Assembly (NCBI GenBank): GCA_018003015.1
Contig: JAGNEZ010000053.1
Coordinates: forward strand, 1 to 44,916
DNA from: Phycisphaerae bacterium
Lineage (GTDB): Bacteria; Planctomycetota; Phycisphaerae; UBA1845; PWPN01
Direction: 5' to 3'
DNA: 44,916 nt
The notes under the pieces are model-generated. The model was not told where the DNA came from. It made no database searches and saw only the letters and a program-made list of their open reading frames with translations. Of the stretch, positions 1 through 44,916 are shown piece after piece (the stretch's first letter is position 1; the number at the start of each line of letters is the position of its first letter). A program made the translations under genes and the position numbers.

Positions 1-295
1 AGAGGGCCGAACATCGTCCTGAACAAGCAATGTTCCACCTCTGGAGACCCTTATATCACAACTCCACAAGCTGTAAAGGCTTGTATTATAGGACCTTATG
101 AGGGCGCGCCCGGCGAGTTACACCCAATTGAGTATGGAGAGTCGAGAATGGAGGAAGCAGTACAGTGCATCCGGTGTTGCCGAGTCCGCCAGCCGTGAAC
201 CGCAGGGGAAAGAGCCAGCTCGGCTGGTGAACGCGATCGGGATGTGCGCTCTTGTGATCTCGCGGCGGCTTCTTTGAAACCGAGGAACGTGGGCT
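1..295. other. Gene-free leader upstream of nuoE
   Basis: No convincing coding frame is visible. One plus-strand frame is open from base 1 to about 198, but it has no family-like sequence. The first 120 bases are clearly AT-richer than the rest of the window, as expected of a promoter region. A TATTAT at 84-89 could be a -10 box, but no good -35 lies at the right distance. A heptamer repeat block occupies 126-153. nuoA-D, which normally precede nuoE, are not here. Confidence 0.5.
126..153 (+). repeat. Degenerate 7-bp tandem repeat (AATGGAG-like)
   Basis: Four consecutive heptamers read AATTGAG, TATGGAG, AGTCGAG and AATGGAG. The same heptamer family, in the same strand orientation, occurs at 3989-4016 ahead of nuoH. 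This resembles the short tandemly repeated heptanucleotide elements known from cyanobacterial intergenic DNA. The resemblance is by pattern only. Confidence 0.5.
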
Positions 296-913
296 GTGGC
301 TTGGCAAGCGATTGATCGTAACCGACCGGCGATGCCGGAGGGGGCGCCGCCGGTGTTGTCCGAGGCGGTCAAGGAGAAGATCCGCGCCTTTTTCGACCGG
401 TATCCGACTCGCCAGGCGGCCCTGCTGCCGGCCCTGCACATCGCTCAGGAGGCCGCCGGTTGCGTGAGCCTCCAGGTCATGAAGGAGGTGGCCGAGCTCC
501 TGGGCCTCGCCCCGTCGCAGGTCATGGACACGGCCAGCTTCTATACCCACTTCTGGCCTCACGCCCGGGGCCGGAAGGTCATCGTCCTTTGCCGCTCGCT
601 GAGCTGTGAGCTGATGGGCGGCCGAGTGGTAGCCGACGCCGTCCGGCGCGAACTGGGCATCGACGAGCACGAGACCACACCCGACGGCCAGTACAGCTTC
701 ATCACCGAGGAATGCCTCGGGGCGTGCGAGCACGGGCCGTGCATGCTCATCAACGAGCGACTCCACCCCCGGCTCACGGCGGAACAGATACCCGCGATTC
801 TGAAGGACCCGGGCAACGACCGGCTCGATATCGCCCGCAGCAGCCTCTATGATCCCCCTGACGACCGCGGCCGGACCGAGCAGGCCTCGGCCGGAGGGAC
901 GGAGAACGGATGA
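296..913 (+). CDS. nuoE: NADH-quinone oxidoreductase subunit E (24 kDa-type)
   Basis: NuoE is the thioredoxin-fold 2Fe-2S subunit (cluster N1a) of the peripheral NADH-oxidising module of complex I. The 205-residue product carries the expected ligands Cys99 and Cys104 (C-X4-C) and Cys140 and Cys144 (C-X3-C). An N-terminal helical bundle typical of the family lies around residues 20-80. The start used is GTG at 296; an ATG at 332 would remove 12 residues and is equally possible. The C-terminal 40 residues are polar and look like a lineage-specific tail. nuoF begins 3 bases after the stop, so the two are surely co-transcribed. This is the first gene of the nuo operon in the window. Confidence 0.95.
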   Translation: MAWQAIDRNRPAMPEGAPPVLSEAVKEKIRAFFDRYPTRQAALLPALHIAQEAAGCVSLQVMKEVAELLGLAPSQVMDTASFYTHFWPHARGRKVIVLCRSLSCELMGGRVVADAVRRELGIDEHETTPDGQYSFITEECLGACEHGPCMLINERLHPRLTAEQIPAILKDPGNDRLDIARSSLYDPPDDRGRTEQASAGGTENG

Positions 914-916
914 CCC

Positions 917-2281
917 ATGGGCGGGTATGAACCGGTCCTACTGAGCAACGTCGGCGTCGAGGGCTCTCGGACGCTGGCCGTGTACCGCGCCCGTGGCGGC
1001 TATCAGGCCGCCCGCAGGGCGGTCACGACGATGTCGCCCCAGCAGGTCGTGGACCTGGTGAAGGCCTCCGACCTCCGTGGCCGGGGCGGGGCCGGTTTCC
1101 GCGTCGGCGTGAAGTGGAGCCTGCTGCCGCCGGGGCGCGAAACCACCTATCTCTGCGTCAATTTCGACGAGTCCGAGCCGGGAACGTTCAACAACCGTTA
1201 CCTGGTCGATCACGATCCGCACCAGCTCCTGGAGGGAATGGTGATCGCCGCTCATGCGACCCAGGCACGAACGGCCTACGTGTATCTTCGCGCCGAGTTT
1301 TGTGAAACATTTCACGTTCTTCAGCGGGCTATCGATGAGGCGTATGCGGCCGGTCTGTTGGGAAGGGGGTTGTTTGGCACGAGCATGTCCCTGGACTGCC
1401 ACATTCACCGCGGAGCGGGGGCCTACGTCTGCGGCGAAGAGACCGGTTTGATCGAGTCGCTGGAGGGCAAGCGCGGCTGGCCCCGGATCAAGCCCCCCTA
1501 CCCGGCGGTCTCGGGCGTGTTCGGCCGACCCACCGTGGTCAACAATGTCGAGTCGCTCTGCTGCGTGGCGCATATCATCGCCCGAGGATCTGATTGGTTC
1601 CTATCGCTGGGTCCGGCGGGTAGCTCCGGGCCGAAGTTGTACACGGTCAGCGGACCGGTCAACCGGCCCGGTTGTTATGAAGCCCCGCTCGGGCTGAGCG
1701 TGCGCGAGCTCGTCTTCGGCGACGCGTACGCCCGGGGTATGATCGGCAACCGGAAGGTCAAGGGGGTCATTCCCGGCGGGCTGTCTGTGGGCATTCTCAG
1801 CGCGGACGAGCTCGACTGCAGGCTGGACTTCGACGATCCGCAGAGGTACGGGCTTCTCGGGCTGGGCACGGCCGGAGCCATCATCATCAACGAGGACACC
1901 GACATGCGCGACGTCCTCGTGAACGTCGCCCGGTTTTACGCCCGGGAATCCTGCGGCCAATGCACCCAGTGCCGCGAGCAGACGGACTGGCTGCACAAGA
2001 TCGCCCGGCGCATCGCGGCCGGAGCGGGCCGGATCGAGGATCTCGACCTCATGCAGTCGCTGACCCGCACCATGGGCATGATGGACGGGCAGAGCATCTG
2101 CGGCCTGCCGGACGGGGCGAACTATGCCATCCGCACGATCGTGTCGAAGTATCGCGCGGAGTTCGAGCGGCACATTCAAGCCCAGCGGCCGGGCAGCGTC
2201 GAGGAGACACTCTCAGGCAACAACCGGTCGGTCTACCGGTTGCCGGTGCTGGCCCAGGAGGCCGCGAACAGGAAATGGTGA
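917..2281 (+). CDS. nuoF: NADH-quinone oxidoreductase subunit F (51 kDa-type)
   Basis: NuoF binds NADH and FMN and passes electrons to the N3 4Fe-4S cluster, the entry point of complex I. The 454-residue product has the glycine-rich FMN/NADH region GRGGAGF at residues 55-61, followed by RVGVKW where most homologues have PTGLKW. The GAGAYVCGEET motif is near residues 166-176. The N3 cluster ligands are Cys346, Cys349 and Cys352 in ESCGQCTQC, plus Cys395 in SICGLPDG. Length is normal for the family. It sits between nuoE (3-base gap) and nuoG (52-base gap). Together NuoE, F and G make a NADH-dependent input module, so this is a true NADH-type rather than ferredoxin-type complex I. Confidence 0.97.
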   Translation: MGGYEPVLLSNVGVEGSRTLAVYRARGGYQAARRAVTTMSPQQVVDLVKASDLRGRGGAGFRVGVKWSLLPPGRETTYLCVNFDESEPGTFNNRYLVDHDPHQLLEGMVIAAHATQARTAYVYLRAEFCETFHVLQRAIDEAYAAGLLGRGLFGTSMSLDCHIHRGAGAYVCGEETGLIESLEGKRGWPRIKPPYPAVSGVFGRPTVVNNVESLCCVAHIIARGSDWFLSLGPAGSSGPKLYTVSGPVNRPGCYEAPLGLSVRELVFGDAYARGMIGNRKVKGVIPGGLSVGILSADELDCRLDFDDPQRYGLLGLGTAGAIIINEDTDMRDVLVNVARFYARESCGQCTQCREQTDWLHKIARRIAAGAGRIEDLDLMQSLTRTMGMMDGQSICGLPDGANYAIRTIVSKYRAEFERHIQAQRPGSVEETLSGNNRSVYRLPVLAQEAANRKW

Positions 2282-2333
2282 GCGACGGCCATGTGCCGCC
2301 CCTCGGGCGGCGCGGGTTTGAGACGGTGGACGA

Positions 2334-3959
2334 ATGGCCAGGATCGTCATCGACGGCAGCGAGATCCAGTGCCGGGACGGCATCAACGTCCTCCAGGCTG
2401 CGCTGGACGCGGGCATCGAGGTGCCTCACTACTGCTATCATCCCGCCCTGTCGATCGTCGGATCCTGCCGGCTGTGCCTGATGGAGATGAGGATCCGCAA
2501 CCCGCGCACCGGGCAGCTGGAATGGAGCCCGAGGCTGGTTCCGAGTTGCCAGACACCGGTGGCCGACGACCTGGAGGTGCGGTTCGAGACCGAGCCGGTC
2601 AGGGCCAACCGGCGGCACGTCATGGAGGCCTTGCTGCTCAACCACCCGCTCGACTGCCCGGTCTGCGACCAGGCGGGCGAATGCTGGCTGCAGGACTACG
2701 CCTTGCGCTTCGGCCACGCCGACTCCCGCATGGTCGAGGTCAAGAACAGGAATCCCAAGAAGGACATCGGCCCGCACACCCTGCTCTACCAGGACCGTTG
2801 CGTGATGTGCTCGCGATGCGTGCGGTTCACCCGCGAGGTCACCGGCACGAAGGAATTGTGCGTCATCAATCGCGGCAGCCGCGCTGAGATCGACGTCTTT
2901 CCCGGCGAGCCGCTGGCCAACAAGCTCCAGGGCAACGTCGTTGACCTCTGCCCGGTCGGGAGTCTCCTGGACAAGGACTTCCTCTTCGCGCAGCGGGTGT
3001 GGATGTTCCGGAGTACGCCGTCGGTCTGCCCGGGCTGCAGCACCGGCTGCACGACGTTCGTCGATCACAGCGAGAACGTCGTCCACCGCATCCGCCCGCG
3101 GCACAATCCGAAGGTCAACGGCTGGTGGATCTGCGACGACGGGCGGTATGTGTACAAGGTCCTCCGCGATCCGAGACGGATTGTGCGGCCCGAGGTCCGC
3201 ATGCCGAACAGGGCTGCGGCCGACGATTGGTCCAGGCTGCTCGACCTGATTCGCCGCGAGTTCGCGGCGGCGGCGGCGAGGCACGGCGATCAAGCGGTAG
3301 CCGCGCAGCTTTCGCCGATGATGGCCTGCGAAGAGGCCTGGCTGCTGGCGTCGTGGGTGCGCCGCGTCGCGCCTGGTGCGCTCCTGACACTCGGCGACGT
3401 GCCGACGGAAGGCGAGGATCTGCGGTTTCCCTTCGGGGCGTCGGAGGGAGACGCCGGGTTCACGATCCGATCCGAGAAGTGCCCCAACCGGTGCGGGGTG
3501 GAACGAGTCATCCAGGCGGTGGGCGGCCCCACGACAGACCGCGAATCGCTGGGCGAGCACATTGCCGCAGGGCAAATCGCGGCCGCATGGATCGCCGGCG
3601 GCCACTTCAAGAGCAGCCGGGCGCCCAACACGCTCCTGGCCGGCGCGAAGCAGGTCGGCTTCCTGGTTGTGCAGGACTTGTTCCCCAGCGCTCTGAGCAG
3701 CGCGGCGGCCGTGGTCCTGCCGGCCTGCCCCTGGGTCGAACGCGATGGGACGTTCATCAACCTGGACGGCGTTGTGCAACCCTTCGAGCGGGTGGTGCAT
3801 CCGCCCGAAGGTCTGTGGCGAGACGGTCAGTATCTGTATGCTCTGGCCGGATATGAGGGTTTATACAAGGCCGAGCGCGTGCGAAGCATGATGGCGGCGA
3901 GCATGCCGGAGTTCGGCGAGGTCTATCGGCCACCGGCGCTGCCCAAGCATCAGCATTGA
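2334..3959 (+). CDS. nuoG: NADH-quinone oxidoreductase subunit G, short form
   Basis: NuoG carries the chain of iron-sulfur clusters in the peripheral arm of complex I. In order, the 541-residue product shows: a 2Fe-2S ferredoxin domain (Cys34, 45, 48, 72); the His-Cys 4Fe-4S motif (His104, Cys108, 111, 117); a second 4Fe-4S site (Cys156, 159, 162, 206); and a C-X2-C-X3-C-X27-C set (Cys232, 235, 239, 267) that matches the off-pathway N7 cluster of some bacterial enzymes. The molybdopterin-oxidoreductase-like C-terminal domain is much shortened: E. coli NuoG is about 900 residues. A GGTGGA ribosome-binding stretch lies just upstream of the ATG. The next gene, nuoH, is 259 bases away, the largest gap in the operon. 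Confidence 0.95.
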   Translation: MARIVIDGSEIQCRDGINVLQAALDAGIEVPHYCYHPALSIVGSCRLCLMEMRIRNPRTGQLEWSPRLVPSCQTPVADDLEVRFETEPVRANRRHVMEALLLNHPLDCPVCDQAGECWLQDYALRFGHADSRMVEVKNRNPKKDIGPHTLLYQDRCVMCSRCVRFTREVTGTKELCVINRGSRAEIDVFPGEPLANKLQGNVVDLCPVGSLLDKDFLFAQRVWMFRSTPSVCPGCSTGCTTFVDHSENVVHRIRPRHNPKVNGWWICDDGRYVYKVLRDPRRIVRPEVRMPNRAAADDWSRLLDLIRREFAAAAARHGDQAVAAQLSPMMACEEAWLLASWVRRVAPGALLTLGDVPTEGEDLRFPFGASEGDAGFTIRSEKCPNRCGVERVIQAVGGPTTDRESLGEHIAAGQIAAAWIAGGHFKSSRAPNTLLAGAKQVGFLVVQDLFPSALSSAAAVVLPACPWVERDGTFINLDGVVQPFERVVHPPEGLWRDGQYLYALAGYEGLYKAERVRSMMAASMPEFGEVYRPPALPKHQH

Positions 3960-3961
3960 CT

Positions 3962-3986
3962 CCAACGTCGCATGAGGCAACGTTGG
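3962..3986 (+). terminator. Hairpin just after nuoG
   Basis: CCAACGT at 3962-3968 pairs perfectly with ACGTTGG at 3980-3986 across an 11-base loop, starting 2 bases after the nuoG stop. There is no T-tract, so it may be a partial terminator or an RNA-stability element inside the nuo operon rather than a true end. Confidence 0.35.
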
Positions 3987-3988
3987 GG

Positions 3989-4016
3989 AATGGAGAATGG
4001 AGAACGGAGAGTTGAG
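3989..4016 (+). repeat. Degenerate 7-bp tandem repeat (AATGGAG-like)
   Basis: Four heptamers in a row read AATGGAG, AATGGAG, AACGGAG and AGTTGAG, directly after the nuoG hairpin and about 200 bases before nuoH. It is the same repeat family as at 126-153. The remaining 4017-4218 shows no gene. Confidence 0.55.
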
Positions 4017-4218
4017 CAAGGTCGCACACTCTACGAGTGTATCGACATCGCACCGGCTGTGCGTTTCGGGAATGACTGCGACCGGCTCGATTCGGCCGTC
4101 TGGTTCGGCGCCAGCGCGGTGGATGATGTGCAGGTGGCTGGTTAAGTCCGGCTGACTGCTGATCTGATCGGGTGACAGCGACGCACCGCTTCCGCCTCGA
4201 TGGTGAGGATGGCAGGTT

Positions 4219-5430
4219 TTGGGTTGGCTTGAGACACAACTCGGTTTCAGCGTGTTGCTGATGGCGGCGATCATCGGGGTGATGATGACCTCGGTGGCGT
4301 ACTGCATCTACTTCGAGCGAAAGGTCGCCGCGTACGTGCAGGACCGGCGCGGACCGAACCGGGTCGGGCCGATGGGTCTCCTGCAGCCGATGGCCGACGG
4401 AATCAAGATGTTCCTCAAGGAGGACTTCATTCCCGCCAAGGTCGATCGCGGTTTGTTCCTGCTGGCCCCGGCCGTCATCTTCATCGTGGCCATGATCGGC
4501 TTTGCGGTGATCCCCTGGGGCGGACAGATTGAGTTTGCCAGCGGCCGGCGGGTCAGCGTACAGGTGGCCAGCCTGGACATCGGCGTGCTGTATATCCTGG
4601 CCGTCGCGGGGCTGGGCGTCTACGGCATCGTTCTCGGGGGCTGGGCGAGCAACAACAAGTACGCGTTCTACGGGGGCATGCGGGCGGCCGCACAGCTGCT
4701 CAGCTACGAAGTCCCGATGGCCATGGCCATCCTGATTGTGGTGCTGACCTCGGGTGAGCTGCGGCTGGAGCGGATCGTGGCCGCTCAGATACGGCCTGAG
4801 TCTGGCGGATGCTGGAACCTCCTGCTCCATCCCCTGGGCTTCTTCCTGCTGATCATCGCCTCCTTCGCCGAGGCCAACCGCACGCCGTTCGATCTGGCCG
4901 AGGCGGAGCAGGAACTGGTCGGCGGTTACCACACCGAGTACAGCTCGATGAAGTTCGGCCTGTTCTTCCTGGCCGAATACGCCCATATGATCACGGCCAG
5001 CGCCCTCATGGTCACGCTCTACTTCGGCGGCTGGGAGTTGTTCCCATTCAGTGGAAGGCTCGGCTGGGGTTGGCTGGACTGGCTGAACCAGGGCACCGCC
5101 TGGCCGGCCGCTTTGCTGCGGTTCGGCATCGTGTTCGCCAAGATCGCGGTCCTCATCTTCGTGTACATGTGGGTGCGATGGACAATTCCCCGGTTCCGGT
5201 TCGATCAGCTGATGCGTCTGGCCTGGAAGAGCCTCGTGCCCCTGGGACTGGCCCTGGTCATTCTGACCGGCGTACTGGTGTACCTTGACCAGGCGGTGTC
5301 GTGGTCGGCGCCCATCGGCAATCTGGCGATCCTCGCCCTGCTCTGGCTGCGGCTGAGCTGTTCGCGACGGGCGGTGACTGGGCGTCAGACGCACATGCCA
5401 CCGATCCCCTCGGGCGGAGGTGGCTCATGA
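4219..5430 (+). CDS. nuoH: NADH-quinone oxidoreductase subunit H
   Basis: NuoH is the membrane subunit that joins the peripheral arm to the membrane arm and forms most of the quinone-binding chamber. The 403-residue product has about eight hydrophobic segments. It carries the family motifs ERKVAAYVQDRRGPNRVGP near the N terminus and EANRTPFDLAEAEQELVGGYHTEYS near the middle; the charged residues of the latter loop line the quinone site. The start is TTG at 4219, because a TGA at 4204 closes the frame just upstream and no ATG or GTG lies between. A GAGGATGG stretch precedes it. The protein is longer than the usual 320-350 residues, with a soluble C-terminal tail. Its stop overlaps the nuoI start in ATGA. 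Confidence 0.95.
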   Translation: MGWLETQLGFSVLLMAAIIGVMMTSVAYCIYFERKVAAYVQDRRGPNRVGPMGLLQPMADGIKMFLKEDFIPAKVDRGLFLLAPAVIFIVAMIGFAVIPWGGQIEFASGRRVSVQVASLDIGVLYILAVAGLGVYGIVLGGWASNNKYAFYGGMRAAAQLLSYEVPMAMAILIVVLTSGELRLERIVAAQIRPESGGCWNLLLHPLGFFLLIIASFAEANRTPFDLAEAEQELVGGYHTEYSSMKFGLFFLAEYAHMITASALMVTLYFGGWELFPFSGRLGWGWLDWLNQGTAWPAALLRFGIVFAKIAVLIFVYMWVRWTIPRFRFDQLMRLAWKSLVPLGLALVILTGVLVYLDQAVSWSAPIGNLAILALLWLRLSCSRRAVTGRQTHMPPIPSGGGGS

Positions 5431-6005
5431 TTCGTGAGCAGGATTTGCTCGTGGTCAAGGAGCCCGCGGTCACGGCCGCGGAGCGAGCGTATCTCCCGGC
5501 GATTCTCCGGGGCATGATCACCACGCTCCGGCACCTGTTCCACAGGAAACGTACGGTTCAGTATCCGGAGGAGAGGGCTCCCCAGCGGATCGAGAACTAC
5601 CGCGGCCTGCACCGCTTGAACCGCGATGAGCAGGGCCGGGTGGCCTGCGTGGCCTGTTTCATGTGCTCGACCGCATGCCCGGCGAACTGCATCCGCATCG
5701 TGGCGGGCGAGGCTCCCTGGCCAGACCGTGAGAAGTACCCGGTCGAGTTCGAGATCGACGAGCTGCGCTGCATCTACTGCGGGATGTGCGAGTACGCCTG
5801 CCCGGTGGACGCGATTGAACTCACCCCCCTGTACCATGTTGTCGGCCGGACGCGGGCGGACATGATCTACGACAAGGAGAAGCTGCTCGACGTGTACGAT
5901 CAGACCAAGGACATCAAGCCGCGGAAGGATCCGCCGATCACCGGATACGCCGGCACCGGCCATCCGGAACTGTGCACCCGCCAGCCGGGGCAAGGACTCA
6001 CATGA
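5427..6005 (+). CDS. nuoI: NADH-quinone oxidoreductase subunit I
   Basis: NuoI is the 8Fe ferredoxin-type subunit that carries clusters N6a and N6b and relays electrons from NuoG toward the quinone site. The 192-residue product has two C-X2-C-X2-C-X3-C motifs, at Cys74, 77, 80, 84 and at Cys115, 118, 121, 125, each followed by CP. The start is the ATG at 5427, overlapping the nuoH stop as ATGA, with GGCGGAGG about 6 bases upstream; a longer upstream extension of the frame lies inside nuoH and is not expected to be used. The stop overlaps the nuoJ start in the same way. Confidence 0.96.
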   Translation: MIREQDLLVVKEPAVTAAERAYLPAILRGMITTLRHLFHRKRTVQYPEERAPQRIENYRGLHRLNRDEQGRVACVACFMCSTACPANCIRIVAGEAPWPDREKYPVEFEIDELRCIYCGMCEYACPVDAIELTPLYHVVGRTRADMIYDKEKLLDVYDQTKDIKPRKDPPITGYAGTGHPELCTRQPGQGLT

Positions 6006-6754
6006 GCCACAGCTGGTTCTACATTCTGTACGGGGTGATGCTCCTCGGGGCGGCCGGGCTCTACAGTCTGATGCCCCGCCCGCAAGCCCGCCGGCCGTCG
6101 TGGGCAGGCGTTATGGTCACCATCGCGATAGTCGGGCTGGCCATCCTGGGCCTTCGCCGGATGGGTGATTGGGACATGCGCCGTTTCTACTTCTGGCTGC
6201 TGGCGATTCCGGCCTTGTGGGGCGCGGTGCGGGTGGTCTCCCATCCCCGGCCGGTGTACAGCGCCGTCTACCTGGTGCTCGTTGTCCTCGCCGTGGCCGG
6301 CGAGCTGATCCTGGCCGATGCGGAGTTCCTCGGTGCGGCCCTGGTGATCATCTACGCCGGGGCGATCCTGGTCACCTACGTGTTTGTCATCATGCTGGCT
6401 CAGCAGCACGGCCCGGCGGAGTATGACAACCGGGCCCGCGAGCCTCTGGCCGCGGTGATCGTCGCATCCCTGCTCGTGGCGGCCATCGCCCAGCTGCTGA
6501 CCGAGCAGCCGGTCGCGGCGACGCAGGCGGCCTCCGCCGCCGCGAGCGGCGAACCGGGCAACGTGCGGCTGGTCGCGGGGACGCTGCTGACGCGGTACTT
6601 CGTGGCTCTGGAAGTGGCCGGCGTGCTCTTGTGGGCGGCCATCGTGGGTGCGATCTGGCTGGTGCATCGGCGCGTCACCGCGGACGAAGCGGCGATGCCG
6701 GCCGGGCCAGGAAAGCCACTGGGACAGATCGGGCGAGAGGTGCCACCGTTCTAG
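6002..6754 (+). CDS. nuoJ: NADH-quinone oxidoreductase subunit J
   Basis: NuoJ is a small membrane subunit whose third helix takes part in coupling quinone reduction to proton pumping. The 250-residue product has five or so hydrophobic segments and the family-typical region GAALVIIYAGAILVTYVFVIML near residues 112-133. The C-terminal half is longer than in E. coli NuoJ (about 184 residues), with an Ala/Gly-rich linker and an extra hydrophobic segment near residues 200-225. The start is the ATG at 6002, overlapping the nuoI stop. nuoK follows after a 16-base gap. Confidence 0.93.
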   Translation: MSHSWFYILYGVMLLGAAGLYSLMPRPQARRPSWAGVMVTIAIVGLAILGLRRMGDWDMRRFYFWLLAIPALWGAVRVVSHPRPVYSAVYLVLVVLAVAGELILADAEFLGAALVIIYAGAILVTYVFVIMLAQQHGPAEYDNRAREPLAAVIVASLLVAAIAQLLTEQPVAATQAASAAASGEPGNVRLVAGTLLTRYFVALEVAGVLLWAAIVGAIWLVHRRVTADEAAMPAGPGKPLGQIGREVPPF

Positions 6755-6770
6755 GAAAGGACTGTTTCGA

Positions 6771-7073
6771 GTGTCGGAGTTGCACGGGTACATCCTGCTG
6801 GGGGCGTTGCTCTTCATGCTCGGCGTCGTCGGTTTCCTGACCCGGAGGAACCTGATCATCATGTTCCTCTCGACCGAGGTCATGCTACAGGGTGTGGTCG
6901 TCAACCTGGTCGGCTTCAGCCGCTTTCACAACGGCCTGGACGGCCAGGTGTTCGCCCTTTTCCTGCTGGTGGCCGCGGCAGTCGAAGCGGGACTGGCCCT
7001 GGGGCTCGTGGTGGTGATGTTCCGGCGCAAACTGACCCTCGATGCCGACGTCTGGCGGTCGATGCGGGGCTGA
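6771..7073 (+). CDS. nuoK: NADH-quinone oxidoreductase subunit K
   Basis: NuoK is the smallest antiporter-like membrane subunit of complex I. The 100-residue product has exactly the usual length, three transmembrane helices, and the conserved membrane glutamates, the first in FLSTEVMLQG and the second in AAAVEAGLALGL, which form part of the central proton path. The start is GTG at 6771, chosen because the upstream part of the frame lies within nuoJ and because AGGAAAGGA sits about 9 bases before the GTG. The nuoL ATG follows 3 bases after its stop. Confidence 0.95.
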   Translation: MSELHGYILLGALLFMLGVVGFLTRRNLIIMFLSTEVMLQGVVVNLVGFSRFHNGLDGQVFALFLLVAAAVEAGLALGLVVVMFRRKLTLDADVWRSMRG

Positions 7074-7076
7074 GGA

Positions 7077-9062
7077 ATGACCGAGGAGTTCAGACAATTC
7101 GGGATGCTCAACGGCGCCCCGGCGATCCCGCTGGCGCCGTTGATCGGGGCGTTGATCGCCGGCGTCACCGGTCCGAGGCTCCTGCGCGGGGCCAGTCACT
7201 GGCCGGTGATCGTGGGCGTGGCCATCGCCCTGCTGATCAGCGGCATCATGCTCGGAGTCTTCATGTACGCCGAGCCGGGAGGCGGCGACCGACTGTCGAA
7301 CAGCTACCATCTGTATCAATGGATCGCCCCGGACGCTCATCTCTGGTTCGACGTCAGCTTTCGCATGGATCCGCTGACCGCGATCATGCTGGTCACGGTT
7401 TGCGGCGTATCGCTGCTGGTGCTCATCTTCTCCCGCGATTACATGCGCGCAGGCGGGCGCCCCGAGCGCGGCTACGAGCGGTTCTTCGCGTTCCTCGGGC
7501 TGTTCGTGTTCTCGATGTGTGTGCTGGTTCTGGCGGGCAACTTCCTGCTGCTCTATCTCGGCTGGGAGGCGGTCGGGCTGTGCAGCTACCTGCTGATCGG
7601 CTTCTACTACCAGCGTCCGGCGGCGGCCACGGCGGCGAGAAAGGCGTTCCTGGTCAACCGGATCGGCGACTTCGGCTTCGGGCTGGGGATTCTGTTCATC
7701 TACCTGTGGATCAGTCCCCTGGTCGAAGCCGGCCGCAATCCGCTCGACTACGCCGTCGTCTTCGAGAAGATCGGGCAGTTGACCACCGCCCAGTGCACGA
7801 CCGTCGCCCTGCTGCTCTTCTGTGGAGCGATCGGCAAGAGCGCCCAGCTCCCGCTGCATGTCTGGCTGCCCGACGCGATGGAAGGCCCGACGCCGGTGTC
7901 GGCCCTGATCCACGCGGCCACCATGGTGACCGCGGGCGTCTACATGGTCGCGCGCTGCGGGGAGATCTTCACCCGCTCGCCGGCGGCCATGACCGTCGTG
8001 GCCGTCATCGGAGCGGCCAGCGCCCTGTTCGCCGGACTGATCGCCCTTACTCAGCACGACATGAAGCGCATCCTGGCGTACTCGACGATCAGCCAGTTGG
8101 GCTACATGTTTCTCGGACTCGGCGTGTACGCAGCGAACGCCGCCGTGTTTCACCTGTTTACCCATGCGTTCTTCAAGGCCCTGCTCTTCCTCGGGGCGGG
8201 GAGCGTGATGCACGCTCTGGCCGGCACCGTCGATCTCCGCCACTTCGGCGGGCTGAGGCGGCGGATGCCGGTGACCTACGTGACCTTTCTGATCGGCGGG
8301 CTTGCCCTGACTGGTTTCCCGTTCGTGTCCGGCTTCTTCAGCAAGGACGAGATCATCCACAGTGCCTTTGCGGCTTCCACCCCGCTCGGGGCCATCGCCC
8401 TGTTCGGCGAGCTGGTGACCGCCTTCTACACGTTCCGCATGGTGTTTCTGACGTTCCACGGTCCGGAACGAGTGCCGGAGGGCGTTCACGCCCATGAATC
8501 CGGCGTGTGGATGCTTGTCCCGCTGACGATCCTGGCGGTCGGTGCTCTGTTTGCGGGCTACGTGGACGTGACCATCGACCGCGCCGGGTTCCTGGGGCTG
8601 GTTGAGCCGAACGGCTGGCTCTGCCGGTTCCTCGACGCGACGTTTCGCCCTTTCAGCCGCCTGGCCCCCCGCCCGCCACAGGGACTCGGGCACATGCTGA
8701 CCTACTGCTCCACGATCCTGGTGTTCATGGGCATCGGACTGGCCTACGCGGTCTACGTTCGACGCCGTGACTGGGCGGAACGGGGCGCGGCCATGGCGGC
8801 CCCTTGCCACCAGGTGGTGTTCAACAAGTTCTACGTCGACGAGTGCTACGATGCGATCGTGGTCCGGCCGCTGCGACGGCTGGCGCAGGCGCTCTTCGGC
8901 GCGGACGTTCATGTGATTGACGGTTTGGTGCGTGCGGTGTCATGGGGGCCGAGAGCTTGTGGTGCGGCCTGGCGGGTCCTGCAAACCGGGGCGGTGCAGG
9001 ACTACGCGGTGGTGATGATGGGGGGGTTGGCCCTGATCGTGATTGTTCTACTGGTGATCTGA
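7077..9062 (+). CDS. nuoL: NADH-quinone oxidoreductase subunit L
   Basis: NuoL is the distal proton-pumping, Mrp-antiporter-like subunit with the long lateral helix of the membrane arm. The 661-residue product has more than a dozen hydrophobic segments. Family hallmarks include WEAVGLCSYLLIGFYY, HVWLPDAMEGPTPVSALIHAATMV and FHLFTHAFFKALLFLGAGS, containing the pump lysine and histidines. Its length is slightly above the usual 610-650. The ATG at 7077 leaves GAGGA almost touching the start; ATG 7104, nine residues in, is an alternative. nuoM starts 4 bases after the stop. Confidence 0.96.
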   Translation: MTEEFRQFGMLNGAPAIPLAPLIGALIAGVTGPRLLRGASHWPVIVGVAIALLISGIMLGVFMYAEPGGGDRLSNSYHLYQWIAPDAHLWFDVSFRMDPLTAIMLVTVCGVSLLVLIFSRDYMRAGGRPERGYERFFAFLGLFVFSMCVLVLAGNFLLLYLGWEAVGLCSYLLIGFYYQRPAAATAARKAFLVNRIGDFGFGLGILFIYLWISPLVEAGRNPLDYAVVFEKIGQLTTAQCTTVALLLFCGAIGKSAQLPLHVWLPDAMEGPTPVSALIHAATMVTAGVYMVARCGEIFTRSPAAMTVVAVIGAASALFAGLIALTQHDMKRILAYSTISQLGYMFLGLGVYAANAAVFHLFTHAFFKALLFLGAGSVMHALAGTVDLRHFGGLRRRMPVTYVTFLIGGLALTGFPFVSGFFSKDEIIHSAFAASTPLGAIALFGELVTAFYTFRMVFLTFHGPERVPEGVHAHESGVWMLVPLTILAVGALFAGYVDVTIDRAGFLGLVEPNGWLCRFLDATFRPFSRLAPRPPQGLGHMLTYCSTILVFMGIGLAYAVYVRRRDWAERGAAMAAPCHQVVFNKFYVDECYDAIVVRPLRRLAQALFGADVHVIDGLVRAVSWGPRACGAAWRVLQTGAVQDYAVVMMGGLALIVIVLLVI

Positions 9063-9066
9063 TCGA

Positions 9067-10809
9067 ATGGCGCACGGGCTGACTCACTGGATTCTGACCT
9101 TGCTCATCGCGACGCCGCTGGCCGGCGCGATCGCGATCGCCCTGTCGCGCGGCACGTCGGACGATCGCGTTCGGCGGCAGGCTCTCGGCTGGGCGCTGAT
9201 CACCCTGGTCCAGGCCCTGGCGGTTGTGGTGTTGTTCTACCAGGGCACGCCCGCCGACGCCTCCGCGGGATGGAAGGGCGGCCAGTTCCTGCTCAACCAG
9301 AAGCTCGCGTGGCTCAGCCATTCCAGACCGGCGGGCGGAGTGGATCTCGCCTATCACGTGGGTGTTGACGGTGTGAGCCTCTGGCTGGTCGTGCTGGCCG
9401 CACTGCTGGGGCCGCTGGCCGTCTGGGTGAGTTTCGGGGGCATTCGCGAACGAGTGCGGGAGTACTACGCCCTGCTCCTGCTGCTGGAGGCCGGGATGTT
9501 GGGCGTCTTCTGCGCCCGTGATCTCCTGTTGTTCTACGTCTTCTTCGAGTTCACGCTGATCCCGCTCTACTTCATCATCGGCATCTGGGGCGGTCCGGAT
9601 CGCCGGCGGGCGGCAGCGACCTTCTTCGTCTACACCATGACCGGCAGCGTGCTGCTGTTCGCGGGCGTGCTGTATCTGGCCTTCGCGGCCTCGGAATCAC
9701 CCGCGGTCGGTCGGTTCACCTTCGATTTGAACACGCTGTACGCCGTGGGTTCAGGACTGCCCCTCGCCACCCAGCGTTGTCTGCTGGTCGCACTGGCCGC
9801 CGGTTTCGCGATCAAGGTCCCGCTCTTTCCGCTGCACACCTGGCTTCCGCTGACGTATGGTGAGGCCCCAACGGCCGGCACGGTGCTGCTGGCCGGCGTC
9901 CTGTCCAAGCTGGGCACGTACGGTTTCCTGCGGATTGTCCTTCCCGTTCTGCCGGCCGCGACCACCGAGTCCGCTCCGTTGATCGCGGATCTGGCGATCG
10001 CAGGCATTCTCTATGCAGCCCTGATTGCCTGGATCCAGACGGATATCAAGCGGCTTGTTGCCTACTCCTCGATCTCGCACCTGGGGTTCCTGGTCCTGGG
10101 GCTGTTCAGTCTGAAGATGGCCGGCCTCACCGGCTCGCTGCTGGGCATGGTCAATCACGGTCTGGCCACCGGAGCCCTGTTTCTGCTGGTAGGGATGATC
10201 GAGGAGCGATGCGGCACGCGTCAGATCAACGAACTCGGCGGCCTGGCCCGGCGGATGCCCTGGCTGGCGTTCTTTCTGGTTTTCTTCACGCTCAGCAGCA
10301 TCGGTCTGCCCGGCCTGAACGGCTTTGTCAGCGAGTTCCTCGTCCTGCTGGGCACATTCGCGTCGCAGGCGGAGTCTGACCGGCTGCCGGGCGGACCGCT
10401 GGGGCCGGCCTTCGCGATACCCGCCGCCCTGAGCGTTGTTCTTGGCGCGATCTACATGCTCTGGCTGTGCGAGCGGGTGCTCTTCGGTCCGGCGAAGGAA
10501 GGCCCGGATCCCGCCTCGGGCACCGCCTTGACGAAGCGCGATCTTTGCCGGCGCGAGATCGCGATCCTCGCTCCCGTCGCGGTCCTTTGCGTCGTGCTCG
10601 GCGTGTGGCCCAAACCGATGATCCAGTCGATGCAGGCCGGGCTGACCACGCAGATCGTGGCCCATGTGCATGATGTCTCGCTGCCCGCGACCGCCGATTC
10701 TTCCGGCTCGAGCGAGAATGAGCCACTCCTGACCGCGGGCGATGGATGGAAGCCCCAGCCGTCCTTCGGCCGGCCCGGGGATGGTCCAGGAAGGACGGCA
10801 CCGAGATGA
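9067..10809 (+). CDS. nuoM: NADH-quinone oxidoreductase subunit M
   Basis: NuoM is a proton-pumping antiporter-like membrane subunit of complex I. The 580-residue product has the conserved glutamate in FFEFTLIPLYFIIGIWGG, the HTWLPLTYGEAPTAGTVLLAGVLSK region, and DIKRLVAYSSISHLGF, all typical of NuoM. The C-terminal 60 residues are polar and low in complexity, which makes the protein longer than E. coli NuoM (509 residues). It lies between nuoL and nuoN; its stop overlaps the nuoN start as ATGA. Confidence 0.96.
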   Translation: MAHGLTHWILTLLIATPLAGAIAIALSRGTSDDRVRRQALGWALITLVQALAVVVLFYQGTPADASAGWKGGQFLLNQKLAWLSHSRPAGGVDLAYHVGVDGVSLWLVVLAALLGPLAVWVSFGGIRERVREYYALLLLLEAGMLGVFCARDLLLFYVFFEFTLIPLYFIIGIWGGPDRRRAAATFFVYTMTGSVLLFAGVLYLAFAASESPAVGRFTFDLNTLYAVGSGLPLATQRCLLVALAAGFAIKVPLFPLHTWLPLTYGEAPTAGTVLLAGVLSKLGTYGFLRIVLPVLPAATTESAPLIADLAIAGILYAALIAWIQTDIKRLVAYSSISHLGFLVLGLFSLKMAGLTGSLLGMVNHGLATGALFLLVGMIEERCGTRQINELGGLARRMPWLAFFLVFFTLSSIGLPGLNGFVSEFLVLLGTFASQAESDRLPGGPLGPAFAIPAALSVVLGAIYMLWLCERVLFGPAKEGPDPASGTALTKRDLCRREIAILAPVAVLCVVLGVWPKPMIQSMQAGLTTQIVAHVHDVSLPATADSSGSSENEPLLTAGDGWKPQPSFGRPGDGPGRTAPR

Positions 10810-12410
10810 CGTACGGTCTCTCCATCCTGGCTCCGGAGATGCTGCTCCTGGTCGCCGCGGGGTTGGCGTTGCTGGCCGGCGTATCGGGTTCGATGCGGCT
10901 GCGGGCCGGTCCGCCGTGGATCGCGATGGCGGCGGTCGCGGCGGCCATCTGGCTGTCGCTGCAACCGTGTGCCTCGGGCGGGGCCGATCTGCCGGGTATT
11001 CGCGTTTCGGCCCTGACCTGGTATGCCCGTATCGCCGGACTGAGCGTCGGCCTGCTGGTCATGCTCGTTCACCTCCATCTGCCTTCGCCTGGCGAGAAGG
11101 GCGAGCATTTTGCCATGGTGCTTTTTGCCCTGGCCGGGCTGACGCTGGTGGCCTCGGCGGACGATCTGATCACGCTGTTCCTGGCCCTCGAGTTGGTGAG
11201 TGTGCCGACCTATGTCCTGGTTGCGGCGAGCGGTCGCGACGTTCGGGCTCACGAAGCGGGCATGAAGTACTTCTTCCTGGGATCATTGGCCGCGAGCGTT
11301 CTGGTCTACGGCTTCAGTTTCCTGTACGGAGCCTCGGGCACGTGCCGACTCTCGGGCATGGCCGGCCTGCTGGATGCTCATGATCCGCTCGTTCTGATCG
11401 GGATGGTCCTGGCCATGATGGGCCTGGCCTACAAGCTGGCCGTCATCCCCTTTCACCTCTATGCCCCGGACGTGTACCAGGGGGCGGCCGCGCCGGTGAC
11501 GGCCCTGCTGGGTTTCCTTCCGAAACTGGCCGGATTCGTGGCCCTGGTGAAGTTGCTGGCCCTGATCGCCCCGGCCGGCGGCACGCGTGCGGAGGCGTGG
11601 TGTCCGCCCGCCGGGTTGTTCTGGCTGCTGTGGTTCCTGGCGGCGGCGACCATGACGGTGGGCAACTGTCAGGCCCTCTGGCAGCGCAGCGTGAAGCGGA
11701 TGCTGGCCTGCTCGAGCATTGCCCATTCGGGGTACCTGCTGGTCGCGGTGCTGGCCGGCCCAGCCGGGGGCGGCGGGCCACTCGACGACGGGTGGTCGGC
11801 CATGTTGTTCTACGCGATCGTCTATGGCGTGCTGAACCTAGGCGTGTTTGCAGTGCTGGCGTACCTGCGGGCGGGCTCGAAGGCGGCGGAGGATCTCGAC
11901 GATCTGGCCGGCCTGGCTCGACGCTTTCCGGCTCCGGCCCTGGTCATGGCCTTGTGTCTGTTCGGTCTCATGGGTATGCCGCCGACCGGGGGCTTTCTGG
12001 GCAAGGTGTTGATCTTCGGCAGTGCTCTGTCCGCGGGTGCCGGTCATCCACATCAGGGGGCGATGATCCTGCTGGTGGTGATCGGTGTCTTGAACGCCGC
12101 GGTGGCCGCGGTGTATTACCTCCGCGTCATTGGGGCGTGCTACCTGTCGGCACCGCAAGGCGAGCTCTCGTTCGAGGCCGTGCGTTCACAGCGGCTGGGC
12201 CTGCTGGCCTGTGCGGTCGTGGTTCTCCTGCTGGGTCTTCGGCCGCATCTTCTTCTCCAACCGGCCCAGGAAGGAGCCGCGGTGGTGAGCCCTTCGAGTT
12301 CCTGCCCGACACCGGTTTTCGCTGTTCCGGGCGCACCGCCGGAGGATTCCGCCCGACCGGAAACGGTTTACACGTCCCGGTCTGAAGCCCCCTATAATGG
12401 ACCGCCGTGA
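10806..12410 (+). CDS. nuoN: NADH-quinone oxidoreductase subunit N
   Basis: NuoN is the third antiporter-like proton-pumping subunit, nearest the quinone module. The 534-residue product shows LFLALELVSVPTYVLVAAS (pump glutamate), AYKLAVIPFHLYAPDVYQGAAAPVTA (pump lysine and the DVYQGA motif diagnostic of NuoN) and SVKRMLACSSIAHSGYLL. The start is ATG 10806, overlapping the nuoM stop; the longer frame from 10746 lies inside nuoM. It is the last complex I gene of the operon. Its final codons contain a TATAAT that may serve the next gene. Confidence 0.96.
   Translation: MTYGLSILAPEMLLLVAAGLALLAGVSGSMRLRAGPPWIAMAAVAAAIWLSLQPCASGGADLPGIRVSALTWYARIAGLSVGLLVMLVHLHLPSPGEKGEHFAMVLFALAGLTLVASADDLITLFLALELVSVPTYVLVAASGRDVRAHEAGMKYFFLGSLAASVLVYGFSFLYGASGTCRLSGMAGLLDAHDPLVLIGMVLAMMGLAYKLAVIPFHLYAPDVYQGAAAPVTALLGFLPKLAGFVALVKLLALIAPAGGTRAEAWCPPAGLFWLLWFLAAATMTVGNCQALWQRSVKRMLACSSIAHSGYLLVAVLAGPAGGGGPLDDGWSAMLFYAIVYGVLNLGVFAVLAYLRAGSKAAEDLDDLAGLARRFPAPALVMALCLFGLMGMPPTGGFLGKVLIFGSALSAGAGHPHQGAMILLVVIGVLNAAVAAVYYLRVIGACYLSAPQGELSFEAVRSQRLGLLACAVVVLLLGLRPHLLLQPAQEGAAVVSPSSSCPTPVFAVPGAPPEDSARPETVYTSRSEAPYNGPP
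12367..12398 (+). promoter_or_regulatory. Possible internal promoter for msrAB inside the nuoN end
   Basis: TTTACA at 12367-12372 (5 of 6 to TTGACA) and a perfect TATAAT at 12393-12398 lie 44 bases before the msrAB ATG. The 20-bp spacer is longer than ideal, so this is a candidate only. Confidence 0.3.
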
Positions 12411-12441
12411 GCGGCGACGGATCGCGGCGGGAGGCTGAGCG

Positions 12442-13536
12442 ATGAGCGCATTGGGAGCCGTGGGTTGGCGGGGGCTGGCGGCCGTCTTGCTGACGGTGCT
12501 GGTGGCTTGGACGGTCAGCGAGGCGGGGCCGCGGGCTGCAGCGAAAGCGGCGAGCCGGCCGGCGGCCAAGGAGAGCGCGAAGAGCAAGAAGGGAAGCAAG
12601 ATGATCTACTCGGAAAGCGGATACGACCTGACCCCCCTGCCGAGGCGTCGTGTCGAGGAGTTGGCCGCCGCTCTAACGCCCGAGGAGCGTGACATTCTGC
12701 TGGCCAAGGGAACCGAGCGGCCGTTCTGCGGCGTCCTGCTGGACAACAAGGAGGAAGGGACGTACTTGTGCCGGCTGTGCGGGCTGCCGCTGTTCTCGTC
12801 GAACGCCAAGTTCCACTCCGGAACCGGCTGGCCGAGTTTCTTCCAGCCGTTTGACAAGGCTCACATTCGCGAGGTGCGCGACACCAGTCACGGGATGATC
12901 CGGATCGAGACGCTCTGTGTGCGGTGCGGATGTCACCTGGGACACGTGTTCAACGATGGTCCGAGGCCGACGGGTCTGCGTTACTGCCTGAACTCCGGGG
13001 CGTTGCGGTTTCACCGGAAGGGAGAGGAGCTGCCGCCCGAATCGCGGCCGATCGCGTTCCAGACGGCGTATTTCGCTGGTGGCTGCTTCTGGGGGATTGA
13101 GGACCGGCTGCAGCAGGTGCCGGGGGTGATCAGCGCCGTGTCGGGGTACCAGGGTGGAAAGACGCCGCACCCGACCTATCAGCAGGTTTGCGCGCACGCC
13201 ACGGGTCATGCCGAGACGGTGCGGGTGAGGTTTGATCCGAAGCAGGTGACCTATCGCCAGCTGCTCGAATGGTTCTTTCGGATCCACGACCCGACGCAGC
13301 TCAACCGTCAAGGGCCGGATGTCGGGACCCAGTACCGCTCGGCGATCTTCGCGGTCGACGACCGGCAGGCCGAGGAGGCCAGGTCGTACATTGAGGAGCT
13401 GTCGAAATCTTCGCGGTTCCGCGGCCGCAAGATCGTCACCCAGGTTGAGCCTGCCCTGCCGTTCTACGAGGCGGAGGAGTATCACCAGGACTATCACGTC
13501 AAACACGGTGGCTCGTGTCCGCTGCCGACGAATTGA
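12442..13536 (+). CDS. msrAB: Fused peptide methionine sulfoxide reductase, MsrB-MsrA
   Basis: This enzyme repairs oxidised methionine: the MsrB part reduces the R-sulfoxide and the MsrA part the S-sulfoxide. The 364-residue protein begins with a hydrophobic segment (residues 9-24) and a basic Ala/Lys linker, so it is probably exported or membrane-anchored. The MsrB domain (about 55-195) has zinc ligands Cys110, 113, 159 and 162 and the catalytic Cys182 in RYCLNS. The MsrA domain (about 205-360) has catalytic Cys215 in GCFWG plus GYQGG and TGHAE motifs. The order B then A is the reverse of the classical pilB-type fusion. It starts 31 bases after nuoN behind GGGAGGCTGAG, so it may be read with complex I, a plausible source of oxidants. 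Confidence 0.95.
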   Translation: MSALGAVGWRGLAAVLLTVLVAWTVSEAGPRAAAKAASRPAAKESAKSKKGSKMIYSESGYDLTPLPRRRVEELAAALTPEERDILLAKGTERPFCGVLLDNKEEGTYLCRLCGLPLFSSNAKFHSGTGWPSFFQPFDKAHIREVRDTSHGMIRIETLCVRCGCHLGHVFNDGPRPTGLRYCLNSGALRFHRKGEELPPESRPIAFQTAYFAGGCFWGIEDRLQQVPGVISAVSGYQGGKTPHPTYQQVCAHATGHAETVRVRFDPKQVTYRQLLEWFFRIHDPTQLNRQGPDVGTQYRSAIFAVDDRQAEEARSYIEELSKSSRFRGRKIVTQVEPALPFYEAEEYHQDYHVKHGGSCPLPTN

Positions 13537-13542
13537 GGCCGG

Positions 13543-14739
13543 CTACCAAGTCAAGCGTCCGTTCTCGGCCGGGCGGATGCCGGCCCGGACCAAGGCTTGG
13601 GCGGCCTGAGGGGCGAATCGGCCGGTGATGACCAGTGCGGCCGGTGTCTCCGGCCGGGCGGTTCGGCAGCGGTTGACGGCGTCGATGGCGGGTTGCGGGT
13701 TATAGAGGTAGTCGGCGGTTCGGACGGCGACGAGGGTATCGTCGTCGAGGACGGCGACGACGGGTGATGTGCCGGTGAGTTGGCGGATGGTTCGCCGCTG
13801 GGCGAGTTGAGCGAGCAGGACGGTCTGGTGGATGACGCCGAGGGCCTCGGCCTCATCGCGGGCCTGGGCGGCGGTGGTGACGACGGCGGCGCGTCCGGCG
13901 ACATGCTGCAGTTGGCCGAAGAACCACATGAAGACCATGCGTTGGGTGGTGGTGAAGTGAGGTTGGCGGATGAACTCGCGGGCCAGGTCCTGAGGGATGC
14001 CCATCTGGAGCAGGCGGTTCTCGATTCCGGCGTTGATCTCGTGGGGCAAGGTTGTCTGGACGGTGTGCTTGATATCGGCGGCGCCGGACAGTAAGCCTGC
14101 TCCGGGGACGGCCAGCCCGAGTGCACCGCCGGTGGCCAGTTCGCCGAGTTTCCGCCGCAGGGCCATGCTGTCGAGCATGCGTTTGAGGATTGGGTTGCTG
14201 GTTTCGGGATCGCAGCCGATCGCGGCGGCGAGCTGGCGGCGGACGAGGCTGCCCGCGCGTCGGTCGGCGGGGTCGAACTGTTCGGTGATGGCCCGTTCCA
14301 CGCCGCCTGGGGCGCGGATGAGCGTACCGGCGGGATCGGTGAGGATTTCGCCGAGGCCCTCGGTGGTTTTCCTAAGCGAGTCGACGCCGCCGCGGGCGAC
14401 ATGTGAACCGGTGTTGATGCGTTCGGCCAGTTCGACGGAGCGCATTTCCTCCAGGCGGAGGGTGAGCATGTTGAGTCCGTGGGCCTGGATGACGCCCTCG
14501 CTGGTTTGGATGCTGAACAGGTAGTACTCATCGATGAGCGGGACCTGGTCGAGGATGAGGTAGTTGCGGCCGCGAAGGGCCTGGGTTCCGAGGAGGGAGC
14601 CGGCCCGGAAGGTGGCGGTGGGTGCGGTCTTCAGGCGGGGGGAGGTCTGTTCGGCGAAGGGCGAGGACGGGCCGCACCCGGCCGTCCAGGCGGCTCCGAG
14701 GGTGAGAACAACGGTTGCGAATCGGCGGTGTGTTTGCAT
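13543..14739 (-). CDS. Putative lipoprotein of unknown function downstream of an ABC exporter
   Basis: I do not recognise the family. The 398-residue product starts with a basic, hydrophobic signal ending in TAGC with Cys22, a weak but usable lipobox. After a short Pro/Ser/Thr linker there is a soluble region with the stretch LNMLTLRLEEMRSVELAE, followed by an Ala/Gly-rich hydrophobic patch near 205-225 (GGALGLAVPGAGLLSGA) and an alpha/beta-like C-terminal half. It lies 52 bases after the membrane fusion gene on the same strand, so it is probably the fourth gene of that operon and may be an accessory envelope factor. It converges on msrAB with only 6 bases between the stops. Confidence 0.7.
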   Translation of the reverse strand: MQTHRRFATVVLTLGAAWTAGCGPSSPFAEQTSPRLKTAPTATFRAGSLLGTQALRGRNYLILDQVPLIDEYYLFSIQTSEGVIQAHGLNMLTLRLEEMRSVELAERINTGSHVARGGVDSLRKTTEGLGEILTDPAGTLIRAPGGVERAITEQFDPADRRAGSLVRRQLAAAIGCDPETSNPILKRMLDSMALRRKLGELATGGALGLAVPGAGLLSGAADIKHTVQTTLPHEINAGIENRLLQMGIPQDLAREFIRQPHFTTTQRMVFMWFFGQLQHVAGRAAVVTTAAQARDEAEALGVIHQTVLLAQLAQRRTIRQLTGTSPVVAVLDDDTLVAVRTADYLYNPQPAIDAVNRCRTARPETPAALVITGRFAPQAAQALVRAGIRPAENGRLTW

Positions 14740-14791
14740 ATCCAGCGATGCTCAACGGCCCAAGGTCAGGGCGCCCGGGCCTCGAGGGCTC

Positions 14792-15871
14792 TCACTTCGA
14801 GGCGGTGTCCGGGGCGTCATCGTCGAGGAACCAGGTGGTCATCTGCAGATCGAGGGGCAGGCTGCCGCCGTCGTCCAAGGCGATGACCACCTCCAATATC
14901 CTCGTATCAGTTCTTTCGGTCGGAGAATAGGTCCGGAAGTTCTTGCGGCCCAGGGTCTGTTCGATGTGCACGACCCGGCCGCCGAACCGGGTGGATCCGA
15001 AGGCATCGGCCGTGGCGAAGATCTGCTGGCCGAGCTTGACTTTGGCCAGGTCGGTCTCATCGACGTCGGCCCGGAGGTGGAGGACATCGCGATTGCCGAT
15101 GGAGAGTACGGGTTTACCGACTTCCGGGCCGACGGCCTCGCCGGGCTCGAGATGGCGGTAGATCACGATGCCATCGATTGGGCTTCTGACCGTGGTTTTG
15201 GCCAGGACGGTCTGGGAGACCTGGAGTTGGGTTTGGGCCTCGTCGACGGCCGCCTCGCAGACCTCGACATCCTCCTTGCTAGGGCCGGCCTCGGCCCGAT
15301 CGAAGCGGGCCTTGGCCGCGTTGGCCCGGGCGCGTGCGGCGGCGTTGTTTTCGCGGACGTTGATGAGTTCCTTGTCGGAGGTCGCGTTTTCGCGTACCAG
15401 GGACTCGACGCGTTTGAGTTCGTACTCGGCCAGGTGGACCATCGCCTCGGCCTCCTGCCACTGTTCCCGGGCGATGATGCGGTCCTCGGGGCGTTCCCAG
15501 CTTCGGAGTTTGGCCAATTGAGCCTGAGCGGCCCGGACCAAGGCTTGGCGGTGGCGGACCTGGGCCATCTGGGTATCGTTGATGAGTTCGAAGAGCGCCT
15601 GGCCGGTGGTGACGGCATCGCCGCTTTTGACGAAGATTTGCCGGATGGTGCCGGAGGCCTCGCTGAAGATCTGGAGTGTGCGTGAGGAGGGCTCGGTCAC
15701 GCCGGGGGCGCTGAACAGGAGGTGGGGATCGTGGCCGGGCCAGATGGTCTCGGGGGGGTGTGGCTGGGCCTGGCCGATGGCCGAGCGGCCGGAGCCGTAG
15801 TAGAACAGGGGGACACCGGTGGCCGCCAGGAGGCCAAAGAACACCAGACACTGTATCCAAGGCTTCTTCAC
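14792..15871 (-). CDS. HlyD/DevB-type membrane fusion protein of an ABC exporter
   Basis: Periplasmic adaptor that links an inner-membrane ABC permease to an outer-membrane channel. The 359-residue product has one N-terminal membrane segment (residues 8-26), then a biotinyl-lipoyl-like half (SGTIRQIFVKSGDAVTTGQALFEL), a long Ala/Glu/Arg-rich coiled coil at about 105-205, the second lipoyl half (TTVRSPIDGIVIYRHLEPGEAV) and a beta-barrel domain. The start is a GTG at 15871 preceded by CGAGGTG. Upstream on the same strand lie the ATPase and the permease, giving the DevC-DevA-DevB set of parts. The substrate cannot be told from sequence. Confidence 0.88.
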   Translation of the reverse strand: MKKPWIQCLVFFGLLAATGVPLFYYGSGRSAIGQAQPHPPETIWPGHDPHLLFSAPGVTEPSSRTLQIFSEASGTIRQIFVKSGDAVTTGQALFELINDTQMAQVRHRQALVRAAQAQLAKLRSWERPEDRIIAREQWQEAEAMVHLAEYELKRVESLVRENATSDKELINVRENNAAARARANAAKARFDRAEAGPSKEDVEVCEAAVDEAQTQLQVSQTVLAKTTVRSPIDGIVIYRHLEPGEAVGPEVGKPVLSIGNRDVLHLRADVDETDLAKVKLGQQIFATADAFGSTRFGGRVVHIEQTLGRKNFRTYSPTERTDTRILEVVIALDDGGSLPLDLQMTTWFLDDDAPDTASK

Positions 15872-15939
15872 AGCACACCTCGGCGATCCGTCGCGCCGTC
15901 ACTCCGGGCCGATCCGTCGGCCGGCGGTTGGCCCGCCCG

Positions 15940-16773
15940 TCAAGCGGGCATTTTAGCTGATGCCCCGCGATAGACAAGTTCGTCATCGAGGATCCGGCCG
16001 TCCCTGAGGCGGACGATTCGATCCGCCAGGGTGAACAAGCTCTGATCATGGGTCACGACGAGGACCGCGCGGTTCTGTTCGTGGGCCAGTTGTTGGAGTG
16101 TCGCGATGACCTGGGAGCCGGTGTTGGAGTCGAGGTTGCCGGTCGGTTCATCGGCGAGCACCAACTCAGCGGGGCTGGCCAGGGCCCGGGCCACGGCCAC
16201 GCGTTGCTTTTCTCCTCCGCTCATGGCCGCCGGTCGATGTCGCCAGCGGTGTTCCAAGCCCACGTGCTGGAGGAGTTCCATGGCCTGTCTGCGGGCCTGG
16301 CGTCCGGTGACGCCCTGCAGGCCGAGGGCGACCTCCACGTTCTGGACTGCATTCAGGGAGCTCAGCAGGTTGAATCCCTGGAAGATGAAGCCGATATGGC
16401 GCCGGCGAATGGCGGGCAGGGCCGCCTCGCCCAGGGCGGTGACCTCGCGGCCGAGGAGGACGATCTTTCCGCTGGTCGGCTTGAGCAACAGGCCCATGAT
16501 GGTCAGGAGGGTGGTTTTACCCGAGCCGCTGGGTCCGGCCAGCAAGGTCAGCTCGCCGCGGCGGACATGGAGGGTCACGTTTTTGAGCACCTCAACCATG
16601 CGGGTGCCTTCGAGGTAGCTCTTGTGTACCTCCTCGACCTGCAAGGCCACGTTGTCGGCGACTTCGATCACTCTGTTCAGCTCCTGAGGCACCTCGAATG
16701 TCGACTCTCCCGGCAACCAGGGGGAAGAAGACGCACGCTTTCGCCGCGGTGTGGCTGGTCGCAGGACCCGCAT
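15940..16773 (-). CDS. ABC transporter ATP-binding protein (LolD/MacB/DevA class)
   Basis: ATPase that powers the FtsX-like permease encoded just upstream. The product has Walker A GPSGSGKTT, the Q-loop in IGFIFQGFNLL, the signature MSGGEKQRVAVARAL, and Walker B with LVLADEPTGNLDS, followed by the switch histidine in VVTHDQ. This is the pattern of the LolD/MacB/DevA class. The ATG at 16773 gives 277 residues with an unusual 35-residue N-terminal extension; a GTG at residue 36 would give a more normal length. Neither start has a strong ribosome-binding site. The membrane fusion gene follows 68 bases later. Confidence 0.92.
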   Translation of the reverse strand: MRVLRPATPRRKRASSSPWLPGESTFEVPQELNRVIEVADNVALQVEEVHKSYLEGTRMVEVLKNVTLHVRRGELTLLAGPSGSGKTTLLTIMGLLLKPTSGKIVLLGREVTALGEAALPAIRRRHIGFIFQGFNLLSSLNAVQNVEVALGLQGVTGRQARRQAMELLQHVGLEHRWRHRPAAMSGGEKQRVAVARALASPAELVLADEPTGNLDSNTGSQVIATLQQLAHEQNRAVLVVTHDQSLFTLADRIVRLRDGRILDDELVYRGASAKMPA

Positions 16774-16861
16774 GCGAACCTGAATATCGGCCGGGCCGCG
16801 AGGACCGTACCGGGAGACGCCGGGGCCACACCCGAAGACGAGAAGCGGGTGGCGAACGGCG

Positions 16862-17998
16862 TTAGCTGCGGAACACGATCGCGGGTTCGAGACGGAACAC
16901 GCGAACCACGCTGCTGACGCTTGCGACCACGCACATCCCGACGGCGACCACGAGCATGACGGCCAGCAAGGCCAACGGCACTTCGACGGGCACGTTGTAC
17001 TGGGGCAAGCGGTTGCCCACGAAATGGGCGATGGCCGCTCCGCCGGCGTAGCCGATCAATCCGGTCATGATCGCCTGGCGGACGACGACGCCGGCCAAGG
17101 CGATGTTGCTCATGCCCAGGGCCTTGAGAGTACCGTACTCATGGAGGCGCTCGATGGTAGCCGAGTACATTGTCTGGCCGACGATGACGGTGCCGACGAT
17201 GAGGGAGATGGTGGCCGCGGCGATGACGCCGAGTCCCATTCCGGTGCTGATCAGCCAGTAGTAGCTGGTTTTGGCGGCGAATTCGGCGGTGGTGAAGGCG
17301 TCGACCTCGTTGACTCGCTGGAGAATGCGATCGCGGAGTTCTTCCGCGCTGAGGCCGGGCAGGGCCTTGACCAGGACATACTTGGTGGTGTCGGGGCGCA
17401 GTTTTCCGGATTCCTGAGCTCGCTTGTAGCTGGTGAAGACATAGGGGGCGAAGGTGAAGGTACCGACGCCGGAGCTGAAGCCTGCGACGCGTGCCCGGTG
17501 CCCGCCGATCTCGAGGCGGTCGTCGACGCTGAGCGGTCTTGCGGCCGAGCCGTACCGGCTCCTTTCGCGTTCGTCGATGATGATGCCGTTCTGATGGAAG
17601 ATGTCGTCTCGCTGGCCGACGGCCATGCCCCAGGGCAGGTTCAGGCGGGAGTCGGGCTCGAGGCCCACGAGGGTGACGGTAGACTGTTGTCCGTCGGGGA
17701 GCTTCCAGGGCGAGAATTGAACCACCAGGCGTTCGGCCCAGGCCACGCCGGGGACGGTGATGACCTGGTAGTATCGCCGTTCGCTGAGGGTCTCGCACTG
17801 GTCGACATTTCGGGTGCCGCACTGCATGACCCAGACGTCGGCCCCGGCGTTGTTGACCAGGCCGGCGGCGTTGTGGGTGGCGTTGGTCAGGATGCCCAGT
17901 TGGAGGGTAATAAGCACGACGGAGAACATGATGCCCACGAGTGCAAGCATCAGCTTGTGCTTGTCGTGAATCAGGTTATGGAGGGCAATCGCGGGCAT
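16862..17998 (-). CDS. FtsX/DevC-like ABC transporter permease
   Basis: Inner-membrane permease of a MacB/DevC-type exporter. The 378-residue product has one N-terminal membrane helix (about residues 17-37), a periplasmic domain of roughly 220 residues, and three C-terminal helices, the FtsX topology. The stretch EYGTLKALGMSN before the last helices is the family-typical coupling region. The ATG at 17998 was chosen over an ATG ten codons upstream because GGAAGGA lies 4-10 bases before it. As the first gene of the leftward operon it faces the large intergenic region at 18029-18913, which carries a Pho-box-like array about 190 bases upstream. Confidence 0.88.
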   Translation of the reverse strand: MPAIALHNLIHDKHKLMLALVGIMFSVVLITLQLGILTNATHNAAGLVNNAGADVWVMQCGTRNVDQCETLSERRYYQVITVPGVAWAERLVVQFSPWKLPDGQQSTVTLVGLEPDSRLNLPWGMAVGQRDDIFHQNGIIIDERERSRYGSAARPLSVDDRLEIGGHRARVAGFSSGVGTFTFAPYVFTSYKRAQESGKLRPDTTKYVLVKALPGLSAEELRDRILQRVNEVDAFTTAEFAAKTSYYWLISTGMGLGVIAAATISLIVGTVIVGQTMYSATIERLHEYGTLKALGMSNIALAGVVVRQAIMTGLIGYAGGAAIAHFVGNRLPQYNVPVEVPLALLAVMLVVAVGMCVVASVSSVVRVFRLEPAIVFRS

Positions 17999-18187
17999 AG
18001 ATCCTTCCAACCGCGCCGGCTGACACACGTGCCGCCATGCCCCGTCTCACGTCGGGGTACGACCCATTGCACCGATGAGCAGAGACGCTGGAGAGGGGTC
18101 TGTCGCGCCTGCAGACCTAATCTTCGCGGGTGGTCCCGACGGCGGGTCACCCGCTGTCCCTTCGCGGTGTAAGGGCATATCTCCGGC

Positions 18188-18249
18188 GTTCAGCGAGCGT
18201 TCATCATAGCTTCATTGGTGCTTCATGGGAAGGCACCCGGCGGTTCACC
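18188..18249 (+). promoter_or_regulatory. Pho-box-like array of 11-bp-phased direct repeats
   Basis: Four heptamers follow one another at exactly 11-bp steps: GTTCAGC (18188), GTTCATC (18199), CTTCATT (18210) and CTTCATG (18221). A fifth, GTTCACC (18243), falls two steps later in the same phase. A 7-bp unit plus 4-bp spacer is the known architecture of PhoB/PhoP binding sites, and GTTCACC matches the actinobacterial unit. It may control the exporter operon to the left, the DUF3754 gene to the right, or an RNA. Confidence 0.5.
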
Positions 18250-18502
18250 CCGCTCTTCGCGGGGAGCAAGCTGCCGAGGGAGCCTCGCAAGGCACCCGGC
18301 ATTGGTTCTCGCGAGCCGTGTTGGCGCGTGTCGCCTGCGGTGCCATGAAGGACGGCGAGGTTGACGTTCATTGCACCTCCTGAAGGTGCGGGGCCCATGA
18401 ATGGGGAGCCTGCCGGCGGACGGAATTCCGTCTCGGCCATGTCCGATTGAATGCGCCGGCGCCAAACGAAGCCATTTTGAGCGTCGCCTGGAGCCATCCA
18501 GG
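18246..18502 (+). other. Cluster of short inverted repeats, candidate structured RNA
   Basis: Six perfect inverted repeats lie in 257 bases: CCCCGC/GCGGGG (18248-18264 region, 5-base loop), GCACCT/AGGTGC (18373-18389), CCCAT/ATGGG (about 18394-18405), the palindrome GACGGAATTCCGTC (18419-18432), the palindrome GCGCCGGCGC (18453-18462) and CCTGGA/TCCAGG (18487-18502). A 12-base direct repeat AAGGCACCCGGC occurs at 18230 and 18289. No T-tracts follow, so these are not ordinary terminators. Confidence 0.4.
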
Positions 18503-18508
18503 AGGGAT

Positions 18509-18536
18509 TTGTTGCGTGGGGGGCGCAAGGCATAAT
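18509..18536 (+). promoter_or_regulatory. Weak promoter candidate for the DUF3754 gene
   Basis: TTGTTG (18509-18514), a 16-bp spacer and CATAAT (18531-18536, 5 of 6 to TATAAT) stand at the edge of a locally AT-rich patch (18531-18557). The start codon of the next gene is about 380 bases away, so it could also drive a short RNA. Confidence 0.25.
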
Positions 18537-18743
18537 CTTATTCTTATCAACATATTACGCGCCGTACTCGATTCTAGAGGGTCGTCAGCCACAGGTTTTT
18601 CGGGGGACCTGGTGATCGGTGGTGTTGTCCCGTTGGACACCGGTGGCTGGTTGACGCCCTGGAGACAACACTACGGATGCTCCGGTGGTTGTGGAGGGCG
18701 GTGAGCCGACTTTCCTGCCCGCTGGGGTGGGCTGCTTTTTTCT

Positions 18744-18754
18744 GGGGGGGGGGG
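18744..18754 (+). repeat. Eleven-base G homopolymer
   Basis: An uninterrupted run of 11 G residues in non-coding DNA upstream of the DUF3754 gene. A run of this length is prone to slippage; it can also be a sequencing weak point. Confidence 0.6.
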
Positions 18755-18913
18755 AACCAGAGGCTGCCGCCCTACCACAGGGTCAGGGATCGAGATCGTG
18801 GTGGAGGACGGGGCCGGAGTAAGGGGTGGTTGAATCGCGTCACCGGCGTCAGAGGTTTGGGATTAGGCAGGCGGGTGTCGCCGAGCACTCCTGGAACTGG
18901 TACGATCGCGATC

Positions 18914-20182
18914 ATGCGTCGATCGCGCAGTCAGTTGGTCCGGGATCCGACGGCCCAGGTTGAATGCCATCACGTGGACAACCGGTTTGTGCCGTTGCGG
19001 GTCTGTGATCTGGCTCGTGTCCTGGAGGAGGACTGTGGTTTACGGGGGATTGACCGGGGCGAATCGGCGGCGTTTGTGGAAGCCCTGGCGGCGGTGATCG
19101 AGCAGGAAGCGGGGGCTTTCGAGCGTGAGTTGGAGGACCAGTATTCGTTTTTCAACCCGGACCGGGAGACGCTGCCGCTGGGAGGCGATCTAGCCGCCCG
19201 TGTTCCGGAGGGGTATCGGGCCCTTGACGCCCAGTTGCGGTACCTGCTGGACAAGGCCAACTTTGAGCGGCTGGACGATGTGGCCGTCGACCGAGCGATT
19301 CGGGTAGCGAGTTCGCATGGTTTTCGGGTGCAGCTTGATCCTTCCCGGGTTGAGGACTTTTGTGTGTTTGTTCGTGGGATGGGTCAGGTGGAACGGACCC
19401 GCCGCTGTCTGAAGGCGCCGATCCGGGGCACGCGGCGGTCGCTGCTGGTTCATCGCCGGCTGGTGGTGATTGCCCGGTTGAAGGGTGACCCGCACATTCT
19501 GCTCAAGATGTTCAAGGACATCCCGGAGGAGGACGTGGAAGCCCTGCTGCCGCACGCGGAGATCACCATGAACTGGATGGACCGACTGTTCATGCTGGGT
19601 GGAGGTGCGGGGGCGATCGGTTCGACGACTGCCCAGGTTGCGAAGATCGCCTCGGCCGGCCTGATGGTGGTGAGCCGGCTGCTGTGGGTGGTGGTTTTCG
19701 GAGCTGCGGTCTTGTTCTGGCGAACGCTGACCGGTTACCGGGCGGCCAAGGCCAAGCGTGATTCGCAGCGTACGCGGCACTTGTACTTTCAGAATATTTC
19801 GAACAACAGCGGCACGATCCAGATGCTGATTTCGATGACTACCCAGGAGGAGATCAAGGAAGCGGCGCTTGCGTACCTGTTATGTGCTTGCGAGGCGGCG
19901 TCCCTGACCTCGGAGGCCGAGTTGGGTGCGAAGGCGGAGTCCTACCTGCACGATCGGTTTGGCATTCAGGTTGACTTTGATGTGGCGGACGCGGTACGGA
20001 CGCTGGATCGGCTGGGATTGTGGAACGACCGGGAGCGGATGCGGGTGATTCCGCTGGCCCAGGCGGTTGTCCGGCTGCGGGACCATTGGGTTCATCATCG
20101 GTCACGGGATCATCATCGGGACCGGGCGGCCGATCGTGTCCGGGACCGAGGCTGCCGGCCGGCGGGCATCGAGAATCGGTAG
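18914..20182 (+). CDS. DUF3754 (TMEM143-like) membrane protein
   Basis: The 422-residue product fits the DUF3754 family, which includes mitochondrial TMEM143 and whose role is unknown. A diagnostic stretch is LLKMFKDIPEEDVEALLPHA at residues 196-215, where homologues have a similar KxIPxxDxExLLP. It is followed by a hydrophobic, Gly/Ala-rich segment (about 225-270) that should form two membrane helices, then a conserved-looking RHLYFQNISNNSG region near 288-300. The N-terminal 190 residues are soluble and charged. The ATG at 18914 was chosen because residues encoded upstream of it are low in complexity and cross an 11-G run. The last 35 residues are a His/Arg/Asp-rich tail. Confidence 0.75.
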   Translation: MRRSRSQLVRDPTAQVECHHVDNRFVPLRVCDLARVLEEDCGLRGIDRGESAAFVEALAAVIEQEAGAFERELEDQYSFFNPDRETLPLGGDLAARVPEGYRALDAQLRYLLDKANFERLDDVAVDRAIRVASSHGFRVQLDPSRVEDFCVFVRGMGQVERTRRCLKAPIRGTRRSLLVHRRLVVIARLKGDPHILLKMFKDIPEEDVEALLPHAEITMNWMDRLFMLGGGAGAIGSTTAQVAKIASAGLMVVSRLLWVVVFGAAVLFWRTLTGYRAAKAKRDSQRTRHLYFQNISNNSGTIQMLISMTTQEEIKEAALAYLLCACEAASLTSEAELGAKAESYLHDRFGIQVDFDVADAVRTLDRLGLWNDRERMRVIPLAQAVVRLRDHWVHHRSRDHHRDRAADRVRDRGCRPAGIENR

Positions 20183-20440
20183 CGGGTGGTTGGGCGTCCG
20201 GATTGATTTCATGTGGCGGATGGGGTGTGCTGGTGGGTGGTTTCCGCGGCCTGGCTGGAGACGAGACGGTTTACGGCATGGACGGGGCAGGTTCGGCCGG
20301 CGTTGTATTGGCGCCGGCCGAACCCGTGGGGTGTTTGGTCGCGAGGTATTCGCTTGGTTTCGGGCGACCGAGCGTGTTGCCCGTGCGGTGATGGCACTTG
20401 ATCGGCGAGGCGCCGGGGCCGGGCAACTCCTGGGGGGTTC

Positions 20441-20602
20441 TCAGACCTGCTTCATGAGGTAGATCAACATGCCGGTGATAGCCCCGAGGAAGCCGGTTTG
20501 AAGCAGCTGCAGGGTTGGATCGCAGCCCAGGAACTGGAAGACCACCATGCCGGAGGTGGCCATTGTCATCCAACGTGTCAAACGGACCCATCTGCGACTC
20601 AT
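20441..20602 (-). CDS. Small single-span membrane peptide (53 residues)
   Basis: This short frame codes for a 53-residue peptide with a basic N terminus (MSRRWVRLTRW), a hydrophobic stretch with a GCDPT motif near residue 26, and a second hydrophobic segment (GFLGAITGMLIYLM) before KQV. The ATG at 20602 follows AGGAG at a good distance, which favours it over the ATG 13 codons upstream. Two short helices or a signal plus one helix are possible; the Cys could be lipidated but the residues before it (QFLG) only partly fit a lipobox. I know of no named family. It stands alone, flanked by about 250 gene-free bases on each side. Confidence 0.55.
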   Translation of the reverse strand: MSRRWVRLTRWMTMATSGMVVFQFLGCDPTLQLLQTGFLGAITGMLIYLMKQV

Positions 20603-20846
20603 ACGGATCTCCTGATTGCGTTCATGGACTTGGGCAACCACTCGCCTCTGACCCGACCGCCGGGTCGGTGCTATTGTCCGCGCCGCCGGCCGTGCGTCCA
20701 GTCCGAGGGAGTTTTCGGGTTCGTGTCCCGCTCGACGGAGGCTCGGGTAGCGAGGGGTGTTTTGCGGCTGGTGGAAGGGTGAGGGCCGTGGCTGGCGGCG
20801 CTGGGTGTTTGGGTTCTTGGTTTTCGGCGGGGCAGGCGGGTGCCGC

Positions 20847-21686
20847 TCAGGACTTGGTTTGCCGAGCTACTGGTTTGAAGAGTCTGGCCTTATGGAGCAT
20901 CTTGTTCAGCGGTCCGGGCCGGTTGGTGATAATGCCCTCGACGCCCCAGTCGATGAGCCTCTGCCAATCGGCGGGTTCGTCGACGGTCCAGGCGAAGACC
21001 TTGTAGCCGCGTTTGTGGAACTCCTTGACCATATCGGCGGTGAGGTCCTTGAACTGCCAGCCGACCAGCTTGGCCCCGGAGGCTTGGAGTTGGGTCCACT
21101 TCTTGTCGTCCATTGCCTTCTCGCCCAGAGCGCCGAGGGTCTGGGTGGGTTGGAGCTTATGCAGATCTTCGAGGAACTTCCAATCGAAAGCCTGAACGAT
21201 CAGCTTGTCGATCATGTTTTTCTCTCTGAGGATTTTGGCGTAGGACTGGGCGGTTCCGGCCTTGCGTTCCAGGAGCGTCTTGGATTGTGCCTGGATGGTG
21301 TCCAAGGCGGCGGCCAAGGTGGGCAGTCGTTCGCCGGCGTACTTTTCGTTGAACCAGCGGCCGGCATCGAGCCTTGCCAGGTCCTGGTCGGAGATCTCCT
21401 TGAGGGGCACTTTTTTCCGGCCGAACAGCTTCACGGCGTCGGTGGTCCGGTCGAGGGTGCTGTCGTGGAGGCAGTAGAGTGTTCCGTCGGCCGAGGGTTG
21501 GGCGTCGAGCTCGACGTAGTTGGCTTTGGCGGCGATGGCGCTGCGAAATGCCGAAAGGGTGTTTTCCGGGGCCACCTTGGAGTCACCGCGGTGGGCGATG
21601 ACGGTGATCCGTGGTGCGGCGTTGCAGGCACAGCAGGAGCAGAGGGACAAGAGCACGATATGGAAGGACCGTTTGGGTGGTTTCAT
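20847..21686 (-). CDS. Secreted glycerophosphodiester phosphodiesterase
   Basis: The enzyme hydrolyses glycerophosphodiesters to glycerol 3-phosphate and an alcohol, recovering phosphate and carbon from phospholipid head groups. The 279-residue product begins with a signal peptide rich in Cys (residues 8-24; a lipid anchor is possible). It has the GDPD catalytic set: HRGD with His32 and Arg33, PENT with Glu41, VELDAQ with Glu59 and Asp61, and His74 in LHDSTLDRTT. The C-terminal VFAWTVDEPADW and GVEGIITNRP are also typical. GDPD genes are often under Pho control in other bacteria. A promoter sits so close to the ATG that the transcript may be leaderless. Confidence 0.93.
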   Translation of the reverse strand: MKPPKRSFHIVLLSLCSCCACNAAPRITVIAHRGDSKVAPENTLSAFRSAIAAKANYVELDAQPSADGTLYCLHDSTLDRTTDAVKLFGRKKVPLKEISDQDLARLDAGRWFNEKYAGERLPTLAAALDTIQAQSKTLLERKAGTAQSYAKILREKNMIDKLIVQAFDWKFLEDLHKLQPTQTLGALGEKAMDDKKWTQLQASGAKLVGWQFKDLTADMVKEFHKRGYKVFAWTVDEPADWQRLIDWGVEGIITNRPGPLNKMLHKARLFKPVARQTKS

Positions 21687-21693
21687 GGGGCGT

Positions 21694-21723
21694 ATAGTAA
21701 CGCGACCGGTGCACGCAGTTCAA
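21694..21723 (-). promoter_or_regulatory. Promoter of the phosphodiesterase gene, possibly leaderless
   Basis: On the minus strand TTGAAC (21723-21718), an 18-bp spacer and TACTAT (21699-21694) precede the ATG at 21686 by only 7 bases. Transcription would start at or next to the A of the ATG, and no ribosome-binding sequence is present. Confidence 0.4.
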
Positions 21724-21845
21724 GGTGGTCTTGATTTGTCCTCGTTGAGCGGTTAGGCAGGGTGCAGGTGTCGTTGGCGGGTGATGGGTTTGGGGAGCGA
21801 GGTTCCTTCCGGGCTCGGGAGGGAGTTTGGCAGGGAGGTGTGGAC

Positions 21846-22709
21846 ATGCCGTTGACCCGATGGTTCGTGGCGGGCTGGCTTCTGGCCGGGCTGGTCGGTT
21901 GTGCCGGTGTCGGGCAGAGGGCGGCGGGGCTGAAGATCTACATCATCACCGACCTGGAGGGTGCCAGCGGGGTCTACAAGTTCGCCCAGACGCGGGAGGT
22001 CACTGACCCGCTGTATGAGCAGGCCAAGGAGTACCTGATGGGTGACATTGCGGCGGTGGTCCGCGGGTTGCGGGACGCGGGTGCGACGGAGATCGTGGTT
22101 CTTGACGGGCACGGCAGTCAGGCGTTTGTTCCGCATCTGATGGAGCCGGGGGCGAAGTACATCACCGGTCTGCCTCGGCCGGAGAGGCACTGGGGGCTGG
22201 ATACGGAGGTTCGGGGGCTGGTTCAGTTGGGGGCACACGCGATGATGGGCACACCGAACGCGGTGCTGCATCACACCCAATCGTCGCGTGGCGAGAATCG
22301 CTACTGGTACAACGGGGTCGAGTGCGGCGAACTGGTTCAGTGCGCGGCGATCGCGGGGCACTATGGTGTGCCGACGATCCTGGTGACCGGTGACGAGGCC
22401 ACCTGCCGGGAAGCCCGGCATTTTTTTGGAGACCCCTGTGTCACGGTGGCGGTCAAGCGGGGACTGAGTCGCGAGGCGGCGGTTCTGTATCCCTTTGTGG
22501 AGACCCGGCAAGCCCTGTACGAAGGTGGGAAGCGTGCGGTGGCGGCCATTCCGCGATGCAAGCCGTACCGGCTGGCCACGCCGATCCAAGCCAAGAAGCA
22601 GTACCTGCAGCCAGCCAAGCCGGCGTCACCGGGGGCTGTCGCGGGCCCGGGGAAGTTGACCACGAAGGAAGGTGTGATCGAGGATGTCTTGAAGCTGTTG
22701 GACTTTTGA
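21846..22709 (+). CDS. M55-family D-aminopeptidase-like lipoprotein (DppA type)
   Basis: DppA-type M55 peptidases are zinc enzymes that release N-terminal D-amino acids, for instance from cell-wall peptides. The 287-residue product starts with a clear lipoprotein signal, LLAGLVGC with Cys19. The metal-binding pattern is complete: Asp36 and Glu38 in ITDLEGASGV, His89 in DGHG, His131 in GAHAMMG, and Glu159 or Glu162 in NGVECGE. The ATG at 21846 follows GGGAGGTG, which decides it over an in-frame start 28 codons upstream. Characterised DppA is cytosolic, so surface anchoring here is a notable difference. The next gene starts 73 bases later. Confidence 0.88.
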   Translation: MPLTRWFVAGWLLAGLVGCAGVGQRAAGLKIYIITDLEGASGVYKFAQTREVTDPLYEQAKEYLMGDIAAVVRGLRDAGATEIVVLDGHGSQAFVPHLMEPGAKYITGLPRPERHWGLDTEVRGLVQLGAHAMMGTPNAVLHHTQSSRGENRYWYNGVECGELVQCAAIAGHYGVPTILVTGDEATCREARHFFGDPCVTVAVKRGLSREAAVLYPFVETRQALYEGGKRAVAAIPRCKPYRLATPIQAKKQYLQPAKPASPGAVAGPGKLTTKEGVIEDVLKLLDF

Positions 22710-22710
22710 G

Positions 22711-22723
22711 CCCGCCGAGCGGG
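22711..22723 (+). terminator. Small hairpin after the M55 gene
   Basis: CCCGC and GCGGG pair across a 3-base loop, with outer GAGCC and GGCTC able to extend the structure, directly after the stop codon. No T-tract follows. Confidence 0.3.
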
Positions 22724-22782
22724 GGCAGGCTCTGGATGTTCGGGACCGGTGGCGGTGGTCGGCGGTCCCATCAGGAACGGTC

Positions 22783-23850
22783 ATGCGAACTCACGCTATC
22801 GGCCGGGTGAGAGGATTCGTTTCCGCAGTCGCGGTCTTTGGGTGTGCCAGCTCCGTGGCGGCGCAGATGCCCGATCCCCCGGGTCAGGTGAAGGGTGACC
22901 AGAGACCCCGGCATGAGGCTTATCTCTTTGCCCACATGATGGACGGCGACTACTGGCGGCTGCACTACAGTGTCAGCCTGGACGGTCTGCATTGGGAGAG
23001 GCTCAACGGTGGCAAGCGTGTTTTTGACGCGTACCGGGGGCATGCTGATATCTGTCGAGGGCACGATGGTCGGTACTACCTGGTGGGGAACCGCGGCGAC
23101 GACCGGCCGGACATCAACTTCTGGGTCTCTGATGATCTGATCGCCTGGAAGAGGTACAGTGACTATGTTCCGGATCTCCGGAAGGTGCCGGATTATGCTC
23201 GGGCCATGCCTCGGATCGGGGCGCCGAAGTTGTTCTTTGATGAAGTGGGGGCGGAGTACCTGCTCACCTGGCACACGCCCCACGACATGGGCCAGACGGA
23301 GCTGCCCGAGCCTTACTGGGCCAGCCAGCGGACGCTCTGGGTCACCTCGAAGGACCTGAAGGTGTTTTCGGATCCGCCCCGGAAGCTGTTCTCGTGGGAC
23401 ATGGCCACGATTGACACGATTGTCCGGCGGGAGGCTGGCCGCTACTACGCGATCTTCAAGGACGAGCGATATCCGACGCTGGAATGGACGACGGGCAAGA
23501 CGATCCGGATCTGCTGTTCGCCGAGCCTGCTGGGCCCGTACTCGGCGCCGGGGCTGCCGGTCAGTCCGGGCTTTCGGGAGGCTCCGACGCTGATTCCCTC
23601 GCCTGACGGCAAGGCGTGGTATCTGTACTATGAGCAGTACCCCGGCGTGGCGTATGGTCTCTCGGTCGGCGGGCGGCTGGAGGGGCCGTGGTTTCAGGCG
23701 GCGGGCGGCACGCGTCATCGGGACTGGAACAAGTACGTGATTCCACCGGGGGTTCGGCACGGTTCGATGATGCCTATCACCCGCAAGCAGTATGATGCTC
23801 TGGTGGTCGCGTTCGGGAAGGGCGAGCGAGGGGCGGGAGGGGTGCGATGA
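22783..23850 (+). CDS. Secreted GH43/GH32-like five-bladed beta-propeller protein
   Basis: The 355-residue product has an N-terminal signal peptide (residues 9-28) and then repeated blades of the type seen in GH43, GH32 and related glycosidases. Examples are YWRLHYSVSLDGLHWERL, then DINFWVSDDLIAWKRY, then RTLWVTSKDLKVFSD, each an xxSxDLxxW-like turn. This family usually cleaves arabinose, xylose or fructose linkages. I could not assign the catalytic acids with certainty, so activity is inferred from fold only. The ATG at 22783 follows AGGA. A short frame overlaps its stop as ATGA. Confidence 0.7.
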   Translation: MRTHAIGRVRGFVSAVAVFGCASSVAAQMPDPPGQVKGDQRPRHEAYLFAHMMDGDYWRLHYSVSLDGLHWERLNGGKRVFDAYRGHADICRGHDGRYYLVGNRGDDRPDINFWVSDDLIAWKRYSDYVPDLRKVPDYARAMPRIGAPKLFFDEVGAEYLLTWHTPHDMGQTELPEPYWASQRTLWVTSKDLKVFSDPPRKLFSWDMATIDTIVRREAGRYYAIFKDERYPTLEWTTGKTIRICCSPSLLGPYSAPGLPVSPGFREAPTLIPSPDGKAWYLYYEQYPGVAYGLSVGGRLEGPWFQAAGGTRHRDWNKYVIPPGVRHGSMMPITRKQYDALVVAFGKGERGAGGVR

Positions 23851-24017
23851 GCCTGTCCGACTCTCGCCGCCTGTGGTTGCCGATCGTCTTCCCTGCGGAG
23901 GGCTCTGAGATGTGCTGGCGGGCGAAGTGGCGTCTGGACGACTTGGCGTCGGGTCGTGAGTTGAGGAAGTTGACGTGGCCGCCGGCCGAGCGGTCGCAGG
24001 GTGAGGCCCGGCGTTGA
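23847..24017 (+). CDS. Possible small coupled ORF (56 residues)
   Basis: An ATG overlaps the stop of the propeller gene as ATGA and opens a 56-codon frame ending at 24017. The peptide is basic and Trp-rich (MSLSDSRRLWLPIVFP at the start), without a recognisable domain or membrane helix. The only support is the coupled start; it may be chance. Confidence 0.2.
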   Translation: MSLSDSRRLWLPIVFPAEGSEMCWRAKWRLDDLASGRELRKLTWPPAERSQGEARR

Positions 24018-24051
24018 GGGCTGGTTGGGCCGCGTCTTCTGGTTGGCGGGG

Positions 24052-25092
24052 TCACATGGCCGTCAGCCCTTGCCCGTATTCGACGATGAAGTTGGGGTTA
24101 CCGAACCGCCTGAGGTAGTCCGCGTCGATCCAGACCGCGAAGGTGGTGACGTGTCGGATGCCGCGTTTGCGGTAGGCGGCGACGTCGGCGGCGAACACCT
24201 CTCGGCTCCATGGCAGCCTGACGGCGGGTCTTTTCCATTTTGAGAACAGGGACACATCGAGCCAGTACTCCAGCACCTGGGCGGTCTCCTTGGGGAACAC
24301 TTTCAGATTCGCGTCGAGGGCGGGCAGTCCGTCGGCTTGCCTGGCGTCCTGTTTTTCGTAGGGGATGTCGTAACGTCGGTGGATTGGAGCGTACTCCAGA
24401 AAGAGTCCCTGGTCGGGTCTGATCTTCGTCGGTGGCGAGAGGGTGTTGTCATAGGCCAGGTGAGCGAGTTGGGCCTTGGGGTTGACGGTTCGGAGTGCCT
24501 TGCAGATCCGGTTTTCGACCACGACCGCCTGGTCGGTGGGCGAGAGTTCCCTGCAGTGTGGGCAAAGGCACCAGGGCAAGCCGTCGTCGCCCCAGTAGAA
24601 ATACCGGCCGGTCGTGGGTTGAAGTGTCTTGGCGATGGTCAAGGCGTTCTCGGCGATGATGTCGAGTCCCTGCCTGGCGTGGGTACAGCAGTTAGCGTCG
24701 GGGGTGCGTTGGCCCTTTTCGTTCATGCGGAACAGGTTGGGCTCTTTGGCGAACAGGTTGCGCGGGAGCAGTTCCTTCATGGCGTGGAGCTCGTACTCGA
24801 CTTGGAGATCGAGTTTGCGGCACTGTTCCAGGACCTGGCGGCCGGCGTCCGTTCTGACCCACTGGGCCACGATCTGGGGTGAGTGCTGATGGTGGAGGGC
24901 GATGGTGGTCAAACCGGCGTTTTTGGCTCGTTCCGGCCAGTCGGCGAGGGTGAAGTCTTCAGGCACGAGGACGACGCCGCGGGTGGCGAGGGGGCTTTTG
25001 GGGAACGACTGGGCCCTGGTGGAGGGGGTGGGGAGTGTCGACCAAGCTGCGCCGCTGAGACATGCCCACAGGAATCGTCTTCGACTGGTCAT
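24052..25092 (-). CDS. DUF4838 domain-containing secreted protein
   Basis: The 346-residue product begins with TSRRRFLW and a hydrophobic stretch ending near SxAxx-type residues, a Tat-like signal peptide. The centre carries CLCPHCRELSPTDQ (about residues 178-191), characteristic of DUF4838 proteins, which are common in planctomycetes and Bacteroidetes beside glycosidases and have a TIM-barrel-like fold. The protein is shorter than many DUF4838 members, which often have extra domains. AGGAGAG precedes the ATG. It shares its strand with the downstream-facing MFS gene, 16 bases upstream, so the two are probably co-transcribed. No reaction is known. Confidence 0.75.
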   Translation of the reverse strand: MTSRRRFLWACLSGAAWSTLPTPSTRAQSFPKSPLATRGVVLVPEDFTLADWPERAKNAGLTTIALHHQHSPQIVAQWVRTDAGRQVLEQCRKLDLQVEYELHAMKELLPRNLFAKEPNLFRMNEKGQRTPDANCCTHARQGLDIIAENALTIAKTLQPTTGRYFYWGDDGLPWCLCPHCRELSPTDQAVVVENRICKALRTVNPKAQLAHLAYDNTLSPPTKIRPDQGLFLEYAPIHRRYDIPYEKQDARQADGLPALDANLKVFPKETAQVLEYWLDVSLFSKWKRPAVRLPWSREVFAADVAAYRKRGIRHVTTFAVWIDADYLRRFGNPNFIVEYGQGLTAM

Positions 25093-25108
25093 GGCTGGTT
25101 CTCTCCTG

Positions 25109-27049
25109 TCAATGCCCGGCCTGGGGATCGGTTTCTGGTTTGAGTTCCTGAATGGCCTGCATGAAGCGGGTGCTGAGCGCGGCGAGGGTTTCCTTGTCCG
25201 GTTTGGCGGTCTGCCAGGGGCTCAGGTCGATCGGTTTGCCGAAGCGCACGCGGGCGTGGTGGCGGCGGACGAAGGCCATCGCCACGCCTTTATCGTACCG
25301 GGTACCGGAGATGAAGGCGGGCACGACGGTCGCTCCGGTTCGCAGGGCGAAGAGGGCGGCGCCCTCCTTGGGGGCCACTTGTTCGCCTGGTCGGACGATG
25401 CGGCCCTCGATGAAGACGCCGAGCGGTTTACCTGCCTTGAGGTGTCTGAGGGCGGCCTTGGTTCCGGCGATGTCTTCGCCGTTGCGTTTGACCGGTACGC
25501 ATTCGATCATATGAGTGAGGCGTCCGAACAGGGGGATGTTATGGTACTCTTCGGCGATCACGAAGCCGAGGACGCGATGGCTAACGCTGGCGATGAGGAG
25601 GAGCGGATCGTTGGATGCGGTGTGGTTGGCGATGACGATCACCGGGCCCTCGGCGGGCACGGTGCAGCGGCCCATGCGGCGGAGGCGGAACCACCACTTG
25701 CAGTAGAACTCGTTCAGGTTCCACCAGAATGCCACCTTTGGGTGGAAGGGGCTGGCCCGCAAGCGGACGGTGAGCGAGCCGATGGCGGTTGCCAGGACCA
25801 CCAGGGCCACGGCGACCAGGATCCAGCCCACCCAGCGATCGATGTTCTGCCAACGAGGGATGCCCAGCAAGCCGGTGGCGAGGAGCAGCCCGGCCATGGT
25901 GACGAGATCGGTGATGCCGAAGAGTCGGCCGCGTAGGCGGTTGGGTACGATGCGCTGCATGAGGGCGTTGTAGCTGGCCATGACGCCGGTGGCGAAGATA
26001 CCGGAGCAGATGACCGCGGCGCCGCCGAGATGATAGGCCGTTGTGGCCGAGATCGGCGCGAAGCAGCTGAATGCCAGGAGGCCGATGGAGGCGGCGGTCC
26101 CAGCGAGTGACCAGGTGATAGCGATCTCGCTACGGAGGGCTCCGCCGAGCATGGTGAGGATGATGGCCCCGGTGAGCATGCCCAGTCCCAGGCGGGCCTG
26201 GAATCCGCTGATTTCGGTGTAGTTAGGCCGGTGGAAGACGTCGCGGACGATGGCCGGCATTGTGCTGCGTACCAAGCCGCCGCAGCTCCAGACCACGACG
26301 GCCACGACGATGAGTTGGATGACGCGGCGGTGGCTGCGGACGTAGCGGATGATCTCGGCGAGGGCGGCGGGTCCGGCGCCGGCGTGATGCCGGTGGATTT
26401 CGCGGGCAGGCGGTCGAATCAAGGCAAGCAGGAGGGCGCTAGCGAGGAACGTGCCCGCGTCGACGTGGAAGGACACTTCGGCCCTGTAGTGATCGGCCAG
26501 GTAGCCGCCGATGAGGACGGCGATCATGGTGGAGATGACGCCCAGGCCGCTGGTCATGGCGTTTGCCCGGACGAGCTGGTCCTGGCGGATGAGGGTTGGC
26601 AGCAAGGCGGATCGGGATGGGGAGAAGAGGGCGGCGAAGATACCGACGATCAGCAGCGGCACGAACGCTCCGACCTCGGTGAAGCCGTGGGCCTCGCCCA
26701 GTCGCCCGAAGGCGGTGACCAGGTAGGCGAAGTTGAACATGAGTGCGGCCCGGACCAGATCGGCGAAGATCATGATTCCCCGGCGGGGCAGCCGGTCGGC
26801 GAGGAGGCCGGTGAACGGTCCGAGGACGAAGAAGGGGAGCATGAACATGAAGGTGATGAGGGCTTCGAGCTGGGTGAGGTTGGTCGCCTCGAGGGCTCCG
26901 AGCTTCTTGAGGAGGGCCATCTCGGAGATGTGGTCGCCCATGGCGCTGATGCCGTAGGCCGCCCATAGCAGCATGAAGCCGCGGTTGCGGAACAGGCCCG
27001 CTTCGGTTTCATGTTCTCGCGAACGACTCAGCGCAGGGGTGTCGGACAT
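25109..27049 (-). CDS. MFS transporter fused to a PlsC-type acyltransferase
   Basis: The 646-residue product joins two domains. Residues 20-430 are an MFS permease with about 12 helices and the cytoplasmic loop motif GLLADRLPRRGIMIFADLVRA. Residues 450-640 are a 1-acyl-glycerophosphate acyltransferase (PlsC) domain with the HX4D catalytic motif in NHTASND (His476, Asp481) and a second block EGRIVRPGE (Glu548). The layout matches the fusion of the lysophospholipid flippase LplT with Aas-type acyltransferase seen in some bacteria. A likely role is to import lysophospholipid and re-acylate it. The ATG at 27049 was chosen; an ATG 28 codons upstream adds an uncharacteristic leader. Confidence 0.9.
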   Translation of the reverse strand: MSDTPALSRSREHETEAGLFRNRGFMLLWAAYGISAMGDHISEMALLKKLGALEATNLTQLEALITFMFMLPFFVLGPFTGLLADRLPRRGIMIFADLVRAALMFNFAYLVTAFGRLGEAHGFTEVGAFVPLLIVGIFAALFSPSRSALLPTLIRQDQLVRANAMTSGLGVISTMIAVLIGGYLADHYRAEVSFHVDAGTFLASALLLALIRPPAREIHRHHAGAGPAALAEIIRYVRSHRRVIQLIVVAVVVWSCGGLVRSTMPAIVRDVFHRPNYTEISGFQARLGLGMLTGAIILTMLGGALRSEIAITWSLAGTAASIGLLAFSCFAPISATTAYHLGGAAVICSGIFATGVMASYNALMQRIVPNRLRGRLFGITDLVTMAGLLLATGLLGIPRWQNIDRWVGWILVAVALVVLATAIGSLTVRLRASPFHPKVAFWWNLNEFYCKWWFRLRRMGRCTVPAEGPVIVIANHTASNDPLLLIASVSHRVLGFVIAEEYHNIPLFGRLTHMIECVPVKRNGEDIAGTKAALRHLKAGKPLGVFIEGRIVRPGEQVAPKEGAALFALRTGATVVPAFISGTRYDKGVAMAFVRRHHARVRFGKPIDLSPWQTAKPDKETLAALSTRFMQAIQELKPETDPQAGH

Positions 27050-27241
27050 GGCCGTGGATTCTACGTGACGGACTGGGGAAACGCACCCTTTCAGGGGGGC
27101 TGATGCACGGGTCGGGGGGGTATGGTGGGTCATGGGTTGTGGATCGGAGTCTGAAGCGTGGGCGAGGGTGGGGGTGGCGACGGAGGAGGAGGGCGGCGGG
27201 GCAGACGTTCTCGCCGGCGTACGGCCGGGTGAACGTGGTTG

Positions 27242-27682
27242 TCAGGGGAAGACCAGTCGCAGAATGGTGTAGGCGACTGCTGCGGCGGTGATGGCGGCCA
27301 GGACGACGCGGGGCCAGAAGGGCTTGGCCTGTAACCTGGCGCAGGTGAACTCGACGGCCATCCACACCGGGGCCAGGAAGAGCAGCAGTGGTCGCGTGCA
27401 GGCCAGGAACACGGAGGCGGGCAGGATGATGCCGACGACGATCCAGGCGGTGTTCGAAGGCATGTGGAAGGGCTCGGCGTGCTTGAGCCGATTGGCCTGC
27501 CAAGTTTCCCGCGGCTTGAACAGCTCTCCGCACTCTGGGCAGCGTCGAGAAAGCAGGCCGGTCAGGTCGTAGCCACACTTGAGGCAACGGAGGTTCCATT
27601 CGGGCAGGATTGGTCCCCCGGGGTCGATTTGGGTGGGCGAGCCCACGCGGAGTTGGCCTCTGGGGTGTCCGGATCGGCTCAT
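27242..27682 (-). CDS. Zinc-ribbon membrane protein
   Basis: The 146-residue product has a treble-clef or zinc-ribbon motif near residues 33-53: CLKCGYDLTGL followed by CPECGE. This CxxCGYDLTGL form is common in planctomycetal proteins of unknown role. Two or three hydrophobic segments follow (about 77-100 and 120-143). It may sense or scaffold something at the membrane; no enzyme motif is visible. The ATG at 27682 is immediately preceded by ACAGG. Confidence 0.7.
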   Translation of the reverse strand: MSRSGHPRGQLRVGSPTQIDPGGPILPEWNLRCLKCGYDLTGLLSRRCPECGELFKPRETWQANRLKHAEPFHMPSNTAWIVVGIILPASVFLACTRPLLLFLAPVWMAVEFTCARLQAKPFWPRVVLAAITAAAVAYTILRLVFP

Positions 27683-27722
27683 CCTGTCATTATGCCCGAA
27701 GGGTCCTAGGGGCGCCCAGCTA

Positions 27723-27750
27723 TTGACGGGCGGGCGGATTTGGCTACGGT
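27723..27750 (+). promoter_or_regulatory. Promoter candidate for the lpt gene pair
   Basis: TTGACG (27723-27728, 5 of 6) and TACGGT (27745-27750) with a 16-bp spacer lie about 135 bases before the first permease. A small hairpin GGGCC-TTGA-GGCCC (27840-27853) sits in the resulting leader. Confidence 0.3.
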
Positions 27751-27886
27751 GTGGGGATTTGGCGTGGGCGGTGGCGAGCCTGCGATCTGTTACCTGCTGT
27801 GGTTTCGAGAGTTACGGTGTTGATCTGACCTCCGCGGGAGGGCCTTGAGGCCCGAAGACGGGGGGATCGTTTGGGGCGGCGAGTGC

Positions 27887-29533
27887 ATGATTCTGACCCT
27901 GCAACGCTATGTCAGCCGTGAGCTGCTGAAGACCTTTGGGCTCACCGCCGTCGGGTTGACGTTGACGTTCAGCCTGTGCGGAGGGGTCATGAACATGATT
28001 CAGGCTGACGTGTTGAAGGCGGTGCAGGTGGCCAAGATTCTGGCTCTGGTGCTGCCGGTGGCGATGACGTTGACCTTGCCCGTCTCTGCCCTTTTTGCGT
28101 GTGCGATTGTGTACGGGCGGCTGGCGGCGGACCGCGAGTTCGATGCCTGCAAGGCGAGCGGCATCAACATTTTCCGGCTGCTGCTGCCGGCAGTCGGACT
28201 GAGCTTGTTCACGGGGGTCTTCACCTTTGCGTTCGCGAACTACCTGATCCCGAGGTTCATTGAGCAGTTGGACTCGATTGTGAAGGGGGACATGCAGAGG
28301 GTGGTGTACCAGGCGTTGAAGACCCGAGGGTACGGCAAGTTCGAGGGCTACTATCTACACGCTGACCAGACCCATCTGTTTGATGATGGGCCGGAGCTCA
28401 AGACTATTCTGATCAAGAATGCGGCGTTCGTTCAGTTTGAGCGGGACGAGCTGACCCGTTGCGGGACGGCCGAGACGGCCCAGTTTGACTTCTCGACCGA
28501 TCCGGCGAGCAAGACCGCCACGCTTGGGGCGACGCTGAAGAAGGTACGGCTTCTGGATCTCAGTCGCGAGCAGTTGTTCGAGGACGAGGAACGGCCGTTC
28601 ACGCCGGTGGGTCTCAGGACGGAGATGAAGCTGAATCCCAAGTGGCTGGATCTGTCGCAGCTCTGGTATTACCGGAAGCACCCCACCGAGCTGCCGACCG
28701 GTCGCAGTCGCATGCTCAAGTTGCGGGGTCTGGTGCGGGAGGCTCAGTTCTACCGATATGTCCGCGAGCAGATCGAGAGCCCGAAGAAGATGATCGAACT
28801 GAGGGATGATCGGCTTCGCTACCAGATCCGAGCTGGTGCGGTTCGGTTGGACAGCGAGAGTTTCCGGCCTGAGCTGTCGAAGGTTCAAGTGGTTGAGTAC
28901 TACAAGAACGGGAAGCGTACCTACGACGCGGACACCTGCCGGATCGAGGCCACCCGGGGGGGATCGAGTGGCACGGTGCCTTACGCCTCGCTGACGCTGG
29001 GCGGGAAGGTGGTCATGGTGGACTCTTCCGATCCGAAGCACAGAATCGAGCGCCGCAAGTGGGATTTGGACAGGGTTGGTCTCAGCGAGTTGCTCGCGGT
29101 GTTACCGCCGTTGCCGGACGATCGGGCTCTGCTGGGCAACTACAGCACGCCGGCGAGCATGGAAGTGGATCTACCGTCTATGGGGCTGGGGAGCCGGGTG
29201 GATGACGCCCGCGAGGCGGATCGCAAGAATGTCTTTTCGGTTCGGCAGAATCTGACCGGTCTGGTGCACTCACGGCTGGCGTTCAGTACGAGCTCGCTGG
29301 TGATTCTGGTGCTGGCCGCGGCCCTGGGGGTCATCTTCCGCGGCGGGCAGATGCTGACCGCTTTCGTGATCAGTTTCATTCCCGGGTTGCTGGTGGTGGT
29401 CATGAACATCATGGGGCGGCAGCTCAGCGGCAACCCGGACACGTTTGTAGTCGGCTTGGGGGTGATCTGGGTGGGCATTGGGATTGTGGCCCTTGCTGAT
29501 GTGGTGGTGCTGGCGAAGTACCTGAAGCGATGA
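27887..29533 (+). CDS. LptF/LptG-family permease, large form
   Basis: LptF and LptG form the inner-membrane part of the LptB2FG exporter that extracts lipopolysaccharide and delivers it to LptC. The 548-residue product has the family layout: a first helix after an amphipathic start (LQRYVSRELLKTF), helices near 45-80 and 95-125, a periplasmic domain, and three C-terminal helices from about 450. Typical members have 360-400 residues; here the periplasmic part is about 150-190 residues longer. The ATG at 27887 was chosen, since the longer frame begins at a weak TTG without family sequence. A second family member follows on the same strand. Confidence 0.85.
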   Translation: MILTLQRYVSRELLKTFGLTAVGLTLTFSLCGGVMNMIQADVLKAVQVAKILALVLPVAMTLTLPVSALFACAIVYGRLAADREFDACKASGINIFRLLLPAVGLSLFTGVFTFAFANYLIPRFIEQLDSIVKGDMQRVVYQALKTRGYGKFEGYYLHADQTHLFDDGPELKTILIKNAAFVQFERDELTRCGTAETAQFDFSTDPASKTATLGATLKKVRLLDLSREQLFEDEERPFTPVGLRTEMKLNPKWLDLSQLWYYRKHPTELPTGRSRMLKLRGLVREAQFYRYVREQIESPKKMIELRDDRLRYQIRAGAVRLDSESFRPELSKVQVVEYYKNGKRTYDADTCRIEATRGGSSGTVPYASLTLGGKVVMVDSSDPKHRIERRKWDLDRVGLSELLAVLPPLPDDRALLGNYSTPASMEVDLPSMGLGSRVDDAREADRKNVFSVRQNLTGLVHSRLAFSTSSLVILVLAAALGVIFRGGQMLTAFVISFIPGLLVVVMNIMGRQLSGNPDTFVVGLGVIWVGIGIVALADVVVLAKYLKR

Positions 29534-29639
29534 AGGGCGACGGGGTTTTCGAAGGTTTGAGGATTCCGGGTTTTGCGGGCGTGAGGTCATCGCCCGGCCA
29601 TTGGGAGAGTCAGAGATGGAACGTGGGCAGCGAGAAGCG

Positions 29640-29660
29640 GACCGCTGACCGCTGACAGGT
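29640..29660 (+). repeat. 7-bp tandem repeat (GACCGCT) in the lpt spacer
   Basis: GACCGCT, GACCGCT and the degenerate GACAGGT follow one another in the 133-base spacer between the two permease genes, ending 6 bases before the second ATG. The last unit supplies the AGG of the ribosome-binding site. Its 7-bp period matches the blocks near nuoE and nuoH. Confidence 0.5.
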
Positions 29661-29666
29661 TTTCTT

Positions 29667-30773
29667 ATGCTTCGCACGCTGGACCGATACCTGCTGCGGT
29701 CTTTTGTCTCGAACTACGTCCTGTCGTTGTTCGTCCTGATCAGTCTGTACGTGGTACTCGATCTGTTCGTCAATCTGGACGAGTTTACCGAGGACGGTGG
29801 GGGCTTCATTGACATCCTGGGTAACGTTTTCGACTATTACGTCTACAACGTACCCGTGTACTTCGCCCAGTTATCAGGGGTGATCACTGCTTTCGCCGCC
29901 TGCGGTACGCTGGCCCGCCTGCAGCGGCAGAACGAGATCACGGCCTTCCTGGCCTCGGGGACGAGCACCTACCGGCTGGCGGCTCCGATCATCGTTGCCG
30001 GGCTGGCCATGAACCTGCTGCTGGTCATGAATTACGAGGTGGTTCTGCCGAATATTGCCCCCAAGCTGGCCCGGACCCGCGATGACGTTGAGGGGGCCCG
30101 GGTTTACGAAGTCTGGTTCATCAAGGATGGGGAGAACCGGCTGATCAGTGCTCAGCAGTTCTCGCCCAAGGAGCAGCGGGCGGGCAAGCTGATTGTGATG
30201 GAGTTGTCGACGGATCCCTCGGACAGGGGTGGCCTGGGAGACATGATCCTGGCGGACAAGGCGGACTGGAACGAGGCCAAGCACGGCTGGGATCTGACCA
30301 ACGGTTTCCGTTACAGTGTGGCCAAGCAGGGTGAAGGGGTTTTCGGCCGGAACCGGATGGTGAAGGAACGGACTCACTTTTACCACAGCACGCTGGTACC
30401 GGACGATCTCAAGCTCCGTCAGACGACGCAGTGGCTAGCGTTTCTGGGCACTCGCCAGTTGAATGCCCTGGCGGAGCATGGCGACGTGGATCGTCTCCGC
30501 ATTGCCCAGATCAAGCACCGGCGGTTCACGGAACCGATCGGCAACATGATCCTGCTCCTGCTTGGTTTGCCGTTTTTCATGAACCGACTGCCGACCAGCA
30601 TTCTGACGCAGGGTGGCAAGGCCCTGCTGGTATGTGCAGTCAGTTTCCTGATTACTTTTGCCGGGCAGCAGGTTGCCGGCACGCTCGAGGTGTCCCCCGC
30701 CCTGCCGGCCTGGATTCCGATCCTTGTTTTCGGTCCGGTTGCGGTTCTGTTGCTGGACAACGTGAAGACATAA
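29667..30773 (+). CDS. LptF/LptG-family permease
   Basis: Partner of the permease upstream. The 368-residue product has a normal length for the family. It shows an amphipathic start with TLDRYLLRSFVSNY, helices at about 15-35, 55-80 and 100-125, a periplasmic beta-rich domain, and three C-terminal helices (about 285-365). ARLQRQNEITAFLASGTSTYRL near the second and third helices matches the coupling-helix region (E-x-x-A-x-x-x-x-G) that contacts LptB. The pair implies that the organism makes lipopolysaccharide or a similar glycolipid. lptB, lptC and lptA are not in the window. It converges on the next gene with a 12-base gap. Confidence 0.9.
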   Translation: MLRTLDRYLLRSFVSNYVLSLFVLISLYVVLDLFVNLDEFTEDGGGFIDILGNVFDYYVYNVPVYFAQLSGVITAFAACGTLARLQRQNEITAFLASGTSTYRLAAPIIVAGLAMNLLLVMNYEVVLPNIAPKLARTRDDVEGARVYEVWFIKDGENRLISAQQFSPKEQRAGKLIVMELSTDPSDRGGLGDMILADKADWNEAKHGWDLTNGFRYSVAKQGEGVFGRNRMVKERTHFYHSTLVPDDLKLRQTTQWLAFLGTRQLNALAEHGDVDRLRIAQIKHRRFTEPIGNMILLLLGLPFFMNRLPTSILTQGGKALLVCAVSFLITFAGQQVAGTLEVSPALPAWIPILVFGPVAVLLLDNVKT

Positions 30774-30785
30774 GGTGGGCCGGTT

Positions 30786-31622
30786 TTATTCGGCGGCCTG
30801 GCCCTGCTCAAGGGCCCCTTCGAGCAGCAGCCAGTCGTCGTCGTCCTTGAAGGCGTTGTCGCGGGCGCTCCACCGCTGTGGGTAGTGGCCCTGGGTGAGT
30901 TTTTCGAGGAACGTCAGGAGCGGCCGCTGCGGGGGGTGATCGAGTTCCCGCTGGATGCTCGCGTCGACTTCCCAGTGGAACCTCTCGCGATACGGGGCGA
31001 ACCCGAAGCCATCGAAGAAGTTTTCGCTGCCGACGATGGGCAGATACCACAGGCTGGGGATGCCGCGGGTGTTTTCGCGGATGGGCACCTCGCGTTTAAG
31101 CTGCTGGATCAGGGCGGCCAGTTCGGGGTCTTTCCGGGCGTGTTCCTCGAGTTGGTGGAGGGTAGGGAATCGGACCGGCGGGCTGACGAACAGGACCGGT
31201 TTATGCTGGAGGGTGGCGACCACGATCTCATGGGGGGTGCCCACGCTGTAGATGTTGGTCGGGCAGAAGGCGATGATGAAATCGCTAATATCGACCATTC
31301 GCAGGTCGATATGGACGGTCTCGCCAAAGGCGGCGGCGCACTTGGCCCGGGCGGCGGCGCCCTGTGCTCCCCAGGCGAAGGTCCAGTTGTCGCGGATTTC
31401 GAGGCTTCGTTCATCCTCTTCGCCATACCCGTGCAGGCCGCGGATGGCGGGCTTGTGCCACGGGTCGAAAACGGTGACCCCGTGGTGGGCCAGGAATTCG
31501 CTCACTCGCACCCGCCAGCCGGACTTCTTTTCGTCGGCCCGCGAAGCCACCCAGTCCATTGGACCGGAGAGGTAGGCTCGAGCCCCGTGGAGCAGATTCC
31601 TGCCCAATGTGTTCTTGGCCAT
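30786..31622 (-). CDS. Nucleoside 2-deoxyribosyltransferase-fold protein
   Basis: The 278-residue product has the marks of the NDT fold in its first 150 residues: RAYLSGPMDW (15-24), GVTVFDPW (48-55), HIDLRMVDISDFIIAFCP (104-121) and SVGTPHEIVVATLQHKPVLFV (126-146). Glu132 in GTPHEI sits where the catalytic glutamate of nucleoside 2-deoxyribosyltransferases lies. The fold includes base-exchange enzymes, nucleotide hydrolases and distant TIR-like NAD-cleaving proteins. A C-terminal region of about 130 residues, Trp/Phe-rich and acidic, is not part of the core. GAGGAG precedes the ATG. It stands alone, so neighbours give no clue to its substrate. Confidence 0.65.
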   Translation of the reverse strand: MAKNTLGRNLLHGARAYLSGPMDWVASRADEKKSGWRVRVSEFLAHHGVTVFDPWHKPAIRGLHGYGEEDERSLEIRDNWTFAWGAQGAAARAKCAAAFGETVHIDLRMVDISDFIIAFCPTNIYSVGTPHEIVVATLQHKPVLFVSPPVRFPTLHQLEEHARKDPELAALIQQLKREVPIRENTRGIPSLWYLPIVGSENFFDGFGFAPYRERFHWEVDASIQRELDHPPQRPLLTFLEKLTQGHYPQRWSARDNAFKDDDDWLLLEGALEQGQAAE

Positions 31623-31703
31623 GATTCTCCTCGTGGTCGCCTGTCGGGCGGCTCAATGTCCGGGCTGGGCGGATGGAGCATGGCCGTCCCGCAGGCGGCG
31701 TGT

Positions 31704-31709
31704 ATTGTA
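31704..31709 (-). promoter_or_regulatory. Possible -10 box for the NDT-fold gene
   Basis: On the minus strand TACAAT (5 of 6 to TATAAT) lies about 82 bases before the ATG at 31622. The -35 region (CTTTCA, 16 bp away) is weak. Confidence 0.25.
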
Positions 31710-31895
31710 TCGGCAGGACGCGAGATGAAAGCCGATCTCTGGGATAGGCGAGCGAGATTCGAACTGGAGCCGGGTTGGTTTTTTTGGGGGGGTAGGGGTT
31801 GGGCGGTGGCGTTTCGGTGCGGGCTGGGCAAGGATGGGCGGATCCTGTGGGTTTGGCGTTTGTGCCGAGGTTGGAGGGGGATTCTTGAATTAAGC

Positions 31896-31923
31896 TTGCG
31901 GGGTGGGCCGGGCGGGCTATAAT
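31896..31923 (+). promoter_or_regulatory. Promoter with perfect TATAAT ahead of the pseudopilin gene
   Basis: TTGCGG (31896-31901), a 16-bp spacer and a perfect TATAAT (31918-31923) stand out in this GC-rich DNA. A start point near 31930 would leave a leader of about 230 bases before the ATG at 32162. Confidence 0.45.
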
Positions 31924-31925
31924 TC

Positions 31926-31946
31926 ATAAGACGTCTGACGTCTTAT
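31926..31946 (+). promoter_or_regulatory. Perfect palindromic operator, GntR/FadR-type
   Basis: ATAAGACGTC (31926-31935) and GACGTCTTAT (31937-31946) form a perfect 10-bp inverted repeat around one central T, two bases after the TATAAT and over the expected start point. The centre GTC-T-GAC fits the GT-M-N-K-AC core of GntR-family operators. Bound protein here should block transcription. No GntR gene is in the window. Confidence 0.6.
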
Positions 31947-32161
31947 CTGCTTTGGGTGGTTTGGGACGAGCGAGTCACGGGCCTGGGCGGTGGAGGCGGA
32001 GGTGACTGCGGGGGCTGGACGGTGGAGGCGGTGGCCGTCGTTTTCTGGGCATGGCTCCGGGGCGTCCGGCACCAGCTTTGAGAAGTTTTAAACTCTGGGG
32101 AACAAGTCGCAAGCCGGGGATCGAGTCGTGGCGGGTTCGGTGGGCGTGGAGGTCACTGGTG

Positions 32162-33085
32162 ATGTCGCGTCGCACGTGCCGGGGGTTCACGCTGATTGAG
32201 GTGCTGGTGGTGGTCAGCCTGATCGCCCTGCTGATCGCGGTTCTTGTGCCGTCGCTTGCGAACGCCCGGGACCAGGCCCAGACGGTGGTGTGCAAGACGC
32301 GTTTGCGGGAGCTGTATTACGGCCACCTGTTTTACGCTCACGAACAGAAGCAGTTCTTCCCGCACTACGAGTGGTGGTTGTGGGATGCGCATCCGATCCC
32401 GAGCTACAATTACCCGGAAGCGATGATGTATTACTTTCCGGACCTGTATGCCAAGACGGGGGGCAAGTACCCGTCGGACTCGAGCCGGTGGGTGGAGTTC
32501 GGCCAGATCCACAGGTACATGAAGGACAAGGAGATGTACTTCTGTCCGAAGGACAGGAAGCGGCGTATCGGGGTAGCGATCGGGGCGGGCGGGGCTTACG
32601 GCAGCAAGCCGATTCACAGTTACTCGCGGGTGCTGGAGACGCATTACTTCTCGCTCTGGCATGTCAAAGGCAACCGCAACGTAAGCCCGCAGGAGGGGGT
32701 GCTCGATGCGACCGATTTTCTGTCGATTGAGCGCATCACGCCCAAGAATCTGGGCGTGGAGGCGTCGACGTATCTCAGCGAGTTTTACGGCAAGCCCACG
32801 CGATGCAGGACGACGCCGGACCGGGTCGCGTTGTTGTTCGAGGAGTGGCCCAACGGCGAGGGAGACTCGTTGATCTCGACGGACAGGTCCGCTGCGAGCA
32901 GTTCCCTCGTTTCGATGGACAATGGTACGAGTTTTCCGGCGTTGGGCGACTTCTTCGCCATGCGTCACCGGCAGAAATCGAATGTTCTGTACTGGGACGG
33001 TCACACGGCGATGGCCGACGCCAGGTGCAACAATCACACCAAGGATCGGATGGCGGCTTACGTGATCATGGGCGCCGGCCGGTAG
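32162..33085 (+). CDS. Type II secretion/prepilin-like protein with H-X9-DG motif
   Basis: The 307-residue product begins with a prepilin signal: SRRTCRGFTLIEVLVVVSL, with cleavage expected after the Gly and the conserved Glu5 of the mature form, followed by a hydrophobic helix. The soluble domain is aromatic and Cys-poor. Near the C terminus HRQKSNVLYWDGH is a His, nine residues, then Asp-Gly, the H-X9-DG signature common to the many pseudopilin-like proteins of planctomycetes. GGAGGT lies about 7 bases before the ATG at 32162. Such proteins are often paired with sugar-use genes; here the gene has its own strong promoter and palindromic operator. Confidence 0.88.
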   Translation: MSRRTCRGFTLIEVLVVVSLIALLIAVLVPSLANARDQAQTVVCKTRLRELYYGHLFYAHEQKQFFPHYEWWLWDAHPIPSYNYPEAMMYYFPDLYAKTGGKYPSDSSRWVEFGQIHRYMKDKEMYFCPKDRKRRIGVAIGAGGAYGSKPIHSYSRVLETHYFSLWHVKGNRNVSPQEGVLDATDFLSIERITPKNLGVEASTYLSEFYGKPTRCRTTPDRVALLFEEWPNGEGDSLISTDRSAASSSLVSMDNGTSFPALGDFFAMRHRQKSNVLYWDGHTAMADARCNNHTKDRMAAYVIMGAGR

Positions 33086-33111
33086 ACTCTCCGGGCCCCT
33101 GAGGGAGAGTC
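33085..33111. terminator. Hairpin between convergent pseudopilin and ABC exporter genes
   Basis: GACTCTCC (33085-33092) pairs perfectly with GGAGAGTC (33104-33111) across an 11-base loop, beginning at the final base of the pseudopilin stop codon. It lies between convergent genes and may act on both strands. There is no T-tract. Confidence 0.45.
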
Positions 33112-33148
33112 GGGTGGGTGGTCGGCCGTTGCGGGCTCAGGGTCGGGC

Positions 33149-34294
33149 TCAATCCAGCTGTTTGCGGAACCTGGTGAGGCTGAGGCCGAGGATGACGAGG
33201 CAACAGATCACCAGCCCGGCGATATGGGGTATGAGGTCGGTTGCGTCGGCCGCGCGGAGGATCACGCCGCGGAGGATTTCCACGAAGTAGGTTACTGGGA
33301 GGATGCAGCTGATGAGGTAGATTGGGAGGGGCATTTCCGAGCGCGGGAACATGAAGCCGGACAGCAGTACGGAGGGCATCATGATGAGGAACGCGAACTG
33401 CATGGCCTGCAGCTGGGTGGTTGCGAGGGTAGAGATCAGCAGTCCCAGTCCGAGGGCGGTGACGATGAACAAGGACGACAGGAGGATGAGCAGCGGGAGG
33501 CTTCCGTGGACAGGCACCTTGAACACGGCGTTCATACCCACGAGGATGACGAGGAGTTCGGCGAGGGCCAGGAGGGCGTAGGGGATCAGCTTGCCGAAGA
33601 GCAAGGCGGCGCGGCCGACGGGGGTCACGAAGAGCTGTTCGAGTGTTCCCTGTTCGCGTTCCTTGACGATGGAGAAGCTGGTCATGAAGACCAGGACCAG
33701 TTGCAGGATAATGGCGATCAAGCCCGGGACGAAGAAGTGTGAGCTTTCGAGGTCGGGGTTGTAGAGCAGGCGGGCGCGGGCCTCGATTGGCAAGGCCGGG
33801 CGGCCGCGGGGATCGCGTGACGGGGCGATCTGGGCCGCCTCGACCACGGCCTTGGCCTTTCCGGTGGAGAGCTGGACAACCAGGAGGCTGACTGCGTTCA
33901 AGGCCGTGCTGGCGACCTGTGAATCGCTGCCGTCGATGAGCACCTGGACCTGGGCCTGTTCGCCGCGGAGCAGCCGTTCGGAGTAGTCGGCGGGGATGAG
34001 GATTCCGGTTTTAGCTCGCCCGCTGGTCATCGCGCGTTGGAGTGTTTGCCTATCCGCGGTGTGTTCGATGACGCGAAACGTTCGCGTGTTGCACATGGCA
34101 TCGATGAGTCGGCGGCTCTCCTGCCGGCGGTCCAGATCGAAGACCGCGAGGGGGATGTTATCGATGGTGACGTTGATGGCGTAGCCGAAGAGGGTCAATT
34201 GGAGTACGGGGACGAAGAGGGCGAAGATGAGGGTGGAGCGATCGCGGCGGATGTGGGAGAATTCCTTGAGGAGGATAGCCCGGAAGCCGTTCAT
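33149..34294 (-). CDS. ABC-2 type permease (YbhS/YhhJ-like)
   Basis: Inner-membrane permease of a drug- or lipid-exporter type ABC system. The 381-residue product has one N-terminal helix (about 20-40), a periplasmic domain of about 130 residues, and five C-terminal helices from about 175, the ABC2_membrane_3 layout. SIVKEREQGTLEQLFVTPV after the second helix is a hallmark of the family. The ATG at 34294 follows GGAGGTG and overlaps the ATPase stop as ATGA; a longer frame upstream lies inside the ATPase gene. E. coli-type systems have two such permeases; only one is present here, so it may work as a homodimer. Confidence 0.92.
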   Translation of the reverse strand: MNGFRAILLKEFSHIRRDRSTLIFALFVPVLQLTLFGYAINVTIDNIPLAVFDLDRRQESRRLIDAMCNTRTFRVIEHTADRQTLQRAMTSGRAKTGILIPADYSERLLRGEQAQVQVLIDGSDSQVASTALNAVSLLVVQLSTGKAKAVVEAAQIAPSRDPRGRPALPIEARARLLYNPDLESSHFFVPGLIAIILQLVLVFMTSFSIVKEREQGTLEQLFVTPVGRAALLFGKLIPYALLALAELLVILVGMNAVFKVPVHGSLPLLILLSSLFIVTALGLGLLISTLATTQLQAMQFAFLIMMPSVLLSGFMFPRSEMPLPIYLISCILPVTYFVEILRGVILRAADATDLIPHIAGLVICCLVILGLSLTRFRKQLD

Positions 34295-35241
34295 GAGGCA
34301 CCTCCCGCCGCCCGCTGACGGCTGAGGAGGACGAACACGTCTTCCAGGGTGGGTCCGATGGGGCGGAAGGTAGCCGCCGAATCGCCTGGGGCGATGTGAG
34401 CCAGGAGGTTCTGGGGGGGGAGGGTTTCCTGGACCAGGACGTGCAAGGCGGTTCCGAACAGGGTGGCGTCGCGGACGGCGGGCAGTTCCCGGCACCGGGC
34501 CAAGGCGGCGGGCGGATTGGCGCAGACGACCTCGAATCGCCGGGTACCGGCGGGCATGACCGCGGGCAGGGCCTTGAGGTCGTCGGGTTCGCCCAGGGCG
34601 ATGAGTTGTGACAGGTGGATGTATCCGACGTGGGTACAGCGTTCGGCCTCGTCCATGTAGTGGGTGGTCACGAGCATGGTGACGCCCTGATGAGCCAAGG
34701 TGAAGAGCAGATCCCAGAGATCCCGGCGGGCGACCGGATCGATGCCGGCGGTGGGCTCATCGAGGAAGAGCATTTCTGGTTCGTGGATCACGGCGCAGGC
34801 CAGGGCCAGGCGTTGTTTCCAGCCTCCGGAGAGATGTCCGGCGAGGCGGTCGGCGTACGCGCCCAGGCCGGTCAGTTCCATGACGCGTTGTTCTCGTTCG
34901 CGTTGACGGGTGGCGTTCAGGCCGTAGATCATGCCGTAGAATCGGAGGTTTTCGGTCACGCTGAGGTCGGCGTAGAGGCTGAATTTCTGGGACATGTAGC
35001 CGATCCGCCGCTTGATGGCCTCGGGGTTGCGGCGGATGTCGATGCCCAGCACTCGGCCCTGTCCGTCGCTGGGTCGGAGGACGCCGCAGAGCATGCGGAT
35101 CAAGGTGGATTTGCCTGATCCGTTGGGGCCGAGCAGGCCGAAGATGCTGGCTCGTGGCACCTCGAAGCTCACCTCGCGGACGGCCACGAAGCTGCCGAAC
35201 CGGCGGGTCAACCTGGTGGTGTGGATGACTGCCTGGTTCAT
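34291..35241 (-). CDS. ABC exporter ATP-binding protein (YbhF/DrrA-like)
   Basis: The 316-residue ATPase has Walker A GPNGSGKST, the Q-loop in IGYMSQKFSLYADLSV, the signature LSGGWKQRLALACAVIHEP, Walker B MLFLDEPTAGIDP and the switch motif VTTHYMDEAERC. These are features of the DrrA/YbhF class that powers ABC-2 exporters. The C-terminal 75 residues form the small regulatory domain often found in this class. Its stop overlaps the permease start and its ATG overlaps the stop of the HlyD gene, so all three are translationally coupled. Confidence 0.94.
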   Translation of the reverse strand: MNQAVIHTTRLTRRFGSFVAVREVSFEVPRASIFGLLGPNGSGKSTLIRMLCGVLRPSDGQGRVLGIDIRRNPEAIKRRIGYMSQKFSLYADLSVTENLRFYGMIYGLNATRQREREQRVMELTGLGAYADRLAGHLSGGWKQRLALACAVIHEPEMLFLDEPTAGIDPVARRDLWDLLFTLAHQGVTMLVTTHYMDEAERCTHVGYIHLSQLIALGEPDDLKALPAVMPAGTRRFEVVCANPPAALARCRELPAVRDATLFGTALHVLVQETLPPQNLLAHIAPGDSAATFRPIGPTLEDVFVLLSRQRAAGGAS

Positions 35242-36374
35242 GGATTGGCGGCCTCTCCCAGCAGGACGTCAGCGGCCATCCCGACGCGGAGCCGGTCCGA
35301 GCCTTGGTCGAGGTACACCTTGATCCGGAACACCTGCTTGCTACGTTCCTCTGGGGTCTGGACATTTCGGGGGGTGAATTCGGCTTCCTGGGCGAGGAAG
35401 GTGAGGCGTCCCTGGAATTGCTCGGTTGGGAAGCTATCCACCCGGATGGGCACTTTCTGTCCGAGTCGGACCTGTCCGAGGCGGGATTCTGGGAGATAAG
35501 CTCGGACCCAGAGGCTGGTGGTATCGAGCAGTGAGACGGCGGGTGCGTTGATGGCGACCAGATCGCCGGGATGGAGATCGATGGCCTCGACCGAGCAATC
35601 GCAGGGTGCGATGACCACGAGTTCCTTGAATCGCACTTGGATCGCCGCCACTCTGGCTTGGGCGGCCATGACCTGGGCGGCGGCCTTGGCGAGGTCTTCG
35701 GTCCGGAATCCGGCCTCCAGGAGTTTCATGGCCTGCTCGGCCTCGGCCAAAGCGGCCTTGGCCTCGGCCAGATCCTCCTTTCGGGAGCCTTCCTCGAGGA
35801 GGGCGAGCTTGAGTTGGGCTGCGGCGGTATCCGCCTTTGCCGCCTTGAGCTGGCGGATGGCCAGGTCGAGTTCGATTTTGGGTGCGGTGCCCTGTTTACG
35901 GAGTGATTCGACGCGTTCGTGCTCTGATTCGGCCAGTTCGAGGCCGGCCTTGGCCCGGTTGAGTTCTTCCCGGGCGATCTCGATCTCCCGAGGGCGGGGG
36001 CCGGCCAGCAGTTTCTCGTGGATCGCGTTCATCCGGTTGAATTTGGCCCGAGCCTGTTCGATCTCCTGGGGGCGATTGCCGGCCTTGAGGCGGGCGTGAT
36101 CGGCCTGGCTGGCGGCCAGTTCGGCTTCGGCCTGTTTGAGTTGCTCCTGAAGATCGAACGGATCGATCCGGAACAAGGGGGTTCCGGCCTTGACTTGCTG
36201 GCCCTCGACGACGCTGACCTCGGCGACCCGTCCGCCGACGCGGGAGCCGACGCGGATCAGATCGGCTTCCACGAAGCCGGAGACGACGAGGGCCTGTGGT
36301 TTGTGTTGCTGCCAATACAACCAGCCGAGGACGCCGAGGCCGGCCAGGACGGCAAGTCCGAGCACCTTACGCAT
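35238..36374 (-). CDS. HlyD-family membrane fusion protein (YbhG-like)
   Basis: The 378-residue periplasmic adaptor has an N-terminal anchor (residues 5-20), a lipoyl-like half (VGGRVAEVSVVEGQQVKAGTPLFRI), a very long coiled coil (about 75-235) and a second half ending in VRAYLPESRLGQVRLGQKVPIRVD. The coiled coil contains four internal repeats that begin with an LxxGxRxxE/D-like turn: LKAGNRPQEIE, LLAGPRPREIE, LLEEGSRKEDL and LLEAGFRTEDL. It is the first gene of the three-gene exporter operon. The 227-base region upstream is shared with the divergent response regulator, which is the obvious candidate to control it. Confidence 0.92.
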   Translation of the reverse strand: MRKVLGLAVLAGLGVLGWLYWQQHKPQALVVSGFVEADLIRVGSRVGGRVAEVSVVEGQQVKAGTPLFRIDPFDLQEQLKQAEAELAASQADHARLKAGNRPQEIEQARAKFNRMNAIHEKLLAGPRPREIEIAREELNRAKAGLELAESEHERVESLRKQGTAPKIELDLAIRQLKAAKADTAAAQLKLALLEEGSRKEDLAEAKAALAEAEQAMKLLEAGFRTEDLAKAAAQVMAAQARVAAIQVRFKELVVIAPCDCSVEAIDLHPGDLVAINAPAVSLLDTTSLWVRAYLPESRLGQVRLGQKVPIRVDSFPTEQFQGRLTFLAQEAEFTPRNVQTPEERSKQVFRIKVYLDQGSDRLRVGMAADVLLGEAANP

Positions 36375-36457
36375 GAGGATTCACCTCCGAAGGAGCTTGC
36401 CCATCTTAGCGTGTGGTCTTTCGTTTGTAACGAGGTGAATGAGACGCAAAATTCCCG

Positions 36458-36485
36458 TTGCAATTAATCCCGCGGCTGATAAACT
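36458..36485 (+). promoter_or_regulatory. Promoter candidate for the response regulator
   Basis: TTGCAA (36458-36463), a 16-bp spacer and TAAACT (36480-36485), four matches of six each, lie in an AT-richer patch about 115 bases before the ATG at 36602. No sigma-54-type GG/GC box was noticed. Confidence 0.3.
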
Positions 36486-36601
36486 GTGGGCCGCGGTCCG
36501 ATAGTGTCGGCCTTGCAGGGTCTTGCGGCCGTTGTGGCGAACGCGAGCCAAGGGAGTGGCGGGAAGCAGTTTCACCACCACACGTCAAGAGGATTGCGGG
36601 C

Positions 36602-37945
36602 ATGAGCGAGAACACCAAGGGCGTCGTGCTTGTCGTCGATGACGAGCCACTGAAGAGAATCACGTTACAGATTGAGCTTTCGCAAGCGGGTTATACGGTC
36701 CTGGATGCCACCGATGCCGAGTCTGCGCTCAGGCAGCTGCAGGCCCGGCCGGTGGACGTGGTGGTCACCGATGTTCGGATGCCCCAGATGGACGGGCTGC
36801 AGTTTCTGGAGCAGATCAAGGTGCACTGGCCGCACACCCACGTGATCCTGATGACCGCTTACGGGACAGTTGATGCAGCAGTCACGGCGATCAAGCGTGG
36901 TGCCCAGGACTACCTGACGAAGCCATTTGCCACGGAGGTGCTGATCCGCAAGCTGGATGGTCTGCGGGCGGCCGGGGTTCTGGGCGGGGCGGCGGGAGCC
37001 CAGCCGGCGGGTGGGGAGCAGGCTGGCCCGCTGGTCGGGTACAGTTACGCGGGGGCCCAACTTTGTCGGCAGGTGCGTGAGCTGACTGGCAACGACTGTG
37101 CCGTCCTGCTACAAGGTGAGACCGGGACCGGCAAGGGTCTGGTCGCGCGGACGATCCATCAGCTCAGCCGTGGTGGCCAGAAGCCGTTTTTGGTGCTGGA
37201 CTGCGATCTGTGTCCGGCGCCCAAGCTGGAGATGGATCTGCCCGCCAAGTTCGAGGAAGCTGCGGGGGGGACCTTGTTTCTTCAGAACGTAGACACGCTG
37301 CCCTCGGAGATCCAGGGTCGGTTGCTGTATCTGCTGGACCGGATGCAGACGCCGCAGGGTGGCGGGCTCGATGTTCGGCTGATCTGCGCGACCGGCTGCG
37401 ACCTGAAGTCTCTGGTTGACTCGGGCGGATTTCGCAAGGATCTCGCCTATCGCATCTCGACCGTGACGGTGACCGTGCCACCGCTTCGCGATCGCCGCGA
37501 GGACATCGTGCCGCTGTCTGAGGCGTATCTACGGAACAGGGCCCAACGGACCGGCGGGCAGACGCTGCGTCTTGCCTCGCAGGCGACGGAGGCCATGCTC
37601 GCCTATCATTGGCCGGGCAACATTCGCGAGTTGGAGCATGTTCTTGAACGGGCCGCGGCCCTGACCAGCGGGGGCCAGATCGAGCTTCGGGACGTTCTCC
37701 TCCCCGAGGAGTCTACCCGCTTGACCTCGACCAGCGCGGCCGCCGACGCGGTTCGCCCGCCGGCGCTGACCGAGACAATCGCCGACATTGAACGGACGCT
37801 GATCGATTCCGCGCTTCAGCGGGCCGCCGGCAACCAAGCCCGGGCCGCTCAGATTCTCGGCATTCCCCGCACCACCCTGCGTGACAAGATGACCAAGTAC
37901 GGCATGGTTGGCACTTCGCAGGGCAAGAGCGACATCGAGACCTGA
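36602..37945 (+). CDS. NtrC-type response regulator with a degenerate AAA+ domain
   Basis: The 447-residue product has an intact receiver (1-120): Asp13, Asp14, phosphoacceptor Asp57, Thr85 and Lys107. The AAA+ domain (about 145-370) has a good Walker A, GETGTGK (172-178), and an arginine-finger region FRKDLAYRIS (277-286). The GAFTGA loop that contacts sigma-54 is missing, with PKLEMDLPAKFEEAAGGT running straight through. Walker B reads TLFLQN (Gln228, Asn229) instead of TLFLDE. A Fis-type helix-turn-helix ends the protein (about 395-435, QARAAQILGIPRTTLRDKM). It should bind DNA and respond to phosphorylation but probably cannot remodel sigma-54 promoters. AGAGGA precedes the ATG. No histidine kinase is nearby. 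Confidence 0.9.
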   Translation: MSENTKGVVLVVDDEPLKRITLQIELSQAGYTVLDATDAESALRQLQARPVDVVVTDVRMPQMDGLQFLEQIKVHWPHTHVILMTAYGTVDAAVTAIKRGAQDYLTKPFATEVLIRKLDGLRAAGVLGGAAGAQPAGGEQAGPLVGYSYAGAQLCRQVRELTGNDCAVLLQGETGTGKGLVARTIHQLSRGGQKPFLVLDCDLCPAPKLEMDLPAKFEEAAGGTLFLQNVDTLPSEIQGRLLYLLDRMQTPQGGGLDVRLICATGCDLKSLVDSGGFRKDLAYRISTVTVTVPPLRDRREDIVPLSEAYLRNRAQRTGGQTLRLASQATEAMLAYHWPGNIRELEHVLERAAALTSGGQIELRDVLLPEESTRLTSTSAAADAVRPPALTETIADIERTLIDSALQRAAGNQARAAQILGIPRTTLRDKMTKYGMVGTSQGKSDIET

Positions 37946-37953
37946 GGCCGAGT

Positions 37954-37980
37954 CGTTCACCTACTAGGCGGGCGTGAACG
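37954..37980 (+). terminator. Hairpin after the response regulator
   Basis: CGTTCAC (37954-37960) pairs perfectly with GTGAACG (37974-37980) across 13 bases, starting 9 bases after the stop. There is no T-tract. Confidence 0.35.
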
Positions 37981-38030
37981 CGGTGGTCGTGGTGCGGGCA
38001 AAGGGGCGGATGGCGAACCGGGGCGCCAGC

Positions 38031-38108
38031 AGGCTTTGGAGCCTATCCCGTTAGGTGTGGGACTGGTAGCTTGCCGGTCAAGTGACAGGCTGGAAGCCTG
38101 CTCCACAC
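38031..38108 (+). repeat. Intergenic hairpin repeat (AGGCT/AGCCT type)
   Basis: Two hairpins follow one another: AGGCT-ttgg-AGCCT (38031-38044) and CAGGCT-gga-AGCCTG (38086-38100). The second is enclosed by GTGTGGGA (38055-38062) and TCCACAC (38102-38108). The pattern of an AGGCTGGAAGCCT core with an outer CCACAC arm recalls repeats scattered in many planctomycete and acidobacterial genomes. That comparison is from memory. Confidence 0.5.
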
Positions 38109-38116
38109 TGCTGAGG

Positions 38117-38158
38117 GAGACAGGCTCACTCCTGACAGAGACAGGGTCACTCTTGACG
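38117..38158 (+). repeat. Two tandem 21-bp repeats
   Basis: A 21-base unit beginning GAGACAGGCTCACTCCTG (38117-38137) is followed at once by a copy with three differences (38138-38158), then by the start of a third (GAGAGAGGC). They lie between the hairpin repeat and the GH16 gene. No coding frame is credible in 37981-38272. Confidence 0.6.
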
Positions 38159-38272
38159 GAGAGAGGCTTCGGCCGGACATCCTGACCATGACGGCGGAGG
38201 GGAGTGGTCTGCTCCTGGGCCCGTTCAAGCCTTGATGTGATCCGTACCGTAACCCGACGAAACGAGGCGGTG

Positions 38273-40012
38273 ATGAGACCTGACCTGCTCTTAGCGGCGA
38301 TCGTTTGCGCAGTCCTCTCACCGCCGACAGTCTGGGGGCAGGTCCAGGTCGAGGCCCCAAGGAAGATGCTGGAAGACTTCGAAAACGGGCGGGACGGGTG
38401 GAACTACGTCGATGGGCGGGAGTTCCCGGGGGCGAAGGGATCGCTGGCCCTTGACACGACGGTGGCTCATGGGGGCAAAGCCTCTTTGAAGCTCGAGGCG
38501 GACTTCACCGCCGGTGGGGCTTACGTTGGGACGTACCGCGATCTCGACCGGCTCAAGGATGAGGATTTCAAGGCGATCCATCTGTGGATCAAGTCGAATC
38601 ACGTTGCCCACATTGGCGTGCGTATCGTCGACAGCACCGACCAGTGCCACCAGAAGCATGGTGGAGTCGCCCTGGCCGCGACCGCGGACTGGCAGAAGGT
38701 GGTCCTGAAGATCGCGGATGTGGTGGGTGGCGAGCACTGGGGCGGGGCCAATGACGGCAGATGGCACGGACCGGCCAAAGGGCTGGGCATCAATATCGGC
38801 AGGGACGCGGCCACCGCCCGGACGGGGGCGAGTTCGATTCACCTGGATGACATCGAGGTTGTTCCGGGGCCTGTGATGGACGGGCATCCGACCCTGCATT
38901 CGGTGGTTCCGGATCGGCCCTCCTGCCGCCCCGGCTTCGAGGTTGCGGTCCGATATCGCTGGGATGCCGAGCCTTTGGGCAGTGACCACCGTGTTTTCGT
39001 TCACCTTCTGGACGCCAAGGGGAAGATGGTGTTCCAGTCTGACCATGCGGCTCCTGAATCGACCTCGATCTGGTCCGGGCGCATCGAGTACAAGAACCGG
39101 ATTTACGTACCGATCGACAGCCCCGAGGGCGAGTATGTGATGGTAGCCGGTCTCTATCGCGGCGGAAGGCGTGTGGTCCTCAAGGCGGGGGATGGGGTCA
39201 CGGCGTTCAGAGGCGACCCCACTGCCTTCCAGGTGGGCGTACTCGAGGTTGACTCGCGGGCGCCGATTCCCCGACTGACCGGGCCCAAGTTGAATCTGGA
39301 CGGCTACGTTGTGACCTTCGAGGACGAGTTCCGGGATCTCAGCGTCTCGGCGGCCGGTCCGGGGACGCGGTGGTTTACGGCCACGAAGGAGAGTTTTGGC
39401 GACGCCCGCTTCGTGCCCCAGGCGGACGGCTTTCCATTCTCGATTGTCAAGGGTGTTCTGCCGGACAAGCCTGTCCTGCGGATTGAAGCCGCCAAGAAGG
39501 ACGGGCGCTGGTGCAGCGGCATCCTGGCCTCTGCCGACCCCAAGGGGGGCGGTTTTTCCCAGAAGTTCGGCTACTTCGAGATGCGGGCCAAGTTCCCCGC
39601 GAGCCCGGGCATGTGGCCGGCGTTCTGGCTGCTGGGTCAGCCTTCGCTGACCGACCGGTCGAGGACCAACCCCGAGATTGACGTAGTGGAGTGGTACGGT
39701 GCACTCCCGAACCTGGTTATGTCCACCATGCATCTCTGGCGGCCGAACGGCAAGCATACGGCCGTCGGGGACCACATCAACGTGCCGGGCTTGACGGAGG
39801 AGTTTCATCGCTACGGGGTACTGATCGACGAGGACAACGTGACCTACTACTTTGATGGCATCCGGACCCAGCAGCAGAAGACGCCGGAGGAAGCGAAGGT
39901 TCCGCTGTACATGCTGGTTAACCTGGCCATGGGCAGCGGATGGCCGATCGACAAGGCGGTGAGCCCCTCGTACCTGTACGTGGACTATGTCCGGGCCTAT
40001 GCCAAGAGATGA
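38273..40012 (+). CDS. Secreted GH16 glycosidase with N-terminal accessory domains
   Basis: GH16 enzymes cleave beta-glucans and galactans such as laminarin, agar or carrageenan. The 579-residue product has a signal peptide (5-22), a carbohydrate-binding-like beta-sandwich (about 33-198), an Ig-like beta domain (about 205-328) and a GH16 domain (about 335-578). The catalytic motif is EIDVVE with nucleophile Glu468, Asp470 and acid/base Glu473. WPAFWLLG upstream of it and the ending LYVDYVRAYAK are also typical. All catalytic residues are present. The ATG at 38273 is preceded by GAGGCGG; GTG at 38270 is also possible. The substrate is unknown. Confidence 0.9.
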   Translation: MRPDLLLAAIVCAVLSPPTVWGQVQVEAPRKMLEDFENGRDGWNYVDGREFPGAKGSLALDTTVAHGGKASLKLEADFTAGGAYVGTYRDLDRLKDEDFKAIHLWIKSNHVAHIGVRIVDSTDQCHQKHGGVALAATADWQKVVLKIADVVGGEHWGGANDGRWHGPAKGLGINIGRDAATARTGASSIHLDDIEVVPGPVMDGHPTLHSVVPDRPSCRPGFEVAVRYRWDAEPLGSDHRVFVHLLDAKGKMVFQSDHAAPESTSIWSGRIEYKNRIYVPIDSPEGEYVMVAGLYRGGRRVVLKAGDGVTAFRGDPTAFQVGVLEVDSRAPIPRLTGPKLNLDGYVVTFEDEFRDLSVSAAGPGTRWFTATKESFGDARFVPQADGFPFSIVKGVLPDKPVLRIEAAKKDGRWCSGILASADPKGGGFSQKFGYFEMRAKFPASPGMWPAFWLLGQPSLTDRSRTNPEIDVVEWYGALPNLVMSTMHLWRPNGKHTAVGDHINVPGLTEEFHRYGVLIDEDNVTYYFDGIRTQQQKTPEEAKVPLYMLVNLAMGSGWPIDKAVSPSYLYVDYVRAYAKR

Positions 40013-40279
40013 ACTCGTTGGGGAAACGGGTGGGACCGCACCCGTCTGGTGGCGTGAGGGTCTGGTCTTGCTTTGGTGAACTGGGCGTTATGCGGTCGTC
40101 GATGGGCGTGGGAGTGGGCTTTCTGGGGCGGTGCCGCTTCGGTTAGACTATGCCGTCGTTCGGCTTCCGGGGATTGACGGCCGCCAGCCGAGGGCTGATG
40201 GCCGGATGCCGGCGTTGGGGTGCCGACGTTCGCTCCTGGGCGAGAACCGGCAGCTGATTGCTTGTTTGGAGTCCACACT

Positions 40280-41290
40280 GTGTCGCAGAGTCTCCCTGTC
40301 GCGGTCATTGGCACCGGTCACATGGGCCGCCATCACGTGCGTATTTACCACGAGCTCGCCGAAGCGGAGCTGGTGGGAATCGTGGACCTGGACGAGGCCC
40401 GTGCGGGGGAGTTGGCCGCGAAGTTCAAGACCAAGGCCTACGCCTCGATTACGCCGCTGCTTGGCAAGGTGAAGGCGGTGAGTGTGGCCGTTCCCACGGT
40501 TGCGCACCTGGCCGTTGCCCGGCCTTTTCTGGAGGCGGGTGTGGCCGTGCTGATCGAGAAGCCGCTGGCCCAGGACACGGCGACGGCGGGCGAACTGCTC
40601 GAGACCGGCCGGCGGCATGGAACGTTATTGCAGGTCGGGCACACCGAGCGGTTCAATCCCGTGGTTCGGGCGATGAGGAGCATGCAGGTCTCGCCGCAGT
40701 TCATCGAGACTCATCGCATCAGCCCGTTCACTTTTCGCTCGGCGGACATTGGCGTGGTCATGGACATGATGATCCACGATATTGACATTGTGCTCTCGCT
40801 GGTGAAGGCGAATCCGGCTCGAGTAGAGGCGGTGGGGGTGAGCGTGCTTGGCCGGCACGAGGACATTGCCAACGCCCGGGTGATCTTTGAAGGCGGGTGC
40901 GTAGCCAATCTGACCGCTTCGCGTCTGGCTCTGAAGACCGAGCGAAAGATCCGGGTATTCAGCCAGGAGGCCTATCTGTCGCTGGACTATCAGAAGAAGA
41001 GCGGTATCGCGATCAAGAAGGACGCGAACCTGGACCTGCTGAAGTTTGCCCGCGAGCACAAGGCCGAGGATCTCTCGCAGCTGGCCGGCAGCGACTTCGG
41101 CTCGATGGTCAAGGTTGAGCCGCTGGTGGTGGATGATGTCGAGCCGCTGCGAGCGGAACTGCAGTCGTTTCTGCATTCGGTTCGCACGGGTGAGAGGCCG
41201 GCGGTGACGGCCGAGGAAGGCGCCGCGGCGGTGGATCTGGCCGAGCGGATCACGATGGCGGTCAAGGAGCACGACTGGCAGATCAAATAG
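40280..41290 (+). CDS. Gfo/Idh/MocA-family oxidoreductase
   Basis: NAD(P)-dependent dehydrogenase for sugars or sugar nucleotides. The 336-residue product starts with the Rossmann motif VAVIGTGHMGRHHVR, has the EKPLA motif (about residue 90), the line GHTERFNPVVRA typical of the subgroup often found near lipid A genes, and MDMMIHDIDIVL with the catalytic-type histidine. The start used is GTG at 40280 with GGAG about 10 bases upstream; the frame extends 20 codons further up to an ATG without a clear site. A role in making an amino- or keto-sugar for the envelope would fit the nearby lpt genes, but this is inference. Confidence 0.88.
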   Translation: MSQSLPVAVIGTGHMGRHHVRIYHELAEAELVGIVDLDEARAGELAAKFKTKAYASITPLLGKVKAVSVAVPTVAHLAVARPFLEAGVAVLIEKPLAQDTATAGELLETGRRHGTLLQVGHTERFNPVVRAMRSMQVSPQFIETHRISPFTFRSADIGVVMDMMIHDIDIVLSLVKANPARVEAVGVSVLGRHEDIANARVIFEGGCVANLTASRLALKTERKIRVFSQEAYLSLDYQKKSGIAIKKDANLDLLKFAREHKAEDLSQLAGSDFGSMVKVEPLVVDDVEPLRAELQSFLHSVRTGERPAVTAEEGAAAVDLAERITMAVKEHDWQIK

Positions 41291-41295
41291 GCTGG

Positions 41296-44200
41296 TCAGG
41301 AGCCCCGGGGCGGATGTCCCTTGACGTTCTTGAGATGTTCCCGCAGGGCGGGCAGCTTGGCAGGGGGGACCAGTTCGTCCCACTCCAGGAGCGGCTTGAC
41401 CGGCTGGAGAGCTGTGGCGGTGCGAAGCCGCAGGGTGATAATCTGCTGGGGGCGGACCGGGAATTGGTATGTCGGGCCATTGTCGAGCTTGCGGGGATGA
41501 TCGCCGACCAGGCTGGTGAGGGCGGCGTTGGTGTGTGGCAAATCGACGGTGACTGTCGCGATACCCGCCTGGCCGATGACCTCGAGCAGTCTGATTTCGA
41601 TGTCCTGGCCGTCGCGGCGTATGACCTCGACGATGACGTTGTCGGAGGTGCGTACGAACGAGGCGGTGGCGACCGGTTTGCAGTGATCGGCCAGGATGAC
41701 GGGGCAGTTGTATTCCCAGGCCAGCTGCGGGATTCGTGCGGTCGGCCAATCCGTGTCGTGGGCCACGAGGGCGTACTCGAAGCGGTGCGCGCCTTTGCCG
41801 CTGAGCCAGGCATTGGGATAGCCGTTGTACTTCTCGGTGGCATTGAGCAGATACAGGGCGGGGGTTCGGTGGTTGATTTCCCGTCCGGTCAAGCCGCGGT
41901 CGAGGATGGCCACGCCGCCTTTTCCGGGGGAGGCATAGTCGCTCCACCGCACTGTCGGGGTGATGCCCTCCACCTGGCCGTCGTCCCGGGAGAAGCCGAA
42001 GGGGATGCCGCGGCGGATTTCGGCGGGGGTTTCGGCGAGGGGGAATTCGGCGACGACGACGGTCCGGTTGGGGATATCGTTCAGTTCGGTCTCGAATTCG
42101 ATGCGTGGATGGTTCTTGAAGAAGCGTGTGATGCGTCGTCCGGTTCCACCTCCGTAGAACTCGCCTTGGGCCTCCACGGTCATAGCCAGCGGCCCCTCGG
42201 TGACGGTGACCGTCGACTTGGAGTCGCTCGAGGTGGCCAGGCGGGGGCGTTTCGGGCGAAGCTCGGTGAAGTCTCCCGGATCGTGGTCGCCGACGTGTTT
42301 CTCGGCGACCAAGACGTTGGCCGGCCCGCCGAGCATCTGGCGTCCGGACGGTTTCAGCTTGAGGCTGGTGAGGGCCCCGGTCGACGCGTCCAGTTGAGCG
42401 GTGTAGAAGTTCGTTTCGATGACCGGTGGCAGCGCGATGGTCTTGGGGGCCGGTGCCGCCCCGGTTGTGGTTTCGACGCCGAGCAGTCCGGTTGGGGGCA
42501 GGTCGAGGCGGCACAGCGTGGTCCCGTTGCCGGCGTCCTGGGACAGACCTTCGGCGAGGCGTATTCCGGGGCGCAGTTTCAGGCAGAGCGGATCGGTACG
42601 GAGCCAGTTTGCGGGGTTGAACAGGGTGACATTCGCGCCCTCGCCGGCGAGCTTGCGGGCGGCGGCATCCAGGGTAGCGGCGCTGTTGCGTTCGACCCAC
42701 TCGAAGCGGTCGCGTGCGTCCCATGAGGTCTGGTGCTCGAACACCATGCCGCCGGCGGCCCCCCACAGCGTGTTTCGGTCCATGTTCAGCAGCATCAGCA
42801 GCCATGCGTGATAGAGTTGCTGCGCGGGGTACTCGAAGTCGCTCTTGAGGCTGGCAATGGTGGCCAGGGTCTCGGCGGCCTGCAGGGCGTGTTCGTCACG
42901 GCGATACCAGCTCTTCACTCGCGGGTTCTGAATCCAGAAGGAATCGTAAGTGAAGTTCGTGTTGACGCGGACGGTGGGCAACTCGAGCTTGCCGGATTTG
43001 ATGTCGGGCAACACGGCATCGACATACGACGACAGGGTGCTGAAACGCAGGTCACAATCGGGGCGGTAGTCTTTCCATTGTTTCAGGAGCTCGGTCGGGT
43101 TCTCGCGCCGTGGCGGGGCCAAGGCGTAGTCGCCGTAGCCGCCGAGGATGAGCACGGGGAGTCCGGGTGACGTGTAGCCGACCTTCGAGGCGATGGCGCC
43201 GGCCATGCTGCGCAGCTGGGCTGGGGTGAGGGGTTCCCGGGCCGCGTAGCATCCGCCGATGTCGTCGGAGTAGTGGCCGGGCACGAGGGTGAGGATGCGT
43301 GAGCCGTCTGGCGATTCGGACCAGAAGATGCTCTTGTCGGTCCGGTTGCGGCGAGTGTAGATGAGGGCTTCGAGTCCGAGCTGAGTGCACAACTGGGCCA
43401 TCTGGTAGTGGGTACCGCACACATCGATCGCCCAGCAGAACCGCGGCCGGGCTCCCATGACCTGCTGCTGCCAGCGAAGTCCGTCAATACCCATTTTGGC
43501 CAGGGCCTCGCCGCCGGAGAGATTGATCGTCGGTTCGAGGAAGAACGCGTTGACCAGTTCGACGCGGCCCTGGGCGATGCGCTCTTTGAGCTCGGTGAAG
43601 CGTCGCGGCTCGAAGTTGCCGATCGCGATCATGTTATTGCACTCGGAGAGCGCGAAGCAGTAGTGGGTGTCATCGCGGACGCGGTCGAGGTGGTCGAGGT
43701 AGCTGTTGGCGCAGTAGTTTCGCTCGGTGGACCAGTTGGTCAGCCAGCCGCAGCTGGCGGGGTGGAAGTTGGGTACCACGAAGACCCGAGCGGGCAGAGG
43801 GGGGGACTTCTGCCGGCGTTCGGCGGCGGTGCGGGACCGATAGGCGTCATAGTCTCGGGCCGGTATCAGCCGCAGCCACACCAGGTTCATGACCGCCTGA
43901 CCGGGTTTCGTGGTGGGTTTGAGGGAGAGGGCGAGCGGTCCGGCGCGTCCGACCTTCAGGGTGCCGATTCGGGCAATCTCGTGGTCGAGCCAAGTGCCGG
44001 TATGTACCGCGATGGTGCCGGGCAAGATTTGGCCGTCGAGTGCCAGTTCGAACGCACTGCCTTCCGAGCCGGCCTGGCAGGAGTATCGCATCTCCACGAC
44101 GTACTCGCCGGAGTGATCCAGTGCTACCTGCCAGGAGAGCCATTCCGCCGCATCGGTCCAATAGCAGATATTGCCGACGCCCTCGAGCACCATGAACCGG

Positions 44201-44445
44201 GCGGTCTGGCCGTGGATTGCCGCGGTGCCAGCGTCGAGCTGGAGAATCCCGTCGGCCAGGGGTTTGACCACTGCCGGGGCACGCGTGGCCTGCTGCGCCA
44301 GGGTACTCGGCCCGGCCAGGGCCACGGCCAGAATGCAGGGGATGAGGTGGCCGGACCGTCGCCGGGGCTGAAGCATGTGGGTTGAACGCGATGCTACCGA
44401 AGCCGCGGGGGTCGCCGCCGAGGCAAAGCGAAGTGATGAGCGCAT
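41296..44445 (-). CDS. Large secreted GH38-like protein with altered metal site
   Basis: GH38 enzymes are zinc-dependent alpha-mannosidases. The 1049-residue product has an extended signal region (hydrophobic core at about 34-48), a carbohydrate-binding-like beta domain (about 60-195), a GH38-like catalytic barrel (about 220-520) and a long beta-sandwich C-terminal half typical of the family. The nucleophile region FCWAIDVCGTHYQM keeps Asp341, aligned with the IDPFG aspartate of GH38. The N-terminal HxDxGW metal motif is replaced by PASCGW (Pro229, Ser231), with His228 just before. The ATG at 44445 follows AAAGGA; ATG 44376 would give a shorter signal peptide. It converges on the oxidoreductase, 5 bases apart. 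Confidence 0.75.
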   Translation of the reverse strand: MRSSLRFASAATPAASVASRSTHMLQPRRRSGHLIPCILAVALAGPSTLAQQATRAPAVVKPLADGILQLDAGTAAIHGQTARFMVLEGVGNICYWTDAAEWLSWQVALDHSGEYVVEMRYSCQAGSEGSAFELALDGQILPGTIAVHTGTWLDHEIARIGTLKVGRAGPLALSLKPTTKPGQAVMNLVWLRLIPARDYDAYRSRTAAERRQKSPPLPARVFVVPNFHPASCGWLTNWSTERNYCANSYLDHLDRVRDDTHYCFALSECNNMIAIGNFEPRRFTELKERIAQGRVELVNAFFLEPTINLSGGEALAKMGIDGLRWQQQVMGARPRFCWAIDVCGTHYQMAQLCTQLGLEALIYTRRNRTDKSIFWSESPDGSRILTLVPGHYSDDIGGCYAAREPLTPAQLRSMAGAIASKVGYTSPGLPVLILGGYGDYALAPPRRENPTELLKQWKDYRPDCDLRFSTLSSYVDAVLPDIKSGKLELPTVRVNTNFTYDSFWIQNPRVKSWYRRDEHALQAAETLATIASLKSDFEYPAQQLYHAWLLMLLNMDRNTLWGAAGGMVFEHQTSWDARDRFEWVERNSAATLDAAARKLAGEGANVTLFNPANWLRTDPLCLKLRPGIRLAEGLSQDAGNGTTLCRLDLPPTGLLGVETTTGAAPAPKTIALPPVIETNFYTAQLDASTGALTSLKLKPSGRQMLGGPANVLVAEKHVGDHDPGDFTELRPKRPRLATSSDSKSTVTVTEGPLAMTVEAQGEFYGGGTGRRITRFFKNHPRIEFETELNDIPNRTVVVAEFPLAETPAEIRRGIPFGFSRDDGQVEGITPTVRWSDYASPGKGGVAILDRGLTGREINHRTPALYLLNATEKYNGYPNAWLSGKGAHRFEYALVAHDTDWPTARIPQLAWEYNCPVILADHCKPVATASFVRTSDNVIVEVIRRDGQDIEIRLLEVIGQAGIATVTVDLPHTNAALTSLVGDHPRKLDNGPTYQFPVRPQQIITLRLRTATALQPVKPLLEWDELVPPAKLPALREHLKNVKGHPPRGS

Positions 44446-44916
44446 GTCCGGTCCTTTCGTATTGCTGAGGCTTTCGTGGGTATGGGTGCCTGGCCCGATC
44501 ATCGAGGATCCTGCCCGCGTATGCGGTTATGGGTGCCGGGGGTCCAGGATAGCATGGGTGGGCACAGGATCAACTTGCCGTGTGCATGTCCGGCGTTTGG
44601 CCTTGCTTGCTTCCTGGGATGGGCGGACTCAACCGGATGGCTGGGGGCAGAGGGGGTTTCATCGTGTGATCGTTGACCGGGCGGGTGTTGATGGTGATGG
44701 GCCGCCGGTTGTGGTGTGATGGACGGTGGAGTACTCGCATGGCCGTGGAGGGCGTGGGCACGGACGACGTACTGCCGGAGCGGGGCTGGGGCGGAGGACC
44801 CTTACGGATTGCTGGGGGGGGGGGGAGGTGTGTCCTTGCGGTGTGGAGTCGCCGGCGGCTGGGGGGTTGGGCGACGTCAGCCGCCCGTTCGCCCCAGTCG
44901 TTTCTGGCCATCGGAA
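44446..44916. other. Gene-free end of the window
   Basis: This 471-base stretch upstream of the GH38-like gene shows no supported gene. Two plus-strand frames (from ATG 44719 and ATG 44739) and one minus-strand frame stay open, but their peptides are low in complexity. A run of 12 G residues lies at 44814-44825. A new gene may start here and continue outside the window. Confidence 0.45.
44814..44825 (+). repeat. Twelve-base G homopolymer
   Basis: An uninterrupted run of 12 G residues near the right edge, the longest homopolymer noticed in the window. If the plus-strand frames across it are coding, slippage would switch them. Confidence 0.6.

Follow-up and report, generated by a model that had tools for sequence, protein, structure and literature searches.

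An NtrC-type response regulator lacking the GAFTGA loop in a Phycisphaerae bacterium, and repeated loss of the loop among its orthologues

Domain layout and upstream region of the regulator gene

The window analysed comprises positions 1-44,916 of contig JAGNEZ010000053.1 of a Phycisphaerae bacterium (genome G000). On its forward strand, the open reading frame at 36602-37945, which opens with ATG at 36602 and closes with a stop codon at 37945, encodes a 447-residue protein. We assigned it as an NtrC-type response regulator on the basis of the reading frame, Pfam matches, alignments, and a tree. The protein has the receiver, AAA+, and Fis-type helix-turn-helix (HTH) layout of group 1 NtrC-type bEBPs. 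Specifically, the receiver spans residues 9-118 (36626-36955; Pfam Response_reg), the AAA+ domain residues 145-295 (37034-37486), the AAA+ lid with the sensor II segment WPGNIREL residues 296-365 (37487-37696; Pfam AAA lid), and the HTH residues 393-433 (37778-37900; Pfam HTH_8). The Pfam Sigma54_activat match covers residues 145-290. The receiver has the acidic pocket D13/D14, the phosphoacceptor D57, T85, and K107 of a phosphorylatable domain, and these residues are unchanged in 20 of 20 orthologues. We infer that the regulator is phosphorylated at D57.

The HlyD, ABC ATPase, and ABC-2 permease genes of a putative exporter (33149-36374, reverse strand) diverge from the regulator gene. In the gap between them (36375-36601), the sole recognisable feature is a promoter-like element, TTGCAA-N16-TAAACTG (36458-36486, forward strand), which we located by its conservation upstream of family orthologues. 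In 10 of 11 family orthologues, the looser form TTGC-N18-TAN[AC][CG]T precedes the start codon by about 96-217 bp, and it occurs in 0.3% of cases in shuffled upstream sequence; the exact form TTGCAA-N16-TANACTG has a single match in the 6.86-Mb genome. The element is conserved across the family while the flanking intergenic sequence is not. Judged by its conservation and spacing, it is likely the regulator's own sigma-70-type promoter. A generic sigma-70 scan did not call it. The orthologues favour ATG 36602 over a longer reading frame opening with TTG at 36458, the start of which falls within the conserved element. A simple pattern scan for -24/-12 sigma-54-type sites found none upstream of the regulator in G000, and matches across the window were no commoner than in shuffles. 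A search for palindromes shared upstream of the regulator genes and the kinase genes described below gave nothing clearly above shuffled controls and recovered no conserved operator.

Motifs of the AAA+ domain

Alignment with NtrC1 (PDB 4l4u, 1ny5) reveals a 15-residue gap in the AAA+ domain exactly at the GAFTGA position. The segment beginning FGYEKGAFTGA is missing between L213 and P214 (about 37240), which is also the main AAA+ gap relative to solved NtrC-family structures. The gap is placed identically in alignments with 10 paralogues or relatives and with 19 orthologues, and no displaced GAFTGA-like loop was found in the alignments of the regulator. The Walker B position reads FLQNVD, compared with FLDEIG in NtrC1, so that Q228-N229 (37283-37288) replace the Asp-Glu pair. 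The Walker A motif GETGTGKG, the arginine-finger segment FRKDLAYR, and the sensor II segment WPGNIRELEH are kept. Hence, of the two motifs taken to mark ATP hydrolysis, Walker A is present and Walker B is not, and the L1 motif GAFTGA, which marks sigma-54 activators, is absent from the regulator and all family orthologues. A preliminary description of this locus had read the protein in the same way, with a deleted loop, a Gln-Asn pair in Walker B, and otherwise intact receiver, Walker A, arginine finger, and Fis-type domain; the alignments confirm each of these motif assignments. Loss of GAFTGA also supports its prediction that the protein would not act on sigma-54. By these motif comparisons, the regulator has lost the contact loop and the Walker B acids and conserved the receiver and HTH.

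We ran the structure prediction that the preliminary description had suggested. The model (mean pLDDT 80) retains the AAA+ core, and helix 206-219 leads nearly straight into the Walker B strand 224-228 at the L1 site. The placement of the domains relative to each other is unreliable (pTM 0.54). The best solved matches to the model are structures of NtrX from Brucella.

A local frameshift or assembly error was considered and rejected. Both the gap and the Gln-Asn pair recur in the sister species G001, and ten more family orthologues are loop-less. The preliminary description had named close relatives with canonical motifs as a sign of such an error; on checking, the whole family shares the loop defect, so that it is not a sequencing or assembly artefact.

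A search for sigma-54 found it encoded in the regulator's genome and in each of the 48 good-quality genomes covered, which rules out loss of sigma-54 as the cause of loop loss. Of the genome's 16 further good matches to the sigma-54 activator domain, 14 retain a GAFTGA-like loop, such as GAFTGA, GSFTGA, or GAFTDA. The regulator thus departed from sigma-54 control in a genome that retains the system. Two other proteins of this genome are also irregular. L193 (G000:C35:16754-17254, reverse strand) is a second GAFTGA-less regulator with a TyrR/PhhR-like layout of PAS-like N-terminus, AAA+ domain, and Fis-type HTH; its Walker A is present, GAFTGA is missing (ELFGEGHAPPGTIG), and Walker B reads VEGVD. 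L192 (G000:C4:104265-104747, forward strand), just downstream of the intact L186, is a degenerate activator with GAFPGA, a Walker A without its lysine (GEPGVGVDF), and no receiver in frame.

Repeated loss of GAFTGA among orthologues

We searched 61 genomes and defined the orthologue group by E ≤ 1e-80, which sets it apart from many paralogues. A single orthologue was found in 12 of the 13 genomes of the regulator's family, G007 being the one without, and in a wider sampling of the order, 31 of 114 genomes had one. GAFTGA is missing from all 12 family orthologues. Most orthologues in the sister family f4 are canonical, with GESGTGKE, GAFTGA (or GAFTSA/GAFTNA), and LLDEVDD, and more distant Planctomycetota homologues also have a canonical AAA+ domain. 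The tree, built without the loop columns, requires three changes of loop state, and three are forced by well-supported branches alone. The loss points lie below the family plus G016, in the G061/G049/G069 group, and in G025. Hence, there were at least three independent losses of GAFTGA. The G025 orthologue (L165; G025:C5, about 106864-107832, reverse strand) is complete, although the first search had returned just a part of it; besides representing the third independent loss, it has a lid region lengthened by a long insertion. A distant relative in a Desulfovibrionaceae metagenome-assembled genome (L036; DFDR01000238.1, UBA3823, 1196-2572) has a broken GAFTGA (ETASSAGA) and keeps Walker A and B.

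The Walker motifs of the loop-less orthologues vary. The Gln-Asn pair, for which the preliminary description had proposed a survey, is present in both species of the regulator's genus and in no other orthologue; the others lose Walker A or Walker B differently. Four proteins (G004, G012, G010, and G008) have lost the lysine or the loop of Walker A, and a fifth (G006) has it altered; the variants include GETGSGAE, GEAGTCRE, and CEKGAAPE and the altered form GENGTKKG. In these proteins, the Walker B acids are kept or nearly so. Conversely, Walker B is lost or changed and Walker A kept in G000, G001, G002, G003, G011, G005, and G009. The motifs thus indicate that, within the loop-less clade, the ATPase then decays by differing routes. 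Since some orthologues have lost Walker A and others Walker B, nucleotide binding and hydrolysis are not conserved requirements.

Averaged over pairs, members of the loop-less clade are 69% identical in the receiver, 46% in the AAA+ domain, 51% in the lid, and 82% in the HTH, which is the best-conserved part of the protein. The corresponding values for the intact sisters are 81%, 82%, 71%, and 84%. As receiver and HTH identity was held while that of the AAA+ domain fell, it was mainly the ATPase that was released from constraint. Between G000 and G001, dN/dS is 0.07 overall, 0.026 for the receiver, 0.08 for the AAA+ domain, and 0 for the HTH, in which there is not a single amino-acid change. 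Constraint on the ATPase domain was therefore eased and not removed, and purifying selection persists.

Proposed mode of action and relation to known regulators

A sensor kinase of one orthologous type lies directly upstream of the regulator gene on the same strand in G016 and G005. Its orthologue in the regulator's genome (G000:C6:43240-44259) has intact HisKA and HATPase domains and is unlinked to the regulator. Among the 61 genomes, kinase and regulator each occur in 20 and share 17 (Fisher p 2e-9, uncorrected for relatedness); within family f4 they also co-occur (Fisher p 0.01, uncorrected for shared ancestry). Adjacency of the orthologues and co-occurrence indicate that G000:C6:43240-44259 is likely the cognate kinase. 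In several f4 genomes, an ECF-sigma-factor-like gene lies in the kinase neighbourhood (L156, 1441-2041 relative to the kinase start; L157, L158, and L164).

With its NtrC ancestry, lost GAFTGA, and retained HTH, the protein fits the class of sigma-54-independent NtrC-type regulators, and we are confident, short of certainty, that it is a phosphorylation-controlled DNA-binding regulator of this kind. D57 of the receiver would be phosphorylated by a histidine kinase, for which the orthologue named above is the likeliest candidate. Acting through the receiver and what remains of the AAA+ scaffold, phosphorylation would change how the protein oligomerises and so set the Fis-type HTH on operator DNA. 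Housekeeping (sigma-70-type) promoters would then be activated by recruitment or repressed by occlusion, and ATP-driven remodelling of the sigma-54 polymerase would not be involved. The repressor or sigma-70-type activator role put forward in the preliminary description accordingly stays the best reading, with loop-less NtrC of Caulobacter and R. capsulatus (PMC10274813) and TyrR, DhaR, and HupR (PMC3162934) as precedents for the mechanism. Because the AAA+ domain was kept and not deleted, some role, such as oligomer interface or nucleotide sensing, must remain for it.

The preliminary description had proposed ATP gating, with nucleotide bound and not hydrolysed. In this form of the mechanism, the bound nucleotide would lock the DNA-binding oligomer. 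It agrees with the loss of the Walker B acids in a protein that still has Walker A, sensor II, and the arginine-finger segment, and NtrC of R. capsulatus is reported to need ATP binding but not hydrolysis (cited in PMC10274813). However, the orthologues whose Walker A is lost or altered still keep receiver and HTH. ATP gating is thus possible for the G000 protein, does not hold for the family at large, and seems doubtful to us overall. A proposal about the target and compatible with phosphorylation control is that the regulator acts locally on the divergent exporter, from which it is separated by 227 bp in G000, an arrangement repeated in G001. This pairing is confined to the two species of the genus; no other orthologue examined has the exporter beside it, a different gene lies upstream in most of the family, and these neighbourhoods exclude it as a conserved partner beyond the genus. 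The earlier view of the exporter as a likely target is thereby weakened: local control is unlikely, and the three genes are possibly a target at genus level at most.

The regulator might instead join an intact sigma-54 activator in mixed hexamers and tune that activator as a dominant-negative or modulatory partner, given that sigma-54 and about 14 NtrC-type proteins, intact or nearly so, are still encoded in the genome and that the lid and arginine-finger segments persist. Yet the family genomes have one match each at E ≤ 1e-80, leaving no intact co-orthologue to pair with; the other G000 matches listed are about 34% identical; and the strong constraint on the HTH points to DNA sites of its own. 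We regard such a partnership as very improbable. The differing loss of catalytic motifs from lineage to lineage, together with the missing orthologue in G007, could also suggest a pseudogene decaying towards loss. This idea is strongly disfavoured and scarcely credible: the reading frame is open in every species of the family, 12 of 13 family genomes retain the gene, dN/dS is low with an unchanged HTH, and the promoter-like element is conserved.

Several known proteins resemble the phosphorylation-controlled regulator proposed here. NtrX of Brucella abortus (PDB 5m7n, 5m7o, 5m7p) likewise combines a receiver, a GAFTGA-less AAA+ domain, and a Fis HTH, and is the best match to the predicted model by structure and the second best by sequence, with 28-30% identity over the structural alignment. 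It retains the Walker B Asp-Glu lost in the regulator and is not an orthologue, as the regulator scores 248 bits compared with the NCBIfam NtrX cut-off of 600. The regulator is likewise below the NtrC equivalog cut-off (302 versus 559 bits). In NtrC of R. capsulatus and Caulobacter, the L1 loop with GAFTGA is deleted and regulation of sigma-70 promoters has been reported (PMC10274813). These proteins, from a different bacterial phylum, keep receiver and HTH as the regulator does, but Caulobacter NtrC requires its Walker A and B residues, whereas the regulator has no Walker B and Walker A is unconserved among its orthologues. TyrR, DhaR, and HupR are reported to be sigma-70 dependent (PMC3162934). 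HupR, TyrR, DhaR, VpsR, and YplP, like the regulator, descend from sigma-54 activators and have a broken GAFTGA element. They control other regulons, some of them are not two-component response regulators, and they may not be its orthologues. Closest are the intact f4 orthologues of the same order (e.g. L013, L015, and L018), which have the same receiver and HTH with the recognition-helix segment GIPRTTLRDKM. Unlike the regulator, they carry GESGTGKE, GAFTGA, and LLDEVDD and are predicted to be true sigma-54 activators.

Known loop-less NtrC-type regulators are single cases, mostly from Proteobacteria. Here, one Planctomycetota orthologue group spans versions from intact through partly to fully decayed that share the receiver and the recognition-helix segment, and what it adds to the known cases is graded, repeated loss inside a single group. 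We tentatively suggest, at slightly less than an even chance, that the loss was not only repeated, at least three times, but staged, with sigma-54 contact shed first and ATP binding or hydrolysis afterwards while kinase, receiver, and DNA recognition stayed fixed. The orthologues would then form a natural series from sigma-54 activator to sigma-70 regulator, with the promoters of the regulon possibly switching from -24/-12 to -35/-10 in step. For the regulator's family, the annotation "sigma-54-dependent regulator" is wrong. The orthologue group raises the question of what an AAA+ domain serves once its ATPase is dead, and makes the move of a regulator and its promoters from sigma-54 to sigma-70 a testable one.
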